Assembly: GCA_009776305.1 (NCBI GenBank)
Contig: WRLY01000004.1
Coordinates: 62,001 to 126,000 of the forward strand
DNA: 64,000 nt
Direction of reading: 5' to 3'
From: Oscillospiraceae bacterium
GTDB taxonomy: Bacteria > Bacillota > Clostridia > Oscillospirales > Ruminococcaceae
The translations under genes were made by a program, and so were the position numbers. A model generated the notes under the pieces. That model saw only the letters and a program-made list of their open reading frames with translations. It was not told where the DNA came from and searched no databases. This document shows positions 1 through 64,000 of the stretch, piece by piece (position 1 is the stretch's first letter; each line of letters starts with the position of its first letter).

Positions 1-850
<850 letters not shown>

Positions 851-876
851 TCAATAACAGGCAGTAAACTGCTGAA

Positions 877-1143
877 TTATTTTTTTATCCCCTTACGGCT
901 CTCCTTGCGGTTGCCTTTTTGGTGGTATCTCTTCTTTTTGGTGTTAAGGGAATCCTTGTATTTTGTGAACATGATGTAATAATTAATCCACGCCACTATT
1001 GTTAAAACCGTCGCTCCCAAAAGCGAAAGCGATGACCAAAGGGGGAATCCCTCGAAAAAAGCCACCGCCAAAAATACGAGTAACCCCGCAGTTAAAAGTC
1101 CGGCTACAACAACAGAAATGATTGTTTTTGTTTTCAACGTCAT
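877..1143 (-). CDS. Small two-helix membrane protein, unknown function
   Basis: An 88-residue protein between rpmA and obgE, in the operon position where some Clostridia carry short hypothetical genes. Two hydrophobic segments (about residues 8-30 and 35-58) are followed by a very basic tail rich in Lys and Arg (KKKRYHQKGNRKESRKGIKK), which suggests a cytoplasmic C-terminus that may touch RNA or ribosomes. A GAGGAAAATCAA stretch precedes the ATG, a usable Shine-Dalgarno. No recognised domain. It is not Prp, the L27 protease that often sits in this cluster. Function unknown; the ORF is probably real given its position and spacing. Confidence 0.6.
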   Translation of the reverse strand: MTLKTKTIISVVVAGLLTAGLLVFLAVAFFEGFPLWSSLSLLGATVLTIVAWINYYIMFTKYKDSLNTKKKRYHQKGNRKESRKGIKK

Positions 1144-1225
1144 TTGATTTTCCTCCGCATAAAAAACAAGGCGGCAAAATTATGCGTCTTAACGCTTAAT
1201 TCCGCCCCCTCTTTTACTTATTAAG

Positions 1226-1486
1226 TTATTCCGAAACCGCATAAACACTGACTTGCTTGCGGTCTTTTCCGAGGCGTTCAAACTTTACGTTACCGCTAAT
1301 CAGCGCAAAGAGAGTGTCATCCTTGCCGCGGCTTACGTTGTTGCCGGGGTGAATTTTTGTTCCGCGCTGGCGCACCAAAATATTTCCCGCAGGTACGTAC
1401 TGTCCGTCCGCACGCTTAACCCCAAGCCGTTTGGACTCACTATCCCGTCCGTTCTTGGTTGAACCTACTCCTTTTTTCTGAGCCAT
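1226..1486 (-). CDS. rpmA: 50S ribosomal protein L27
   Basis: An 86-residue L27, the protein whose N-terminus reaches toward the peptidyl transferase centre. The start [19 protein letters not shown] and the block [18 protein letters not shown] are family signatures. Unlike many Firmicutes it has no N-terminal extension ending in a cleaved LQFFA-type site: the methionine sits directly before the mature AQKKG sequence. No prp protease gene lies between rplU and rpmA (gap about 70 nt), which agrees with the missing extension. Confidence 0.98.
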
Positions 1487-1554
1487 ACTAATATCATTCC
1501 CTTCTTTATAAAAAGTCTGTTCGCGTTATTAACCACTATGAACATTTTCGGCTT

Positions 1555-1860
1555 TTACGCCGTGATTTTTTCGATTTTAACCTTAGTGTAAGGCTGACGA
1601 TGACCTATTTTGCGTTTATACCCTTTTTGGGGCTTATAGGTGAATACTGTGATTTTCTTGGCTTTTCCTTCTTTAATTACAACGGCTTTCACGTTTGCGC
1701 CCTCGACATAAGGCGTTCCCACGATTATTTCGTCGTCCTTGCCGACTAAAACCACCTTTTCAAAATCAACATCACCCTCAACGCCCAACTTTTCAATGTA
1801 AAGCTCGTCGCCCTCTTTTACGCGGTACTGCTTACCGCCTGTTTCGATAACTGCGTACAT
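1555..1860 (-). CDS. rplU: 50S ribosomal protein L21
   Basis: A 101-residue L21, which binds 23S rRNA. It begins [14 protein letters not shown] and ends with the typical basic block [22 protein letters not shown]. The ORF track extends 15 codons upstream, but ATG at 1860 matches the family start and is preceded by CAAGGAATG, a good Shine-Dalgarno. First gene of the rplU-(small ORF)-rpmA-obgE group, read from a consensus promoter about 105 nt upstream. Confidence 0.98.
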
Positions 1861-1958
1861 AAAATCATTCCTTGTTTTTAAATCTCGCTGTGATAAGGTG
1901 AGCAACAGCTTCTTTAATTCTCGGGAAAAATCCGAGCCAAAAACCTTTCACACGCGGC
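1861..1958 (-). promoter_or_regulatory. rplU untranslated leader, possible L21 autoregulatory leader
   Basis: About 98 nt between the inferred transcription start and the L21 ATG. It contains a short hairpin (CTCGG, loop, CCGAG at 1920-1936). Firmicutes often have a structured L21 leader that gives r-protein feedback; position and length fit, but I could not fold it against the family consensus, so this is a candidate only. Confidence 0.4.
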
Positions 1959-1964
1959 TTAAAT

Positions 1965-1993
1965 ATTTTACCATAAAATTTTAGGTTTGTCAA
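1965..1993 (-). promoter_or_regulatory. Sigma-A promoter of rplU operon
   Basis: On the minus strand, TTGACA (1988-1993), a 17-nt spacer, and TAAAAT (1965-1970). Consensus -35 and near-consensus -10 at ideal spacing, upstream of rplU. Confidence 0.85.
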
Positions 1994-2009
1994 CTGTTTT
2001 ATTGTTAGT

Positions 2010-2219
2010 TTAGGATTTGTTTCTGAAAAACGTGCAATAAATCCAAATTTGAAACCCTGCCGCCAAGAGAATCAGCGCGATTATGACAATTGTCGCTATA
2101 CTCCAAAGATATTTTGTCGAAAAATATACTGAAAGTATAAGTGCCGCCGCTCCCAAAACAACAATATTATTTAAAAGTGCGCGGGAGCTTTTACCGTTCC
2201 TTTTAATATTACGTTTCAT
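2010..2219 (-). CDS. Small membrane protein coupled to folD
   Basis: A 69-residue protein with a basic N-terminus and two predicted transmembrane helices (roughly residues 17-35 and 40-62). Its ATG overlaps the folD stop by four bases (ATGA), so translation is probably coupled to folD. No domain recognised; function unknown. It ends just before the rplU promoter, so it is the last gene of the ymfF-to-folD run. Confidence 0.6.
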   Translation of the reverse strand: MKRNIKRNGKSSRALLNNIVVLGAAALILSVYFSTKYLWSIATIVIIALILLAAGFQIWIYCTFFRNKS

Positions 2220-3055
2220 GAATCCTGCAATTTCTTTGCCGTCAGAGTGTTTTTCATGAGCATCGCCCTTGTCATAGGTCCTACGCCTCCCGGCACCGGC
2301 GTAATATAATCCGCGAGCGGCTCCGCTTCGGCGAAATTAACGTCGCCGCAAAGCTTATGATTCACATCGCGGTTAATCCCCACGTCTATAACCACCGCGC
2401 CTTTTTTCACAAAATCGCCTGTTATGAAATTAGGCTTGCCGATTGCCGCCACTAAAATATCAGCCCGCCGGCAGATTTCGGCTAAATCGGCTGTTCGGCT
2501 GTGGCAGATTGTCACCGTGCCGTGCTCATGCAAAAGGAGCATTGCCATAGGTTTTCCGACAATATTGCTCCGCCCGACCACCACGCAGTTTTTACCCGCA
2601 ACTGAAATACCCTCTCGCCTCAGTATTTCCATAACACCCGCCGGCGTGCATGACGGCAACCTGTAATCCCCGATTGTAATACGTCCCACGTTGTCGGCGC
2701 GGAAAGCGTCCACGTCCTTTAACGGGTTAATGCGCTCATTGGCGGCAGTTAAATCAATTTGCCCCGGCAGGGGTTGCTGTATAAGTATGCCGTTAATCTT
2801 AGAATCGGCGTTAAGCCTGTCAATCAGAGAGAGCAGCTCTTCTGTACTTGTATCTTCGGGCAGAACATGCTCATAAGACATAACGCCGCACTCTTCACAG
2901 TCTTTTTTCTTATGTTTAACATAAATTTGGCTGGCGGGGTCTTGCCCGACTAAAACTACGGCTAATCCCACCTGTAAATGATTTTGCCCGATTTCGGCTT
3001 TTATTTCATTTTTAATGGTCGTGCTTAACGCGTTGCCGTCAAGAATTTTTGCCAT
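2216..3055 (-). CDS. folD: Bifunctional methylene-THF dehydrogenase / methenyl-THF cyclohydrolase
   Basis: A 279-residue FolD, which interconverts methylene-, methenyl- and formyl-tetrahydrofolate in one-carbon metabolism. Visible signatures: YVKHKKKDCEECG (catalytic Lys), GILIQQPLP, SCTPAGVMEIL, the NADP site VVVGRSNIVGKPMA, DVGIN, and TPVPGGVGPMT near the C-terminus. The usual DVDGF motif reads DVDAF here. Formyl-THF made through this enzyme supplies purine synthesis, which is heavily represented elsewhere in the window. An ATG with AGGAGGTTCGGG upstream gives a clear start. Confidence 0.97.
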   Translation of the reverse strand: MAKILDGNALSTTIKNEIKAEIGQNHLQVGLAVVLVGQDPASQIYVKHKKKDCEECGVMSYEHVLPEDTSTEELLSLIDRLNADSKINGILIQQPLPGQIDLTAANERINPLKDVDAFRADNVGRITIGDYRLPSCTPAGVMEILRREGISVAGKNCVVVGRSNIVGKPMAMLLLHEHGTVTICHSRTADLAEICRRADILVAAIGKPNFITGDFVKKGAVVIDVGINRDVNHKLCGDVNFAEAEPLADYITPVPGGVGPMTRAMLMKNTLTAKKLQDS

Positions 3056-3128
3056 TATTTCCCGAACCTCCTTTCAAGATATATACGAATCATTAAAATA
3101 CGTTTTCTGATTATCTGCAACTCCATTT

Positions 3129-3374
3129 TCAAACTTTTGTCTCCTTTATTATTTTTCTCAAAAAGAGAATAAATATTACGGTCGTCAGCGCGAAAGCAAG
3201 TACTACTTCAAAAATATCGCCCGCGAAAAACCTTTTTGAATAATATCCGATTTGATTTGCGATTACCCTCATTCCGCTCCAGTTGGCTACAGGGGCGGGA
3301 ATCTTGGAGTAAATAACCGAAATAGCACCTAAGAAAAGCCCGACAATCAGCGGTAGCACTATGACTTTTTTCAT
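3129..3374 (-). CDS. Small two-helix membrane protein coupled to lgt
   Basis: An 81-residue hydrophobic protein with an N-terminal helix (about residues 4-22) that could be a signal anchor, a loop, and a second helix (about 55-74) followed by KIIKETKV. The start overlaps the lgt stop by four bases (ATGA). No recognised family. It is probably membrane-embedded; its position between lgt and folD gives no firm functional clue. Confidence 0.55.
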   Translation of the reverse strand: MKKVIVLPLIVGLFLGAISVIYSKIPAPVANWSGMRVIANQIGYYSKRFFAGDIFEVVLAFALTTVIFILFLRKIIKETKV

Positions 3375-4378
3375 ATTTCAGCATCCCTTTCATTGTCATC
3401 AGCTAAAATACTCGGTGCTGTTTCTTCCTGTTTGCGGAGCGCCTTCTTTGCCTCTGCCTTTTCTTTTTGAAGAATTATATTTTCCTCATGCGCAGCTATA
3501 AGCTTTGCGCTTTCCTCGGTATTGCAATACATTTTATAATCGGGGTTATTCGCCGTCCGCCGCTTGCAATAAATAAACCCTGCGATTGAAATAATTGCGG
3601 TGATGATTGCCAAAAGCTGTGAAACCTTAAAATATCCGAGCATTAAGCTGTCGGCGCGGAGCTGTTCGTTAAACGCCCGTCCTGTTCCGTACCACGCCGC
3701 GAAAAGCAAAAAGATTTCCCCGTCAAATGTACGCAGTTTCTTTGAATAAAAGTGCAAAAGCACGAACCCTAAAAGACACCATAAGCTTTCATACAGGAAA
3801 CAAGGGTGAACCAACGCCCCTTCGCCCACGTCGCGGGCTATTCTGCTACCCGTCATGCCCCAAGGGAGATTGTCTGTTTTTATAACTGCGCCGTAAGCCT
3901 CCTGGTTGAAGAAGTTTCCCCAACGCCCTATGCCGATTCCCATAAGAAAGCCAAGCCCCGCCAAATCAAGCACCGGCGTGAGTTTGATTTTCCTTAGTTT
4001 CATGAAAACAAGTCCGAAAACCACCGCGCCTATTACCCCGCCGTAAATGGCAAGTCCGCCGTCGCGTATGCCTGTTATGGCGGTTACGGGGGTGAACTTT
4101 ACCTCGTTTTCGGGGTTAAGGTTGTAAAAAATCACGTAATAAAGCCGCGCACCGATAAATCCGCCTATTATTCCCGCCGCCGCCGCGTCGAAAACCCTGT
4201 CGGTAATCATGCCGAACTGCCTTGCCCGCGTCATGGCGTACAAAACGCCTAAAATAATCGCCGCCGTGACAATAATGCCGTACCAGTAAATATTAAAGCC
4301 GAAAACGCTTATTGTCCGCTCTATGTTGAAGTTTAAGCCCAAGTTGGGGAATTCAATGTAATTATTGATAGGATTCAC
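3371..4378 (-). CDS. lgt: Prolipoprotein diacylglyceryl transferase
   Basis: A 335-residue multipass membrane enzyme that transfers diacylglycerol from phosphatidylglycerol to the lipobox cysteine of prelipoproteins. The Lgt signature GRWGNFFNQEAYG is present, as are FIGARLYY and RAFNEQLR. At the position of the E. coli catalytic-region histidine (HGG) this protein reads IYGG. The C-terminus carries an extra hydrophilic, charged tail of about 60 residues (EENIILQKEKAEAKKALRKQ), likely cytoplasmic coiled coil. The gene directly upstream encodes a lipoprotein, a natural substrate. Confidence 0.95.
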   Translation of the reverse strand: MNPINNYIEFPNLGLNFNIERTISVFGFNIYWYGIIVTAAIILGVLYAMTRARQFGMITDRVFDAAAAGIIGGFIGARLYYVIFYNLNPENEVKFTPVTAITGIRDGGLAIYGGVIGAVVFGLVFMKLRKIKLTPVLDLAGLGFLMGIGIGRWGNFFNQEAYGAVIKTDNLPWGMTGSRIARDVGEGALVHPCFLYESLWCLLGFVLLHFYSKKLRTFDGEIFLLFAAWYGTGRAFNEQLRADSLMLGYFKVSQLLAIITAIISIAGFIYCKRRTANNPDYKMYCNTEESAKLIAAHEENIILQKEKAEAKKALRKQEETAPSILADDNERDAEI

Positions 4379-4417
4379 GCCTTTCTTTTGTTTTATTTAC
4401 AGCCCCGCTTAAATAGA

Positions 4418-5728
4418 TTAATAGACAGGGTTGCTTGAAATTATAACAGAGTTGCCGTCCTTGTCAATCAAGTGCCTTTTACCTATAGCGCCATCGCCGT
4501 AGTCTGCCACCGTGCTTATTAATATATTGCCGTTATACACGTATACGTCGTTCGCGAATTCCTGCATATCCTCTCCGAATTCTCTGACAAGTTCGACTTC
4601 ACCGCTGTCTGCATTTATTTTGAAAACGCTGTGCTCGCCGTATTCTTCGCTTATAAAAGGCGCGACAAAATAAATGTAACCGTCTGACCAAGAGGGCGCG
4701 CCGCCGCTGACGTCAGTATCGGGTCTCCATATCGCCGACGATACAACCTGCCACCCGCTTTCATAATATGTTATTAAGACCTTCTGCTCCTTTGAGGTTA
4801 AATTAATCCTTATAATTTCAAAGGTATAGCTTGCTCTGTCGTACATCAAAACGTAAAAAATAACATCGCCGTTTTCAACCTCTATATTCACGGGAATAAT
4901 TCCCGCGTTGGTTATCTGAAAAAGTTCAGGCTCGTATTTCCACTCAGTTCGTATGTCGTTTCCGTCTAAGTCCGTCGATATTATGGTTTGGACACCTCTG
5001 CTCGGCATACGGTTTTCAACAGGCTCGTGGTTTTCGTACACTATTGCATATATTCTGCCGCCGAAAATCACAGGAGCTTTTATTGTCAGTAAACAACCGC
5101 TGTCGTTTTGAACCTGATTTGAGTAATGGTCGGTGGTATTTAAACGGGTCGCAGTTTTTTCGGCCAGCGAAAATTTATACAAAACCTCCTGCGTTAATAA
5201 GCCGCCGTTAAACTCGCTGACCCTCTGCTCATTGAAAGACAGAAACAGGTTGTCCTCATAGATTACGGCGCAACTGAAAACCGGGCGCATTTGAACGGGC
5301 GTGCCTATTGTTTCAAACAAGAATATTTCATTTTGGTTTGAGCCGTCAAAATTAAGCGAGTGAACAGAAATGCCTTTTCTGTCTTCTTCTATTTTTACGC
5401 CGATTAGCATATCTTCATAAACGCCTATAATCTTACAGGCGTAGCTGTTCAGCGTTGTTCCTGAAGAGTCGATACGAAACGAGCCGTCAATTACAAAAGT
5501 TCCGTCCGGCAGCTCCGTCATCGGATTACTTTTAAGCATTGCCGGAATCGTACAGCTAAGTTCTTTTTCTCCCAAAGCTAAAGATTCCAAGCTTGGAATT
5601 TCTTTCTGTTGCGGCGTAATACGCCCGTCCGGGTTCTCCGCCGAATTTATCGGAAATGAACAAGAGGCTAACAGTAAAACAGCTGTAATTATTAATAATG
5701 CGACGGATTGAGGCTTAATTTTTTTCAT
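4418..5728 (-). CDS. Secreted lipoprotein, probable beta-propeller
   Basis: A 436-residue lipoprotein. MKKIKPQSVALLIITAVLLLASC is a signal peptide ending in lipobox LASC, so Cys would be lipidated by the Lgt encoded next door. ATG at 5728 is preceded by AAGGAG; the longer track start has no such support. The mature part has repeated strand patterns with aromatic and Gly turns (for example GGRIYAIVYENHEP, DGYIYFVAPF, DVYVYNGNILIST), resembling DUF5050/WD-like propellers of clostridial lipoproteins. Likely extracellular, membrane-anchored; ligand unknown. Confidence 0.75.
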   Translation of the reverse strand: MKKIKPQSVALLIITAVLLLASCSFPINSAENPDGRITPQQKEIPSLESLALGEKELSCTIPAMLKSNPMTELPDGTFVIDGSFRIDSSGTTLNSYACKIIGVYEDMLIGVKIEEDRKGISVHSLNFDGSNQNEIFLFETIGTPVQMRPVFSCAVIYEDNLFLSFNEQRVSEFNGGLLTQEVLYKFSLAEKTATRLNTTDHYSNQVQNDSGCLLTIKAPVIFGGRIYAIVYENHEPVENRMPSRGVQTIISTDLDGNDIRTEWKYEPELFQITNAGIIPVNIEVENGDVIFYVLMYDRASYTFEIIRINLTSKEQKVLITYYESGWQVVSSAIWRPDTDVSGGAPSWSDGYIYFVAPFISEEYGEHSVFKINADSGEVELVREFGEDMQEFANDVYVYNGNILISTVADYGDGAIGKRHLIDKDGNSVIISSNPVY

Positions 5729-5750
5729 TTCGTTCTCCTTAATAATAAAG

Positions 5751-7028
5751 CTATTCCTCCATAGGTTCAACAATCGAAATACAGGCATTTTCCTCGTCTA
5801 ATTCCGCAAGCAATTTCATCGCGTCCTTGTATGTCAAATTTGCCGTTATTTCAAACATATCGAACATATTATTACCTTGGAAATACGCGTCCATCATAAA
5901 CGTTGCCGTTGAGCTTACCGAGCCTAAAACGGCTACAAATTCGCCGTAGGTCATTTTACGGACGTTCTCGAATTCTTTTTCGGGCAGACCGTTTTCTTTG
6001 GCGTTTTTAAGCGCTTTTTTTATTTCCGCTAAAACCCTGCGCGGGTCTTTAGACTCGCCCGATGCGCTCAGGGCGAAAAATCCTCGCCCGTTCAGCGCAC
6101 TGACAGCAAAGTCGTTGTTTATTATGCCGTCGTTCAACGCCTTTTCGTAAAATGCTGAGGTTTTGCCAAGCACGGTTTCGAGAATAATATTATAGATAAT
6201 ATACTTTTCAGTATTCTCCCTGCCCGAAAAGGCGGGAAATTTAAAAAATATATTGAATAGAGGCATAGAGCAGGTTAATTTTTGAACTGTTTCGTGGGTT
6301 TTTACCTCTGCCGGCTCTTCGGGGAAGACCGCTTCCAATCCTAAATCCGCCGTAGGTTTTAAAAGTCTGTCGCAGATTTCAAGGGTTTTTTCGACATCAA
6401 AATTCCCCGCGATTGACAAAACCATATTATTTAGATTATAAAAGGTCTTATAACAGCGGTAAAGCAAATCTTTGTCAATTTTGGCTATTGATTCGGCGGT
6501 TCCTGCTATGTCGATTCGGACGGGATTATTATGATAAAGCGCCTGCAAGCCGTTCATGAAAACCCTCCAGTCGGGGTCGTCCTTGTACATTTTTATTTCC
6601 TGGGCGATTATGCCCTGCTCTTTTTCAACGCTCTCGTCTGTGAAATAAGGCTCTTGTACAAAATTTAAAAGGATTTCAAGGTTCTCCTCAAATTTTTGTG
6701 AGCAGGAAAATAAATAGGCGGTTTTGTCAAAGCTGGTATAAGCGTTGGCGTTTGCGCCGGTTCTTGCGTAAAGCTGAAAAGCGTCACATTCATCATTCTC
6801 GAAAAGCTTATGCTCCAGATAATGGGCGATGCCCTCGGGAACGGTCACAAAGTCCCCGTCCTCATTTGTCTTAAACGTAGTGTCTACAGAGCCGTATTTA
6901 GCCGCGAAAAGGGCATAAGCGCTCGCAAAGCCTTTCATGGGATAAAGGCAGATTGTAAGTCCGCTCGGGTGTTTTATAATCTTGTATTCTTCGCGGACGC
7001 GCTTATTTTTAACAATATTCTTTTCCAT
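5751..7028 (-). CDS. ymfH: M16 family zinc peptidase, YmfH-type
   Basis: A 425-residue M16 (pitrilysin/processing-peptidase) protein. The inverted zinc motif HxxEH is visible as HYLEH near residue 70, with the downstream glutamate in ESVEKEQGIIAQEI, so it should be catalytically competent. It starts right after the ymfF stop (adjacent bases), so the two are co-translated and probably form a heterodimer, as is common for M16 pairs. In Bacillus such pairs are annotated as linked to modification of elongation factor P; no efp gene is in this window. Confidence 0.88.
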   Translation of the reverse strand: MEKNIVKNKRVREEYKIIKHPSGLTICLYPMKGFASAYALFAAKYGSVDTTFKTNEDGDFVTVPEGIAHYLEHKLFENDECDAFQLYARTGANANAYTSFDKTAYLFSCSQKFEENLEILLNFVQEPYFTDESVEKEQGIIAQEIKMYKDDPDWRVFMNGLQALYHNNPVRIDIAGTAESIAKIDKDLLYRCYKTFYNLNNMVLSIAGNFDVEKTLEICDRLLKPTADLGLEAVFPEEPAEVKTHETVQKLTCSMPLFNIFFKFPAFSGRENTEKYIIYNIILETVLGKTSAFYEKALNDGIINNDFAVSALNGRGFFALSASGESKDPRRVLAEIKKALKNAKENGLPEKEFENVRKMTYGEFVAVLGSVSSTATFMMDAYFQGNNMFDMFEITANLTYKDAMKLLAELDEENACISIVEPMEE

Positions 7029-8327
7029 TTATTTTTCATTCTCCTCAATTCCGGATAATACATAAAAAGTGTCAAAAATCATTGAACCGGCGACACTCAT
7101 TACATCATCGCGCTTGATGTTCTCAAAGTCTTTAAGATATTCTTCAGGCGATTTTATTTCCTTAGTGTAAATCCGCGTAAAATACCACCATGTCAGCGAA
7201 TTTAAACTGTCATTCACGGTTTTGACGTTATTTTGCTCATAAAGCAGGGCGTATTTCAAGTCGTCGTCCGTGAAATCGCCTTTTTTGACATTTTCAAGTT
7301 GCAATAATATTTCGGCTTTGGCTTTTTCAATATTTTCTTCCTCCACGCCGCAGCTTACAAGTATTGCGCCTTTGTATTTATTCACCCGCGACCAGCAGAA
7401 ATAGCAAAGTGAAAGCTTTTCCCGTACATTCAAAAACAGCTTGGACGAAATTGTACCGCCGTAAAGATTACTCATTAAAGTCAGGGCGGCTTTTTCACTA
7501 TTACCCGACAAGGCGGTTTTAAAACCTAAAACCATATTACTTTGATTTAAAGGCAGACGCTCGGTTTTTTCGGCTGTTTTTGATTTGGCTTTACTGTACG
7601 CCGATTGGCAGATTGCTATGTTTTTTCTTTCGGACGCAAGCTTTGAAAATTCAGTTTCAGCTATTTTTAAAGCGCTGCGAAAATCATTACACCCTACCGA
7701 AACTGTTTCTATAACTGCGCTTTTTAAAAGCTCTTTATAAGCCGCGAAAAGGCTTTGCGGGGTTATTTCGCGGGTTTTTTCGACATTTCCGAGTGGATTC
7801 ACTGCGGCGGGTTCATTTTCAAACAGGATTCTCTTAGCCTTATTGGCGGCGTAAAACCGTTTATCGTTAATTTCGGCTTCAATAGCCTCTATTTGATGTT
7901 GTTTTAATATTTCCACGTCGGCGGCGCAAAATCCGCTGTTTTCGCCTTTTTCGATAACAGGGCGAAAAACGCAGTCGAAGATTGCCATAGCGGCTTCTTC
8001 TGTGATTTTTTCACCGTGCAGAGCATAACCGTCGTCCATGAACTTCATCGAAACGGCTAAAAACTGCGTATCCCCAAGACTTTCAACCTCGAAATCGCAC
8101 TTTGCGTTATAAAGCGACGCCAAATAATTGCTGAACTGCGCCGCGCTTGTATAGCGGGCGTTGGTTCTGCACAAGAGCCTGGGCAACAGGGCGTAAAGCG
8201 AGGCTTTTTCCTCATCGAGCGGCACAAAAAAACCGACTGTGATTCTGTTAAATTTATACCGCTTATCGGTAACACTGTTAAAATGTACGCCTGCGGCTAT
8301 TTCTTGGCGTTTTAAATGGTTGTCCAT
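7029..8327 (-). CDS. ymfF: M16 family inactive partner subunit, YmfF-type
   Basis: A 432-residue M16-fold protein without HxxEH in the expected N-terminal position, i.e. the non-catalytic partner of the following ymfH. The M16 C-terminal features are present (GTISSKLFLNVREKLSLCYFC). First gene of the long minus-strand run ymfF-ymfH-lipoprotein-lgt-small ORF-folD-small ORF. GGAGAAATAAAAAACA precedes the ATG. Confidence 0.85.
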   Translation of the reverse strand: MDNHLKRQEIAAGVHFNSVTDKRYKFNRITVGFFVPLDEEKASLYALLPRLLCRTNARYTSAAQFSNYLASLYNAKCDFEVESLGDTQFLAVSMKFMDDGYALHGEKITEEAAMAIFDCVFRPVIEKGENSGFCAADVEILKQHQIEAIEAEINDKRFYAANKAKRILFENEPAAVNPLGNVEKTREITPQSLFAAYKELLKSAVIETVSVGCNDFRSALKIAETEFSKLASERKNIAICQSAYSKAKSKTAEKTERLPLNQSNMVLGFKTALSGNSEKAALTLMSNLYGGTISSKLFLNVREKLSLCYFCWSRVNKYKGAILVSCGVEEENIEKAKAEILLQLENVKKGDFTDDDLKYALLYEQNNVKTVNDSLNSLTWWYFTRIYTKEIKSPEEYLKDFENIKRDDVMSVAGSMIFDTFYVLSGIEENEK

Positions 8328-8362
8328 TGTTTTTTATTTCTCCTTTTTGCATAACTTTATAT

Positions 8363-8371
8363 AGTATAACA
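8363..8371 (-). promoter_or_regulatory. Extended -10 promoter upstream of ymfF
   Basis: Minus strand reads TGTTATACT, an extended -10 (TGnTATACT), 35 nt before the ymfF ATG. No good -35 at 17 nt, as is usual for extended -10 promoters. Confidence 0.5.
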
Positions 8372-8394
8372 CATATTTGCAGAAATTTCCATAG

Positions 8395-8432
8395 GGAAAA
8401 GAAAAAAACTCCGGAGAAATATTTCTCCGGAG
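8395..8432 (-). terminator. Intrinsic terminator after the 8449-8817 gene
   Basis: A perfect 24-nt palindrome (CTCCGGAGAAAT/ATTTCTCCGGAG, 8409-8432) followed on the minus strand by seven T residues, just downstream of the stop at 8449. Confidence 0.9.
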
Positions 8433-8448
8433 GGGGGATTTGATTATA

Positions 8449-8817
8449 TTATTCAACTTTCTGAATTTTGTAAGTACCGAGAATCTTTCCGGGGTTGGAT
8501 TCTAAAGTCACACCGTCAAAAGTAATTTCAACCGTATCGCCCTCGGCAAAGTCAAAGAGCGTTATTGGTTCTCCCGGCGCGTCTAACAACTCAACCTCAT
8601 AATCACTGTTTGTTACAGCTACAAAAATTTTACCTAAATAGTTCACATCATCGCGCGCCCAACCTAAACCATTTACGAGTAAACTATATTCGGTAATTTC
8701 AAGTACTTCCGCGGTAAAAACAACTTCCGTAATTTCTTCTTTACAGGCTTTTGCTATCCATAAAACCCCAGAAAAAACAATAAAGCACGATAAGCAAATG
8801 ATAATTGTTTTTTTCAT
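8449..8817 (-). CDS. Small exported protein, unknown function
   Basis: A 122-residue protein (ATG 8817; a GTG five codons upstream is the alternative). It begins MKKTIIICLSCFIVFSGVLWIAKAC, a signal or anchor sequence; the cysteine could be lipidated but IAKAC is a poor lipobox. The rest is beta-rich and acidic (FTAEVLEITEYSLLVNGL, EGDTVEITFDG), reminiscent of small OB-like secreted domains of the YobA/DUF3221 type, but I cannot assign it firmly. A monocistronic unit with a TATAAT at 8855-8860 upstream and its own terminator. Confidence 0.65.
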   Translation of the reverse strand: MKKTIIICLSCFIVFSGVLWIAKACKEEITEVVFTAEVLEITEYSLLVNGLGWARDDVNYLGKIFVAVTNSDYEVELLDAPGEPITLFDFAEGDTVEITFDGVTLESNPGKILGTYKIQKVE

Positions 8818-8943
8818 AATAAATATCTTCACTTTCTTTTAAATTTGTTATCTAATTATAAACACTGTTTAAAAGAGTAAAAGGTTACGGTTTTCAACTG
8901 GTTTTTTAATTCTTGCTTTTTTAAAAAATCAGTAAAATTTCAT

Positions 8944-8974
8944 AAAAAAATCCCCCCCTCATGATAAGGGGTGG
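8944..8974 (-). terminator. Intrinsic terminator of the candidate small RNA
   Basis: Minus strand: CCACCCCTTA TCA TGAGGGGGGG, one mismatch, then A and seven T. Confidence 0.7.
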
Positions 8975-9058
8975 AAGGTAAGATAATTCATAATGTGTAG
9001 AACAAAAGAAAGGAGACAACTAAAACAAAAAAACAACTAAATGGAGGTCACTAACGTA
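8944..9058 (-). ncRNA. Candidate small RNA (about 115 nt)
   Basis: A transcript would start near 9058 from a perfect promoter and end at the terminator at 8944-8974. It opens with a small hairpin (GTTAC GTTA GTGAC), then a pyrimidine-rich stretch holding ACCTCC and TCTCCTTTC, both complementary to Shine-Dalgarno sequences, and ends with the terminator stem. A 10-codon ORF inside has no ribosome site. It could be a trans-acting sRNA, or instead an attenuated leader of the next gene. Confidence 0.4.
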
Positions 9059-9063
9059 ACTTT

Positions 9064-9092
9064 ATTATAATATCTTTCTACTTTTTTGTCAA
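9064..9092 (-). promoter_or_regulatory. Perfect consensus sigma-A promoter
   Basis: Minus strand TTGACA (9087-9092), 17-nt spacer, TATAAT (9064-9069). Drives the candidate small RNA and possibly read-through into the small exported protein. Confidence 0.85.
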
Positions 9093-9182
9093 TATCTTTT
9101 TGAGCAGATTAGCAAAATTCGTTAAATATCCACAAATAACGAATGGTTATTTTTGTTAAAACGCCTAACTTTTTACTTTATA

Positions 9183-9932
9183 TCAAGTGTCTTGTTCAGA
9201 CATACGCCGAATAATGTCGGTTATTTTGAGGCATTTTTCTCTTGTGAGAGGGGTTTGGGGCTTCAGATTATTAATAAATTTTATAAGTTCGTCTTTATTT
9301 GAAAAAGCGCGGTTGTTTTTACCGAGTTTAATATTCAGCTTTACATTTGGGTTAGAAAAAAACAGAACGTTTTCAACCCACGCCTCGACCCCGTGAGTTC
9401 TGAGCAAGCTTTTTATGATTCCGCGCTGGCGTTTAAGCTGAAAAACGGGGTTAAGCATTTTTTTCTTTGTTTTTTCAGAGAATCTTTTGTGCTGAAACCA
9501 AAAGTCGTGGCTTTCTTCCCCTGTGATTATGCCTGAATGGTTTTTCACCTCAATCAGCAGAATACCGCGCTCGCCTACAATCAGCATATCGGCTTCGGAG
9601 CGGTTATTTTTGTACCGCAAGGGCAGATTTATAAAAACAGAACATTCAAAACTGTCGGTGTTTCGATTTATACCCTTTATGATTTTGAAAAGTTTTTGCT
9701 CGCCCCTGTAGCCCGAAAGAAGAATTCTATAATGCCGCGACAAAAGCAGATAGGCGAAAATTATAAGCGTCAAAAGTGCCGCAAAGACGAAACCCGCCAA
9801 ATAATTTTCGCCGCCTATTTTCCAACGGTAAAAAATCAAAATAAGCACAGGCAGGGCAATGAGGGTTATCCGCGCCGCAGATATGATTATAAACGATTTA
9901 TAATAAGGGTTTTTGTTTTTATAAATACGCAT
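9183..9932 (-). CDS. NERD domain membrane protein
   Basis: A 249-residue protein starting MRIYKNKNPYYK (ATG 9932, ten nt after the ychF stop). Two transmembrane helices (about residues 15-38 and 45-65) anchor a cytoplasmic NERD (nuclease-related) domain. Its restriction-endonuclease-like core is visible: GYRGEQKLFKIIKGI, SEADMLIVGERGILLIEVKNHSG, with the D and ExK residues of the nuclease fold. The substrate is not known for this family. The longer track start overlaps ychF and lacks a ribosome site. Confidence 0.8.
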   Translation of the reverse strand: MRIYKNKNPYYKSFIIISAARITLIALPVLILIFYRWKIGGENYLAGFVFAALLTLIIFAYLLLSRHYRILLSGYRGEQKLFKIIKGINRNTDSFECSVFINLPLRYKNNRSEADMLIVGERGILLIEVKNHSGIITGEESHDFWFQHKRFSEKTKKKMLNPVFQLKRQRGIIKSLLRTHGVEAWVENVLFFSNPNVKLNIKLGKNNRAFSNKDELIKFINNLKPQTPLTREKCLKITDIIRRMSEQDT

Positions 9933-9942
9933 GGTTACTGCC

Positions 9943-11037
9943 CTATCGGTTAAAACGGAAGAATACAACGTCGCCGTCTTTAATTATGTATTCCTTGCCC
10001 TCGATTCTGACAAGCCCTTTTTCCTTCGCGGCGTTGACGCTCCCGCAAGCGTCAACATCGTCAAACGCCGCAACCTCGGCTTTTATAAAACCTTTTTCAA
10101 AATCGGTATGGATTTTCCCCGCCGCTCCGGGCGCTTTTGTACCCTGTTTAATTGTCCAAGCCCTTACTTCCTGTAGTCCGGCGGTTAAATATGAAATCAG
10201 ACCCAATAAAGAATAGCATTTTTTTATAACACGATTCAAGCCCGATTCGGCAATTCCAAGCTCGTCAAGGAAAAGCTTTCTGTCCTCCTCGTCCATTTCT
10301 GAAATTTCCGCCTCTATTTTGGCGCAGACGGGCAAAACCTCGCAATTTTCGCTTTCGGCGGCTTGTTTTACAAAATTGTAGTGCGGGTTATTTTCGTAAC
10401 CGTTTGAAAATTCATCTTCTTTCAGATTCGCGGCGTATATGACCGGTTTCGCCGAAAGGAGCGGTACATCTTTCAAAATCTCGCGCTCATAGTCGTCAAA
10501 ATCATAAGAACGCGCGGTTTTCCCCTGGCTCATATAGATGATTAATTTTTCTAAAAAATCGGCTTCTTTTTGAAACTCCTTACCGCCTTTAAGCATTTTT
10601 TTAGCCTTTTCAAGTCTGCGCTCTAAAATTTCCAAATCGGAAAAGATTAGCTCTAAATTAATAGTTTCAATATCGCGTTTTGCACTGACTTCACCATCGG
10701 AATGTATAATCATATCGTCCTCAAAACAGCGCACCACATGAATTACAGCGTCAACTTCACGAATATCTCCGAGGAATTTATTCCCCAGTCCCTCGCCCTT
10801 GGACGCGCCTTTTACAAGTCCCGCGATGTCCACAAACTCTAAGTGGGCAGGGGTAAATTTTTCGGGCTTGTAAATTTCCGCCAATCTGTCAAGGCGCGTG
10901 TCCGGAACGCTGACCACACCCACATTCGGTTCGATGGTGCAAAAAGGGTAATTCTCCGATGCCGCTCCGGCGTTTGTAAGAGCGTTGAAAAGCGTACTTT
11001 TGCCCACGTTGGGCAGACCTACCATACCTAATTTCAT
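9943..11037 (-). CDS. ychF: Redox-regulated ATPase YchF
   Basis: A 364-residue Obg-like P-loop protein that binds ribosomes and hydrolyses ATP rather than GTP. Start MKLGMVGLPNVGKSTLFNALT at 11037, with TTGGAG nine nt upstream; the ORF track begins 17 codons too early. The G4-equivalent reads NLKE rather than NKxD, the mark of the YchF ATPase. A C-terminal TGS domain (AWTIKQGTKAPGAAGKIHTDFEKGFIKAEV) is complete. Confidence 0.97.
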   Translation of the reverse strand: MKLGMVGLPNVGKSTLFNALTNAGAASENYPFCTIEPNVGVVSVPDTRLDRLAEIYKPEKFTPAHLEFVDIAGLVKGASKGEGLGNKFLGDIREVDAVIHVVRCFEDDMIIHSDGEVSAKRDIETINLELIFSDLEILERRLEKAKKMLKGGKEFQKEADFLEKLIIYMSQGKTARSYDFDDYEREILKDVPLLSAKPVIYAANLKEDEFSNGYENNPHYNFVKQAAESENCEVLPVCAKIEAEISEMDEEDRKLFLDELGIAESGLNRVIKKCYSLLGLISYLTAGLQEVRAWTIKQGTKAPGAAGKIHTDFEKGFIKAEVAAFDDVDACGSVNAAKEKGLVRIEGKEYIIKDGDVVFFRFNR

Positions 11038-11175
11038 TTTGCAATTCTCCAATTCTTTGTCATTTTTATCATTTTTTATGTACCGCAAGGGTCAGGGGTA
11101 TGTTTGGCGCAGTGCAGGGCTTTCGTCAGCTCACCTGATAATTTTTTTGATATTTCCGCATAGGCAGATTATAAG

Positions 11176-12051
11176 CTATCTGCCGTTGCCGCCCCTGATT
11201 TTCACGCGCAGTCTTTTCACCGCCGCCTTAACCCGCTCGTTTCTCAGCACCACGTTTATTTCCGCACCGAAAAACATTATATTCATGCAGATATAAAGCC
11301 ATAGCATTAGCAAAACAATCGCGGTCAGGCTTCCGTACAAATAGGAATAATTCGCGAAATTGCTTATGTAAAATGAATAAAGCGCTGAAAATCCGAGCCA
11401 GCCCACAGCGCTTATAATCGCGCCCGGAAATTCCCATAGCGAGTGGGTTTTGCGTCCCGGCGCGAAAGAATATAACGCCCAGAAAAACAGGACTAAAAGA
11501 CAAAAGCCCAAGACCCAACGAACCGACGTAAAAACCATAGGCGCGTTTTCAAGGGCGGGAAAGGTTTCAATCAGCCAGTCGGCAATAGTCCCCCCGAAAA
11601 CCAATATAGTCAAAGTTATAATCAGCGTCGCCATAAAAGTCAGCATGTAAAACATCATGACTAACCTTAATTGAATATAGCCGCGTTTTTCCTCCACACC
11701 GTAAATTACGTTAAGCCCCTTTATAACCGCGAAAAGCCCGCGCGAAGCCGACCAGAGCGCGGTAATTGTAGCCACGGATAAAACCGTACCTGTTGAGGCT
11801 TCAAAAATTTCCGCCATAACGGAGTTCACTAAGCTTGCAGCCTGTGGAGGGAGGAAATTCACCGAAAAATCCTTGAGCTGCTCTATTGAGAAAGGCAGAA
11901 AATTAATCAGCGAAAGAATCAGCATTGCCGTCGGAAAGAAGGCAATAATTATAAAGAAAGCCGCCTGCGCCGAGTAAACATCGACATTGTCCCGTTCTAT
12001 TTTTTCGACAATGTTTTTTATAAAAGAAATCATCGGGCGGAGTTTATTCAC
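11176..12051 (-). CDS. YihY/BrkB family inner membrane protein
   Basis: A 291-residue integral membrane protein with about six helices, once called RNase BN and now the YihY/UPF0761 family; function unclear, possibly transport. Family features: SAQAAFFIIIAFFPT near the start, LWSASRGLFAVIKGLN, and the late SLTAIVLLMLWLYICMNIMFFGAEIN. I choose GTG at 12051 because AAAGGAG lies seven nt upstream; the track uses a TTG further out. Its own consensus promoter is just upstream. Confidence 0.88.
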   Translation of the reverse strand: MNKLRPMISFIKNIVEKIERDNVDVYSAQAAFFIIIAFFPTAMLILSLINFLPFSIEQLKDFSVNFLPPQAASLVNSVMAEIFEASTGTVLSVATITALWSASRGLFAVIKGLNVIYGVEEKRGYIQLRLVMMFYMLTFMATLIITLTILVFGGTIADWLIETFPALENAPMVFTSVRWVLGFCLLVLFFWALYSFAPGRKTHSLWEFPGAIISAVGWLGFSALYSFYISNFANYSYLYGSLTAIVLLMLWLYICMNIMFFGAEINVVLRNERVKAAVKRLRVKIRGGNGR

Positions 12052-12087
12052 CTTTTTGCTCCTTTTCTGCAATAATGACTATACAAT

Positions 12088-12116
12088 ATTTTACCAACTA
12101 TTTTAAGTTTTGTCAA
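12088..12116 (-). promoter_or_regulatory. Sigma-A promoter of the yihY-like gene
   Basis: Minus strand TTGACA (12111-12116), 17-nt spacer, TAAAAT (12088-12093), about 37 nt before the GTG start. Confidence 0.8.
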
Positions 12117-12217
12117 TTTTTATATTTCTATTATTTACATTTGATTTTTTCATAAAAAATGCAGAAAATAAATAAAATTGTTATTGCGGCGAATCGCGTT
12201 CGCCCGAAGGAGCGCAA

Positions 12218-12934
12218 ATGATTCTGAAAATTATCTGGCTGTCACTGCTTTCGCTGACGGTTCTTTTCCTTATAGCAAAGTTGATTGGAAATAAGCAGAT
12301 TTCCCAGCTTAACGTTTACGACTACATTAACGGCATAACCATAGGCTCTATTGCCGCCGAAATGGCGACCAGCCTTAAAGACAACTGGATTGAGCCCCTT
12401 ACCGCCATGTTGGTCTACGGACTTGCGGCATTTCTTATTTCGGTGGTTTCAATGAAGTCTATAAAAGCCCGAAAACTTTTGTGGGGACGTCCTATTGTTT
12501 TATTTCAGGACGGTAAGCTTTATGAAAAAAATCTGTTTAAGGCAAAATTAGATATAACCGAGTTTGAGATGATGTGCCGCAACAGCGGATATTTTAACTT
12601 AGCCGATGTAGGAACCGCCATACTTGAAGCCAACGGTCAGCTTTCATTTATTCCCGTAGCGGCAAGACGACCCGCCACCCCCGAAGACCTTAATCTTTTC
12701 CCCAAACAAGACAAAATCACCGTAAATATCATTCTTGACGGCAAAATACTTGAAACTAATTTAAAATATATCGGAAAAAATAATATCTGGCTGCACGACA
12801 CCCTTCGTTCGCAAGGCTATGACAACGTGAAAAATATTTCACTCGCAACCTGTGACGGCAGTGGCGACGTCAGCGTTTACGCCAAAATATCCAAACAGCA
12901 AACCAAACAGGAAACCCACGATTTATTTGAGTAG
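12218..12934 (+). CDS. DUF421 (YetF) membrane protein
   Basis: A 238-residue DUF421 protein with three N-terminal helices (residues about 1-20, 38-52, 60-80) and a cytoplasmic alpha/beta part. Typical strings are IGNKQISQLNVYDYINGITIGSIAAE and the later ARKLLWGRPIVLFQDGKLYEKNL, DITEFEMMCRNSGYFNLADVGTAILEANG. The family is linked to spore and envelope biology in Bacillus, with no firm activity. ATG follows GAAGGAGCGCAA. Confidence 0.9.
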   Translation: MILKIIWLSLLSLTVLFLIAKLIGNKQISQLNVYDYINGITIGSIAAEMATSLKDNWIEPLTAMLVYGLAAFLISVVSMKSIKARKLLWGRPIVLFQDGKLYEKNLFKAKLDITEFEMMCRNSGYFNLADVGTAILEANGQLSFIPVAARRPATPEDLNLFPKQDKITVNIILDGKILETNLKYIGKNNIWLHDTLRSQGYDNVKNISLATCDGSGDVSVYAKISKQQTKQETHDLFE

Positions 12935-12951
12935 GATTGTTCCCGCAACGG

Positions 12952-12980
12952 TTGACAAATTACAAAAAATTGTATAAAAT
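12952..12980 (+). promoter_or_regulatory. Sigma-A promoter of the kinase-like gene
   Basis: TTGACA (12952-12957), 17-nt spacer, TAAAAT (12975-12980), about 75 nt upstream of the ATG at 13057. Confidence 0.8.
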
Positions 12981-13056
12981 ATAATTATAGGGACGATTCA
13001 TTCGTCTGCCGTTTTACAACTATAGTCGTTTAAAAATCAGCCGAAAGGAAAAAAAT

Positions 13057-13638
13057 ATGAATTATACAGTTGTGATTAATCGTGAATACGGCTCAGGAGG
13101 ACGGTTAATAGGAAGACTTTTAGCCGAAAAGTTAAACATTCCTTGTTACGATAATGATTTAATTAAACTTACCGCCAAGCAAAGCGGCTTTTCTGAGGAT
13201 TATATCAAGGAAGCGATGGAAAAGAAGACCGCCAGTCTGCTTTACAGCCTTTATATGACCAGCCTTCCGATTGCAGACCAGATTTTCTTAGCGCAGTCGC
13301 AGGTTATCACCGACCTTGCCCAAAAGGAATCCTGCGTGATTGTGGGAGGTTGCGCCGATTATGTCCTAAAGGAAAAAAAGGATTTAATTAAGGTATTTAT
13401 CCATGCTCCTTTTGAGAAAAGGTTGCAACGCGTGCGCGAGGAATACAAAGAACCCGCCGAGGATTATAAGAGCTATGTAACGCGAATGGACAAAAAGCGC
13501 GTTACATACTATAATTATTTTACCCAATATAAGTGGGGGAACGCCCGCGATTATAACATTGCCCTTGACAGTTCCGCCGGTATCAACGTCTGCGTTGATG
13601 TAATCTGTGAATATGTCAGGAAATATTTAGAATTTTAA
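13057..13638 (+). CDS. Cytidylate kinase-like family protein
   Basis: A 193-residue P-loop kinase of the cytidylate kinase-like family, common in Clostridia and distinct from housekeeping Cmk. The P-loop region reads NREYGSGGRLIGRLLAEKL, followed by PCYDNDLI, and an arginine-rich lid (RLQRVREEYKEP ... RMDKKRVTYYNYF). The true substrate is unknown. The last 23 nt overlap the convergent thioredoxin-like gene. Confidence 0.85.
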   Translation: MNYTVVINREYGSGGRLIGRLLAEKLNIPCYDNDLIKLTAKQSGFSEDYIKEAMEKKTASLLYSLYMTSLPIADQIFLAQSQVITDLAQKESCVIVGGCADYVLKEKKDLIKVFIHAPFEKRLQRVREEYKEPAEDYKSYVTRMDKKRVTYYNYFTQYKWGNARDYNIALDSSAGINVCVDVICEYVRKYLEF

Positions 13639-13957
13639 GAAAGCCGTCTTTGCCGGGGTTGCCTATGATTCGCTCACAAACTTTTCCGTTATTTATTAAC
13701 AAAGTCGCGGGTAAAAACCTCACGTTGTATTTTTGGGCTAATTTATGTTTATGAGTTTTTGGCTTTTCTGATTCTGATTGAAGTTCTATTACGCCGACCT
13801 TTATTTTGCCGTTCAGCTCATCGCTTAAAGAATCAGCCGTTTGACGCATCAAAACCGAAGAAACGCCGCAATCTGCCCAAAAGCTTAACAGCACGGGTGT
13901 TTTGCAGCGTTTTATTTCTTTTTTGAAGTTTTTTTCGGTGACGGCAAAAGCGGGCAA
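13616..13957 (-). CDS. Thioredoxin-fold protein with monothiol CxxS site
   Basis: A 113-residue thioredoxin-like protein. The core matches thioredoxin (VLLSFWAD near the active site; cis-Pro loop VRFLPATLLINNGK), but the usual WCGPC reads CGVS and the tryptophan just before the first cysteine is missing. Only one redox cysteine remains, so classic dithiol reductase activity is unlikely. Start: TTG at 13957 with AAGGAG seven nt upstream; the track TTG at 14014 has no such site. It follows iscU-iscS on the same strand, so it may serve Fe-S assembly or sulfur transfer (inference). Confidence 0.75.
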   Translation of the reverse strand: MPAFAVTEKNFKKEIKRCKTPVLLSFWADCGVSSVLMRQTADSLSDELNGKIKVGVIELQSESEKPKTHKHKLAQKYNVRFLPATLLINNGKVCERIIGNPGKDGFLKILNIS

Positions 13958-14049
13958 TGGGTTTCTCCTTATAGCGGACAAAGATTTTAATTTTATTTTT
14001 AACCTATTTACCAAAATTATACATTAATTTCCCTAAAGGTCTGTTAAAG

Positions 14050-14478
14050 TCAATTACATTGCCCGTCGCAGTGGTCTTCAATCTCGCCGACTATCGGCAC
14101 GGGGTCAACGCCCTGCCGCTTATAATAATCAGCGATTGCAGACTTTACCGCCTGTTCCGCCAAAACCGAACAGTGAACCTTTGCGGCGGGGAGCCCGTCT
14201 AACGCCTCTACAACGGCTTTGTTGGTTAATTTTAGAGCCTGGTCTATTGACTTGCCTTTTATCATTTCGGTGGCGATTGAAGAGGTAGCGATAGCCGCGC
14301 CGCAACCGAAAGTCTTAAATTTTACGTCTTCAATTATGTTATTTTGTATTTTAAGATACATTTTCATAATATCGCCGCATTTTTCGTTACCGACCTCGCC
14401 TATACCGTCGGCGTTTTCTATTTCGCCGACATTAAGTGGGTTGGCGAAATTTTCAAGTACTTTTTCGGAATAAATCAT
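14050..14478 (-). CDS. iscU: Iron-sulfur cluster scaffold IscU/NifU-like
   Basis: A 142-residue Fe-S scaffold on which sulfur from IscS and iron are assembled. The three ligand cysteines are visible in EKCGD, FKTFGCGAA and KVHCSVLAE, with the Asp of CGD conserved. The C-terminus carries an extra Cys pair (DHCDGQCN), as in clostridial NifU-like proteins. About 30 nt downstream of iscS, in the same unit. Confidence 0.95.
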   Translation of the reverse strand: MIYSEKVLENFANPLNVGEIENADGIGEVGNEKCGDIMKMYLKIQNNIIEDVKFKTFGCGAAIATSSIATEMIKGKSIDQALKLTNKAVVEALDGLPAAKVHCSVLAEQAVKSAIADYYKRQGVDPVPIVGEIEDHCDGQCN

Positions 14479-14509
14479 TTTTATTTTCCTTTCCTGCGGG
14501 TATTTGCAA

Positions 14510-15697
14510 TCATGAATTTTTTATAATATTTTCCCATAAGGGCGACATTTTGCGTAATTTATCGACTACACCCGGCAAAACCTCTAAAAACCTGTCAATT
14601 TCAGCTTCCGTAGTATATTCGGACATGGAAATTCTAAGCGAGCCATGGGCGATTTCGTGGGGCAGACCAAGGGATAAAAGCACATGCGACGGGTCGAGAG
14701 AACCTGACGTACACGCCGAGCCGCTTGAACAACAAATACCCGCTAAGTCAAGCTGTAAAAGCAACGCTTCCCCCTCCACCCCCTCAAACGAGAAGTTTAA
14801 ACAGCAGGGAACTCGCCTTTCTAATTCGCCGTTAAGGTGAACCCGCTCCATTTTCATAATTTCGCGGTATATTTTATCGCGCAAAGGCATAAGGCGGGCG
14901 TGTTTTTCCTCCATGCCGCCGACCGCACGGCATACGCCCTCGGCTAAACCGACAATTCCCGCTATGTTTTCAGTACCGGCACGAAGACCGCTTTCCTGCG
15001 CTCCGCCCTCGATAAAGGGCGAAATACGGATTCTTTTGTTGACGTAAAGTATACCTACGCCTTTCATGGCATGGATTTTATGCCCCGAAAGGGTGAGAAA
15101 ATCAGCGTTTATGGCTTTTACGTCTACCGGGACGCTTCCAATAGCCTGTACCGCGTCGGTATGAAATAAAATCCCCCGCGAACGGCAAATACCGCCTATT
15201 TCTGTAACCGGCTGAATGGTTCCGATTTCGTTGTTTACATACATAATGGTGACTAACCCCGTGTCGGGGCGGATTGCTTTCTCTAAGTCAGAAATTTCCA
15301 CAACACCGTTTTTGTAGACCGGCAGATAGGTTATTTCAAAACCCGACTTTTCTAAAGATTCAAGCACGTTCAAAACCGCGTGATGTTCAAACACAGAAGA
15401 GATTATGTGCCGTTTGCCCTGTTTTTCCATTAAATGTTTTGCGCCCTTAATAGCCCAGTTATCGCTTTCACTGCCGCCGCTTGTGAAATAAACCTCACGC
15501 GGGTCTGCACCGATTGCCTCGGCTATACGCGCACGGGAATTTTCAAGCGCCGCCGCGCTTTTTCTGCCTAAGGAATAAAGGGACGAGGCGTTGCCGTATA
15601 GCTCGTCCAGGTAAGGCTCCATAGCCTCCCGCACAGCGGGACTCAGCTTAGTTGTCGCGGCGTTATCTAAGTAAATTATGTTATTAATGTCTTTCAA
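14510..15697 (-). CDS. iscS: Cysteine desulfurase
   Basis: A 395-residue PLP enzyme that releases sulfane sulfur from cysteine to the IscU scaffold. Visible: IYLDNAATT, TSGGSESDNWAIKG, the PLP lysine in SGHKIHAMKG, and the active-cysteine loop SSGSACTSG. I place the start at TTG 15697 (LKDINNIIYLDNAATT); GTG 15706 is possible and neither has a strong ribosome site. First gene of iscS-iscU-(thioredoxin-like), behind a promoter overlapped by an IscR-like box. Confidence 0.96.
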   Translation of the reverse strand: MKDINNIIYLDNAATTKLSPAVREAMEPYLDELYGNASSLYSLGRKSAAALENSRARIAEAIGADPREVYFTSGGSESDNWAIKGAKHLMEKQGKRHIISSVFEHHAVLNVLESLEKSGFEITYLPVYKNGVVEISDLEKAIRPDTGLVTIMYVNNEIGTIQPVTEIGGICRSRGILFHTDAVQAIGSVPVDVKAINADFLTLSGHKIHAMKGVGILYVNKRIRISPFIEGGAQESGLRAGTENIAGIVGLAEGVCRAVGGMEEKHARLMPLRDKIYREIMKMERVHLNGELERRVPCCLNFSFEGVEGEALLLQLDLAGICCSSGSACTSGSLDPSHVLLSLGLPHEIAHGSLRISMSEYTTEAEIDRFLEVLPGVVDKLRKMSPLWENIIKNS

Positions 15698-15725
15698 AAT
15701 TATCACAGCTTTCTTTATAATATTT

Positions 15726-15777
15726 ATACTAAAATAGTCTACTTTTATATTATATACCATTTTAGTACAAATATCAA
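15726..15777 (-). promoter_or_regulatory. iscS promoter with IscR-like operator
   Basis: Minus strand TTGATA (15772-15777), 17-nt spacer, TATAAT (15749-15754). Immediately downstream, at the expected transcription start, lies ACTAAAATAGTC (15728-15739 on plus), close to the GACTAAAATAGTC core bound by Rrf2-family IscR. A repressor there would block initiation. No iscR gene is in this window. Confidence 0.65.
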
Positions 15778-15843
15778 GTATAAAAAATGAAATTTTTACG
15801 AAAAATATATGGACGCTTTGTACGGCGCCGAAACTCCTGCATA

Positions 15844-16680
15844 TCAGGCAAACCTAAGCGACGCGTCAAACTCTCCCGCGCCGTAGGTCAAAGCTCCTAT
15901 GCTGATTATGTCAACCCCTGTCAGCGCAACTTGGCGCAGGTTTTCGAGGGTGATGTTCCCGCTTGCCTCAAGTAATGCACGGCTGCTGGTGATTTTTACG
16001 GCTTTTTTCATGTCATCTGTACTCATATTGTCAAGCATAATTATTTTGAGTCCGGCTTCAAGCGCCTCGTTCAACTCTTCAAAATTCCTGACTTCTGCCT
16101 CTATAGTCGCTGTGTGTCCGATTTTAGAACGAAGAATTTCCACGGCTTTTGTAATTCCCCCGCAAGCGTCTATATGATTATTTTTGAGCATTGCCGCGTC
16201 CGAAAGATTAAAACGATGATTAAAACCACCGCCGCAAACCACCGAATATTTCTGCAAAGCGCGAAGTCCGGGTAAGGTCTTACGGGTGTCGGTAATCCGC
16301 GCCCCGGTATCTTTTATTTCTTCAACACACCTGCCGGTATAGGTTGCAATTCCGCTCGCATGTCGCAAAAAATTCAAAGCTGTCCGCTCGGCTTTGAGAA
16401 GTGACGCGGTATTACCGTAAAATTCGGCTATAATGTCGTCTTTTTTTATTCTTTCGCCGTCCCTGAAATGCTTTTTAATTTGGACAGAACGATCTGAAAG
16501 CTCCATAACGCGACAGGCTATATCAAGCCCCGCCAAAATCCCTTCTGCTTTCGAGAGAAAAAATGCGTTGGAAACGCTGTTCTCGGCTATTAATAAATCT
16601 GTGGTTATGTCGATATAATTAATGTCTTCTTTAAGGGCGGTTTTGATTATGTCGTCAATGTAGAATTGGGGCAGGTTCAT
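15844..16680 (-). CDS. nadC: Quinolinate phosphoribosyltransferase
   Basis: A 278-residue NadC, which makes nicotinate mononucleotide from quinolinate and PRPP in de novo NAD synthesis. Signatures: ERTALNFLRHASGIAT, DTRKTLPGLRALQKY, GGGFNHR, MLKNNHI, IEAEV, IMLDNM, LEASGNI and ISIGALT. The start overlaps the nadB stop by four bases (ATGA), so the pair is translationally coupled. No nadA is adjacent. Confidence 0.97.
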   Translation of the reverse strand: MNLPQFYIDDIIKTALKEDINYIDITTDLLIAENSVSNAFFLSKAEGILAGLDIACRVMELSDRSVQIKKHFRDGERIKKDDIIAEFYGNTASLLKAERTALNFLRHASGIATYTGRCVEEIKDTGARITDTRKTLPGLRALQKYSVVCGGGFNHRFNLSDAAMLKNNHIDACGGITKAVEILRSKIGHTATIEAEVRNFEELNEALEAGLKIIMLDNMSTDDMKKAVKITSSRALLEASGNITLENLRQVALTGVDIISIGALTYGAGEFDASLRFA

Positions 16681-18182
16681 TTTGATTCCCTTTCATTTAG
16701 TTCTGTCAATATTATAAACGCCACCGCCGCCAGCGCTCTTGTTTCTACAAGCTCCGGTGTTAAGGCGTAATCCCCCGTCTCCAAGTCCCGCCTGATTTCT
16801 TCAATCCGCGCCAGTCCTTTTTTCACTTCCTCATAATCGGGGTAGACAAAATACGCCCTTTGCATAATTCCGCGTATTTCGCGGCGGATTCCTTCGGGTT
16901 TAGACGCGCCTTGCGGCGTATCGGGTTTACCTTGCGGTACGGCAGGTTTAGGCAAATCGTTTGTTTTAAAAGGGGGGCAAATATCGTTTCCAACAGCTTG
17001 CCGATTTATATCTTCGGCAACGCGGCGGGAGAAAACAAGCGCTTCAAGCAATGAATTCCCCGCAAGCCTGTTCGCGCCGTGAACCCCCGTTGTGGAACAT
17101 TCCCCCGAGGCGTATAAGCCCTCAACCGAAGTCTTCCCGAAATCATCAACCTCGATTCCCCCCATAAGATAATGCTGACACGGATAAATCGGCACCGGCT
17201 CTTTGGTAAGATTAAACCCGAAATCTAAAACGCGGGAATAAATCATCGGAAAACGTTCTTTTATATACTCTCCGTTCACGTGGGAAATATCAAGGAAAAA
17301 TTCATCACTTCCGGTTTCTTTTTGCTCGGCTAAAATGCACCTTGAAACCACGTCGCGGGGGGCAAGCTCCATGCGTTCGGGTTCATATTTTTGCATAAAC
17401 CGCTCTTTTTTGCAGTTTAATAAATACGCGCCGTCTCCCCTTACCGCCTCCGAAATAAGGAAACATTCGCGGCTTTTTTGGTCGGCGAAAGCCGTAGGAT
17501 GGAATTGTATATAGCTTAAATCCTTGATTTTCGCCCCCATTTTATGAGCAAAATAAATTCCGTCCCCGGTAGAAGTCGCTCCGTTTGTGGTAAAATCGTA
17601 AACTCTTCCAACGCCACCTGTTGCAAGCAGGCAGGTTTTTGAGGTATAATATTCATATACGCCGTTATGAAAAACCTGTGCCGAAAAATTTTCACCGTCT
17701 TTTTTCAAATCCAGCAAATGAGCGTTTTCAAGAAGCGTAACATTTGAAAGTCGCCGAACCCGCTCTGCTAAAGCGCTCACGATTTCATGCCCTGTGCTGT
17801 CCTTATAATGCGCTACCCTGTTGCGGGAATGTCCCCCTTCAAGCGCAAGGTCAAGACTGCCATCGTCGTTTTTGTCGAAACCGACCCCGAGCCTTAAAAG
17901 ATTTTCAATTTCAAAGGGTCCCTGTTCGATTAAGACCCACACATTAGGTAAATAATTTTTACTGCCGCCCGCTGTAAGCGTATCTTTTATGTGCAGTTCA
18001 AAGCTGTCGCCCTCTTTGTCAATCACTGCGGCAACCCCGCCCTGCGCCATTGCGGAATTGCATACAAAAATCTCGCGCTTTGAAAGCATAAGCACCCGAA
18101 AACGCGAATCAAGGCAGAGTGCGGCGTAAAGCCCCGCAATACCCGCCCCCGCTATTATGACGTCGTAATTTTTATAATTCAT
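16677..18182 (-). CDS. nadB: L-aspartate oxidase
   Basis: A 501-residue flavoenzyme oxidising L-aspartate to iminoaspartate, which NadA then condenses to quinolinate. FAD site AGAGIAGLYAAL at the N-terminus, MAQGGVAAV, EGGHSRNRV, the catalytic-region HYLMGGIEVDDFG and GLYASGECSTTGVHGANRLAGNSLLEALV. A proline-rich linker (KPAVPQGKPDTPQGASKPEG) separates the catalytic part from the helical C-terminus. A 52-nt divergent gap separates it from hflX. Confidence 0.96.
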   Translation of the reverse strand: MNYKNYDVIIAGAGIAGLYAALCLDSRFRVLMLSKREIFVCNSAMAQGGVAAVIDKEGDSFELHIKDTLTAGGSKNYLPNVWVLIEQGPFEIENLLRLGVGFDKNDDGSLDLALEGGHSRNRVAHYKDSTGHEIVSALAERVRRLSNVTLLENAHLLDLKKDGENFSAQVFHNGVYEYYTSKTCLLATGGVGRVYDFTTNGATSTGDGIYFAHKMGAKIKDLSYIQFHPTAFADQKSRECFLISEAVRGDGAYLLNCKKERFMQKYEPERMELAPRDVVSRCILAEQKETGSDEFFLDISHVNGEYIKERFPMIYSRVLDFGFNLTKEPVPIYPCQHYLMGGIEVDDFGKTSVEGLYASGECSTTGVHGANRLAGNSLLEALVFSRRVAEDINRQAVGNDICPPFKTNDLPKPAVPQGKPDTPQGASKPEGIRREIRGIMQRAYFVYPDYEEVKKGLARIEEIRRDLETGDYALTPELVETRALAAVAFIILTELNERESK

Positions 18183-18234
18183 GAATTTTATTTTACCTTT
18201 GCGATTAATATATTAAATAAAGGACGTAATTTAT

Positions 18235-19485
18235 ATGACAAATATGACAAACGAAACAAAAACAAACGCGATTTTAGTCTGCCTTGACCTGGGCGATTAT
18301 GACGCCGAAAGCTCTCTTAAAGAGCTTGAAGAGCTTGCAATAACCGCAGGCGCGAATGTCGCCGCTACGGTTACGCAAAAGCGCGCCGCCTCAAATAAAG
18401 CAACTGTGGTAGGTGCGGGAAAAATAAAAGAGATTGCTGAACTGTGCCAAACTCTTGATGTTGAACTCATCGTCTTCGATACCGAGCTTTCGGCAAGTCA
18501 AATAAGAAATATCGAAAAAATAACCGAAGTACGGGTAATTGACCGAACTATGCTTATTCTTGATATTTTTGCCGGCAGAGCGGTTTCAAAAGAGGGAAAA
18601 TTGCAGGTGGAACTGGCACAATTGCGTTATCGTCTGCCGCGCCTTGCGGGAATGGGCGTTTCTATGTCAAGACAGGGCGGTCATGGACAGGGTATAGGCA
18701 CTCGCGGACCGGGGGAAACACGGCTTGAAACTGACAGGAGGCATATCAGGAGGAGAATTCAGAGGTTGTCGGAAGAACTCCGCGAGCTTGAACACCGTCG
18801 AAAAATCTCCCGCAGTCGCCGTAAAAAAGAGCAAGTCCTTACGGGGGCTATTGTCGGTTACACCAACGCGGGGAAATCCACACTGCTAAACTGCCTTACC
18901 GATGCGGGCGTGCTTGCCGAGGACAAGCTTTTCGCAACCCTTGACTTAACTTCCCGGGCTATTTTGCTCCCCGACGGCAGAAGTCTTTTGCTTATAGACA
19001 CCGTAGGGCTTATAAGACGACTTCCGCATAATTTAATCGAAGCCTTTAAATCCACCCTTGAGGAAGCCGCAAACGCCGACATTATTTTGCACGTTTGCGA
19101 CATTTCCGACCCTGAAACAGGCGAAAAAGCTCAAACCGCACGGGAATTGCTGAATGAACTCGGCTGCGGTGGGATTCCGTCGGTGACTATTATGAACAAG
19201 TGCGACAAATTCCCAAACGATTACCCCGAAAGTGATACGTTGGTCAAAATTTCCGCAAAGTCGGGATTCGGAATACCCCGTATGCTTGAAATAATCTCAA
19301 AAAATCTCCCCGAAAAGCACCGTGAAATGAGCCTTTTGTTTCCATACGACAAAGCCGGACTCGCCGCCAAAATACGCCAAAACGGCAAAATTTTAAGCGA
19401 GGAATATAATGAAAACGGATTGTTAATTAATGCTTTGGTGGAAATAAAGCTTACCGGCGAAATGGAGCAATATTTATTCCAATAA
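18235..19485 (+). CDS. hflX: Ribosome-associated GTPase HflX
   Basis: A 416-residue GTPase that splits or rescues stalled 70S ribosomes. The N-terminal HflX domain carries KATVVGAGKIKEIAEL; then comes the glycine-rich, basic segment (RQGGHGQGIGTRGPGETRLETDRRHI), the P-loop GYTNAGKSTLLN, switch II DTVGLIRRLPHNLIEAF and NKCDK. GGACG precedes the ATG. The 3' end overlaps the convergent galactokinase-like gene by 12 bp. Confidence 0.97.
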   Translation: MTNMTNETKTNAILVCLDLGDYDAESSLKELEELAITAGANVAATVTQKRAASNKATVVGAGKIKEIAELCQTLDVELIVFDTELSASQIRNIEKITEVRVIDRTMLILDIFAGRAVSKEGKLQVELAQLRYRLPRLAGMGVSMSRQGGHGQGIGTRGPGETRLETDRRHIRRRIQRLSEELRELEHRRKISRSRRKKEQVLTGAIVGYTNAGKSTLLNCLTDAGVLAEDKLFATLDLTSRAILLPDGRSLLLIDTVGLIRRLPHNLIEAFKSTLEEAANADIILHVCDISDPETGEKAQTARELLNELGCGGIPSVTIMNKCDKFPNDYPESDTLVKISAKSGFGIPRMLEIISKNLPEKHREMSLLFPYDKAGLAAKIRQNGKILSEEYNENGLLINALVEIKLTGEMEQYLFQ

Positions 19486-20733
19486 CACCTCGGTACATCC
19501 ATGCTCCCTCACGCTTAAAACATAGCAGGAATCAGCACCGAAAATCTTTTCGAGATTCAGCTTAAACATTTTCAGTAAACTGTGCGGCACAAACGCCTGA
19601 ACCGTCCCCACAAACCCGCCTCCATGTACGCGGCAGGCGCCTTTTCGCCCGAGGGCGTATTCGGCGGCGTTGAGTGCGACGGCAAGGGGCTGGCAGATTA
19701 CATCGCCCGTAGAGTAAATATTTTGCAGATATTTGAAAGAACTGTCTCCGGACTCTTTTATATAGGCTAAAAAGCTTTCAAAATCGCTGTTTTCAAGTGC
19801 GTGGATTAACTTATCCACTCTATTGTTTTCCTCAAAGAAGTGCAATGCCCTAAGCACGGCGCGGTCGCCGTAATTCTGGCGCATTGCATTTATGTTCAGG
19901 GTAATATCTTTGCGAGCTATTTTCCGCAGACAGTCCACCCCGAAAAACGAGGCAATCCGCCGCATTTCACTTGGAATAGCGGCGTATTCGTCTGTCACGC
20001 CGTCTTTGGGGGCGCCGGTGTTTATTATGCAAAGGTCATGTTCAAACGAATTAAAATCGGCTTTGACCTTATTTATAATAGGTGAACTCGGCTCTTTAAA
20101 GTCTATAACAATAAAGCCGCCCGCCGCACAGGCAGTCTGGTCAATCAATCCGCAGGGTTTCCCGAAATAATCATTTTCGGCTTTTTGAGAAATTTTGGCA
20201 ATTCTTAACGGGTCAACCTTACCGTCATTATAAAGATAGGAAAGAATTGTTCCTATCATAACCTCAAACGCGGCGGACGACGACATTCCCGAACCGAGAA
20301 GAACCTCCGACGTGGTATAAGCCTTAAACCCGCCGATTTTTAAGCCCGCGTTTTTAAAGCCCGCTACAACGCCGCGAATCAGTGCCTCTGCCTTGCCTCT
20401 TTCCTCCGGAACCGGCGCAAGCCCTTCAATCCAAACGCCGTTTTCCTCAAACCCCTCGGATTTCACGACGATTTTATTGGCGTCCATAGTTTCGGCGACG
20501 GCTATTATGTCGCGGCTGACGCTTGCCGCCAAAACCTTACCGCGGTTGTGCTCGGTGTGATTGCCGCTGATTTCGGTTCTGCCGGGAACTGAAAAAAGCC
20601 TCAGCACCCCTTTCGGGTTATCGCCGAAGTGTTTCTTATGCGCGGCAATCGCCATGTCAAAACGGGCGCGTTTAGCCTCAATTTCAACTGCCGGATATAA
20701 ATCCTCAGGCTTTAAATAAAGCGGCTCTCTCAT
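19474..20733 (-). CDS. Galactokinase-like GHMP kinase
   Basis: A 419-residue GHMP kinase. The substrate-binding signature reads PGRTEISGNHTEHNRGKVL rather than the textbook GRVNLIGEHTDYN, a variant seen in a clostridial subfamily annotated as galactokinase. The ATP-binding GHMP motif is LLGSGMSSSAAFEV, the catalytic-Asp region LIDQTACAAGG, and the C-terminal motif VHGGGFVGTVQAF. The sugar substrate is uncertain: no Leloir genes are nearby and it sits 4 nt behind rodA. Confidence 0.85.
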   Translation of the reverse strand: MREPLYLKPEDLYPAVEIEAKRARFDMAIAAHKKHFGDNPKGVLRLFSVPGRTEISGNHTEHNRGKVLAASVSRDIIAVAETMDANKIVVKSEGFEENGVWIEGLAPVPEERGKAEALIRGVVAGFKNAGLKIGGFKAYTTSEVLLGSGMSSSAAFEVMIGTILSYLYNDGKVDPLRIAKISQKAENDYFGKPCGLIDQTACAAGGFIVIDFKEPSSPIINKVKADFNSFEHDLCIINTGAPKDGVTDEYAAIPSEMRRIASFFGVDCLRKIARKDITLNINAMRQNYGDRAVLRALHFFEENNRVDKLIHALENSDFESFLAYIKESGDSSFKYLQNIYSTGDVICQPLAVALNAAEYALGRKGACRVHGGGFVGTVQAFVPHSLLKMFKLNLEKIFGADSCYVLSVREHGCTEVLLE

Positions 20734-20737
20734 GGCG

Positions 20738-21901
20738 TTACTCCTTTTCCGTGTAAAACATGTGATACTTTTTATCTTTATGGGCGCGGACTGATAAGAC
20801 TAATCCTATTCCCATAAAAAGAGATAAAACCGAGCTTCCTCCTGCGCTTATGAAAGGCAGAGGCTGACCTATTACCGGCATGACCGCAAGCGTCATGCCT
20901 ACGTTTATAATCGTATTGTAAAAAAACATTGAGAAAACGCCGATACATATATATTTTCCGAGCGGGTCTTTTGCAATCAGGCAGTTGCCCAATATGCGGA
21001 TTAAAATAAGCATAATCAACCCCAGCACTGCTACGCACCCGACAAAACCCAGCGTCGTTCCGATATACGAAAAGATAAAGTCGGTCTGATATTCGGGGAT
21101 ATAAATGTATTCGCCGCCATGCAGTCCTTGCCCCGTAAGCCCCCCCGAGCCAAGCGCCAACAGGCTTCTGTACTGCTGGTTGAATTTGTCGAGCATCTGC
21201 GCTTCTCTTACTTCCTCGTCAATCAGTACCAATATTCTTATTTTATGATAAGCTTTAAATACATAATTCCACATGATATACCCCGCCACAGGAACCATAA
21301 CGGCGACCGCTGCGATGTACCTCCAATATAACCCCGCCATGAAAATCATTGTGAAAGTGAGCATAATGAAAACTAATGCCGAGCCAAAGTCGCCATGCGA
21401 CAAAACTAAAAGAATCGGAGTCGCCGCGTGCGCCAAAAGCAAAAGCAGGTTGGGAATCTGGTTCATTTTTTTGCCAACCTTGGACAAGTGGGTCGAGAGG
21501 GTAATAATATAGGCGAGTTTTAGAAATTCCGACGGCTGTATGGCGGTAACGCCTATGTTCAGCCAGTTTATTTCTTCGCTTCCCGCAGTTTGCATTCCGA
21601 GCGGGGTAAAAAGCAAAAGCGTAAGAATAAGACCCGTAGCCGCTCCGATATACCAAAACTTTGAAATATATTTATAATTGATTGCTGCCATAACCAACGC
21701 AACCAAAAGCCCCACTGCAGCGGCGGCAAGCTGCATCATATAATGCCGCTCCAAAACAAACGGGCTTGCCTCGTTGACCGCCATATTGTGAATGATAAAA
21801 ACGCTGAACCCGCAGGCGCAAATACACAGCAAAACAAGCAGCTTATCCAGCCGCTTAAAATATATAAGAAAGTTTTCAAATAAACGCTTAATAGATTTCA
21901 T
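20738..21901 (-). CDS. rodA: SEDS peptidoglycan polymerase RodA
   Basis: A 387-residue SEDS family polytopic glycosyltransferase that polymerises lipid II, in the elongasome with a class B PBP and MreB. Signatures: NIGVTAIQPSEFLKLAYII, SHGDFGSALVFI, IPEYQTDFIFSYIGTTLGF and VIGQPLPFISAGGSS, about ten helices. The -10 box lies six nt upstream of the ATG and there is no Shine-Dalgarno, so the mRNA may be leaderless. mreB is elsewhere in the window (32.4 kb). Confidence 0.93.
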   Translation of the reverse strand: MKSIKRLFENFLIYFKRLDKLLVLLCICACGFSVFIIHNMAVNEASPFVLERHYMMQLAAAAVGLLVALVMAAINYKYISKFWYIGAATGLILTLLLFTPLGMQTAGSEEINWLNIGVTAIQPSEFLKLAYIITLSTHLSKVGKKMNQIPNLLLLLAHAATPILLVLSHGDFGSALVFIMLTFTMIFMAGLYWRYIAAVAVMVPVAGYIMWNYVFKAYHKIRILVLIDEEVREAQMLDKFNQQYRSLLALGSGGLTGQGLHGGEYIYIPEYQTDFIFSYIGTTLGFVGCVAVLGLIMLILIRILGNCLIAKDPLGKYICIGVFSMFFYNTIINVGMTLAVMPVIGQPLPFISAGGSSVLSLFMGIGLVLSVRAHKDKKYHMFYTEKE

Positions 21902-21907
21902 AGTACT

Positions 21908-21935
21908 ATTATACCAAAAAATGAAAAATTTGCAA
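21908..21935 (-). promoter_or_regulatory. rodA promoter abutting the start codon
   Basis: Minus strand TTGCAA (21930-21935), 16-nt spacer, TATAAT (21908-21913), then AGTACT and the ATG. The predicted start of transcription is at or next to the A of the ATG. Confidence 0.7.
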
Positions 21936-21959
21936 GAGATAAATTAAACTTTAAATATA

Positions 21960-22075
21960 TTCGTAAAATTTCACCGAGCGCCTCGGGCGTAATTCCCCGC
22001 AACTTAAATGGGGAAAATTACTTTAAGCGACAGTCCAAATGGACAGTTTTAAGGCGTGAAGCCGCTGTTTACGAA
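21960..22075. repeat. Structured intergenic element with terminal inverted repeats
   Basis: A 116-bp stretch bounded by TTCGTAAA and TTTACGAA. Inside are three hairpins: CCGAG CGC CTCGG (21974-21986), GTAATTCCCC with GGGGAAAATTAC (21989-22021) and GTCC AAAT GGAC. No ORF. It could be a MITE-like relic or a structured RNA; neither is proven. Confidence 0.45.
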
Positions 22076-22100
22076 TTATAATTTACATAAAAATTCCCCC

Positions 22101-22159
22101 TTGACATTTTTAAATTTAGTGTTATAATATATTTAGCACTCTTTTAGCGCGAGTGCTAA
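22101..22159 (+). promoter_or_regulatory. htpG promoter with CIRCE operator (HrcA)
   Basis: TTGACA (22101-22106), 16-nt spacer, TATAAT (22123-22128), then a perfect CIRCE element TTAGCACTC-N9-GAGTGCTAA (22133-22159) over the transcription start. HrcA binding there represses transcription until heat or protein stress. Confidence 0.96.
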
Positions 22160-22184
22160 CCATAAAAAGAAAGGGACGAAGAAC

Positions 22185-24134
22185 ATGCCTGCAAAAAAAC
22201 AATTTAAAGCCGAATCCAAAAGACTTTTGGAACTGATGATTAACTCTATTTACACCCATAAGGAAATATTCCTGCGGGAGCTGATTTCCAACGCCAGCGA
22301 CGCTATGGATAAGCTGTACTTTAAATCTTTGAGCGAAAATATAGGTCTTTCGCGGGGGGAATTCGAGATTTTCATAGCCGTAGATAACAATTCGGAATCC
22401 CGCACACTAACCATTACCGACAACGGGATTGGCATGACCAAAGACGAGCTTGAACAGAATCTCGGTGTTATTGCCAAAAGCGGAACCTTGCAATTCAGCA
22501 AGGATAATGAGGACGCTATAAAATCCGAAGAGGATATGAGCGTCATCGGACAATTCGGCGTGGGCTTTTACTCGGCTTTCATGGTAGCGTCAAAAGTTGA
22601 GGTTAAATCAAGAGCCTATGGCGAAAAAGAGGCTTATTTATGGAGTTCATCCGGTACGGACGGTTATACCATTGAGCCTTGTGAAAAAGAATCCCACGGA
22701 ACAGAAATCAAGCTTTTCATCAAGGAAAATGTTGAAAACGAAGACGGTGAAGAAAACACAGGAGTCGTCGCGGGCGACGGCTCAGACTATAATGAATTCC
22801 TGCTTGAGTATAAAATCAGGAGTATTATTAAAAAATATTCGGATTATATCCGTTATCCTATAAAAATGGAATGTGTCAAGCGGGAGCGAAATGAGGAAAA
22901 CCCCGATGAGTACACCGAAACCAAAGAAGTTGAAACCCTAAACAGCATGATTCCGATTTGGAAGAAAAACAAATCGGAGCTGAAAGACGAGGACTACAAC
23001 GAGTTCTATAAAAGCAAATTCCATGACTACACCGAGCCGCTCGCCCGTATTCACTCTAAAACAGAGGGCACGGCAACCTACAGCGCATTGCTCTTTATCC
23101 CGCAAAAGCCCCCTTACGACTTTTATACCAAGGAGTACGAAAAGGGCTTACAGTTATATTCAAACGGCGTTATGATTATGGAAAAGTGCGGAGATTTACT
23201 GCCTGACTATTTTAGCTTTGCCAAAGGCTTGGTTGACAGCGAGGATTTGTCCCTCAATATCTCACGCGAAATGTTGCAACACGACCGTCAGCTTAAAATA
23301 ATCGCTCGCAGTATCGAGCGCAGCATTAAAAACGAGCTTAAAAAAATGCTCTCCAACGAGCGGGAAAAATACGAGGAATTCTGGAAAACGTTTGGCGTTC
23401 AGTTGAAGTTCGGGATTTACAATACGTTCGGCTCAAATAAGGAATCTTTGCAGGATTTGCTGATTTTCCATTCGTCAAGCGAGGAGAAATTTACAACTCT
23501 TGACGAGTATGTTACCCGTATGAAAGAAGAGCAAAAGAATATCTATTACGCCAGCGGTGAAAGCATAGCCCGCATAAACTCACTCCCGCAGGTTGAGGCT
23601 GTCAAGGACAAGGGCTTTGAAATCCTTTATCTTACCGACAATGTTGATGAATTCTGCCTGCAAATGCTTGTAAATTATAACGAAAAGCAATTTATGTCGG
23701 TGCAAAGTGCCGATTTAGACCTTGAAACCGAGGAAGAAAAGGAAGAAATCAAAAAGAAAAACACCGACAACAAAGCCCTTTTTGATGTTATGAAAGAGGC
23801 GCTTTCGGAAAAGGTTCAGGACGTGCGTTTTTCGCAAAAGCTTAAAACCCATCCTGTCTGCATTTCGGGCGCGGGCGCACTTTCGGTTGAAATGGAAAAG
23901 GTGCTCGCTGCAATGCCGGATACCGGAGGGCAAAAGGCAAAAGCTGACAAAATACTTGAAATCAATGCCGCTCATCCGATATGTGATAAATTGCAGTTTT
24001 TATATGACAACGATAAAGAATTGTTGAAGACTTACGCCGATATACTTTACAGTCAGGCGCTTTTAATCGAGGGAATCAACCTTGAAAATCCGGCAGAATT
24101 TGTCGGGAAAATCACCGATTTAATCACTAAGTAA
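22185..24134 (+). CDS. htpG: Chaperone HtpG (Hsp90)
   Basis: A 649-residue bacterial Hsp90, an ATP-dependent chaperone dimer. The N-terminal GHKL ATPase motifs are [20 protein letters not shown] and [14 protein letters not shown]; the middle domain has [10 protein letters not shown] and NISREMLQ. An acidic insert ([10 protein letters not shown]) sits in the N-domain to middle-domain linker. Under direct CIRCE control here, whereas B. subtilis htpG is not. Start ATG with AAAGGGACG upstream. Confidence 0.97.
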
Positions 24135-24187
24135 AGGAAAAAACAAACAGCATAAAAAACAATAAAAACTTTCAGGAGGATTTTCCC

Positions 24188-25660
24188 ATGCGGAGTAGCG
24201 GAATATTAATGCACATCACTTCTTTGCCCTCGCCTTACGGAATCGGCACTTTCGGCGCGGAGGCGGAAAGCTTTGTCGATTGGTTAGTCGCGGCGGGTCA
24301 GAAATACTGGCAAATCCTGCCGCTTTCGCCCACCGGCTACGGCGAGTCGCCTTATCAGTCGTTTTCCACCTTTGCGGGTAATCCGCTGTTAATTGACCTT
24401 GACGACTTAGTAAGCGGCGGTCTTTTGACCAAAGCCGCTTGCGAAGCTGCCGATTGCGGCGCTGACCCCAAATTCGTAGATTTTGAAAAGGTGAGCCGCT
24501 CAAAAATTAAGCTTTTGAATCAGGCTTTCAAAAGTTTCTCCGAAGATGTGGGTTACCTTGCCTTTATTCAGGAGGAAGCCGAGTGGTTGGATGATTACGC
24601 ATTGTTTATGGCAATCAAGGAGAAAAATGAGTTGCGCTCATGGCAGACATGGGAAAAAGATTTACGTTTTCGCCGCGCTGAGACTATGCAGAAAGCGCGG
24701 GAAGAACTCTCGGAACGTATAAAATTCTGGAAGTTCATACAGTATACATTCATGCGGCAATGGTTAAAGCTGAAACGTTACGCTAACAAAAACGGCGTAA
24801 AAATCATCGGGGATTTACCGATTTATGTAGCATTAGACAGCGCGGACGTGTGGAGCAATACCGACTTATTTCAGCTTGACGTTGACTGCGTACCCACTAA
24901 GGTAGCGGGCGTTCCCCCTGATTTTTTCAGTAATACGGGACAGCTTTGGGGCAACCCGCTTTATAACTGGGAGCGTATGAAAAAGGAAAATTACCTTTGG
25001 TGGATTCGGCGGGTAAAAAAATGCGCCGAACTTTATGACGTGGTGAGAATTGATCATTTCCGCGCTTTCGACACCTATTACTCAATCGGATACGGCGAAA
25101 AAACTGCCGTAAACGGCAAATGGGAAAAAGGTCCCGGCATGGACGTTTTTAACGCAATTCGGGAAGAAATAGGTGATGTAAACATAATAGCCGAGGATTT
25201 GGGCGACATAACCGAAAGCGTGCGAGAACTTCTTCGTGACAGCGGTTTCCCCGGTATGAAGATTCTGCAATTCGGTTTTAACCCCGATAACACCGACAAC
25301 GAGCATCTTCCGCACAATTATCCTGTAAACAGCGTTGTTTACACAGGAACACATGATAATTCCACAATTGTCGGCTGGTACAAAGGCGAAAAACCCCAAA
25401 CCCGCAAAATGGCAAAAAAATACCTGCGCCCGCTAATCTTTGAGGGGATAAATTTTGCGGCTTTCAGAGCGCTGTACCAAAGTAGGGCTGCGCTTGCTGT
25501 AGTTCCCATGCAGGACGTTTTGGGGCTTTCCGACGACGCCCGAATGAACATTCCCTCAACCCTCGGCGGAAACTGGATTTGGCGCATGAAAAAAGGTAAG
25601 AATTCCGAAAGGCTTGCAGAGAGATTAAACGAGTTGGCGAGGACGTATTTTAGAGATTGA
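24188..25660 (+). CDS. malQ: 4-alpha-glucanotransferase (amylomaltase)
   Basis: A 490-residue GH77 enzyme that moves alpha-1,4-glucan segments between maltodextrins, in glycogen or maltodextrin metabolism. Family motifs: RSSGILMHITSLPSPYGIGTFG at the N-terminus, KIIGDLPIYVALDSADVW, VRIDHFRAFDTYY (catalytic Asp), IIAEDLG (acid/base Glu) and YTGTHDNSTIVGW. AGGAGG seven nt before the ATG. The gene ends just before a large hairpin. Confidence 0.97.
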   Translation: MRSSGILMHITSLPSPYGIGTFGAEAESFVDWLVAAGQKYWQILPLSPTGYGESPYQSFSTFAGNPLLIDLDDLVSGGLLTKAACEAADCGADPKFVDFEKVSRSKIKLLNQAFKSFSEDVGYLAFIQEEAEWLDDYALFMAIKEKNELRSWQTWEKDLRFRRAETMQKAREELSERIKFWKFIQYTFMRQWLKLKRYANKNGVKIIGDLPIYVALDSADVWSNTDLFQLDVDCVPTKVAGVPPDFFSNTGQLWGNPLYNWERMKKENYLWWIRRVKKCAELYDVVRIDHFRAFDTYYSIGYGEKTAVNGKWEKGPGMDVFNAIREEIGDVNIIAEDLGDITESVRELLRDSGFPGMKILQFGFNPDNTDNEHLPHNYPVNSVVYTGTHDNSTIVGWYKGEKPQTRKMAKKYLRPLIFEGINFAAFRALYQSRAALAVVPMQDVLGLSDDARMNIPSTLGGNWIWRMKKGKNSERLAERLNELARTYFRD

Positions 25661-25664
25661 TGAA

Positions 25665-25722
25665 TAAGAACCTGTATTCAATATCTGAACGCTTAGGGTA
25701 TTGAATACAGGTTTTAATTTTT
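25665..25722 (+). repeat. Palindromic repeat copy 1, acting as malQ terminator
   Basis: A perfect 15-bp stem (AACCTGTATTCAATA / TATTGAATACAGGTT, 25669-25713) with a 15-nt loop, followed by a T-rich tail, between the convergent ends of malQ and gatB. The first 25 nt match the second copy at 37011-37035 on the opposite strand with one mismatch. Confidence 0.8.
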
Positions 25723-25750
25723 ATTGGCGAGTAAATCGTTCATCTGCCGT

Positions 25751-27181
25751 TTACTTCAGCGCCTCTTCTAATGCACTTTTAACCATTTCCGGGTTTCCCG
25801 CTCCTCCGAGTTTTTTCATGACCTGCCCCATAAGGAAACCGAGTGCCTTTGCCTTACCGGCGCGGTAATCGGTTATTGCGCCGGTGTTAGAGGCGTCTGC
25901 TAAAACCGTATTTACCGCTCCGGTTGTAACGCTGTCATCGGAAACCATTATCAGCCCTTTTTCTGTTATATAATCCGCCGGCTCTGCGTTATTTGTAAAT
26001 ACCGCCTCGACAACCTCTTTATATGCGTTTCGATTAATTTTCTTTTCCAATACAAGCGAAATAAGAACCGCTAATTTTCGTCCGTCAATTTTTAAATTTT
26101 CGGGCAAGGTGGCGGTATTATTCATCATTCGCATAATGTCGCCTAAAATTAAATTTGCGGTTTCTTTAGGCTCGCCGCTTTTCTTACAAACCTCCTCAAA
26201 TAAATCAGAGATATTTTTATGAGTTGTCAGAATTGACGCTTCGCCTTCGGTCAAGCCGTATTCATGGACATATCTTTCGCGCTTTTTGTGCGCGGGTTCG
26301 GGCATACTTTTACAAATTTTTTCAAGCCATTCATTGTCAATAAAAATAGGCAATAAATCCGGTTCTGGAAAATAACGATAATCCTGCGCATTTTCTTTTG
26401 AGCGCATACCATAAGAAACGCCTTTGTCATCGTTCCAACGCCGCGTTTCTTGTACAACCTCGCCGCCACTTTTAAGTAGTTCAATCTGCCGCTCCCGCTC
26501 ATATTCAATCGCACGGGCAATGGCTTTGAACGAGTTTAAATTCTTCATTTCGGTACGCACGCCGAGTTCCCCGCCCGCTTGCCGCACCGAAAGATTAACG
26601 TCAACCCTGAGCGAACCCTCCTGCATTTTACAATCGCAAACGCCGAGATAAAGAAGTGTTTCGCGCAGTTTTTCAAGGTAGGCAATCACTTGGTTACCGC
26701 TACGAAAATCAGGCAACGAAACAATTTCTATCAGCGGCACGCCACAGCGGTTGAAATCAATATGGGTACTGCCGCTTTTCGGATTGTGAATCAGCTTGCC
26801 GGCGTCTTCCTCAATGTGAATTTCGCGTATACCTATGGTCTTTTTACCCTCGTCTGTTTCAATTTCCAACCTACCGTCGAGGCAAATCGGCGCGTATAGT
26901 TGCGATACCTGATATGCCTTTGGCAAATCGGGATAAAAGTAGTTTTTACGGTCAAGTTTACAGTTTCTCGTAATAGTGCAATTAAGCGCAATCCCCGCTT
27001 TCATAGCATACTCTGCTACGGCGCGGTTAAGTTTTGGCAACACGCCCGGCAACCCGGAGCAAACAGGACAGACGTGGCTGTTCGGCTTGCCGCCGAAATC
27101 GGTTGAACAACCGCAAAATATCTTAGATTTTGTTGATAATTCGGCATGGACTTCAAGCCCCATAACGGTCTCCCAAATCAT
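25751..27181 (-). CDS. gatB: Asp-tRNA(Asn)/Glu-tRNA(Gln) amidotransferase subunit B
   Basis: A 476-residue GatB, the kinase and tRNA-binding subunit of the transamidosome that converts Glu-tRNA(Gln) or Asp-tRNA(Asn). Signatures: ETVMGLEVHAEL, SKIFCGCSTDFGGKPNSHVCPVCSG (zinc/Mg region), LDRKNYFYPDLPKAYQVSQ, and a C-terminal YqeY-like tail (GKAKALGFLMGQVMKKLGGAGNPEMV). The start overlaps the gatA stop by four bases. Last gene of the run starting upstream of gatC. Confidence 0.98.
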   Translation of the reverse strand: MIWETVMGLEVHAELSTKSKIFCGCSTDFGGKPNSHVCPVCSGLPGVLPKLNRAVAEYAMKAGIALNCTITRNCKLDRKNYFYPDLPKAYQVSQLYAPICLDGRLEIETDEGKKTIGIREIHIEEDAGKLIHNPKSGSTHIDFNRCGVPLIEIVSLPDFRSGNQVIAYLEKLRETLLYLGVCDCKMQEGSLRVDVNLSVRQAGGELGVRTEMKNLNSFKAIARAIEYERERQIELLKSGGEVVQETRRWNDDKGVSYGMRSKENAQDYRYFPEPDLLPIFIDNEWLEKICKSMPEPAHKKRERYVHEYGLTEGEASILTTHKNISDLFEEVCKKSGEPKETANLILGDIMRMMNNTATLPENLKIDGRKLAVLISLVLEKKINRNAYKEVVEAVFTNNAEPADYITEKGLIMVSDDSVTTGAVNTVLADASNTGAITDYRAGKAKALGFLMGQVMKKLGGAGNPEMVKSALEEALK

Positions 27182-28635
27182 TTCGCCACCCCCGGTTTCA
27201 TTTTGTAATACTCAGTACGATTTTGATAAACCCTTGCCGCCCCGACTAATTTCTCCTCAGAAAAAGCATCTCCGATAAGCTGAAATCCCACGGGCAAACC
27301 CTTTTCGTCAAATCCGCAGGGAAGCGAAACTGCGGGAAGCCCCGCTAAATTTACCGATACAGTATATATGTCGCCCATATACATTTTCATTGGGTCATTG
27401 AGATTTTCAGCGAGCTTGTACGCCGTTGTGGGTGCAACGGGGGAAATGAGCATGTCAAACCCCTCAAAAAGCCGATTATATTCCTGTTTAATAAGTGCAC
27501 GGGTTTGTAACGCCTTTTTGTAATAAGCATCGTAATACCCCGACGAAAGTACAAAAGAACCCAGCATTATTCTTCTTTTTACCTCCGCGCCGAACCCTTC
27601 GCTCCTTGAAAAGCGATAAACTTCTGAAAGGGTTTTTGCGTTCGGACTGCGGTAACCGTATTTTAAGCCGTCATACCGCGAAAGGTTTGAAGAAGCCTCG
27701 GCGCAGGCGATGATATAATAAGCGGAAACCATATATTCCGTCAACGGCATGTCGAATTCCTCAACAATCGCTCCCGCCGCCTCAAGCTCCTTTGCCGCCG
27801 CTAAAACGGCGCGTTTTACGCCGCCATCAATTCCCTGAGCAAAGTAATTACGGGGCAGTCCGATTTTTACTCCGTCAAGCCGCTTGTCATAAGCTTCGGC
27901 AAAATCAAATGGCTTTTCAATCACGCAGGTGCTGTCCCTGTTATCCGTTCCGGAAATTACCGACAACATAGCCGCGCAGTCGTCTATATTATTTCCGATA
28001 ACTCCGATTTGGTCAAGGGACGAGGCGTAAGCAATCAGCCCGTACCGCGACACCGAACCGTAAGTCGGCTTAATCCCCGTAACGCCGCAAAAAGCGCAGG
28101 GCTGACGGATACTTCCGCCCGTGTCAGAGCCCAGCGACAGTGGAATTTCCCGCCCGGCTACCGCCGCCGCGCTTCCCCCCGATGAACCGCCCGCTACACG
28201 CTCAGAGTCCCACGGGTTTAAAACCGCACCTTTGTTTCCTGTTTCACTTGAGCCGCCCATAGCAAATTCGTCCATATTAAGCTTTCCGACGACAATCATA
28301 CCCGCCTGCTCTAATTTGTCAATTACCGTAGCGTTATATACGGGAATATAGCCGCCAAGCATTTTAGAAGCGCAGGTGGTTTCGAGCCCTGTGGTGGAAA
28401 TATTATCCTTTACGGCAATCGGAACACCCGCAAGCGGTGAAATTTCTTCTCCGGCGTTAATTTTTTTCTGTATTTCTTCAGCGCGTTTAAGCGCTGAATC
28501 TTTGTTTAAGGCTAAAAAAGCGTTATATCTGTTTTTATCTGCCGCGTTTATGCAAGCGTCAGCCGCTTCGGATACGCTTAATTCTTTTGCCTTTATTAAT
28601 TTAGATAATTCTAAAGCGTTCATGTCAAATTTCAT
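27178..28635 (-). CDS. gatA: Asp-tRNA(Asn)/Glu-tRNA(Gln) amidotransferase subunit A
   Basis: A 485-residue amidase-signature enzyme that releases ammonia from glutamine for tRNA amidation. The amidase signature is GGSSGGSAAAVAGREIPLSLGSDTGGSIRQP, giving the Ser-cisSer-Lys triad with the lysine in VPIAVKDNI. The start overlaps the purL stop by four bases. Its partner gatC is about 7.4 kb upstream in the same run rather than adjacent. Confidence 0.98.
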   Translation of the reverse strand: MKFDMNALELSKLIKAKELSVSEAADACINAADKNRYNAFLALNKDSALKRAEEIQKKINAGEEISPLAGVPIAVKDNISTTGLETTCASKMLGGYIPVYNATVIDKLEQAGMIVVGKLNMDEFAMGGSSETGNKGAVLNPWDSERVAGGSSGGSAAAVAGREIPLSLGSDTGGSIRQPCAFCGVTGIKPTYGSVSRYGLIAYASSLDQIGVIGNNIDDCAAMLSVISGTDNRDSTCVIEKPFDFAEAYDKRLDGVKIGLPRNYFAQGIDGGVKRAVLAAAKELEAAGAIVEEFDMPLTEYMVSAYYIIACAEASSNLSRYDGLKYGYRSPNAKTLSEVYRFSRSEGFGAEVKRRIMLGSFVLSSGYYDAYYKKALQTRALIKQEYNRLFEGFDMLISPVAPTTAYKLAENLNDPMKMYMGDIYTVSVNLAGLPAVSLPCGFDEKGLPVGFQLIGDAFSEEKLVGAARVYQNRTEYYKMKPGVAK

Positions 28636-31600
28636 TTGAAATAATTAACCCCGCTTTCAAAAACAGGCAAAAACTTGTTCCCCGAAATATTTTTCCCCGT
28701 ATAATCGTTATAGCGTTCCGTATGAGCCATTTTCCCAAGAATCCGACCGTCGGGACTGCAAATACCCTCTATTGCCCACACCGAGCCGTTGGGATTGTGC
28801 GCTGTATCCATAGAGGGATTACCGCTGTAATCCACGTATTGAAAAGCGATTTGTCCGTTTGATTTTAACTTCTCCAACACTTCATCAGGCGCTGTGAACC
28901 GCCCCTCCCCGTGCGAAATCGGCTGAACATATATATCGTCGGGAACGCATTTTGACAGCCACGGCGAAAGGACGCCGGCTATACGCGTTCTTACATAGCG
29001 GGATTGATGCCGACCTATACGGTTAAAAGCAAGCGTGGGCGAAACCTCCGTGAGCGGCGTTATTTCACCGTAGGGGAGCAATCCTAATTTAACAAGCGCC
29101 TGAAACCCATTGCATATACCGAGAATTAAGCCGTCCCTGTTTTTGATTAATTCATGAACCGCGCTGACAAGCCGCTCGTTACGGAATAACGAAACTATGA
29201 ATTTACCTGAGCCATCGGGTTCGTCGCCGCCTGAAAAGCCGCCGGGGAAAATAATCATCTGAGCTGAGGCTATTGCTTTTTCAAGCGCGGTAACAGATTC
29301 GAGTAGCATTTGGGGCGTAAGATTGCGTACAAGTACAATTTCGCTTATCCCCCCCGCACGTTCAATCGCCGCCGCAGTGTCATATTCGCAATTGGTTCCC
29401 GGGAAAACAGGAATCACCGCCTTTGGTTTAGCCAAATCCGTAACAGCCGCTCCGCTGTACGGTGCGCCCCGTTTTCTGAAAGTGATTTTTTCCGTAATTT
29501 CGACTCCGCCGCATTGGGCTGCGAGCGTTGGCGTTGACTTCGTGTCAATGTCAACAAGATTTGCAATAACGGGAAATACGCTTTCAAGGGGGGATTCCCA
29601 CTGTTCGCAAAGTTTTTCCAAAGAAACGCCGTTTATTTCGGAGACTTCTTGGGTATGCCCCAACATGTAAAAGCCGTCAAGCTCTTCTGATGCCTCAAAA
29701 ATTATCGAGCCGAAACGGCGCTCGAATAACATATTGTCAGTTTTCCCCGAAAAGCCAATCTTATTTCCCAACGCCATTTTAATAATACCGCCGTAAACGC
29801 CGCCGTTTTCACAAGCCCAGGCGGACAATACTTTTGCGGAGTTGCACAACTCTGCATACTTTTCCCAAGCGGTTCTAAGCGCCGCGTAATCGGGCAGATT
29901 TTCTGAATTTAAAGGCGTTTCCAGTAAATAAACAGGATTCCCCGATTTTTTAAATTCGGGGCTGATTAATCGGGTTGCATTACTTACACCGACAGCGAAA
30001 GATATGAGGGTTGGCGGCACATCTAAATTTATATCGCCGTGGCTTCCGGTGAAACTGCCTGACATTGAATCTTTTCCTCCGATAGCCGCGATTTTCAAGC
30101 CCATTTGTGCTGAAAACGCGCCCAGCATAGCCGAAAAGGGTAACCCCCATCTTTCGTCGTCGTCGTTTACACGTGGAAAATATTCCTGTAATGTAAGATG
30201 AATTGTATCAATAGTAACCCCCGCCGCAATTAGTTTTGCCACAGAAGTAACAACAGCGTAAACCGAGCCTCCGAAAGGGTCTGTTTCAGTAAAATAGGGG
30301 TCAAAACCGTAAGCCATAACAGAGGCGGTTTGCGAGTCGCAATTGGGTAAAAGCGCCGCCATGACCTGTGTTTCCGTTAAAGCGTACTTGCCGCCGAAAG
30401 GCATGAAAACACTTCCCGCGCCGATTGAATTGTCAAAACGTTCAACCAATCCTTTTTGCGAGCAGAAATTTAAGTCCGCCGCTAAATCAAATAATCTTTC
30501 GGCAAACGGTTTATTTGATGTTTTATTATGGCTGGCACAATTCACCCCTGCATTAGGCATAGGCAGGTAAACTTCTGCGGTTCTCACAGCGCCGTTGGTA
30601 TTTAAAAACTCCCTGTCAATATCAACGATTTTCTGCCCTCGCCATGTCATGACAAGGCGTTTTTGCTCTGTTGCTTCAGCTACGACGGAGGTTTCAATAT
30701 TTTCGGTTTCGGCATGATTCAATAGCGCAGGTAAATCTTTTTTTGAAATTACCACAGCCATACGCTCCTGTGATTCCGAAATCGCAAGCTCGGTTCCGTT
30801 CAAGCCTTCGTACTTCACGGGAAAATTATCAAGATTTATTTCAACGCCGTCGGCTAATTCGCCGATAGCTACAGCCGCTCCGCCCGCGCCGAAATCATTG
30901 CACCGCTTAATCAGTTTTGTTACGTCGGGATTACGGAAAAGCCGCTGAAGCTTGCGCTCTTCAGGCGCGTTACCTTTTTGCACCTCTGCAGCGCACTCCG
31001 ACACCGTATCAGAGCCGTGGGTTTTGGAAGAGCCGGTAGCGCCGCCTATTCCGTCCCGCCCTGTTCGCCCGCCGAGTAAAACGACAATATCACCCGCCGA
31101 CGGACTTTCCCTCCGCACCGAAGAAACTGAAGCCGCGCCGATTACCGCGCCCGTTTCTAAGCGTTTGGCTACATATCCCTCGTGATACAATTCTTTTACA
31201 AATCCTGTGGCAATTCCGATTTGGTTACCGTATGAGCTGAACCCTTCGGCGGCAGTTACGGTTAATTTTTTCTGCGGAATCTTGCCCTGTAAGGTTTGGT
31301 TCAGTGATTTTCGCGGGTCGCCCGCGCCTGTAATCCGCATAGCCTGATAAACGTAAGCCCTCCCCGAAAGCGGGTCCCGGATTGCGCCGCCTATGCAGGT
31401 TGACGCACCACCGTAAGGCTCTATTTCAGTGGGGTGATTATGTGTTTCATTCTTGAAAAATAACAGGTTGTCGCCGACCTTAATTGTACAGGCGTTATTC
31501 TCCTCGGATTCGTCAAGCATAGGTAATCCGCCGCGCTTTTTAAAATATCGCATGGCGGCGGTGGCTATATTCATCAATGTAGTGGGTTTGCCGTCGTTTA

Positions 31601-32354
31601 CCGATAAGAACAGCTCATAAGCTTTTTGAACCCGCTTGTCTTTTATATCCACCGATTCAATAATTGTGTTGAATGTCGTATGTCTGCAATGGTCTGACCA
31701 GTAGGTGTCAAGCACCCGAATTTCGGTAAGCGTGGGTTTGCGGTTTTGAGATTTGAAGTATTCACGAATCATCTCAAGGTCGTCGCGGGACATAGCCAAC
31801 GATAAAGTATTGGGGCTCTCTATATCGGAAAAGTCAATTTCAGGGATATTTTCGGTTTGTCTGACTTCATAATTTTTTAGCGTATTTGGCTTGTCACTGT
31901 CGGCTATGCGGTTTTCAAGCGGATTGATTATATATGATTTTACCCGCTCGTACTCTGAATAGGTAATGCCGATAAAAGCGAAAACTTTAGCGGTTTTTAC
32001 GATAGGACGCCTACCGCTCAACAGCATTTGAACGCACTGCTCACATGAGTCGGCTCGCATATCGAACTGACCCGGCAACGGCTCTACATACAATAAGCGC
32101 GTTTCGTCGGGAAAAACGGGTAATTTTTCCTTGTAATAAACGTCGCTCACAGGTTCGCTTAATACTGTGCTGATTATATCAGGCAAGCTGTCTTCAGAAA
32201 TATTTTGTATGTCGTAACGGTTAAATAACCGTAACGAAATATTACGCAGCCCAAGCGTTTCAATCAATTCGTTTTGAATGAGCAGGGCGGCTGTGTCAAA
32301 ACCTTTTCTTTTTTCTACATAACAGCGAAAAACCTTTTCGGACGTGTTGTTCAT
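28632..32354 (-). CDS. purL: Phosphoribosylformylglycinamidine synthase, large single-chain type
   Basis: A 1240-residue FGAM synthase, the glutamine-dependent step 4 of purine synthesis, with synthase and glutaminase fused. N-terminal domain, linker with TYWSDHCRHTTF, two AIRS-like halves (FFKNETHNHPTEIEPYGGA; GGTG-type loops), and a C-terminal class I amidotransferase with IFPGGFSGGDEPDGSGKF, the nucleophile in GICNGFQALVKLGLLP, and ISHGEGRF. I choose ATG 32354 because AGGGATGG lies upstream; the track ATG is 12 nt earlier. Sits between mreB and gatA. Confidence 0.98.
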   Translation of the reverse strand: MNNTSEKVFRCYVEKRKGFDTAALLIQNELIETLGLRNISLRLFNRYDIQNISEDSLPDIISTVLSEPVSDVYYKEKLPVFPDETRLLYVEPLPGQFDMRADSCEQCVQMLLSGRRPIVKTAKVFAFIGITYSEYERVKSYIINPLENRIADSDKPNTLKNYEVRQTENIPEIDFSDIESPNTLSLAMSRDDLEMIREYFKSQNRKPTLTEIRVLDTYWSDHCRHTTFNTIIESVDIKDKRVQKAYELFLSVNDGKPTTLMNIATAAMRYFKKRGGLPMLDESEENNACTIKVGDNLLFFKNETHNHPTEIEPYGGASTCIGGAIRDPLSGRAYVYQAMRITGAGDPRKSLNQTLQGKIPQKKLTVTAAEGFSSYGNQIGIATGFVKELYHEGYVAKRLETGAVIGAASVSSVRRESPSAGDIVVLLGGRTGRDGIGGATGSSKTHGSDTVSECAAEVQKGNAPEERKLQRLFRNPDVTKLIKRCNDFGAGGAAVAIGELADGVEINLDNFPVKYEGLNGTELAISESQERMAVVISKKDLPALLNHAETENIETSVVAEATEQKRLVMTWRGQKIVDIDREFLNTNGAVRTAEVYLPMPNAGVNCASHNKTSNKPFAERLFDLAADLNFCSQKGLVERFDNSIGAGSVFMPFGGKYALTETQVMAALLPNCDSQTASVMAYGFDPYFTETDPFGGSVYAVVTSVAKLIAAGVTIDTIHLTLQEYFPRVNDDDERWGLPFSAMLGAFSAQMGLKIAAIGGKDSMSGSFTGSHGDINLDVPPTLISFAVGVSNATRLISPEFKKSGNPVYLLETPLNSENLPDYAALRTAWEKYAELCNSAKVLSAWACENGGVYGGIIKMALGNKIGFSGKTDNMLFERRFGSIIFEASEELDGFYMLGHTQEVSEINGVSLEKLCEQWESPLESVFPVIANLVDIDTKSTPTLAAQCGGVEITEKITFRKRGAPYSGAAVTDLAKPKAVIPVFPGTNCEYDTAAAIERAGGISEIVLVRNLTPQMLLESVTALEKAIASAQMIIFPGGFSGGDEPDGSGKFIVSLFRNERLVSAVHELIKNRDGLILGICNGFQALVKLGLLPYGEITPLTEVSPTLAFNRIGRHQSRYVRTRIAGVLSPWLSKCVPDDIYVQPISHGEGRFTAPDEVLEKLKSNGQIAFQYVDYSGNPSMDTAHNPNGSVWAIEGICSPDGRILGKMAHTERYNDYTGKNISGNKFLPVFESGVNYFK

Positions 32355-32401
32355 TTTAAATACCATCCCTGTCCGGCGTCGGTGCGCCGTACTACTTACC
32401 T

Positions 32402-33409
32402 TTAATTTATAAGAATATTATCAAAGCCGTGAATATCATCAAGCACCTTTCCCGTGCCGACAGCCACGCAATTCAGAGGTTCTTCGGCGGCATATACGGG
32501 GATCCCCGTTTCTGATGAAATAAGCTTGTCAAGTCCTGAAAGAAGCGCGCCGCCGCCTGTTAAAATAATTCCGCACTCCATAATATCCGACGCCAGTTCG
32601 GGAGGCGTTTTTTCAAGGGTGGTCTTAACAGCTTCAATTATGGCGTTCACAGGGTCGATAATTGCTTCATAGATTTGGGGCGCGGAAATATCGACAGTTT
32701 TCGGAAGTCCGCCGATAAGGTCACGCCCGCGTATTTCACGCGATATGCTTTTTACGGGATTATAAACGCAGGCTATTTCCATTTTCAAAACCTCGGCTGT
32801 ACGTTCGCCGATTGCGAGATTGTGTTTCTTTTTAACATATGAAACTATTTTTTCATCTAATTCATCGCCCGCTACACGCAGGGATTTACTTGTCACTATT
32901 TCTCCAAGTGAAATAATGGCGACCTCACTTGTGCCGCCGCCGATGTCAACCACCATTTTCCCCTTTGGTTCACCAACTGACAACCCCGCTCCTATAGCAG
33001 CGGCTATAGGCTCTTCTATTAAATATGCGTCGCGCTCTCCCGCCCCCGCGCTTATTGCCGCTTCAATCACCGCACGTTTTTCAACCGCTGTAACGCCTGA
33101 CGGTATACAGATTACAACCCGAGGCTTTTTTGAAAGAAAGCCTCGTTTGCTTACTTTTCTGATAAAATATTTCAGCATAGTATGCGTGGTCTCAAAATCG
33201 GCAATTACGCCGTCTTTCATCGGGCGCAAGGCGATAATATTAGCGGGAGTGCGCCCAATCATCTTTTTGGCTTCACTGCCGACGGCTAATATGTTCTGTG
33301 TGTCAGTGTTTATGGCTACGACAGACGGCTCGTTTAAAACAATGCCTTTATTTTTGACAAAAACCAAGGTGTTCGCCGTTCCGAGGTCAATTCCCAAAGC
33401 TTTATTCAT
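32402..33409 (-). CDS. mreB: Rod shape-determining actin homologue MreB
   Basis: A 335-residue bacterial actin that organises elongasome movement. Start [35 protein letters not shown]-site motifs [17 protein letters not shown] and [15 protein letters not shown]. The ATG shares one base with the malic enzyme stop (TAATG), with GGAG upstream; the ORF track starts 30 codons early. No mreC/mreD follow: purL does. It could be an Mbl- or MreBH-type paralogue. Confidence 0.95.
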
Positions 33410-34596
33410 TAAACATTCTCCTTGCAAATTCCCGAAACCCCGCTGTCTTGGGCGGCTTTTGCGACAGCCGCCGCAACGCAAGACGCAACGGCTCTGCACA
33501 GCGGACTCGGCACGATATAATTTTCAGTTAATTTATCATGGCTGACGCTTTCGGCAATCGCTTTTGCGGCGGCTATTTTCATTTCTTCATTAATACAGGA
33601 AGCGCGTGCGTCAAGCGTCCCTCTGAAAACGCCGGGAAAAGCTAAGGCGTTATTGATTTGATTGGGGAAATCACTTCTTCCCGTACCTACAATAACCGCG
33701 CCGCCCGCTTTAGCTGAATCGGGCATTATTTCGGGTGTGGGATTAGACATGGGGAACACAACGGGATTTTTATTCATGCTTTTTACCATTTCTTTTGTAA
33801 CGCAATCGGGTACTGATACGCCGATGAATATATCACTTCCCACCATTACATCGGCAAGCGTTCCTTTGTGGCGTTCGGGGTTTGTGGTTGCGGCAATTTT
33901 CAGTTTTTCAGCGTCCAAATTGCTCCTGCCCTCAAAAATCGCTCCGATACGGTCGCAAAGTATTATATTTTTTACGCCCGAATCGGCTAAAAGACGCGCA
34001 ACGGCAATGCCCGCCGCACCCGCGCCATTTATAACAACATTAATATTTTCAATCTTTTTTCCCGTCAGCCGCAATGAATTCAATACCGCTGCTAAAACAA
34101 CGATTGCCGTGCCGTGCTGGTCGTCGTGGAAAACAGGAATATCGCAACATTCTTTTAAGCGGCGCTCAATTTCAAAGCAACGGGGAGCGGATATATCCTC
34201 TAAATTAATTCCGCCGAAACTCCCCGACAACAATCGCACTGTATTAACAATTTCGTCAATATCGCGGGAACGTATACTAAGCGGAACAGCATCTACGTTT
34301 CCGAGCTCTTTAAAAAGAACGGCTTTGCCCTCCATGACGGGCATGGCGGCTTCAGCTCCTATATCACCGAGCCCCAACACTGCCGTGCCATCGGTTACAA
34401 TTGCGACCATATCGGAACGGCGGGTTAATAAATAGCTTTTGGCTATATCCTTTTGAATGGCAAGGCAAGGCTCTGCCACGCCGGGCGTATACGCTAAGGA
34501 TAAGTCCTCGGCGGTTTTAAGGGGGACGCGGCTTATGATTTCGATTTTCCCACGCCATTCATAATGTTTTTTTAAAGACTCCACCGCATAATCCAT
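33409..34596 (-). CDS. NAD(P)-dependent malic enzyme
   Basis: A 395-residue short-form malic enzyme, oxidatively decarboxylating malate to pyruvate. Motifs: [13 protein letters not shown], the tyrosine/lysine region with [29 protein letters not shown], metal-binding [11 protein letters not shown], Rossmann [18 protein letters not shown], and [13 protein letters not shown]. Directly downstream of the fumarase subunits, so fumarate can flow to malate and then pyruvate. Cofactor preference cannot be told reliably. Confidence 0.95.
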
Positions 34597-34608
34597 AAAT
34601 ACTAACTC

Positions 34609-35136
34609 CTAATTCCTATTATATATGTTTTTGCCCTTGCAGTCTATAGCAACAATAAGCGGCATTTCATGAATGGTAAGCTTATATACAGCTTCCGCAC
34701 CTAAGTCCTCAAAAGCGATTAATTCGGCGCTTTTAACGCAAAGCGATAATAACGCTCCCGCGCCGCCGACAGCCGCGAGATACAGTCCCGAGTGTTCGCG
34801 TATTGCATCAATCACCGCTTTACTGCGCGAACCCTTGCCAATCATAACCCTTAACCCGCGTTGTATTAACTGCGGCGCGTAGGAATCCATACGGGAACTT
34901 GTAGTCGGACCGATTGAGCCTATAACCCGTCCCTGAGGCGCGGGACACGGACCTGCATAATATATAACCTGTCTGTTTATATCAAACGGCAAAGGTAAAC
35001 CGCTGTAAAGTAACTCCGTCATGCGCTTATGGGCGGCATCCCGTCCGGTAAAGATTTCCCCCGATAATAATATCTGTTCGCCCGCGCATAAGCTTTCGGT
35101 GATTTTTGTTGTAAAAGGCGTTGTGATTTTTTTCAT
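34609..35136 (-). CDS. Class I fumarase (Fe-S hydro-lyase) beta subunit
   Basis: A 175-residue C-terminal-type subunit of the two-subunit Fe-S fumarate/tartrate hydratase family. Visible: LLSGEIFTGRDAAHKRM, YYAGPCPAPQGRVIGSIGPTTSSRMDSY, MIGKGSRSKAVIDAIREHSG and AVGGAGALLS. The start overlaps the alpha stop by four bases. Converts fumarate, including that released by PurB, to malate. L-tartrate dehydratase is an alternative, but context favours fumarase. Confidence 0.93.
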   Translation of the reverse strand: MKKITTPFTTKITESLCAGEQILLSGEIFTGRDAAHKRMTELLYSGLPLPFDINRQVIYYAGPCPAPQGRVIGSIGPTTSSRMDSYAPQLIQRGLRVMIGKGSRSKAVIDAIREHSGLYLAAVGGAGALLSLCVKSAELIAFEDLGAEAVYKLTIHEMPLIVAIDCKGKNIYNRN

Positions 35137-35984
35137 AAAATTATTGTCCTGTGACGCGTTGCATGACAGCCGATATTAACGGCTATGGGTAGTCCCGCGA
35201 TATGGGTGGGATATGTCAGTACATTTACGCCGAGCGCGGTTGTTCGTCCGCCAAATCCTGCCGCGCCGATTCCCAGGTTATTGATTCGTTCAAGCACACC
35301 AGCTTCAAAATCCGCCCAAAGCGGTTGAGGATTAATTTCGCCTAAATCGCGTAAGAGGGCTTGTTTTGACAACAGCGCGGCTTTTTCCAAAGTTCCGCCT
35401 ATGCCTACGCCCGCTATAATTGGCGGGCAGGGATTTGCCTCCGCGAGCCTGACGGTTTCTACTATAAAATCTGCCGCGCCCGAAAGTCCGTCGGAGGGCT
35501 TTAACATTTTAACAGCACTCATGTTCTCACTGCCGAAACCTTTTGGCATTACGGTTATTCGTAAAAAATCGCCCTCTGTAAAGTCGTAATGTATAACTGC
35601 GGGAGTATTGTCGCCTGTGTTTATGCGGTCTATCGGGTCGCGGACTACGCTGTTTCTGCAATATCCGTCCCTGTAACCTCGCCTTACGCCCTCATTTATA
35701 GCTACGCTAATGTCGCCGTTTACGTGAACGTCCGAACCCAGCCAAACAAACACTACCGACATACCGGTATCCTGACAAACGGGTAAATTTTCCCGCTCGG
35801 CAATTTCAGCATTTTCCGAAAGCAAAGCCAATACCGCCCCCGCGAGCGGCGACGTCTCGCGAAGCTGTGCTTTCGACAGTGCGGCGCGTATATCCCCGCC
35901 GATGCAAACGTTTGCCTTAACGCATAATTCCGCGACAGCCTGCGTTATTTGTTCAGTTTCTATAAAACGCAGATTACGAGCCAT
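35133..35984 (-). CDS. Class I fumarase (Fe-S hydro-lyase) alpha subunit
   Basis: A 283-residue alpha subunit carrying the 4Fe-4S cluster. Cluster-ligand regions: NLPVCQDTGMSVVFV, PCPPIIAGVGIGGTLEKAALLSK and the C-terminal VNIGCHATRHRTI. The oxygen-labile cluster fits an anaerobe. AGAGGTAACCGGAA precedes the ATG. A 73-nt gap with a hairpin separates it from gatC. Confidence 0.94.
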   Translation of the reverse strand: MARNLRFIETEQITQAVAELCVKANVCIGGDIRAALSKAQLRETSPLAGAVLALLSENAEIAERENLPVCQDTGMSVVFVWLGSDVHVNGDISVAINEGVRRGYRDGYCRNSVVRDPIDRINTGDNTPAVIHYDFTEGDFLRITVMPKGFGSENMSAVKMLKPSDGLSGAADFIVETVRLAEANPCPPIIAGVGIGGTLEKAALLSKQALLRDLGEINPQPLWADFEAGVLERINNLGIGAAGFGGRTTALGVNVLTYPTHIAGLPIAVNIGCHATRHRTIIL

Positions 35985-36013
35985 TTCCGGTTACCTCTTG
36001 TTAGTATAATCCT

Positions 36014-36048
36014 TTAACTTAAGCAACAAGAAATGTTTCTTAAGTTAA
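36014..36048. repeat. Intergenic inverted repeat between gatC and fumarase
   Basis: TTAACTTAAG and CTTAAGTTAA form a perfect 10-bp stem with a 15-nt loop. No T run follows on the minus strand, so it is probably not a terminator; it may be an mRNA processing or stability element. A TATACT box lies just beyond it. Confidence 0.6.
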
Positions 36049-36057
36049 TCGAGTATA

Positions 36058-36345
36058 TCATTCAACTGTCTTAGGTGCTATAAGGGTTTCAAAATCCCTG
36101 TCAGGCGCGTTTTTCAAAATCAGCTCGGGGTCAAACGACGCCTCTGTTTCGTCGGCGCGAAAAGCGTTGACGTTATCAAAAGGATGACTGCGTTCGGGTA
36201 TGTTTTCGGTATCAAGCTCTCCGAGGCGTGCCATGCTGTCAAGGATTTTTTCAAGCTCCCCGGTCAGCTTTTGTTTTTGGTCGTCCTCGAATGTTAAGCA
36301 GGATAAATCCTCTAAATATGAAATCAATTTATCATCTATTTGCAC
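36058..36345 (-). CDS. gatC: Asp-tRNA(Asn)/Glu-tRNA(Gln) amidotransferase subunit C
   Basis: A 95-residue GatC, the small subunit that wraps and stabilises GatA. Signatures: LISYLEDLSCLTFEDDQKQKLTGELEKILD and the C-terminal RADETEASFDPELILKNAPDRDFETLIAPKTVE. GTG start with GGAGGG upstream, overlapping the DapF-like gene by 14 nt. Separated from gatAB by fumarase, malic enzyme, mreB and purL. Confidence 0.93.
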   Translation of the reverse strand: MQIDDKLISYLEDLSCLTFEDDQKQKLTGELEKILDSMARLGELDTENIPERSHPFDNVNAFRADETEASFDPELILKNAPDRDFETLIAPKTVE

Positions 36346-36943
36346 AAGAGCCCTCCACAGAAAGTAAATTTTCAGAACCTGTAAGGGTTACTTCACTGTT
36401 ACCCCTGTCCCAATTAACAATGAAAGTATTTCCGCCAAAGGAAACATTTGTGCGGTTGAGTAATATTTTCTGACACATCATGGCGGCTGTTCCCGCAACA
36501 CAGGCGGCTTCGGGCGTAAAGTCGGTTTCGGGTTGCCCCTTTTGCCATAACCGGACTTTAATATTCTCTTTGTCAAGCACCTGAATAAACACAATGCTTG
36601 CCCCTTTCGGAAACAATACGTGTGTTCCGAGCGCAGAGCCCAATTTCTGCACATCAACGCTGTCAACATCGTCAACAAACACTGCGCCGTGAGGGTTTCC
36701 GAAAGACATAGCGGTGACTTTGTAGCACTCGCCGTCAACCATAAACGGGTCGTTGATACAAGTCGGAGTTGATTTGTGCTCCACCGGAACAAGGACAGGG
36801 ACGGTAATCGGCTTTCCGAGAGAAACAGTTATATTACCCGCCGCCGGCTTGAGTTCTTTCGGAACAATGACGGTAACGTCCTGCGTTACAGGAATTGTAA
36901 CGGACGCGCCTAATGAAATGGTCATATTGTTTGTAGCTAACAT
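36332..36943 (-). CDS. Truncated diaminopimelate epimerase-like protein
   Basis: A 203-residue protein matching only the C-terminal half of DapF: VTAMSFGNPHGAVFVDDVDSVD, LGTHVLFPKGASIVFIQVLDKENIKVRLWQKG, then FIVNWDRGNSEVTLTGSE. The catalytic loop ETLACGTGAC reads ETDFTPEAAC, so the catalytic cysteine is gone; the N-terminal domain with the other cysteine is replaced by a short beta-rich segment. Epimerase activity is unlikely. ATG 36943 has GGAGG eight nt upstream. It overlaps gatC, so it is expressed with it; role unknown. Confidence 0.7.
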   Translation of the reverse strand: MLATNNMTISLGASVTIPVTQDVTVIVPKELKPAAGNITVSLGKPITVPVLVPVEHKSTPTCINDPFMVDGECYKVTAMSFGNPHGAVFVDDVDSVDVQKLGSALGTHVLFPKGASIVFIQVLDKENIKVRLWQKGQPETDFTPEAACVAGTAAMMCQKILLNRTNVSFGGNTFIVNWDRGNSEVTLTGSENLLSVEGSCANR

Positions 36944-36990
36944 ATCATTTACCTCCATAATAGAATACTCCTGAATTTTTTAATCTGTAT

Positions 36991-37035
36991 TGTATTCAAA
37001 ATCTGAACATTTCAGATTTTGAATACAGGTTCTTA
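36991..37035. repeat. Palindromic repeat copy 2, between gdhA and the DapF-like gene
   Basis: A perfect 16-bp stem (TGTATTCAAAATCTGA / TCAGATTTTGAATACA, 36991-37027) with a 5-nt loop. The last 25 nt (37011-37035) match copy 1 at 25665-25689 in the opposite orientation with one mismatch. Neither strand has a clean T run here. Confidence 0.8.
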
Positions 37036-37048
37036 AACTGTAGGCAAG

Positions 37049-38380
37049 TTATACTGTGCCTTGCTGAATCATCGCGTCGGCGACTTTTTTAAATCCGGCA
37101 ATATTAGCCCCTGCGACAAGATTGCCTTTCATGCCGTATTTTTCCGCCGCCTCAAAGCTGTTTGTGTAGATTTCGTGCATAATATTGCGTAGTTTGCAGT
37201 CAATTTCCTCAAAAGACCAGGATATACGGGAACTGTTTTGCGCCATTTCGAGCGCGGATACCGCCACACCGCCGGCGTTCGCCGCTTTACCGGGGGCGAA
37301 AAAGACGCCGCTATTCTGCAATAAATGGGTGGCTTCTAATGACGTTGACATATTTGAGCCTTCGGCTACTACTATACAGCCGTTTTTAATCAGTAACTTT
37401 GCCCCGTCTTCCTGTAATTCGTTTTGAGTAGCGCAGGGGAGAGCTATGTCGCAAGGGACAGACCATACAAGCCCGTTTTCAAAGTATTCGGCATTTTTTC
37501 GGTATTCAAGGTATTCTTTAATCCGTCCGCGCCGTTTTTCTTTGATTTCTTTTATCGCGTCTATGTCCATGCCGTCAGGGTCGTAAACATAGCCGTTAGA
37601 GTCGCTCATGGTGACTACCTTCGCGCCGAACTGACTTGCTTTTTGGGCGGCGTAAATGGCTACGTTACCGCTACCGGATATTGCCACTTTTTTATCCTCG
37701 AAACTTATTCCTTTAGAGTGAAGCATGTTTTCCGCCATGTAAACCAGTCCGTATCCGGTAGCCTCGGTACGAACCAAAGAACCGCCGTAAGTAAGACCCT
37801 TTCCTGTAAACGCGCCCTCGTATTTACCGGTCAGGCGCTTATATTGCCCGTACATAAAGCCGATTTCACGCCCGCCAACGCCTATGTCTCCCGCAGGAAT
37901 ATCCCAGTCCGCGCCTATATGACGATACAGCTCATTGATAAAACTCTGACAAAAAGCCATGACTTCGCGGTCTGATTTGCCTTTCGGGTCAAAGTCCGCT
38001 CCGCCTTTACCGCCGCCAATAGGCAATCCCGTTAATGAATTCTTGAAAATCTGCTCAAAAGATAAGAATTTTATAACGCTTAAATTCACACTCGGGTGAA
38101 AACGCAAACCGCCTTTATACGGGCCAATTGCGCTGTTGGATTGAACCCTGTATCCGCGATTGACCTGAATTTCGCCCTTATCATCAACCCACGGAACTCT
38201 GAAAATAATCTGACGTTCAGGCTCGACCATACGTTCGAGGACTTTTTCTTTCTCATACTGCGGATGCTCGTTGATAAAAGGCTGAAGCGTAGTCAGAATC
38301 TCGGTAATTGCCTGATGAAATTCAGGCTCGTTCGGATTTTTTTTGATAGTTTGCTCCAATATTTTTTGAGTATACTGCAT
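37049..38380 (-). CDS. gdhA: Glutamate dehydrogenase (hexameric, probably NADP)
   Basis: A 443-residue glutamate dehydrogenase fixing ammonium onto 2-oxoglutarate. Signatures: GGLRFHPSVNLSVIKFLSFEQIFKNSLTG, LPIGGGKGGADFDPKGKSD (catalytic Lys region), IPAGDIGVGGREIGFMYGQYKRL and the Rossmann VAISGSGNVAIYAAQKA. ATG 38380 has AAGGAG eight nt upstream; the track begins two codons earlier at TTG. Monocistronic by its leader and promoter, and carries the ANTAR-type leader hairpin. Confidence 0.97.
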   Translation of the reverse strand: MQYTQKILEQTIKKNPNEPEFHQAITEILTTLQPFINEHPQYEKEKVLERMVEPERQIIFRVPWVDDKGEIQVNRGYRVQSNSAIGPYKGGLRFHPSVNLSVIKFLSFEQIFKNSLTGLPIGGGKGGADFDPKGKSDREVMAFCQSFINELYRHIGADWDIPAGDIGVGGREIGFMYGQYKRLTGKYEGAFTGKGLTYGGSLVRTEATGYGLVYMAENMLHSKGISFEDKKVAISGSGNVAIYAAQKASQFGAKVVTMSDSNGYVYDPDGMDIDAIKEIKEKRRGRIKEYLEYRKNAEYFENGLVWSVPCDIALPCATQNELQEDGAKLLIKNGCIVVAEGSNMSTSLEATHLLQNSGVFFAPGKAANAGGVAVSALEMAQNSSRISWSFEEIDCKLRNIMHEIYTNSFEAAEKYGMKGNLVAGANIAGFKKVADAMIQQGTV

Positions 38381-38415
38381 ATACAAAACTCCTTGAATTT
38401 TACTTTAGGTTTTAC

Positions 38416-38484
38416 CGAAAAACAAATAAAGACGCTTATCAGCAAACTGAAAAAATCAGCCTGCCAATAAACGCCTTTGTTTAT
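38416..38484 (-). promoter_or_regulatory. gdhA leader: ANTAR-type hexaloop hairpin and terminator
   Basis: On the minus strand, ATAAAC-AAAGGC-GTTTAT (38467-38484) is a 6-bp hairpin with a hexaloop that has A1 and G4. The loop and 3' arm also form the 5' arm of a long hairpin, AAAGGCGTTTAT pairing with ATAAGCGTCTTT plus a 9-bp upper stem (38428-38478), followed by TATTTGTTTTTC. The two folds exclude each other, as in ANTAR antitermination. Confidence 0.75.
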
Positions 38485-38491
38485 CATTAAT

Positions 38492-38520
38492 ATTATATCA
38501 TAAAATGAAGCCGTTGTCAA
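38492..38520 (-). promoter_or_regulatory. Consensus gdhA promoter
   Basis: Minus strand TTGACA (38515-38520), 17-nt spacer, TATAAT (38492-38497); the leader hairpin starts within about ten nt of the -10. Confidence 0.9.
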
Positions 38521-38570
38521 CGCTTAAATAGAAAATTTTATCGGTTGCACTAAAAGCCCCCACCGATTTC

Positions 38571-39371
38571 TTACGAACTTGGCTTTGTCGGACGCACACA
38601 AATATTGTTTTGCGCTAAATAATTTTTAAGCTCAAGGACCGTATAGTTTTTCTCCAAGCGGGGCGAGTAGAGCATACTGCTTATTATGGCGGCTTGCGCC
38701 CCGGTTTGGGTAAACAAATCCTTTAAGTGTCCGGGGATTCCCGCACCGCCCGAAGCAATCAGCGGAACCGATACGGCAATATCTGCCATTTTCATAAGTT
38801 CAAGGTCATAGCCCGATAAAGTGCCGTCGTTATCTATACTGTTTAAACAGATTTCCCCCGCGCCAAGCTCCTGCCCGCGCTTTAACCATTCAATCGCGTC
38901 CATGCCGGTAGCCACTTTTGCGCCATCTACGAAAACCTCGTATCCGCTCGGACAGCCCGATGCGTTTCCTACCCGCTTAACCTGCGTTGATAAGACAATA
39001 CACTGCGAGCCGAATTCTTTCGCGCCCTGTTCGATTATTTTGGGATTTCTGACAGCCATTGAATCAACGCTGATTTTTTCAGCTCCCGCTTTGAGCGTTT
39101 CATACATGTCGTTTAAATCCTTGATTCCGCCACCGACCGTAAAGGGGATAAAAACCCGCCCCGCTACTTTTTTTACTGTTTCAATGTCAATTGCGCGTTT
39201 CTCTGCGCTTGCCGTAATGTCATAAAAAATCAACTCGTCAATCTGTGCGTCATACATTTCGCCCGCAAGCTCTTCGGCGGAGGCTACGTCTATATTATCA
39301 TTGAATTGCACGGCTTTTGTAACCCTGCCGTCTATAATGTCAAAGCAGGCAATCAAGCGTTTAGTCAGCAT
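38571..39371 (-). CDS. HisF-like cyclase subunit lacking a catalytic Asp
   Basis: A 266-residue (beta/alpha)8 protein of the HisF family. Asp11 equivalent is kept (ACFDIIDGRV), as are IPFTVGGGI, SIDNDGTLSGYD and PLIASGGAG. The second catalytic Asp (AIDAKR in classic HisF) reads STQVKR, so that residue is Gln. There are no other his genes nearby. It may be a divergent histidine enzyme, or the HisF-type partner of a sugar or nucleotide amidation system using HisH-supplied ammonia. Last gene of the glmS-glnA run. Confidence 0.8.
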   Translation of the reverse strand: MLTKRLIACFDIIDGRVTKAVQFNDNIDVASAEELAGEMYDAQIDELIFYDITASAEKRAIDIETVKKVAGRVFIPFTVGGGIKDLNDMYETLKAGAEKISVDSMAVRNPKIIEQGAKEFGSQCIVLSTQVKRVGNASGCPSGYEVFVDGAKVATGMDAIEWLKRGQELGAGEICLNSIDNDGTLSGYDLELMKMADIAVSVPLIASGGAGIPGHLKDLFTQTGAQAAIISSMLYSPRLEKNYTVLELKNYLAQNNICVRPTKPSS

Positions 39372-39391
39372 AAGCGCTCCTCCTTTTTCTT

Positions 39392-39973
39392 TTATAAGTC
39401 AAGAAACTCTTTTAATAACACAAGACCCGCCGCGCCGCTTTTTTCGATATGAAATTGGGTGGCGTAAATGTTATCTTTTTGAACCGCCGCCGTGAATTCG
39501 CCGTTATAATCCGCAATTCCCCACAAGTCGGATTTGTCGTCGGGCTTTGCATAATAAGAATTAACAAAGTAGAAGTAATCCTGATTTCCGTTCCTGAACT
39601 TTACTTTATTCCATCCCATCTGAGGAACTCTTACTTTTGAAGAATCAAACTTTATAACTTTTCCTTTCAGCCAGCCAAGACAATCAACGTTTCTCTCCTC
39701 GCTGTGTTCAAAGAGAATCTGCAAACCTACGCAAATACCGAGAAACAGAACTTTTTTATGTAATACCGTAGTTTCAAGCGTTTCAATAATACCCATTTCA
39801 CGCAGGGAGTCCATTGTCGCTCCGGCACTGCCTACTCCCGGCAGGATAATATGCGTCGCGTCCTGTAAGTCCTGCGAATTGTGCGCGAAAGCCGCATCAA
39901 CCCCGAGATGATTTATGGCGTGAAGTACGCTCGGGGCATTTCCCGCCTTGTAATTAATTATCCTAATTTTCAT
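39392..39973 (-). CDS. HisH-like glutamine amidotransferase subunit
   Basis: A 193-residue class I glutaminase. Nucleophile loop FLGICVGLQILFE, HisH-type VPQMGWNKV and YFVNSYYA, and the His-Glu pair in TQFHIEKSG are intact. The N-terminus reads INYKAGNAPSVLHAI instead of DYGxGNLxSV, a variant of the HisF-contact region. It overlaps the ANTAR gene by 11 nt and precedes the HisF-like gene, so the two should form a channel complex delivering ammonia. Confidence 0.85.
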   Translation of the reverse strand: MKIRIINYKAGNAPSVLHAINHLGVDAAFAHNSQDLQDATHIILPGVGSAGATMDSLREMGIIETLETTVLHKKVLFLGICVGLQILFEHSEERNVDCLGWLKGKVIKFDSSKVRVPQMGWNKVKFRNGNQDYFYFVNSYYAKPDDKSDLWGIADYNGEFTAAVQKDNIYATQFHIEKSGAAGLVLLKEFLDL

Positions 39974-40532
39974 AGGTTCTTAAAACCCCCTCCGCGATTT
40001 CCCTTCTCGTAGAGCGCATATCCATAGCCTGCTTTTCTATATATCTGTGGGCTTCTTTTTCACTCATGTTCATACAGGATACTAATATTAATTTGGCGCG
40101 GTCAACAATGCGTATATCTTCTATTTTTTGAATTAGCCGCGCATTTTCATTTTGTATTCGTTTTATTCTGCTTTGGGCTGACTTAGCCAACATGAGCGCC
40201 GACCAAAATACAGTCTTATTGACCGGTTTTGAAATTGTCAAAACCCCGTCGCCCTCGCAAACTGCCGATACGGCGTCAAAATATTCATTCTTCACGATAA
40301 GAATAACCTGTGAAACACCTTTTGAGGCAATATATCGCGAAAGGCTTTCCCCTGATTCGTCACGAAGTGGAGCGTTGACCACCAACAAATCAAAATCACG
40401 CTCCAAAATAAGCCTCCGCGCTTCACCGCACGAACGTAAGGCGGAGATTTGCGTAATAGAAGCCGCGCTTAATATATCTGAAAAAAAATCGAAACCTTTT
40501 TCCGTGCTTGAAATTATCAGAGCGCTTTCCAT
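39963..40532 (-). CDS. ANTAR-domain RNA-binding antiterminator with pseudo-receiver
   Basis: A 189-residue regulator. The N-terminal part (about 1-120) is a receiver-like fold, but the phospho-acceptor position in DLLVVNAPLRDESG is Asn and the N-terminal acidic pair is absent (ALIISSTEKG); the Lys in TISKPV remains. A coiled coil (QSRIKRIQNENARLIQKIED) leads to the ANTAR domain (IVDRAKLILVSCMNMSEKEAHRYIEKQAMDMRSTRREIAEGVL). ANTAR proteins bind hexaloop hairpins and stop terminator formation. Cotranscribed with glnA, behind a leader of the type it should bind. Confidence 0.92.
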   Translation of the reverse strand: MESALIISSTEKGFDFFSDILSAASITQISALRSCGEARRLILERDFDLLVVNAPLRDESGESLSRYIASKGVSQVILIVKNEYFDAVSAVCEGDGVLTISKPVNKTVFWSALMLAKSAQSRIKRIQNENARLIQKIEDIRIVDRAKLILVSCMNMSEKEAHRYIEKQAMDMRSTRREIAEGVLRTYEN

Positions 40533-40563
40533 CACATCACCGCCTTCCCTGATAGTTGTTAAA

Positions 40564-41883
40564 TTAATTACTGTAAAAATATCGCTCTTTGTAAAAATCC
40601 TTTTTACTTTGGGCGGCGGTAAAATCAGCCGCCTCGGTTTTTTTAATTGTGAGATACTTCATAAACAATTCTTCGCCCACAATGCTCTTTATAAAACTAC
40701 TGTTTTCTGCAATAGCAATAGCTTTCTCCAGGCTGTCAGGCAATACGGCAAGGTTTTTAATAACAGCCTCGTCCGCGTTATATAAGTCGGCATCAACAGC
40801 CGCCGGAAGTATTGCATTGTTTTCTATGCCGTCAAGCCCTGCGGCGATAATCAGCGCGAACGAGAGATAGGGGTTTAAAGACGGGTCGGGTGAGCGCAGT
40901 TCCATTCTTACCTTAGAGCCGCTTGCGGCGGGGATTCTGATTAACTGCGAGCGGTTTTGATGTGACCACGACACATATTTAGGCGCGTCAAAATTGCCGA
41001 AACGCTCATAAGAATTGGCAAGCGGGTTTAAAAACAAGGTGATTTCAGGAGTTTTGGCAAGGATTCCGGCAATAAAGCTGTCGGCGATTTTAGAATGTCC
41101 CTCGCCAATCCTTTTAAATATATTAGAGCCGTTTTGCGAGATAGACAGATTTACATGCATACCGCTCCCCGCCGCATCGGCTATGGGCTTTGGCATAAAG
41201 GAAGCGTACAGACCGTTACGGGAGGCAATGGCTTTAACAACTGATTTAAATGTTTGCAGGTTATCGGCGCTTGAAACGGCGTCGCTGAACATAAAGCCGA
41301 TTTCATTTTGCCCCGGACCTTGTTCATGGTGCGAGGTTTCAGGCTTTATGCCCATTTCTTCAAGGGTCAGGCAGATTTCCCGCCGCGTATCCTCCCCACG
41401 GTCAAGAGGCGCAATGTCTAAATACCCGCCTTTATCAAAAGGTATGTCGGTCGGTTCTCCGTTTTCATCGGTTTTGAAAAGATAAAATTCACATTCGGCT
41501 CCGATTTTGCAGACGTAACCCATTTTTTCTGCCCGTTCGACAGCCCGTTTCAGCAATGTCCTGCCGTCATGCAAAAACTCCGAGCTGTCGGGATTCTTTA
41601 CATCGCAATAAAATCGGGCGACCCTGCCGGGTCCCGGTCGCCACGGAAGCACGGCTAACGTCTCAGGCGCGGGGAACAGGAAAAGGTCTGAACGCGTAAT
41701 GTCGCGAAAACCGCGAATCGCGTGAGCGTCAAATGATATGCCGTTTTCAAACGCCGATTGTAATTCATCAGCCATAATTGAAATGTTTTTTTGCTGACCT
41801 AAAATGTCGCAGAAACCCAGCCGTATAAACTTAATATCATTTTCTTTTACAACCTCCAATACTTCATTTGCCGTACTGTTCAT
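40564..41883 (-). CDS. glnA: Glutamine synthetase type I
   Basis: A 439-residue GS-I, ATP-dependent ligation of ammonium to glutamate. Motifs: IGAECEFYLF, HHEQGPGQNEIGF, GSGMHVNLS, NRSQLIRIPAASGSKVRMELRSPDPSLNPYLSFA. The adenylylation loop tyrosine of GS-I-beta is not evident, so regulation is likely by feedback and protein contacts (GS-I-alpha). AGGAGG precedes the ATG. Twelve nt after glmS and 31 nt before the ANTAR gene. Confidence 0.97.
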   Translation of the reverse strand: MNSTANEVLEVVKENDIKFIRLGFCDILGQQKNISIMADELQSAFENGISFDAHAIRGFRDITRSDLFLFPAPETLAVLPWRPGPGRVARFYCDVKNPDSSEFLHDGRTLLKRAVERAEKMGYVCKIGAECEFYLFKTDENGEPTDIPFDKGGYLDIAPLDRGEDTRREICLTLEEMGIKPETSHHEQGPGQNEIGFMFSDAVSSADNLQTFKSVVKAIASRNGLYASFMPKPIADAAGSGMHVNLSISQNGSNIFKRIGEGHSKIADSFIAGILAKTPEITLFLNPLANSYERFGNFDAPKYVSWSHQNRSQLIRIPAASGSKVRMELRSPDPSLNPYLSFALIIAAGLDGIENNAILPAAVDADLYNADEAVIKNLAVLPDSLEKAIAIAENSSFIKSIVGEELFMKYLTIKKTEAADFTAAQSKKDFYKERYFYSN

Positions 41884-41895
41884 GTGAAATTCCTC

Positions 41896-43716
41896 CTATT
41901 CAACCGTAACACTTTTGGCAAGGTTACGCGGTTTGTCTATATCAAGCCCTTTGTTTGCCGCTACATAATAACTGAATAATTGCAACACTATCACCGACAA
42001 AGACGGCGAAAAAAGCTCGTTACATTCGGGCAGGTCAAATAATTCGCAGTTTGCATTTGAAAATCGGCAGTTCTTCCCGATTAAGACAACCTTTGCCCCC
42101 CTGCTGATGACCTGCTCGGCGTTGCTTATGATTTTGGGGTAGAGCCGCTCACAATTAGCGATTGCGACTACCAGCGTGCCGTCTTCAATTAATGAAATTG
42201 TACCATGTTTAAGCTCTCCGCCCGCGTAGGCTTCCGAGTGAATGTATGAAATCTCCTTGAGTTTCAGCGAGCCCTCCATAGCAATAGCGTAATCTATGTT
42301 TCTGCCGATAAAAAATATGCTTTTATATCCGATACAGGTTGAAGCGTATTTTTGAATTTCATCAACCTTTTCGAGAATAGCGGCTGTTTTTTCGGGCAGG
42401 GCGGCTATTTCTGCCATAAGCTCCCGCTCTGTTTCAGATGTTATTTTCCCGAGTTTAACGGCGAAACTTACGGCTAATATGTAAAGTACCGCAAGTTGAG
42501 CCGAAAAGGCTTTTGTGGTAGCTACTGCGATTTCAGGTCCTGCCGCCGTATATACGCAATAATCCGATTCCTTGGCTATAGTACTGCCGATTACGTTTAC
42601 GATTGCCAATGTATCGGACTTTTTCAGTTTGGCTTCCCGCATGGCGGCTATGGTGTCGGCTGTTTCGCCCGACTGGCTGATTAGAATCACCAGCGTCTTT
42701 TCATCAATAACGGCGTCTTTGTACCTGAATTCACTCGCAAGCTCGGTTTCGATACACGGGAATCTGCAAAGCCTTTCAAAGACATACTTCGCCGCGATTC
42801 CGGCGTTATAGGCAGAGCCGCAGGCGGTGATTACTATTTTATTATAACGCGTAATGTCAAGATTATCAATAACTATTTTATTTTCGCCGTCGTTTCCCGC
42901 AGAGTTTATTGTTTCCCGCAGAATTTTGGGCTGTTCTTTAATTTCCTTTAGCATAAAGTGCGGCTCGCCACCCTTTTCCGCGCTTTCCACGCTCCACGTA
43001 ACAGTTTCTGGAGTTTTTTTAATCGGCTCTTTGTCAATGTTAAAAAACTCTACCTGATTTTTATGTAGCAGGGCGATTTCCTTATCTTCAAGGTAATAAA
43101 TCTTGTTTGTATGTTTCAGTACAGCCGGGATATCCGAGGCTATAAAATTCCCGTGTGCGGCTTCACCAATAATCAGCGGGTTGTCTTTTTTAATTGCGAC
43201 AAGCTTATCCGGTTCGTCATGGCATATTATACCGAGGGCATAAGAACCCTCAAGACGGTTGGATACCTTTATAACTGTTTCTATTATATCGCCCTTATAT
43301 TTATCGTAATAATATTCCGCAAGCTGTGCAATTACCTCGCTGTCTGTTTCGGAAATGAAACTTATGCCTTTTTTTTCAAGTTGTTCTTTTAACTGCTTAT
43401 AATTTTCAATTATGCCGTTATGAACCACCGCGATTTCATTCCGGCTACCCGCGTGAGGGTGAGAATTTATGTCCGACGGTTCGCCGTGGGTAGCCCAACG
43501 GGTATGCCCAATTCCCGAAGAATAATTTACAGATATTCCTGAAACATGCCGTTCCAATTCCGCAAGTCTGCCCTTACGTTTTATGACGTTAATGCCGTCT
43601 CTGCCGTAAACCGCTATCCCGGCAGAGTCATAGCCGCGGTATTCTAATTTTTTTAAGCCCTCAATAATGATGGGAACAGCGCTTTCACTTCCCGTATAGC
43701 CTATAATTCCGCACAT
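41896..43716 (-). CDS. glmS: Glutamine:fructose-6-phosphate aminotransferase
   Basis: A 606-residue GlmS that makes glucosamine-6-phosphate for peptidoglycan. N-terminal nucleophile amidotransferase (MCGIIGYTGSE, Cys2 after Met removal; GHTRWATHGEPS; HNGIIENY), then two SIS domains (TACGSAYNAGIAAKY; ISQSGETADTIAAMREAK) and the C-terminal LAKSVTVE. The leader shows no glmS ribozyme; it carries an ANTAR-type hairpin instead. First gene of glmS-glnA-ANTAR-hisH-hisF. Confidence 0.98.
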   Translation of the reverse strand: MCGIIGYTGSESAVPIIIEGLKKLEYRGYDSAGIAVYGRDGINVIKRKGRLAELERHVSGISVNYSSGIGHTRWATHGEPSDINSHPHAGSRNEIAVVHNGIIENYKQLKEQLEKKGISFISETDSEVIAQLAEYYYDKYKGDIIETVIKVSNRLEGSYALGIICHDEPDKLVAIKKDNPLIIGEAAHGNFIASDIPAVLKHTNKIYYLEDKEIALLHKNQVEFFNIDKEPIKKTPETVTWSVESAEKGGEPHFMLKEIKEQPKILRETINSAGNDGENKIVIDNLDITRYNKIVITACGSAYNAGIAAKYVFERLCRFPCIETELASEFRYKDAVIDEKTLVILISQSGETADTIAAMREAKLKKSDTLAIVNVIGSTIAKESDYCVYTAAGPEIAVATTKAFSAQLAVLYILAVSFAVKLGKITSETERELMAEIAALPEKTAAILEKVDEIQKYASTCIGYKSIFFIGRNIDYAIAMEGSLKLKEISYIHSEAYAGGELKHGTISLIEDGTLVVAIANCERLYPKIISNAEQVISRGAKVVLIGKNCRFSNANCELFDLPECNELFSPSLSVIVLQLFSYYVAANKGLDIDKPRNLAKSVTVE

Positions 43717-43737
43717 AACGTAGCTCCTCTCGTAACT

Positions 43738-43811
43738 AAAAAACGCTCATCATATAACGCGGCAAGCAATCCGAAACAGCCCCCGCATCATTTGATGAAC
43801 GCCCTTGTTCA
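43738..43811 (-). promoter_or_regulatory. glmS-glnA leader: ANTAR-type hairpin and terminator
   Basis: Minus strand TGAAC-AAGGGC-GTTCA (43796-43811), hexaloop with A1 and G4. The alternative fold pairs AAGGGCGTTCATCA with TGATGAGCGTTTTTT (43738-43806), a long terminator-like hairpin ending in a T run. The 5' and 3' ends match the gdhA and GOGAT leaders (GGCGTT, GAGCGT) while inner bases covary. Confidence 0.72.
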
Positions 43812-43820
43812 ACATAATAC

Positions 43821-43849
43821 ATTATACCGTAAATTCAGGGATTTGTCAA
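43821..43849 (-). promoter_or_regulatory. Consensus glmS promoter
   Basis: Minus strand TTGACA (43844-43849), 17-nt spacer, TATAAT (43821-43826). Confidence 0.9.
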
Positions 43850-43899
43850 TAGTTTTTTGAGCCGCTTTAAAAATTTCAAAAAATTCCAGAAAAAAATTC

Positions 43900-43928
43900 T
43901 TGACAAACAGGCGGATTTGTTGTATAAT
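43900..43928 (+). promoter_or_regulatory. Consensus promoter of the GOGAT/purine/pyrimidine run
   Basis: TTGACA (43900-43905), 17-nt spacer, TATAAT (43923-43928). I see no other strong promoter in the gaps down to pyrG, so this may drive about 17 kb. Confidence 0.9.
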
Positions 43929-43940
43929 AATGATTGAAAT

Positions 43941-44001
43941 TGAACAAAGGCGTTCATTATGCGATAGCACCGCTATTTCGTAATGAGCGTCTTTTATTTG
44001 T
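43941..44001 (+). promoter_or_regulatory. GOGAT leader: ANTAR-type hairpin and terminator
   Basis: TGAAC-AAAGGC-GTTCA (43941-43956), hexaloop with A1 and G4. The competing fold is a nearly perfect 23-bp stem (AAAGGCGTTCATTATG... with ...CGTAATGAGCGTCTTT, 43946-43994) followed by TATTTG. Mutually exclusive with the small hairpin. Confidence 0.75.
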
Positions 44002-44019
44002 GGTCAGGAGGGTTGCAAT

Positions 44020-45114
44020 ATGCTGCGTGAAGGGCAGGTCAGAATACCGTCCGGATGCGCTATATCGGGCGTTATTAATCAAACCGGCAAACGCATGAGC
44101 GGGGAAAAAATAATTGAATCTATAGCTGTTATGCACGACCGCTCCAACGGGCTCGGCGGCGGTTTTGCGGCTTACGGAATCTATCCCGAATATAAAGATT
44201 TTTACGCCCTGCATATTTTTTATGATTCAACGGCGGTGAGAAAAGAATGTGAGGAATTTTTAGAGCGGCACTTTGATATAATAAACCTTTCAAAAATTCC
44301 GACCAGAAAAATAAAGGAAATAACCGATGAACCTTTAATTTGGCGTTATTTCGTAACTCCGCTTCCCACAAAGCTTGCGGACAGCCAGCTTGATGAGCGT
44401 GCATTTGTGGTAAAGAGCGTGTTCAGAGTAAACACAAGAATTAACGGCGCATACATATTTTCAAGCGGTAAGAATATGGGGGTGTTCAAGGCAGTCGGCT
44501 TTCCGGAAGATGCGGGTCGGTTTTACCGTTTGGAGGAATACGAGGGCTGGTGCTTTACAGCACACGGGCGTTATCCGACAAATACACCGGGCTGGTGGGG
44601 CGGCGCGCACCCTTTTGCACTTTTGGACTATTCGGTCGTCCACAACGGGGAAATATCCTCTTATGACGCCAATCGGCGCGCCATTGAAATGTACGGGTAT
44701 AAATGCACATTGCAAACCGATACCGAGGTAATTACTTATATTATGGATTATCTCCACAGGAAAAAGGCTCTGACTTTTACCGAAATAGCCTCGGTCATTG
44801 CCGCTCCGTTTTGGCAGACGATAGAACGCATGGGAGCAGAGGAACGGGAAATCCATGAATATCTGCGGGTTATGTTTTCAGCGCAACTTATAACCGGACC
44901 TTTTTCAATCCTTGTCGGCTTTGAGGGCGGCTTAATGGCGCTCAACGACAGGCTTAAACTCCGCAGTATGGTGGTCGGGGAGAAAGGTGATTTAGTTTAT
45001 ATCGCGAGTGAAGAGGCTGCCATTCGCGTTATTGAACCGTGCCTTGATACCGTATGGTCGCCCGAGGGCGGCAAGCCTGTTATAATCAACATTGCGGGAG
45101 GTGAGATGGTTTGA
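44020..45114 (+). CDS. Glutamate synthase glutaminase subunit (GltB1-type, class II amidotransferase)
   Basis: A 364-residue stand-alone glutaminase domain of the split glutamate synthase of Archaea and Clostridia. The conserved cysteine lies in RIPSGCAISGV, so the N-terminus may be trimmed or the Cys act internally as in this subfamily. Class II features: FTAHGRYPTNTPGWWGGAHPF, SVVHNGEISSYDANRRAIE and TDTEVITYIMDYL. AGGAGGG precedes the ATG. Supplies ammonia to the synthase encoded next. Confidence 0.92.
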   Translation: MLREGQVRIPSGCAISGVINQTGKRMSGEKIIESIAVMHDRSNGLGGGFAAYGIYPEYKDFYALHIFYDSTAVRKECEEFLERHFDIINLSKIPTRKIKEITDEPLIWRYFVTPLPTKLADSQLDERAFVVKSVFRVNTRINGAYIFSSGKNMGVFKAVGFPEDAGRFYRLEEYEGWCFTAHGRYPTNTPGWWGGAHPFALLDYSVVHNGEISSYDANRRAIEMYGYKCTLQTDTEVITYIMDYLHRKKALTFTEIASVIAAPFWQTIERMGAEEREIHEYLRVMFSAQLITGPFSILVGFEGGLMALNDRLKLRSMVVGEKGDLVYIASEEAAIRVIEPCLDTVWSPEGGKPVIINIAGGEMV

Positions 45115-45182
45115 AAAAAAGCTCAAGTGTAAGAGGAGAAAAATTTCACCACTCGCCGGAGCTTGGAGAGGGTGGTATTTAA
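45111..45182 (+). CDS. 23-residue micro-ORF in 73-nt repeat copy A
   Basis: TTG start at 45111 overlaps the preceding stop (TTGA) with GGGAGG nine nt upstream. It encodes MKKSSSVRGEKFHHSPELGE and three more residues (GGI), stopping at 45182, one base before the GOGAT synthase ATG. A second copy at 51818 encodes a peptide with mostly conservative differences. Either a coupling peptide or a structured translation leader; too short to be certain. Confidence 0.4.
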   Translation: MKKSSSVRGEKFHHSPELGEGGI

Positions 45183-45183
45183 T
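45111..45183 (+). repeat. 73-nt repeat copy A, upstream of GOGAT synthase
   Basis: Same layout as copies B and C near 51.8-51.96 kb: TTGAAAAAA, CAAGT, AGAGGA, ATTTCACC, CTCG, a variable segment, then GAGGGTGGTATTTAAT and the ATG. The repeat ends exactly at the start codon and supplies its ribosome site. CAAGT can pair with GCTTG across the unit. Confidence 0.8.
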
Positions 45184-46692
45184 ATGGCTGTAAATTTCTT
45201 GTATCCCGTATATGAAGTCGCGAGGAATTATGACCGTTGTATTGCATGCAGGGTTTGCGAACGGCAATGCGCCAATGAAGCGCACGAGTTTCTGACCGGT
45301 GAAAATAAGTTAGTCTGCGACGACGCAAAATGCGTAAACTGCCACCGTTGCGTTGCCCTTTGCCCCACACGCGCACTGAAAATTACCCCAAGCGGCAATA
45401 CATATAAAACCAACGCAAACTGGAGCGGCAAAACCATTGATGAGATTTACAGGCAAGCGGAAAGCGGCGGTGTATTACTGTCAAGCATGGGTAACCCCGA
45501 AAACTATCCGGTCTACTTCGACAAAATTCTGCTGAACGCCTCGCAGGTAACAAACCCGTCCATAGACCCTCTGCGCGAGCCTATGGAAACAAAGGTGTCG
45601 CTCGGTGCGAAACCTGTTAATATAGAGCGTGATGAAACAGGACGCATAAAGAATAATCTGCCGCCGCGTATTTCGTTGTCCATGCCGATTATGTTTTCGG
45701 CAATGAGCTATGGTTCAATCAGCTATAACGCCCACGAAAGCCTTGCCCGCGCCGCCGAAGACCTCGGTATTTTCTACAACACCGGCGAGGGCGGTCTTCA
45801 TGAGGACTTTTATAAATACGGAGCCAATACAATAGTACAGGTTGCGTCGGGGCGGTTCGGGGTTCATCCCGAGTATTTGAACAGCGGCGCGGCAATCGAA
45901 ATCAAAATGGGGCAGGGTGCAAAACCGGGAATCGGTGGGCATTTGCCGGGTGCTAAAATCTTCGGCGACGTTTCCCGCACAAGAATGATTCCCGACGGGA
46001 GCGATGCAATTTCCCCCGCTCCGCACCATGACATTTATTCAATTGAGGATTTACGTCAGCTTGTGTATTCGCTGAAGGAAGCCACGGGTTATAAAAAACC
46101 GGTGATTGTAAAAATCGCCGCTGTCCATAACGTTACCGCTATAGCAAGCGGTATTGCCCGTAGTGGGGCTGATATTATTGCCATTGACGGCTTTCGCGGA
46201 GGGACGGGCGCCGCGCCGACGCGAATCCGCGACCATGTGGGAATACCTATAGAACTTGCCCTTGCGGGTGTTGACAGGCGTTTACGAGATGAGGGTATAC
46301 GCGATAATGTTTCCATAATCGTAAGCGGCAGTATACGTTCCGCCGCCGATGTTGTAAAAGCCGTGGCTCTCGGGGCGGACAGCGTTTATATCGCAACGTC
46401 GGCATTGATTGCACTCGGTTGCCACCTTTGCAGAAGTTGTCACGCAGGTAAATGCAATTGGGGAATCGCGACACAAGTATCTGAACTTGTAAAGCGGCTT
46501 AATCCCGACTTAGGCTATAAACGTCTTGTGAATCTATTAACCGCCTGGCAACATGAAATAAAGGAGATGATGGGCGGCATGGGGATTAACTCCATTGAAA
46601 GCCTGAAAGGAAATCGTCTGATGCTTAGGGGGGTCGGACTAAATGAAAAAGAGCTTGATATTCTCGGCATTAAACACGCGGGCGACGGATAA
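45184..46692 (+). CDS. gltB: Glutamate synthase, FMN domain with ferredoxin module (GltB2-type)
   Basis: A 502-residue central subunit of split GOGAT, which makes glutamate from 2-oxoglutarate and channelled ammonia. An N-terminal 2x[4Fe-4S] module (CIACRVCERQC, CVNCHRCVALC) precedes the FMN barrel: MSYGSISYNAHESLARAA, NTGEGGLHEDF, IEIKMGQGAKPGIGGHLPG, IDGFRGGTGAAPTRIRDHVGIPIE, and the 3Fe-4S ligand region GCHLCRSCHAGKCNWGIATQ. ATG 45184 lies at the end of the 73-nt repeat; the track starts seven codons earlier at TTG. Confidence 0.95.
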   Translation: MAVNFLYPVYEVARNYDRCIACRVCERQCANEAHEFLTGENKLVCDDAKCVNCHRCVALCPTRALKITPSGNTYKTNANWSGKTIDEIYRQAESGGVLLSSMGNPENYPVYFDKILLNASQVTNPSIDPLREPMETKVSLGAKPVNIERDETGRIKNNLPPRISLSMPIMFSAMSYGSISYNAHESLARAAEDLGIFYNTGEGGLHEDFYKYGANTIVQVASGRFGVHPEYLNSGAAIEIKMGQGAKPGIGGHLPGAKIFGDVSRTRMIPDGSDAISPAPHHDIYSIEDLRQLVYSLKEATGYKKPVIVKIAAVHNVTAIASGIARSGADIIAIDGFRGGTGAAPTRIRDHVGIPIELALAGVDRRLRDEGIRDNVSIIVSGSIRSAADVVKAVALGADSVYIATSALIALGCHLCRSCHAGKCNWGIATQVSELVKRLNPDLGYKRLVNLLTAWQHEIKEMMGGMGINSIESLKGNRLMLRGVGLNEKELDILGIKHAGDG

Positions 46693-46717
46693 TGAAAAAC
46701 GAACGGGAGTGAACGGC

Positions 46718-47419
46718 TTGGAAAAGATTTTATACGAGGGAAAGTCTAAAACTATTTGTCAAGGGATTGACGAGAAAAGTTTAATCATTCACTATAAAGA
46801 CGACGCAACGGCGTTCAATGGAGGGAAGAAAGAAAAACTGCCCGGAAAGGGTGCGTTAAACGCGGCAATCTCCCACTTAATATATAAATATCTTGCCGAA
46901 AACGGCATTAAAACCCACTTGCTCAAAGTCATAGACGATACTTCCGCACTTGTAAAAAAAGCCGAAATCGTCATGATTGAGGTGATTGTGAGAAATGTTG
47001 CCGCCGGAGGTTTTTCTGAAAAGTACGGAGTTCCCGAAGGTTCGGCTCTTAAAAACACAGTAGTTGAATTTTGTTTGAAAAGCGATAAGTTGGGCGACCC
47101 TATGATTAATGAGAGCCAGATTACCGCTCTCGGACTTGCAGCGGAAGCTGAATTATCGGCTATGGTTCAGCAATCACTTAAAATTAATCAATTATTGTGT
47201 CGACTGTTCACCCAAGCGAAAATAAGGCTGATTGACTTTAAATTAGAATTCGGAAGATGTGATAATCAGCTTATACTATGTGATGAAATTTCCCCCGATT
47301 CCTGCCGTCTTTGGGATGCGGATACTGGCAAAAAACTTGACAAAGACCGTTTTCGCCGTGATATGGACGGTGTTCTTGACGGTTACAGAGATGTGTTGAG
47401 GAGGCTAAAAAATGTCTGA
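46718..47419 (+). CDS. purC: SAICAR synthetase
   Basis: A 233-residue PurC, ATP-dependent addition of aspartate to CAIR in purine synthesis. Motifs: LEKILYEGKSKTIC, DDATAFNGGKKE, VIVRNVAAGGFSEKYGV, LIDFKLEFG, LCDEISPDSCRLWD. TTG start at 46718 has GGGAG eight nt upstream; the track start lies inside gltB. It interrupts the GOGAT gene set. Confidence 0.96.
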   Translation: MEKILYEGKSKTICQGIDEKSLIIHYKDDATAFNGGKKEKLPGKGALNAAISHLIYKYLAENGIKTHLLKVIDDTSALVKKAEIVMIEVIVRNVAAGGFSEKYGVPEGSALKNTVVEFCLKSDKLGDPMINESQITALGLAAEAELSAMVQQSLKINQLLCRLFTQAKIRLIDFKLEFGRCDNQLILCDEISPDSCRLWDADTGKKLDKDRFRRDMDGVLDGYRDVLRRLKNV

Positions 47420-48836
47420 CAGCTACGAAAATCCTTTATGTAAACGTTACGCAAGCAAGGAAATGCGGTCGCTCTTTTCCGATGATGTAAAATTTTCCAC
47501 ATGGCGCAAATTATGGGTTGCTCTTGCCGAAAGTCAAAAAGAACTCGGACTTGATATAAGCGCGGAGCAAATAAATGAGATGAAAGCGCATATTAATGAT
47601 ATTAATTATGACGCGGCGGCTGAATTTGAAGCCGAAACCAGGCATGACGTTATGGCGCATATCAAGGCTTACGCTGAGCAATGCCCAAATGCAAAGCCTA
47701 TAATTCACCTCGGCGCAACTTCTTGCTATGTGGGCGACAACGCGGATATTATTATACAGCATTCGGCACTTTTGCATATTAAAAAACTGCTTGTCAACGC
47801 CATAGAGAAACTGTATGTATTTGCCGAAAAATATAAAGCCCTGCCCTGTCTTGCTTTTACCCATTTTCAAGCGGCACAGCCTACTACAGTAGGCAAAAGA
47901 GCGGCTCTGTGGATTCAGGATTTGCTTTTCGACCTTGAACAGCTTGAATTCGCTCTTGAAAATATGAAGTTGCTCGGCTGTAAAGGTACAACCGGTACAC
48001 AAGCGTCATTCTCGGCATTGTTTAACGGCGACCATGAAAAGGTTAAACTGCTTGAAAGTAAGATTGCCGAAAAGCTCAACTTTGATAAAATATATCAGGT
48101 CAGCGGACAGACATATTCAAGAAAAGTCGATTATTACCTGCTTTCGGTATTATCGGGCATTGCACAAAGCGGGTATAAATTCTCAAACGATATTCGGCTT
48201 TTATCAAATCTGAAAGAGGTTGAAGAGCCGTTTGAGGATAAGCAAATCGGTTCAAGTGCGATGGCGTATAAACGAAATCCCATGAGAAGCGAACGCATAG
48301 CCTCCCTTGCCCGCTTTGTGACCGCGACCGCGTTAAATCCCGCCTTGACGGCAAGCGCCCAATGGTTAGAGCGGACATTAGACGATTCGGCAAATCGGCG
48401 CATAGCCATACCTGAAGCTTTTTTGGCGACAGACGGCATACTCTCACTTGTCACAAATATCGCAGGGGGACTTACGGTTTATCCGAAAATGATTGAAAAG
48501 CACTTAAAAGAGGAACTGCCTTTTATGGCGACCGAAAATATTTTAATGTATTGCGTAAAAAAAGGTGGCGACAGGCAGTTACTTCACGAGCGAATACGCC
48601 TCCATTCGGTGGCGGCGGCAACGGCTGCAAAGCAGGGCGGCGAGAATGAGTTAATCGAGTTTATACTTGAAGACGAGACATTTGACATTTCACGGCATGA
48701 ACTGAACCAACTGCTTAACGCCGAAAATTTTACAGGCAGAGCCAAAGAACAAACGGAAGAATTTTTAACAGGTGTAAAAACAATTCTCGAAAAAAATAGG
48801 GAGCTGTTGGGTGCGGATATTGAGATAAAAGTGTAG
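47412..48836 (+). CDS. purB: Adenylosuccinate lyase
   Basis: A 474-residue fumarase/aspartase superfamily lyase releasing fumarate from SAICAR and adenylosuccinate. Motifs: HDVMAHIKAYAEQCP, IHLGATSCYVGDNAD, TKGTTGT-like CKGTTGTQASF, and the signature GSSAMAYKRNPMRSE (usually GSSxMPxKxNP). Overlaps purC by eight nt. The fumarate it releases can feed the fumarase and malic enzyme encoded around 34 kb. Confidence 0.97.
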   Translation: MSDSYENPLCKRYASKEMRSLFSDDVKFSTWRKLWVALAESQKELGLDISAEQINEMKAHINDINYDAAAEFEAETRHDVMAHIKAYAEQCPNAKPIIHLGATSCYVGDNADIIIQHSALLHIKKLLVNAIEKLYVFAEKYKALPCLAFTHFQAAQPTTVGKRAALWIQDLLFDLEQLEFALENMKLLGCKGTTGTQASFSALFNGDHEKVKLLESKIAEKLNFDKIYQVSGQTYSRKVDYYLLSVLSGIAQSGYKFSNDIRLLSNLKEVEEPFEDKQIGSSAMAYKRNPMRSERIASLARFVTATALNPALTASAQWLERTLDDSANRRIAIPEAFLATDGILSLVTNIAGGLTVYPKMIEKHLKEELPFMATENILMYCVKKGGDRQLLHERIRLHSVAAATAAKQGGENELIEFILEDETFDISRHELNQLLNAENFTGRAKEQTEEFLTGVKTILEKNRELLGADIEIKV

Positions 48837-48849
48837 AGAGGAGATAATC

Positions 48850-50118
48850 ATGCTTACAGCGGTAGTTGGAATTAACTGGGGCGACGAGGGCAAGGGGCGT
48901 ATGGTTGATTTGCTTTCGGAGGAATACGAAGTGATTTGTCGTTATCAGGGCGGCAATAACGCAGGGCATACTGTTATTAACGACAAGGGGAAATTCACCC
49001 TGAACCTCCTTCCGTCGGGCGTTCTGCGCGAAAGCACGGTAAACGTCATGGGCGCAGGTATGGTAATCAATATTGAGCATTTGTGCGGCGAAATCTCGAA
49101 GTTATCGGAAAAGGGCATAGCTTTAACCCCCGATAACTTGAAAATCAGCGATAAAGCCTTTATATGCCTACCCTATCACGTAAGGCAGGATATACTGGAA
49201 GAAGAACGGCTGAAAGACAAAAAATACGGTTCCACACGCCGCGGAATCGCGCCTGCCTACGGTGACAAGTACATGAAAAAAGGCTTGCGAACGGGCGACC
49301 TACTTGAACCTGAAACCTTAAAAGATAAGCTTTCCGCCATTCTCGAATGGAAAAACCTTACTCTGAAAAGTTATAATTCGTCTGAGGCAAATTTAACAGA
49401 ATTATTTAGCTGGCTTAACAAATTCGGCGCACTTATTCGTCCTTATATTACAGATACAACCGCGTATTTATCAGAAGCCTCAAAAAGCGGTAAAGCGCTA
49501 CTTTTTGAGGCGCAGCTCGGCGCTTTGCGGGATATTGATTATGGCATTTACCCCTATACTACGTCGTCGCAAACTTTAGCGTCTTATGCTGCAATCGGGG
49601 CGGGGATTCCCGGCGTCAAGCTTGACAGGGTGATTGGAGTTATGAAAGCTTATTCAAGCTGTGTAGGAGAAGGTCCGTTCGCCGTCGAAATGTTCGGTGA
49701 TGAAGCCGAAGCCCTGCGCGAAGCGGGCTTTGAATACGGAGCGGCGACAGGCAGACCCCGCAGGGTCGGCGGCTTTGATATTCCGGCAAGCCGTTACGGC
49801 ATACAAATTCAAGGAGCGGACGAAATCGCGCTGACAAAGTTAGACGTGCTTTCTTATATGGACAAAATTCCCGTCTGTACAGCCTATGAAATCGACGGTA
49901 TAAAAACCGATTCTTTTCCTGCAGGCGACAGGTTGACGAGGTCGAAACCGGTGATTGAATACTTAGACGGTTTCAAAACCGATATTTCAAAATGCCGTAA
50001 AACAGGTGATTTGCCCGATGCGGCGGTTAAATACATTGAGTTTATAGAAAAATCCGTGGGCTGTCCCGTAAAATACGTGTCGGTCGGGGCGGGGCGTGAT
50101 GATTATTTGACGAGGTGA
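48850..50118 (+). CDS. purA: Adenylosuccinate synthetase
   Basis: A 422-residue GTP-dependent ligase of IMP and aspartate. Motifs: NWGDEGKGRMVDLL, YQGGNNAGHTVI, GSTRRGIAPAYGDKYMKKGLR, TTSSQTLASYAAIGAGIPG, GAATGRPRRVGGFD. It sits with purB and purC, the aspartate-using steps. AGAGGAGATAATC precedes the ATG. Confidence 0.97.
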   Translation: MLTAVVGINWGDEGKGRMVDLLSEEYEVICRYQGGNNAGHTVINDKGKFTLNLLPSGVLRESTVNVMGAGMVINIEHLCGEISKLSEKGIALTPDNLKISDKAFICLPYHVRQDILEEERLKDKKYGSTRRGIAPAYGDKYMKKGLRTGDLLEPETLKDKLSAILEWKNLTLKSYNSSEANLTELFSWLNKFGALIRPYITDTTAYLSEASKSGKALLFEAQLGALRDIDYGIYPYTTSSQTLASYAAIGAGIPGVKLDRVIGVMKAYSSCVGEGPFAVEMFGDEAEALREAGFEYGAATGRPRRVGGFDIPASRYGIQIQGADEIALTKLDVLSYMDKIPVCTAYEIDGIKTDSFPAGDRLTRSKPVIEYLDGFKTDISKCRKTGDLPDAAVKYIEFIEKSVGCPVKYVSVGAGRDDYLTR

Positions 50119-50130
50119 AAGGGTGATTTT

Positions 50131-50562
50131 GTGAAGCGGGTATATGTAAACGAAAAGTGGTGCTTAGGTTGTCATTTATGCGAATATTACTGCGCTTTCG
50201 CCGAAACCGGCGAAAAAGATATGGCACGGGCGCTTAGAGACGGCAAAATAAAGCCGAGGATTAACATAGAGGAAAAGGATGGCGTAAGTTTTGCCGTATC
50301 CTGCCGTCACTGCCCTGAGCCGTTATGCGTAAAGGGTTGTATTACGGGCGCACTGACTATAGCGGACGAGGTCATAACTGTTGACGATGACAGATGCGTA
50401 AGCTGTTATACCTGCATTTTAAGCTGTCCGTTCGGGGCAATTTCAACCTCCGACGACGGCGCGGTGCAAAAATGTGAGTTGTGCGTTAAGACAGCCGGAG
50501 GAATGCCCGCCTGCGTAAAGGGATGTCCCAACAACGCGATTGTTTTTGAAGAGAGAGGGTGA
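50131..50562 (+). CDS. Polyferredoxin-type electron-transfer subunit, GOGAT-associated
   Basis: A 143-residue protein with 16 cysteines in four CxxC-type groups (WCLGCHLCEYYC, CRHCPEPLCVKGC, CVSCYTCILSC, CELCVKTAGGMPACVKGC), predicting four [4Fe-4S] clusters as in DMSO-reductase-type and hydrogenase Fe-S subunits. With the next FAD protein it probably replaces the GltD function, passing electrons to the GOGAT synthase. GTG start with AAGGGTG upstream. Confidence 0.88.
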   Translation: MKRVYVNEKWCLGCHLCEYYCAFAETGEKDMARALRDGKIKPRINIEEKDGVSFAVSCRHCPEPLCVKGCITGALTIADEVITVDDDRCVSCYTCILSCPFGAISTSDDGAVQKCELCVKTAGGMPACVKGCPNNAIVFEERG

Positions 50563-50567
50563 GTTTT

Positions 50568-51821
50568 TTGAGCTTTTCAGATAAGGCGAAATACATAATT
50601 ATCGGAAATTCCGCAGCGGGTATCGGCGCTACGGAGGGAATCCGTCAGGTTGATAAACAGGGTGAAATCACAATTATTACTGATGAAAAAGAGCATACAT
50701 ATTCCCGTCCGTTGATTTCCTACCTTTTGCTTGGTAAGGTCAGGCAGGAAACCATGAAGTACCGACCAGATAATTTTTATAAGCAAAATAATTGCTCTTT
50801 ATTGCATGGTTCTGTGACTGAAATCAACCCAAAAGAAAAGCAGGTGATTTTAGCCGACGGCAAACCGATTAAATATGACAAGCTGTTGGTTGCTACAGGC
50901 TCAAGGGCGTTTGTACCTCCTTTTGAGGGACTTGAAACGGTTAAAAACAAAACCACATTCATGAGTCTTGACGATGCGGTAAAGTTAGATAAAATGTTAA
51001 GTCAGAATCAATTGAATAAGCGCGTGCTGATTGTGGGAGCAGGGCTGATAGGTCTAAAATGCGCCGAGGGCATTTCTAAAAGCTCATCTAAAATAACAGT
51101 ACTTGACCTTGCACCGCAAATCCTGTCAAGCATTTTAGATGAGGGCGGCGCAAAACTTATGCAAAAGCATATTGAGGACAAGGGTATTGAATTTAAGCTG
51201 TCGGCAAATATCGGGTATTTTGAAGAAAACGCCGCCGTCCTAAAGAGCGGGGAAAAAATAGATTTTGATATTCTTGTCTTAGCCGTGGGTGTACGCCCGA
51301 ATACCGAATTACTTAAAGGCATAGCCGAAATTGAGCGAGGCATTGTTATAAACGCCAAATCCGAAACCACCGCGCCTGATATTTATTCGGCGGGCGACTG
51401 TACCCAAACCCTTGATGTGTCAAGCGGACAGGATAAAATCATGGCGCTGTTGCCGAACGCCTATATGCAGGGCGAATGTGCAGGGATTAACATGGCAGGC
51501 GGAGAAAAAGCTTTCGATAAGGCAATTCCGATGAATGCTGTCGGGTTTTTCGGCTTGCATGTAATTACGTCGGGGAATTATGACGGAGAGGTGTACTCCG
51601 AAAACACTGATAGCACTTACAAACAATTATTTTACAGCGATAATAAACTAAACGGCTATATTCTTATAGGCAATGTTGAAAAAGCGGGAATTTATACTGC
51701 CCTTATCCGTGAGCGCACGCTGCTTGACAGTATTGATTTCGAGCTTATATGTGAAAGACCGGGGCTTATGGCGTTTACCAAAGAGGAAAGATTCGCAAAA
51801 TTAGGGAGGTGCGCGGTTTGA
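50568..51821 (+). CDS. FAD/NAD(P)-dependent oxidoreductase, GOGAT-associated
   Basis: A 417-residue pyridine-nucleotide disulfide oxidoreductase-like flavoprotein of the rubredoxin/nitrite reductase (NirB N-terminal) type. FAD site YIIIGNSAAGIGATEGIR, TYSRPLISYLL, ATGSRAFVPPF; NAD site RVLIVGAGLIGLKCAEGI; and APDIYSAGDCTQ. I choose TTG 50568 with GAGGGTGAG upstream; GTG 50559 overlapping the previous stop is the alternative. Likely the NAD(P)H-oxidising partner of the polyferredoxin. Confidence 0.9.
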   Translation: MSFSDKAKYIIIGNSAAGIGATEGIRQVDKQGEITIITDEKEHTYSRPLISYLLLGKVRQETMKYRPDNFYKQNNCSLLHGSVTEINPKEKQVILADGKPIKYDKLLVATGSRAFVPPFEGLETVKNKTTFMSLDDAVKLDKMLSQNQLNKRVLIVGAGLIGLKCAEGISKSSSKITVLDLAPQILSSILDEGGAKLMQKHIEDKGIEFKLSANIGYFEENAAVLKSGEKIDFDILVLAVGVRPNTELLKGIAEIERGIVINAKSETTAPDIYSAGDCTQTLDVSSGQDKIMALLPNAYMQGECAGINMAGGEKAFDKAIPMNAVGFFGLHVITSGNYDGEVYSENTDSTYKQLFYSDNKLNGYILIGNVEKAGIYTALIRERTLLDSIDFELICERPGLMAFTKEERFAKLGRCAV

Positions 51822-51889
51822 AAAAAATCTCAAGTATTAGAGGAGAAATATTTCACCGCTCGTTGGTGTTTGCAGAGGATGGTGTTTAG
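51818..51889 (+). CDS. 23-residue micro-ORF in repeat copy B
   Basis: TTG at 51818 with GGGAGG eight nt upstream encodes MKKISSIRGEIFHRSLVFAE and DGV, ending TAG at 51889. Against copy A, residues KK.SS.RGE.FH.S....E.G are identical and several others conservative (V/I, I/V), a pattern that suggests translation matters. Not in the ORF track because of its length. Confidence 0.4.
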   Translation: MKKISSIRGEIFHRSLVFAEDGV

Positions 51890-51890
51890 T
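51818..51890 (+). repeat. 73-nt repeat copy B
   Basis: Starts at a TTG overlapping the oxidoreductase stop, as copy A does. Tandem with copy C. Pairing CAAGTAT with GTGTTTG across the unit is preserved by G-U changes relative to copy C (CAAGTA/TACTTG), which hints at RNA structure. Confidence 0.8.
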
Positions 51891-51962
51891 TTGAAAAAAG
51901 AACAAGTACAAGAGGAAAAATATTTCACCACTCGTTGATACTTGAAGAGGATGGTAATTAAT
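51891..51962 (+). repeat. 73-nt repeat copy C, upstream of GOGAT GXGXG subunit
   Basis: 72 nt here, one base shorter in the A run, so the micro-ORF frame is shifted and stops after 15 codons. The 3' part of the peptide frame (RGKIFHHS...EEDGN) survives in another frame. Ends exactly at the ATG of the next gene (TAA-T-ATG), as copy A does. Confidence 0.75.
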
Positions 51963-52628
51963 ATGGTAATAGAGAATTGCTTGGGACAGCGATATATCGG
52001 TTGCGCCATGAAAGACGGAATCGTAACAGTCAACGGTACGCCCGGGAACGCATTAGGCGCCTATTTGGACGGCGGGATTATTGAAGTGAACGGCAACGCG
52101 CAGGACGCTGTCGGCGACACCATGAACGACGGTAAAATCATTATTCACGGAAACGCGGGGGACGCACTTGGCTATGCTATGCGCGGCGGTGAAATTTTTG
52201 TGCGGGGGAACGCGGGATACCGAACCGGCATACACATGAAAGAATATAAGGATAAAAAGCCTGTAATTATAATAGGCGGCAGGGTCGGTAGCTTTTTGGG
52301 TGAATATTTGGCGGGCGGCTTGATTGTGGTGCTGGGTATTGATTCGGAAAATTTTAATAATTCTGACGGCGTACCGGTCGGCAACTTCACCGGGACGGGT
52401 ATGCACGGCGGTAAAATCTTTATCCGAACATCGAAAGAGTTGGCAAACCTGCCCGCGCAGGTTATTGAGAATATCGCGTCAAAAGAGGATATGGAAGAAA
52501 TAAAACAACACATATCCGAATTTTGCAGGTGTTTTAAAATCGACATTGATATGGTCATGAAAGATAAGTTTTATGTACTGAAACCCAACGCGAAAAACCC
52601 GTATAAACAGCTCTACACCGCTAATTAG
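51963..52628 (+). CDS. Glutamate synthase GXGXG subunit (GltB3-type)
   Basis: A 221-residue right-handed beta-helix protein equal to the C-terminal domain of GltB. Repeats of the G-xx-G-xxx-G kind are visible (GNALGAYLDGGIIEVNGNAQDAVGDTMNDGKIIIHGNAGDALGYAMRGG). Structural role in the split glutamate synthase. It is parted from the other GOGAT subunits by purC, purB, purA and the electron-transfer genes. ATG 51963 lies at the end of repeat copy C. Confidence 0.92.
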   Translation: MVIENCLGQRYIGCAMKDGIVTVNGTPGNALGAYLDGGIIEVNGNAQDAVGDTMNDGKIIIHGNAGDALGYAMRGGEIFVRGNAGYRTGIHMKEYKDKKPVIIIGGRVGSFLGEYLAGGLIVVLGIDSENFNNSDGVPVGNFTGTGMHGGKIFIRTSKELANLPAQVIENIASKEDMEEIKQHISEFCRCFKIDIDMVMKDKFYVLKPNAKNPYKQLYTAN

Positions 52629-52657
52629 TAATACTTTGAGAGGACTTTGAAAAGCCT

Positions 52658-54046
52658 ATGGCAATAGATGGTAAACTTCATGAGGAATGTGCCGTTTTCG
52701 GGGTCGGGTTGAGAGCGGACATTACCCTAACTGTGAATGAAGCCGCCGGTATTACATATAACGGCTTATTAGCTTTACAGCACAGAGGTCAGGAGGGGGC
52801 GGGTATTGCCGTCGCCTATGAAAACCAAATATCGTGTCATAAAGACTTAGGGCTTGTCAGCGAGGTGTTTTCAACCGAGGTGCTTGACAGTTTCCCTAAA
52901 GGGAGAACCGCCGTCGGACACACCCGGTATTCCACCACAGGCGGCAGTACAAGAGAAAATGTCGGACCTTTTGTCGCCGATTATCTCACGGGGCGTATTG
53001 CCGCCGCTCATAACGGAAATATTACCAATGCGGAGGAAATCCGCACAAAACTGCGGCAAAACGGACTGCAATTCGGTGCAACAAGCGACAGCGAGGTAGT
53101 TTCATCACTTATAGCATTTTGCATTACTAAAGAGCAAAACACACTATCGGGCGTAATAAAAGCCGCCCTGTTATTGAAAGGTGCATTTTCGCTTGTTATA
53201 GCGAGCGGCAAGGATAAGCTGATTGCCGTCCGAGACCCGAACGGTTTCCGTCCGCTTTGCATAGGAAAAAACCAATCTGGATATGCTGTTGCGTCGGAGA
53301 GTTGCGCTTTGGACGTCTGCGGATTTGAGTTTTTGCGCGATGTTAAGCTGGGCGAGGTTATTGTTATACAAAACGGCGAAATAATATGCCAGGGCATTAC
53401 ATTATCAGGAGAAGAAAAAGGTTGCGGGCTTTGTATTTTTGAGTATGTTTATTTCGGAAGACCCGATTCGGTCATTGACGGGCTTTCGGTGTACGACGCA
53501 AGGTTCAACATGGGGGCTGTATTAGCGGAGGAATGTCCCGCCGACGCCGATATAGTCTGCGGCGTACCCGACAGCGGACTTGACGCCGCCGCGGGTTACA
53601 GCGCGAGAAGCGGAATACAGCTTGCGGCAGGGTTTGTGAAAAACCGTTATATCGGAAGAAGTTTCATATACCCGTCGCAGACGCAACGGGACAGTGCGGT
53701 ACGGCAAAAGCTTAACCCCCTGACAGCAAATATAAAAGGGCAGAGGGTTGTTTTAGTGGACGATTCCATTGTTCGGGGTACTACAAGCGAAAAGATTGTA
53801 AGAAGTCTCAAAAGCGCGGGTGCAAAGGAAGTCCACATGAGAATATCTTCCCCGCCTTTTCTTCATGCCTGCCACTACGGAACTGATATAGATAACGAGG
53901 AAAACCTAATTGCCAATAAGATGCGACTGGATGAAATTTGCAGGGAAATCGGTGCGGACAGCTTAGGCTATATAAGCTTAGACGGACTAAAACAAGCCTG
54001 CGGCAAATGCACTCTGCCTTTTTGCACAGCCTGCTTTAAAAAATAA
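52658..54046 (+). CDS. purF: Amidophosphoribosyltransferase
   Basis: A 462-residue PurF, glutamine-dependent first committed step of purine synthesis. A ten-residue propeptide (MAIDGKLHEE) precedes the nucleophile Cys (CAVFGV). GHTRYSTTGGS, HNGNITNAEE, PRPP loop VVLVDDSIVRGTTS. Cysteines at GCGLCIFEYVYF and the C-terminal CGKCTLPFCTACF mark the Fe-S, oxygen-labile form of Bacillus and Clostridia. Follows GOGAT and precedes carAB. Confidence 0.97.
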   Translation: MAIDGKLHEECAVFGVGLRADITLTVNEAAGITYNGLLALQHRGQEGAGIAVAYENQISCHKDLGLVSEVFSTEVLDSFPKGRTAVGHTRYSTTGGSTRENVGPFVADYLTGRIAAAHNGNITNAEEIRTKLRQNGLQFGATSDSEVVSSLIAFCITKEQNTLSGVIKAALLLKGAFSLVIASGKDKLIAVRDPNGFRPLCIGKNQSGYAVASESCALDVCGFEFLRDVKLGEVIVIQNGEIICQGITLSGEEKGCGLCIFEYVYFGRPDSVIDGLSVYDARFNMGAVLAEECPADADIVCGVPDSGLDAAAGYSARSGIQLAAGFVKNRYIGRSFIYPSQTQRDSAVRQKLNPLTANIKGQRVVLVDDSIVRGTTSEKIVRSLKSAGAKEVHMRISSPPFLHACHYGTDIDNEENLIANKMRLDEICREIGADSLGYISLDGLKQACGKCTLPFCTACFKK

Positions 54047-54061
54047 ATGGAGGACACTACA

Positions 54062-55117
54062 ATGAAGACAGCGTATTTAATCTTAGAAAACGGCGCGGTG
54101 TTTGAGGGGAAATCTTTCGGGCATGAGGGAGAAACAACAGGCGAGGTGGTTTTTGCGACCGGTATGACCGGCTATTTGGAAACCCTGACCGACCCCAGTT
54201 ATTACGGGCAAATCATTCTTCAGACTTTCCCTTTAATCGGCAACTACGGTGTAATCCCCTCGGATTTTGAAAGCGCGGCTATAAGCGCCAAAGCCTATAT
54301 TGTTAAACATCCGTGTCAGGAGCCCTCTAATTTCAGAAGCGAGGGTACTCTTGACGCTTTTTTAAGGGAGCGCGGAATCGTGGGGCTTTATGGTATAGAT
54401 ACAAGGGCGCTTACAAGAATCATTCGTGATAATGGTGTTATGAACGGGAAAATCACATTGTCAAAGCCGACAGAAGCCGACCGTGAAGAAACCGAAACCT
54501 ACCGAGTTCAAAATGCCGTCGCCGCCGTATCGTCAAAATCGGCTGTCAGGATAAGCGAGGGGCGCCGCAGAATTGCATTAACAGATTTCGGCGCGAAGGG
54601 CGGGATTGCAGATGAGCTGATTTCGCGTGATTGCGAGGTCTGGACTTTTCCGTATAGCGCAACGGCAGAGCAAATTATGCAAATTAAACCTGACGGAATT
54701 ATGCTCTCCAACGGACCGGGCGACCCTGCCGCTTTGGAAAATCAACCTCTTGTGGAAACAATTCGCGAACTGCAAAAAAGCGGCGCACCGATTTTCGGGA
54801 TTTGCCTCGGACATCAACTGTTGGCTATGGCAAACGGCTACAAAACCGAGAAACTCAAATTCGGGCATAGGGGGGCAAATCAGCCTGTCAAGGATTTATC
54901 CGCCGGGCGGATATACATCACCTCTCAAAACCACGGTTATACAGTGATTGCCAAAGACAGCGCGTTTGTTAATGTAAATGACCGAAGTTGCGAGGGCTTA
55001 GATTACGGCAATTCATTTTCAGTGCAATTTCACCCCGAAGCGCGGGGCGGTCCGCTTGATACTAACTTTTTATTCGATAAATTCATAGAAAGGATAGCTC
55101 ATTATGCCGTTAAATAA
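54062..55117 (+). CDS. carA: Carbamoyl-phosphate synthase small (glutaminase) subunit
   Basis: A 351-residue CarA that hydrolyses glutamine and channels ammonia to CarB. N-terminal half with TGMTGYLETLTDPSYYGQI; C-terminal class I glutaminase with MLSNGPGDPA, GICLGHQL (Cys) and VQFHPEA (His, Glu). ATG 54062 has GGAGG eight nt upstream; the track begins five codons early. The last 14 nt overlap carB. Confidence 0.97.
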   Translation: MKTAYLILENGAVFEGKSFGHEGETTGEVVFATGMTGYLETLTDPSYYGQIILQTFPLIGNYGVIPSDFESAAISAKAYIVKHPCQEPSNFRSEGTLDAFLRERGIVGLYGIDTRALTRIIRDNGVMNGKITLSKPTEADREETETYRVQNAVAAVSSKSAVRISEGRRRIALTDFGAKGGIADELISRDCEVWTFPYSATAEQIMQIKPDGIMLSNGPGDPAALENQPLVETIRELQKSGAPIFGICLGHQLLAMANGYKTEKLKFGHRGANQPVKDLSAGRIYITSQNHGYTVIAKDSAFVNVNDRSCEGLDYGNSFSVQFHPEARGGPLDTNFLFDKFIERIAHYAVK

Positions 55118-58100
55118 AAACATCAAAAAGGTAATGGTAATAGGCTCAGGACCGATTGTAATCGGTCAGGCGGCTGAATTCGACTATGCGGGAACACAGG
55201 CTTGCCGCGTGTTAAGCGAGGACGGAATTGAAATAGTCTTAGTCAACTCAAACCCTGCCACAATAATGACCGACAGCAATATAGCGGATAAAATCTACAT
55301 TGAACCGCTGACATTGACGACGATTAAGCGCATTATTGAAAAGGAGCGCCCTGACAGCATTTTGTCGGGACTTGGCGGGCAGACCGGGCTTACGCTGTGT
55401 ATGCGGCTTGCCAAGGAGGGCTTTCTTGAAAAAATGGGGGTTCGCCTGCTCGGCTCATCGCCCGAAACTATTGACAAAGCCGAAGACAGGCAGTTATTTA
55501 AAGAAACCATGCAATCTATTCATCAACCCTGTATCCCTTCGGTCATCGCGGGCGATGTTGAAACCGCGGTCAATTTTATGAAAGAAATCGGGGATTCGGT
55601 CATTGTCAGACCCGCCTTTACCTTAGGGGGGAGCGGCGGGGGAATCGCCCATAACGAAGAAGAACTGCGGGAAATCGCCGCAAACGGTCTCGCACTTTCC
55701 CCCATCACCCAGATTTTGGTGGAAAAATCCATAGAGGGGTGGAAAGAAATCGAGTTTGAGGTTATGCGGGACAAAGCCGACAACGCGATTATAGTTTGCT
55801 CAATGGAGAATTTTGACCCCGTTGGCGTACATACCGGCGACAGTATCGTAATTGCGCCTTGCGTCACACTTGCCGATAAGGAATACCAAATGCTTCGCAC
55901 CGCCTCTTTGAACATAATCCGCTCCCTTGGTGTTGAGGGGGGCTGTAATGTACAATTAGCCCTCAATCCTCACAGCTTTGAATACGCAGTAATAGAAGTC
56001 AATCCCAGAGTATCCCGTTCATCGGCGTTAGCAAGCAAAGCGACGGGATACCCCATTGCCAAAGCGGCTACCAAAATAGCAATCGGCTATACCCTTGACG
56101 AAATCCCTAACGCCATTACCGGCACCACTTTCGCCGCTTTTGAGCCGGCGCTTGACTATGTTGCGGTTAAACTCCCCAAATGGCCTTTTGATAAATTTGT
56201 GTACGCACATAAGAATTTGGGAACGCAAATGAAAGCTACAGGCGAGGTTATGGCAATCGCCGATTGTTTTGAAGACGCATTATTAAAAGCCGTGCGAGGT
56301 GCGGAAATCGGCTTGAACACCTTGAACTTACCGCATTTGTCAGCAAAGACAGACGCTGAAATCTGTGAAATGCTCTACCCTGTAACCGACGAGCGTTTAT
56401 TTGCCCTCTACGAAGCTATAAAACGCGGCGTAAGCATTGACGAACTGCACCGGATAACAAAAGTTGACCGTTGGTTTTTATATGGGTTGAAAAACATTAA
56501 AGACAATGAGCAATTGTCCGCTGTCCGTTGTCCGTTGTTCAAGATGGTTGATACCTGCGCCGCCGAATTTGAGGCTAAAACGCCCTATTTCTACTCTGTA
56601 ACAAATGGCACGGAGGATGAGGCGTTGCCTTTTATAGAAAAAAGTCGTAAACCCCGAATTGTAGTTTTAGGTAGCGGACCTATAAGAATCGGACAGGGAA
56701 TTGAATTCGACTACGCCTGCGTTCATTGCGCCTGGACGCTGAAAAGTATGGGCTATGAGGTTATTGTAATCAATAACAACCCCGAAACGGTATCAACTGA
56801 TTTTGACACCGCCGACAGACTGTATTTTGAGCCGCTCTATATTGACGACGTTATGAATATTATAGAAATTGAAAAGCCGGTCGGCGTAATTGTCGCTTTC
56901 GGCGGGGGTACCGCAATCAAGCTCACAAAGAAACTGCATGAGAACGGCGTTAAAATAATAGGCACAACGGCGGACAGCATTGATATATGCGAAGACCGCG
57001 AGCGTTTTGACCATCTTTTGGAACAGCTCGGGATAAAACGCCCCAAAGGTTTCGGGATTTTTACCGAAGAAGAAGCCCTGTCAGTCGCCAAAAAATTAGG
57101 CTATCCCGTGCTTATGCGCCCATCTTATGTGCTGGGCGGTCAGAATATGATTATCGCCTTTTCACCTGAAGATATACACGAATATATGGAAATTATTCTG
57201 CGCCGCAAACAGGAGAATCCCGTGCTGATTGACAAGTATCTTGAAGGAACCGAAATAGAGGTTGACGCCATACACGACGGAAAAGACGTGCTGATTCCGG
57301 GTATTATGGAGCATATTGAGCGCACAGGGGTACACTCGGGCGACAGCATAGCCGTTTATCCCACGGTAAATGTAGATGAAACCGCTGTAAAAAAGCTGTT
57401 TGAGCTTACCGAAAAAATCTGCAAGGCGCTTGATGTGAGGGGACTGATTAATATTCAGTACGTCCTTTATGAAAATGAAATCTATGTAATAGAAGTCAAT
57501 CCCCGCGCTTCGCGTACCGTTCCTTACATAAGCAAGGTTACGGGGATTCCCATGTGCGAGCTTGCCACAAAGACGAGTATGGGGGAAACCCTTGAAAGCT
57601 TGGGTTATAAAAGTGGTATTGCCGACATTCCGCCCTATCACGCGGTAAAAGTCCCTGTATTTTCGTTTGAGAAGTTAGCGGGGCTTGACACCCATTTAGG
57701 ACCTGAAATGAAGTCCACAGGCGAGGTTTTGGGCATAGGAAAAAGCCTTGAAGAATCGCTTTATAAGGGGCTTGTCGCCGCAGGCTATAAAATCCACAAA
57801 AGCGGCGGCGCACTGATTACAGTCCGCGACAGTGATAAAGCCGAAATTACGGACGTGGCTGAGAAATTCGTCAAGTACGGTTTTTCACTTTACGCAACAA
57901 AGGGGACGGCAAAGTTTCTTTTGCAAAAAGGTTTTGATGTTCACACGGTAGAGAAAATTAGCGATTCACAGGATAACAATACCTCAACCCTGCTCGAAAG
58001 CGGTAAAATCAGCTACATTGTTTCTACTTCCGAGAAAGGCAGAGACCCCGCCTTTGACGATGTGAAAATCCGCAGAAAAGCCTGCGCCCTCGGAATCCCC

Positions 58101-58220
58101 TGTCTGACTTCCGTGGATACGGCGAACGCGCTTGCGGATAGTTTGCTTTCGGGGTACAATGAGGAGAATACCGAGCTTATAGATATAAATACAATTCACG
58201 AAAAACCGGTGAAATTATGA
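55104..58220 (+). CDS. carB: Carbamoyl-phosphate synthase large subunit, shortened middle domain
   Basis: A 1038-residue CarB making carbamoyl phosphate for pyrimidines and arginine. Both ATP-grasp halves are intact (GQAAEFDYAGTQACRVL ... GQGIEFDYACVHCAW; HTGDSIVIAPC; HSGDSIAVYP), with the C-terminal allosteric MGS domain. Between DRWFLYGLKNI and FKMVDTCAAEFEA only about 15 residues remain where E. coli has about 55, so much of the oligomerisation domain is missing. A 7-nt tandem repeat (TTGTCCG) lies at that point. Confidence 0.95.
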   Translation: MPLNKNIKKVMVIGSGPIVIGQAAEFDYAGTQACRVLSEDGIEIVLVNSNPATIMTDSNIADKIYIEPLTLTTIKRIIEKERPDSILSGLGGQTGLTLCMRLAKEGFLEKMGVRLLGSSPETIDKAEDRQLFKETMQSIHQPCIPSVIAGDVETAVNFMKEIGDSVIVRPAFTLGGSGGGIAHNEEELREIAANGLALSPITQILVEKSIEGWKEIEFEVMRDKADNAIIVCSMENFDPVGVHTGDSIVIAPCVTLADKEYQMLRTASLNIIRSLGVEGGCNVQLALNPHSFEYAVIEVNPRVSRSSALASKATGYPIAKAATKIAIGYTLDEIPNAITGTTFAAFEPALDYVAVKLPKWPFDKFVYAHKNLGTQMKATGEVMAIADCFEDALLKAVRGAEIGLNTLNLPHLSAKTDAEICEMLYPVTDERLFALYEAIKRGVSIDELHRITKVDRWFLYGLKNIKDNEQLSAVRCPLFKMVDTCAAEFEAKTPYFYSVTNGTEDEALPFIEKSRKPRIVVLGSGPIRIGQGIEFDYACVHCAWTLKSMGYEVIVINNNPETVSTDFDTADRLYFEPLYIDDVMNIIEIEKPVGVIVAFGGGTAIKLTKKLHENGVKIIGTTADSIDICEDRERFDHLLEQLGIKRPKGFGIFTEEEALSVAKKLGYPVLMRPSYVLGGQNMIIAFSPEDIHEYMEIILRRKQENPVLIDKYLEGTEIEVDAIHDGKDVLIPGIMEHIERTGVHSGDSIAVYPTVNVDETAVKKLFELTEKICKALDVRGLINIQYVLYENEIYVIEVNPRASRTVPYISKVTGIPMCELATKTSMGETLESLGYKSGIADIPPYHAVKVPVFSFEKLAGLDTHLGPEMKSTGEVLGIGKSLEESLYKGLVAAGYKIHKSGGALITVRDSDKAEITDVAEKFVKYGFSLYATKGTAKFLLQKGFDVHTVEKISDSQDNNTSTLLESGKISYIVSTSEKGRDPAFDDVKIRRKACALGIPCLTSVDTANALADSLLSGYNEENTELIDINTIHEKPVKL
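56515..56542 (+). repeat. Heptanucleotide tandem repeat inside carB
   Basis: TTGTCCG CTGTCCG TTGTCCG followed by a degenerate TTGTTCA unit. The 7-nt period is unusual in coding sequence because it shifts frame each copy; encoded residues are LSAVRCPLF. Confidence 0.85.
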
Positions 58221-59731
58221 GCGAAGTTATACTTGTATTAGACTTCGGCGGGCAGTATAAGGAGCTGATTGCTCGAACGGTCAGAAGCCTGTCGGTTTAC
58301 TCGGAAATAAAACCGGGGAATATTTCGGTTGAAGAAATCAAACGACTTCATCCCGCAGGGATTATTCTTACGGGCGGACCGGACAGCGTTTATCTGCCTG
58401 ATTCCCCCAAATGCGCTCCCGAATTATTCAGCCTCGGAATACCTATACTCGGGATTTGTTACGGTATGCAGTTGATGTGCCATATTTTAGGCGGCAGGGT
58501 TGAAACCAACAGTGCGGGTGAGTATGGTCGGGTTTCGGTAACCCCTCTTGATTCGCGCAAACCCTTTCCCGCGCTCATGAGCCACAGGGATTCTGTTACC
58601 GAGCCTCCTGAAGGCTTTACCGTAACTATGCGTACCGAAACTGCCGTAGCCGCTCTTGAAAACAGCGGGAAAAAACTCTACGGCGTGCAGTTCCACCCCG
58701 AATCAGCCCATACTGAAAACGGACGGGAAATCATCAGCCGCTTTCTGTATGAAATTTGCGGCGTAGAGGGCAATTATAAAGTAGACGATTATATAGAAAA
58801 CCAAATAACGCAAATTCGCGCAAAGGTGGGCGAAAACAACGTTTTGCTGGCGTTGTCGGGCGGAGTGGATTCTTCGGTTTGCGCCGCGCTTTTATCTAAA
58901 GCCGTGCCGAATCGACTTGTTTGTATATTTGTAGACCACGGTTTTATGAGGCTTGACGAGGGAGACGAAATTGAACGGATATTTGGGGAGCGAAAACTGC
59001 GATTCATTCGCGTAAACGCTCAAAAACGTTTTCTCAGAAAGCTTAAAGGCGTAACCGACCCTGAAACCAAACGCAAATTAGTCGGCTATGAATTTATACG
59101 AGTGTTTGAAGAAGAAGCCGCAAAGCTGGGCGACATACCCTTTTTAGCTCAGGGTACAATTTACCCTGATATTGTTGAGTCGGGCGTTAATCAAGGCGGA
59201 GAAGGGAATAATGCGGTTATTAAAAGCCATCACAATGTAGGCGGGCTTCCCGAAAACCTTGCTTTCAAAGAGGTTATTGAGCCGCTGTCGGGACTTTTCA
59301 AGGACGAAGTTCGCGTTATCGGTAAAAAGTTGGGATTACCTGCGGCGTTGATAAGTCGTCAGCCGTTTCCGGGTCCCGGGCTTGCCATACGGGTTATGGG
59401 AGCGGTTACTGAGGCAAAACTTGATGTTTTACGTCGTGCGGACGCTATTTTGCGGGAAGAATTAGACAGGCAAAAACGCAGACCCGAGCAATACTTTGCC
59501 GTATTAACCGATACCCGTACCGTAGGAGTTAAGGGCGACGACAGGACTTATGAGCCGGTAGTGGCTGTTCGCGCCGTGACGACAAGCGATTTTATGACCT
59601 GTGAATATACGCCTTTACCACATAAAATACTACAGCGGATTTCATATAGAATAACAAGCGAAATACCCGCGGTCAGTCGCGTTGTCTATGACATAACGGG
59701 CAAACCGCCGGCTACGGTGGAGTGGGAGTAG
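58217..59731 (+). CDS. guaA: GMP synthase (glutamine-hydrolysing)
   Basis: A 504-residue GuaA that aminates XMP to GMP. N-terminal glutaminase (DFGGQYKELIARTVR, GICYGMQLM, VQFHPESAHT), PP-loop SGGVDSSVCAALL, and C-terminal dimerisation domain (RQPFPGPGLAIRVMG ... KPPATVEWE). Overlaps carB by four bases (ATGA), tying purine and pyrimidine genes into one message. Confidence 0.98.
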   Translation: MSEVILVLDFGGQYKELIARTVRSLSVYSEIKPGNISVEEIKRLHPAGIILTGGPDSVYLPDSPKCAPELFSLGIPILGICYGMQLMCHILGGRVETNSAGEYGRVSVTPLDSRKPFPALMSHRDSVTEPPEGFTVTMRTETAVAALENSGKKLYGVQFHPESAHTENGREIISRFLYEICGVEGNYKVDDYIENQITQIRAKVGENNVLLALSGGVDSSVCAALLSKAVPNRLVCIFVDHGFMRLDEGDEIERIFGERKLRFIRVNAQKRFLRKLKGVTDPETKRKLVGYEFIRVFEEEAAKLGDIPFLAQGTIYPDIVESGVNQGGEGNNAVIKSHHNVGGLPENLAFKEVIEPLSGLFKDEVRVIGKKLGLPAALISRQPFPGPGLAIRVMGAVTEAKLDVLRRADAILREELDRQKRRPEQYFAVLTDTRTVGVKGDDRTYEPVVAVRAVTTSDFMTCEYTPLPHKILQRISYRITSEIPAVSRVVYDITGKPPATVEWE

Positions 59732-59800
59732 CGGCGAGCCGCCGTCCGAAAACAAACAGATTTTTCAGTATGCTTGACGGAAGTTTAAAAGGAGGCAAAA

Positions 59801-61399
59801 ATGACTAAATATATTTTTGTAACAGGCGGGGTGGTTTCCGGGCTTGGAAAAGGTATTACAGCGGCGTCTTTGGGGCGGTTGCTTAAACAGAGGGGGTTAA
59901 AAATCGCGGCGCAGAAGCTTGACCCTTATATGAACGTTGACCCCGGGACAATGAGCCCTTTTCAGCACGGCGAGGTTTTTGTAACCGACGACGGGGCGGA
60001 AACCGACCTTGATTTGGGGCATTATGAGAGGTTTATAGATGAGAACCTTACAAAGCTCAGTAACCTTACTTCGGGAAAGGTCTACTGGAGCGTTCTCGAG
60101 CGGGAGCGGGCGGGTGGTTATCTCGGGGGGACGGTTCAGGTGATTCCTCATGTAACCGAGGAAATCAAAAGTTTTATATACGCGGGTGCAAATAACAGCA
60201 ACGCAGATGTGCTGATTACCGAAATAGGCGGCACGGCGGGGGATATTGAAAGTCAGCCGTTCATAGAAGCCATTCGGCAAATTTCTCTTGAAAAAGGGCG
60301 TGAAAACTGCCTTTTTATCCACGTTACATTAATTCCATACCTCAAAGCGTCGGGAGAACACAAATCAAAGCCCACGCAACATTCTGTCAAGGAATTACAG
60401 GCAATGGGTATTAGCCCCAATGTCATTATAGCGCGGGCAGACGAACCTTTGAGCGGGGGAATAAAGGAAAAAATTTCACTTTTTTGCAATGTTAAGCCCG
60501 ATTGCGTTATTGAAAACATAACGTTACCCTCCTTGTATGAAGCGCCGCTTATGTTGCACCAAAACGGACTTGACAGGGTTGCTTGCCGTGAATTGGGGCT
60601 TTGCGTTCCGGAGGCTGATTTGTGCGAATGGCGTGAGATGAGCCGCAAGATTGCCGAGCGGGAAAAGCAGACAACTATTGCTGTTGTAGGAAAATATGTA
60701 CAGCTCCACGACGCTTATCTTTCTGTTATCGAAAGCTTGAACCACGCGGGGTTTGAAGTCGGCGTAAGTGTTAATATAAAATGGATTGACAGCGCGGAAT
60801 TAAGTCCCGCAAATGCGGAAAATCTGCTTCAAGGTGTGAACGGTATGATTATCCCGGGCGGATTCGGCGACAGGGGCATAGAGGGTAAAATCGCCGCCTG
60901 CCGATTCGCAAGAGAAAATAATATACCTTTCTTGGGAATCTGTCTTGGTATGCAGATTGCAGTTATTGAATTTGCCCGTCATGTCTGCGGCTTGGAGCGG
61001 GCAAACTCAGGCGAGTTTGACGAGATTTCGCCTCATCGCGTAATAGACCTTATGCCGGAGCAGGCGGGGAAAATCGGAAGCGGCGGTACTATGCGGCTTG
61101 GCGCGTATCCGTGCGTAATCGAGCAAGGCTCGCGACTTCATGAGTTATACGGGGTTTCGGAAATAAGCGAGAGGCACAGGCATCGTTTCGAGTTTAACAA
61201 CGACTACCGTGAAACGCTTGCTGAAAACGGGCTGACAATCAGCGGGACGTCGCCTGATGGAACTCTTGTTGAGGCGGTAGAGTTGCCGAACGCGCTGTTT
61301 CATGCGGGGGTTCAATTTCACCCCGAATTCAAGAGCCGCCCAAACAAGCCGCACCCGTTGTTTTTGGGGTTGGTTAAGACTTCTTTGCAAAAAACATGA
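59801..61399 (+). CDS. pyrG: CTP synthase
   Basis: A 532-residue CTP synthase that aminates UTP with glutamine. Synthetase domain start [58 protein letters not shown]-terminal glutaminase with [18 protein letters not shown] and [19 protein letters not shown] before the ATG. Last gene of the plus-strand run that starts at the GOGAT glutaminase. Confidence 0.98.
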
Positions 61400-61418
61400 T
61401 AATCCTTTAAAAAAACAC

Positions 61419-61447
61419 TTGACAAATAAAACAGCTTATGTTATAAT
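61419..61447 (+). promoter_or_regulatory. Consensus promoter of amt-glnN
   Basis: TTGACA (61419-61424), 17-nt spacer, TATAAT (61442-61447), 20 nt after the pyrG stop. Confidence 0.92.
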
Positions 61448-61458
61448 ATCAAAGTAAT

Positions 61459-61507
61459 CAGCAAAGACGCTGTGAACTTTTTGTTCACAGCGTCTTTAAG
61501 TTTATTG
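61459..61507 (+). promoter_or_regulatory. amt leader module 1: ANTAR-type hairpin and hairpin I
   Basis: CAGC-AAAGAC-GCTG (61459-61472), hexaloop A1/G4, resembling the AGCAAnGRnGCU ANTAR consensus. The competing fold is a perfect 15-bp stem AAAGACGCTGTGAAC-TTTTT-GTTCACAGCGTCTTT (61463-61497) followed by AAGTTTATTG, which also serves as a pyrG terminator candidate. Confidence 0.78.
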
Positions 61508-61516
61508 CAACAAACA

Positions 61517-61570
61517 GCACAAGGGCGTGCGTTTTTCCGCTTATGGCGGGAAAACGCATATTTTCTTTAG
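61517..61570 (+). promoter_or_regulatory. amt leader module 2: ANTAR-type hairpin and terminator II
   Basis: GCAC-AAGGGC-GTGC (61517-61530), hexaloop A1/G4. Its 3' arm is the start of a 13-bp terminator stem TGCGTTTTTCCGC-TTATG-GCGGGAAAACGCA (61528-61558) followed by TATTTTCTTTA. The hairpin and terminator cannot coexist, the classic ANTAR P2 arrangement. Confidence 0.8.
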
Positions 61571-61644
61571 GGAGCAAAGCAGGGTTTCCCTGTGAAGCGA
61601 CGGGGTTTGGGGTGTAACCCCAATAATAAGAAAGGTGGAACAAA
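61571..61644 (+). other. Distal amt leader
   Basis: Beyond the terminator lie two small hairpins, CAGGG TTT CCCTG (61580-61592) and GGGGTT ... AACCCC (61602-61621), then AGAAAGGTGG as the amt ribosome site. No ORF. Confidence 0.6.
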
Positions 61645-63360
61645 ATGGATTTCAGTATTTGGTTTTTACTTGCGGCGGCAATGGTGTTCTTTATGCAGAG
61701 TGGTTTTACAATGGTTGAGGCGGGCTTTACCAGAGCCAAAAATGCCGGAAACATTATCATGAAGAATCTTATGGATTTTTGCGTCGGAACGATTTTCTTT
61801 GTGTTTATCGGGTTTTCAATCATGTGCGCAGAGGATTACTTCTTAGGAATTATCGGTGTGCCTAACCTCGGCATCTTTACCGATTTCGCTAATTTCGATT
61901 TTTCTAATTTTGTGTTTAACTTAGTCTTCTGTGCGACTGCGGCGACAATCGTGTCGGGGGCTATGGCAGAGCGGACAAAATTCAGCTCTTATTTGGTTTA
62001 CACAGCGGTAATAAGCGCGGTTGTATACCCTATAGAAGCAGGTTGGGTCTGGAATGAAAGCGGCTGGTTGGCGCAACTCGGTTATACTGACTTCGCTGGT
62101 TCTTCGGCGATTCACATGGTCGGCGGTATTACGGCATTCATAGGGGCGGCTATACTCGGACCGAGGATTGGCAAGTACGCCATTGATAAAACAACGGGAA
62201 AGAAAGTTTCAAAAGCGATTCCCGGTCACTCAATGACGCTCGGCGCGCTTGGCGTATTTATTCTTTGGTTTGGTTGGTACGGCTTCAACGGCGCAGCGGC
62301 TGAAAATGTTTCTCAGCTCGGCTCCATATTTCTGACCACAACGTTAGCGGCGGGAATCGGCGCAACCTCCGCTATGATACTTACATGGCTCAAAAATGGC
62401 AAACCTGACGTCTCCATGACCCTCAACGGCTCGCTTGCGGGGCTTGTGGGTATTACGGCGGGCTGTACCAATGTAGATGCGCTCGGTGCTTTGATAATAG
62501 GTGCAGTTGCGGGTATGCTCGTTGTACTGGCGGTTGAGGTAATCGACATTAAACTTCACATTGACGACCCTATCGGCGCGGTTGCGGTACACGGTGTCTG
62601 CGGCGTATGGGGAACATTAGCGGTCGGTTTATTCGCAAGACCTATCTCGGCGGGAGAAGACGTTATTTCCGATGTTACGGGGCTTTTTTACGGCGGCGGA
62701 GCCGACCTCCTTGGGGTTCAGGCTTTGGGTGTTCTCTCAATAGCGTTATGGACAACTGTTACTATGCTTATTACTTTTACGCTCATCAAGAAAACAGTAG
62801 GATTGCGCGCTTCTGCCGAGGACGAAATTATGGGTCTTGACTCAACTGAACACGGTCTGACAAGCAGCTATGCTGACTTTTTGCCGGTTGCTAACGCTGA
62901 TTTGCAGGTATTGGGCGGCGAGTATCCAAAAAAGCCTTTTATGCCTGTTGCTCCTGCTGAGGCTATTACCGTTACCGATGTATCGACCGGCAAAAAGCTT
63001 ACTAAGGTTACGATTCTTACAAAGCAAAGCAAGTTCGCGGTACTGCGGGAAGCGTTTGACCAAATCGGCATTACAGGTATAACTGTTACAAATGTTATGG
63101 GTTACGGCGTACAACGCGGGCATACCCATACATACCGCGGAGTGCCGCTTGATTCGCCGCTTATGCCTAAAATTCAGATTGACGTAATCATCAGCAAGGT
63201 GCCTGTCGAAGTGTTGGTTGAAGCGGTTAAAAAGGCGCTGTATACAGGTAATATAGGCGACGGCAAAATATTCGTTTATGACGTGGAAAATGTTATTAAG
63301 GTTAGAACCGGCGAGGAAGGCTTTAACGCCTTGCAGGACGCCTATGCCGGAGATGAATAA
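61645..63360 (+). CDS. amt: Ammonium transporter fused to a PII signalling domain
   Basis: A 571-residue fusion. Residues about 1-400 are an 11-helix Amt channel (MVFFMQSGFTMVEAGFTRAKNAGNII; pore histidines in IHMVGGITAF and AVHGVCGVWGT). After a linker of about 55 residues comes a full PII/GlnK domain (LTKVTILTKQSKFAVLREAF; T-loop GYGVQRGHTHTYRGVPLDSP; B-loop TGNIGDGKIFVYD; C-loop RTGEEG). The uridylylation Tyr51 position is Leu while Gln39 is kept, so ATP/2-oxoglutarate sensing without uridylylation is likely. ANTAR-type leader upstream. Confidence 0.93.
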   Translation: MDFSIWFLLAAAMVFFMQSGFTMVEAGFTRAKNAGNIIMKNLMDFCVGTIFFVFIGFSIMCAEDYFLGIIGVPNLGIFTDFANFDFSNFVFNLVFCATAATIVSGAMAERTKFSSYLVYTAVISAVVYPIEAGWVWNESGWLAQLGYTDFAGSSAIHMVGGITAFIGAAILGPRIGKYAIDKTTGKKVSKAIPGHSMTLGALGVFILWFGWYGFNGAAAENVSQLGSIFLTTTLAAGIGATSAMILTWLKNGKPDVSMTLNGSLAGLVGITAGCTNVDALGALIIGAVAGMLVVLAVEVIDIKLHIDDPIGAVAVHGVCGVWGTLAVGLFARPISAGEDVISDVTGLFYGGGADLLGVQALGVLSIALWTTVTMLITFTLIKKTVGLRASAEDEIMGLDSTEHGLTSSYADFLPVANADLQVLGGEYPKKPFMPVAPAEAITVTDVSTGKKLTKVTILTKQSKFAVLREAFDQIGITGITVTNVMGYGVQRGHTHTYRGVPLDSPLMPKIQIDVIISKVPVEVLVEAVKKALYTGNIGDGKIFVYDVENVIKVRTGEEGFNALQDAYAGDE

Positions 63361-63384
63361 TTTATAAATTTTGGAGGAAAAGTA

Positions 63385-64000
63385 ATGAAAAACATATCTG
63401 ATTTATTCGGAAGTATGGTATTCAGCGATGCGGTTATGCAGGCGCGGCTACCCAAAGACGCTTATAAGGCGCTTAAAAAAACCATGTCGCAGGGTACGCA
63501 CTTGGAGCTTGACGTTGCCAACGTAGTGGCAAACGCTATGAAAAACTGGGCTGTGGAAAAGGGCGCGACCCACTTTACACACTGGTTTCAACCTATGACG
63601 GGGATTACGGCTGAGAAACATGACGCATTTATTTCCCCTGCCAAAGATGGAAATATTATTATGGAGTTTTCAGGGAAAGAGCTTGTTCGGGGTGAGCCTG
63701 ACGCGTCAAGTTTCCCGTCAGGCGGCTTACGCGCCACCTTTGAGGCAAGGGGCTATACTGTCTGGGATACTACCTCTTATGCCTTTATTAAGGACGGTAC
63801 GCTTTGTATTCCCACTGCTTTTTGTTCATACAGCGGAGAGGCTCTTGACAAAAAAACGCCGCTACTGCGTTCTATGGAGGCGATTGACAAGCAGGCGCAG
63901 CGTATATTGAAACTTTTCGGAAACCAAACGGTCAAGCGGGTGATTACAACCGTCGGTCCTGAGCAGGAATATTTTCTTATAGATAAAGAAATGTACTTAA
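63385..64000 (+). CDS. glnN: Glutamine synthetase type III (C-terminal part beyond window)
   Basis: The first 205 codons of a GS-III, a large glutamine synthetase class found in Bacteroidetes, Cyanobacteria and many Clostridia. N-terminal features: [62 protein letters not shown] and [12 protein letters not shown], the first metal-binding Glu region. AGGAGG lies before the ATG, 24 nt after amt. The ORF track misses it because the stop is outside. It is a second synthetase besides glnA. Confidence 0.96.

Follow-up and report, generated by a model that had tools for sequence, protein, structure and literature searches.

Described targets of ANTAR proteins carry two hexaloop hairpins. In the dual motif of the eut genes of Enterococcus faecalis, the first hairpin (P1) lies outside the terminator and is joined to the second (P2) by a linker of 5-12 nt; with a 14-nt linker, or with 20 nt added, control of eutP is lost (PMC3369931, PMC8934654). 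The regulator, EutV, requires both hexaloops in vivo (PMC3369931), and the features it needs are A1 and G4 of the loop together with the closing pair (PMC3369931, PMC8934654). Searches for ANTAR targets have required two hairpins (PMC3369931, PMC8164766), and P1-P2 linkers of 2-25 nt have been accepted (PMC8164766). In the structure of EutV with RNA, a single hexaloop was taken as the minimal site; its authors expected single sites where transcription imposes no time limit, and left open what a second hexaloop is needed for if a single loop is bound by each dimer (PMC8934654). We found no description of single-hexaloop attenuators in the open-licence literature.

Here we describe the leader of an ammonium transporter gene, amt, in a stretch of 64 000 nt (the window). 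It shares with the dual-hexaloop targets (eut of Enterococcus, nasF/NasR and amiE/AmiR; PMC3369931) an A1/G4 hexaloop with a conserved closing pair, an overlap between hexaloop and intrinsic terminator, nitrogen genes downstream and an ANTAR gene in the genome. It differs from them in three respects: there is one hexaloop per terminator and not two; the hairpin is at the 5' end of the RNA, right behind the promoter; and in tandems every copy comes with a separate terminator. The leader probably consists of two complete single-hexaloop attenuators of the ANTAR type in series, each an independent gate.

Hexaloop hairpins and terminators in the amt leader

The features of the window are collected in Table 1. 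The amt promoter, which has a TG ahead of its -10 box, lies just 3' of the end of pyrG at 61399. From the end of the -10 box at 61447, the RNA is predicted to start at ~61454. Hairpin I begins ~5 nt from this predicted 5' end, which leaves no room for a P1 hairpin.

Table 1. Features of the amt leader, of the other hexaloop modules and of the associated genes in the window
Feature	Position	Strand	Evidence and remarks
gdhA module, single, promoter-proximal	38428-38520	-	R1, 52.5 bits; loop AAAGGC at 38478-38473; 8-bp hexaloop stem
ANTAR antiterminator gene (predicted)	39963-40535	-	PF03861, 50.4 bits
glnA, glutamine synthetase I	40564-41883	-	Pfam; directly 5' of the ANTAR gene
glmS	41896-43716	-	ORF, Pfam; first gene of the row behind the glmS module
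glmS module, single, promoter-proximal	43739-43849	-	R1, 47.9 bits; loop AAGGGC at 43806-43801
gltB module, single, promoter-proximal	43900-43994	+	R1, 45.3 bits; loop AAAGGC at 43946-43951
amt sigma-A promoter, TTGACA-17-TATAAT	61419-61447	+	12/12 match
Hexaloop hairpin I, CAGC-AAAGAC-GCTG	61459-61472	+	Sequence; putative module I antiterminator, located right at the RNA 5' end
Terminator I	61463-61497	+	Terminator scan, folding; perfect 15-bp stem, loop TTTTT, tail AAGTTTATTG
Hexaloop hairpin II, GCAC-AAGGGC-GTGC	61517-61530	+	Sequence; putative antiterminator of module II, without its own promoter
Terminator II and U-rich tail ATTTTCTTTA	61527-61569	+	Terminator scan, folding; stem 61527-61559, 15 pairs
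amt, ammonium transporter	61645-63360	+	ORF; orthologues via protein search; gene behind both modules
glnN, glutamine synthetase III	63385-64000	+	Sequence; 5' part only, extends past the window

Both hairpins are exactly where an earlier note on this DNA had placed them, separated by a linker of 44 nt (58 nt from loop to loop), and both loops, AAAGAC in hairpin I and AAGGGC in hairpin II, are hexanucleotides with A1 and G4. The perfect 15-bp stem that the note had seen competing with the first hairpin is also present. This stem (terminator I) uses the loop and the 3' arm of hairpin I, and the two structures are mutually exclusive. The second hairpin does overlap a terminator with a T-rich tail, GTGC being common to both structures, but the terminator has a stem of 15 pairs and not of 13 bp as the note had it.

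Both stems were called by a terminator scan (4 sites in total versus 0.2 +/- 0.4 in shuffles), and the folding energy of the leader is -53.3 kcal/mol (z = -10.5 against shuffles). Terminators I and II (-25.0 and -23.7 kcal/mol) outfold hairpins I and II (-4.3 and -5.5 kcal/mol) by ~20 kcal/mol; termination is thus the predicted default state, and the hexaloops would persist only with the help of a factor. The AAGTTTATTG behind terminator I is a weak U-tract; most relatives have a stronger one, and gate I may therefore be leaky. A search of Rfam gave no match at gathering score across the window and nothing near threshold in the amt leader. Downstream, glnN is probably cotranscribed with amt.

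Tandem and lone modules in orthologous amt leaders

We compared 101 amt leaders. At least one module was found in 58, with a tandem in 19, and none was detected in 43; module control of amt is therefore not universal. In all 19 tandems a promoter-proximal module comes first and is followed by a promoterless module, with a loop spacing of 46-246 nt. Such variable spacing fits two serial gates and not a fixed dual motif. Lone modules are promoter-proximal in 24 leaders and promoterless in 15, and in about half of the latter a glnN gene was seen to end immediately upstream. The module next to amt apparently moves together with this gene, in the order promoter-I-glnN-II-amt or promoter-I-II-amt. 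Promoterless modules in other amt leaders mostly read GYAC-AANGRN-GTRC, like hairpin II, and in promoterless candidates chosen with no stem required, pairs 3 and 4 were formed in 95% and 97%, compared with an expected 75% and 70%. An ANTAR gene is present in 58 of the 59 amt-bearing genomes examined, whether a module was seen or not, so its presence does not discriminate between these leaders.

The earlier note had made its reading depend on close relatives keeping the second hexaloop. This holds for G317, G060, G063, G071 and G261, which keep both modules, and for G020, which has module II only; it fails in G036 and G044, where module I alone is present. The second module is also kept in distant Clostridia, and two modules are found in the glnN leader of G038. 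The G020 leader (L033) has no recognisable module I; its promoter and module II are separated by a long, imperfect palindrome that may be a MITE-like insert. The amt leader of G042 (L047) has by eye an apparent third unit, GGC-AAAGGC-GCC, which the detector did not call.

These leaders bear on the P1/P2 layout that the note had named. As a canonical dual target, the amt leader would have hairpin I as the P1 recruitment site and hairpin II as the P2 antiterminator across a long linker, with terminator II as the sole real gate and the 15-bp stem at hairpin I as incidental. In keeping with such a target, the leader has a pair of A1/G4 hexaloops, of which the second overlaps a terminator. Its linker, however, is 44 nt long, whereas a linker of 14 nt, or one lengthened by 20 nt, abolishes eutP control (PMC3369931, PMC8934654), and the orthologous spacings run from 46 to 246 nt. 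The weak U-tract of terminator I would suit an incidental stem, yet in relatives module I has a terminator to itself, and the U-tract there is often strong. While ANTAR-held hairpin I could still pass protein to hairpin II, either module occurs alone in other amt leaders, and the gdhA, glmS and gltB leaders have a single hexaloop. We consider a dual target unlikely, and since neither linker length nor the placement of P1 agrees with a dual-hexaloop element, the amt leader should not be classed as one. The double gate, which the note had offered as an alternative, is instead what the two complete modules, the variable spacing and the tandems in 19 of 101 amt leaders support.

Single modules in the window and in other genomes

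Hexaloop/terminator modules precede all four members of the regulon that the note had proposed (gdhA, glmS, gltB/GOGAT and amt), and these are the four promoter-linked modules of the window. The gdhA, glmS and gltB leaders have one module each, directly behind a perfect promoter. The distance from the -10 box to the first loop base is only 13-17 nt in the four leaders, so the hairpin begins only a few nucleotides into the RNA, where P1 would have no room. The three single modules, of which the amt arrangement could in the note's words be a stronger version, are better described as the basic unit than as a lesser form, and a single hexaloop per terminator is also the usual arrangement in related Clostridia.

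A promoter-plus-hexaloop covariance model (R1) was used to search for further modules. The assembly containing the window comprises 1.54 Mb and is 71% complete, and whole-genome statements rest on searches of it. Here R1 gave four sites at 45-52 bits, at gdhA (the best match), amt, glmS and gltB, all of which belonged to the training set; the next best match scored 31. In 20 modules the closing C-G pair and loop positions A1, A2 and G4 are invariant. Of 59 related genomes, 20 have no ANTAR gene (PF03861 absent). Matches of at least 38 bits were found in 29 of 39 ANTAR+ genomes and 1 of 20 ANTAR- genomes (p = 2e-7) and, in genomes outside the training set, in 16 of 25 and 1 of 20 (p = 4e-5), or in 14 of 25 and 1 of 20 once two terminator-less matches are removed (p = 3e-4); kinship between the genomes makes all three p values optimistic. 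The non-training matches stand ahead of gltB, glnN, amt and glmS, and glnN homologues in relatives stand behind the same type of module. Matches below ~38 bits are of mixed quality. Above this score, the matches in G026 and G033 were rejected as modules: they have a promoter and a loop-like string without a terminator.

An independent set of 80 ANTAR loci was fetched using an alignment of 21 ANTAR proteins, and includes Herbinix hemicellulosilytica, Clostridium cuniculi, C. methylpentosum, Sedimentibacter saalensis, Pygmaiobacter massiliensis, Niameybacter massiliensis and MAGs labelled Treponema. A strict detector, which overlooks modules with imperfect tails and so gives module frequencies as lower bounds, found 67 modules in 46 of the 80 loci (1.05 Mb) and 0 in the same sequence reversed; the modules are thus not due to chance. 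A second hexaloop within 20 nt upstream was seen for 1 of the 67, the other 66 having none. A promoter with at most two mismatches precedes 54 of the 67, compared with 1.1% of random positions, and the distance from the -10 box to the loop is 11-17 nt in nearly all modules of these loci. Two MAGs labelled Treponema or Spirochaetales (L196, L203) have the glnA-linked ANTAR type as well as modules, reflecting either transfer or a binning error. As a control, a dual-hexaloop detector was run on eutP loci. The control is thin, in that one dual element was called and the other eutP loci gave none; the element, in the eutP-type locus L289, is a canonical dual hexaloop (GCAC-AATGGA-GTGT, a linker of ~13, AAGC-AAAGAA-GCTT and a terminator).

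Earlier alignment counts, based on the detector, were biased by selection and have been replaced by counts from modules chosen by promoter, loop string and terminator, with no hexaloop stem required. In 53 modules of this kind, pairs 1-4 of the hairpin are formed in 98, 100, 100 and 96%. For pair 4, 45% would be expected from the make-up of the columns, and the 96% observed comprises GC (19), CG (26) and AT (6) pairs. The terminator does not include the hexaloop's 5' arm, so this covariation is evidence for the hairpin itself.

The ANTAR protein

The predicted ANTAR gene in the window is the only PF03861 match in the 71% complete assembly. Its product resembles Rv1626, AmiR, EutV and NasR, and has a pseudo-receiver in which the phospho-acceptor Asp of EutV-type regulators is absent, with Asn54 at this position. 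Across the family the position is Asn in 68 of 81 proteins and Asp in 10 of 81. Of 78 evaluable loci, 73 have glnA immediately 5' of the ANTAR gene. A clostridial glnA-linked antiterminator has reportedly been the subject of older work. Tyr164 and Met172 of EutV, which stack on G4 and contact the loop, align with His163 and Met171, both invariant in 21 ANTAR proteins; as the motif used for the 80-locus scan covers Met171, the larger set adds nothing on the conservation of that residue.

AmiR of Pseudomonas (1qo0) likewise combines a pseudo-receiver with an ANTAR domain that has the AH motif, but here the gene is paired with glnA and not with amiC, and the regulon comprises ammonium and glutamine genes. 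If AmiR-AmiC is a guide, the signal is more likely to come from a protein partner than from a kinase, and GlnA would be the obvious candidate.

That an ANTAR protein acts on these leaders, as the note had supposed, is supported by the invariance of A1 and G4, by the co-occurrence of modules and ANTAR genes and by the ANTAR gene behind the glmS module. If the terminators were instead regulated by another factor (a small molecule, a different RNA-binding protein or a link with transcription start), A1 and G4 would be accidental. Module-like leaders do occur in G051 and G040, where no ANTAR gene was detected, but against this reading stand an invariant closing C-G pair, A1 and G4 that are the very requirements of EutV (PMC3369931, PMC8934654), the co-occurrence across genomes, an ANTAR gene inside a glnA cluster behind the same type of module, and the match of the EutV Tyr164/Met172 pair with invariant His163/Met171; we regard it as very unlikely. 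As to the two leaders themselves, that of G051 is ahead of glnN and lacks a clear terminator, and that of G040 precedes an unassigned gene and has a terminator. Finally, two ordinary terminators without regulation, one ending transcription of pyrG and one left over, can hardly be the explanation, for although pyrG does end just upstream, the amt promoter precedes both stems, the 5' arms of the hexaloops covary in related modules even though they are not part of the terminators, and tandems recur in 19 amt leaders.

A model for two gates in series

The modules, their place next to promoters, covariation, regulon and conservation are features of the sequence; from them we infer a model of how two ANTAR gates would work. 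By default, each terminator would fold and halt RNA polymerase. Active ANTAR protein, presumably under nitrogen or glutamine limitation, would bind hairpin I once it has emerged at the RNA 5' end, and the held hairpin would block pairing of the 5' arm of terminator I. The protein would act likewise, and independently, at hairpin II 58 nt downstream, and read-through into amt-glnN would occur only when both gates are open. Two serial gates should give amt-glnN a steeper response to active ANTAR protein than the single gates of gdhA, glmS and gltB. The working unit would be one hexaloop per terminator.

A lone hexaloop that works in attenuation would contradict EutV, the one well-tested case (PMC3369931), and the ANTAR family of the window would need faster or tighter binding than EutV. 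The minimal site in the EutV-RNA structure is similar in that one hexaloop is the binding unit, but differs in being expected where there is no time limit on transcription; here, single sites are found in attenuators (PMC8934654). Several ANTAR attenuators per nitrogen-gene transcription unit are also seen in Desulfotomaculum acetoxidans (13 matches in six units), although those matches come from a two-hairpin search model (PMC3369931). In the wider sense, and as judged from its sequence, the amt leader fits ANTAR antitermination, with an ANTAR gene present, an A1/G4 hexaloop opposed to a terminator, and nitrogen genes; on the same footing, the design of one putative ANTAR hexaloop per terminator is the new point.

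Such modules probably represent a widespread clostridial class, with one hexaloop at the 5' end per terminator and a glnA-linked, mostly non-phosphorylatable ANTAR protein, in which doubled or tripled modules set the steepness of the response. If this is true, the rule of two obligatory hexaloops falls, and a large nitrogen regulon of gut and termite Clostridia may have escaped two-hairpin searches (PMC3369931, PMC8164766). Natural one-hexaloop attenuators would make the question of why EutV has two hexaloops (PMC8934654) directly testable, and orthologous amt leaders with one, two and apparently three modules in a row would be a natural experiment on gate number versus steepness.

Gene neighbourhood

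The row behind the glmS module runs glmS-glnA-ANTAR-class I glutamine amidotransferase-hisF-like, and the amidotransferase is probably HisH. On the other side, the stretch from gltB to glnN holds purine, carbamoyl-phosphate, guaA, pyrG and amt genes. The glmS and gltB promoters are divergent (43739-43994), with -35 boxes ~50 nt apart and a hexaloop module for each; modules back to back, with gltB facing glnN, are also found in relatives, e.g. L155 and L130. Together, positions 37049-64000 form a 27-kb island, most of which is devoted to producing or consuming glutamine. Scattered among purine genes, those for the synthesis or use of glutamine or glutamate are gdhA, hisF/hisH-like, ANTAR, glnA, glmS, a split glutamate synthase, purF, carA, carB, guaA, pyrG, amt and glnN.
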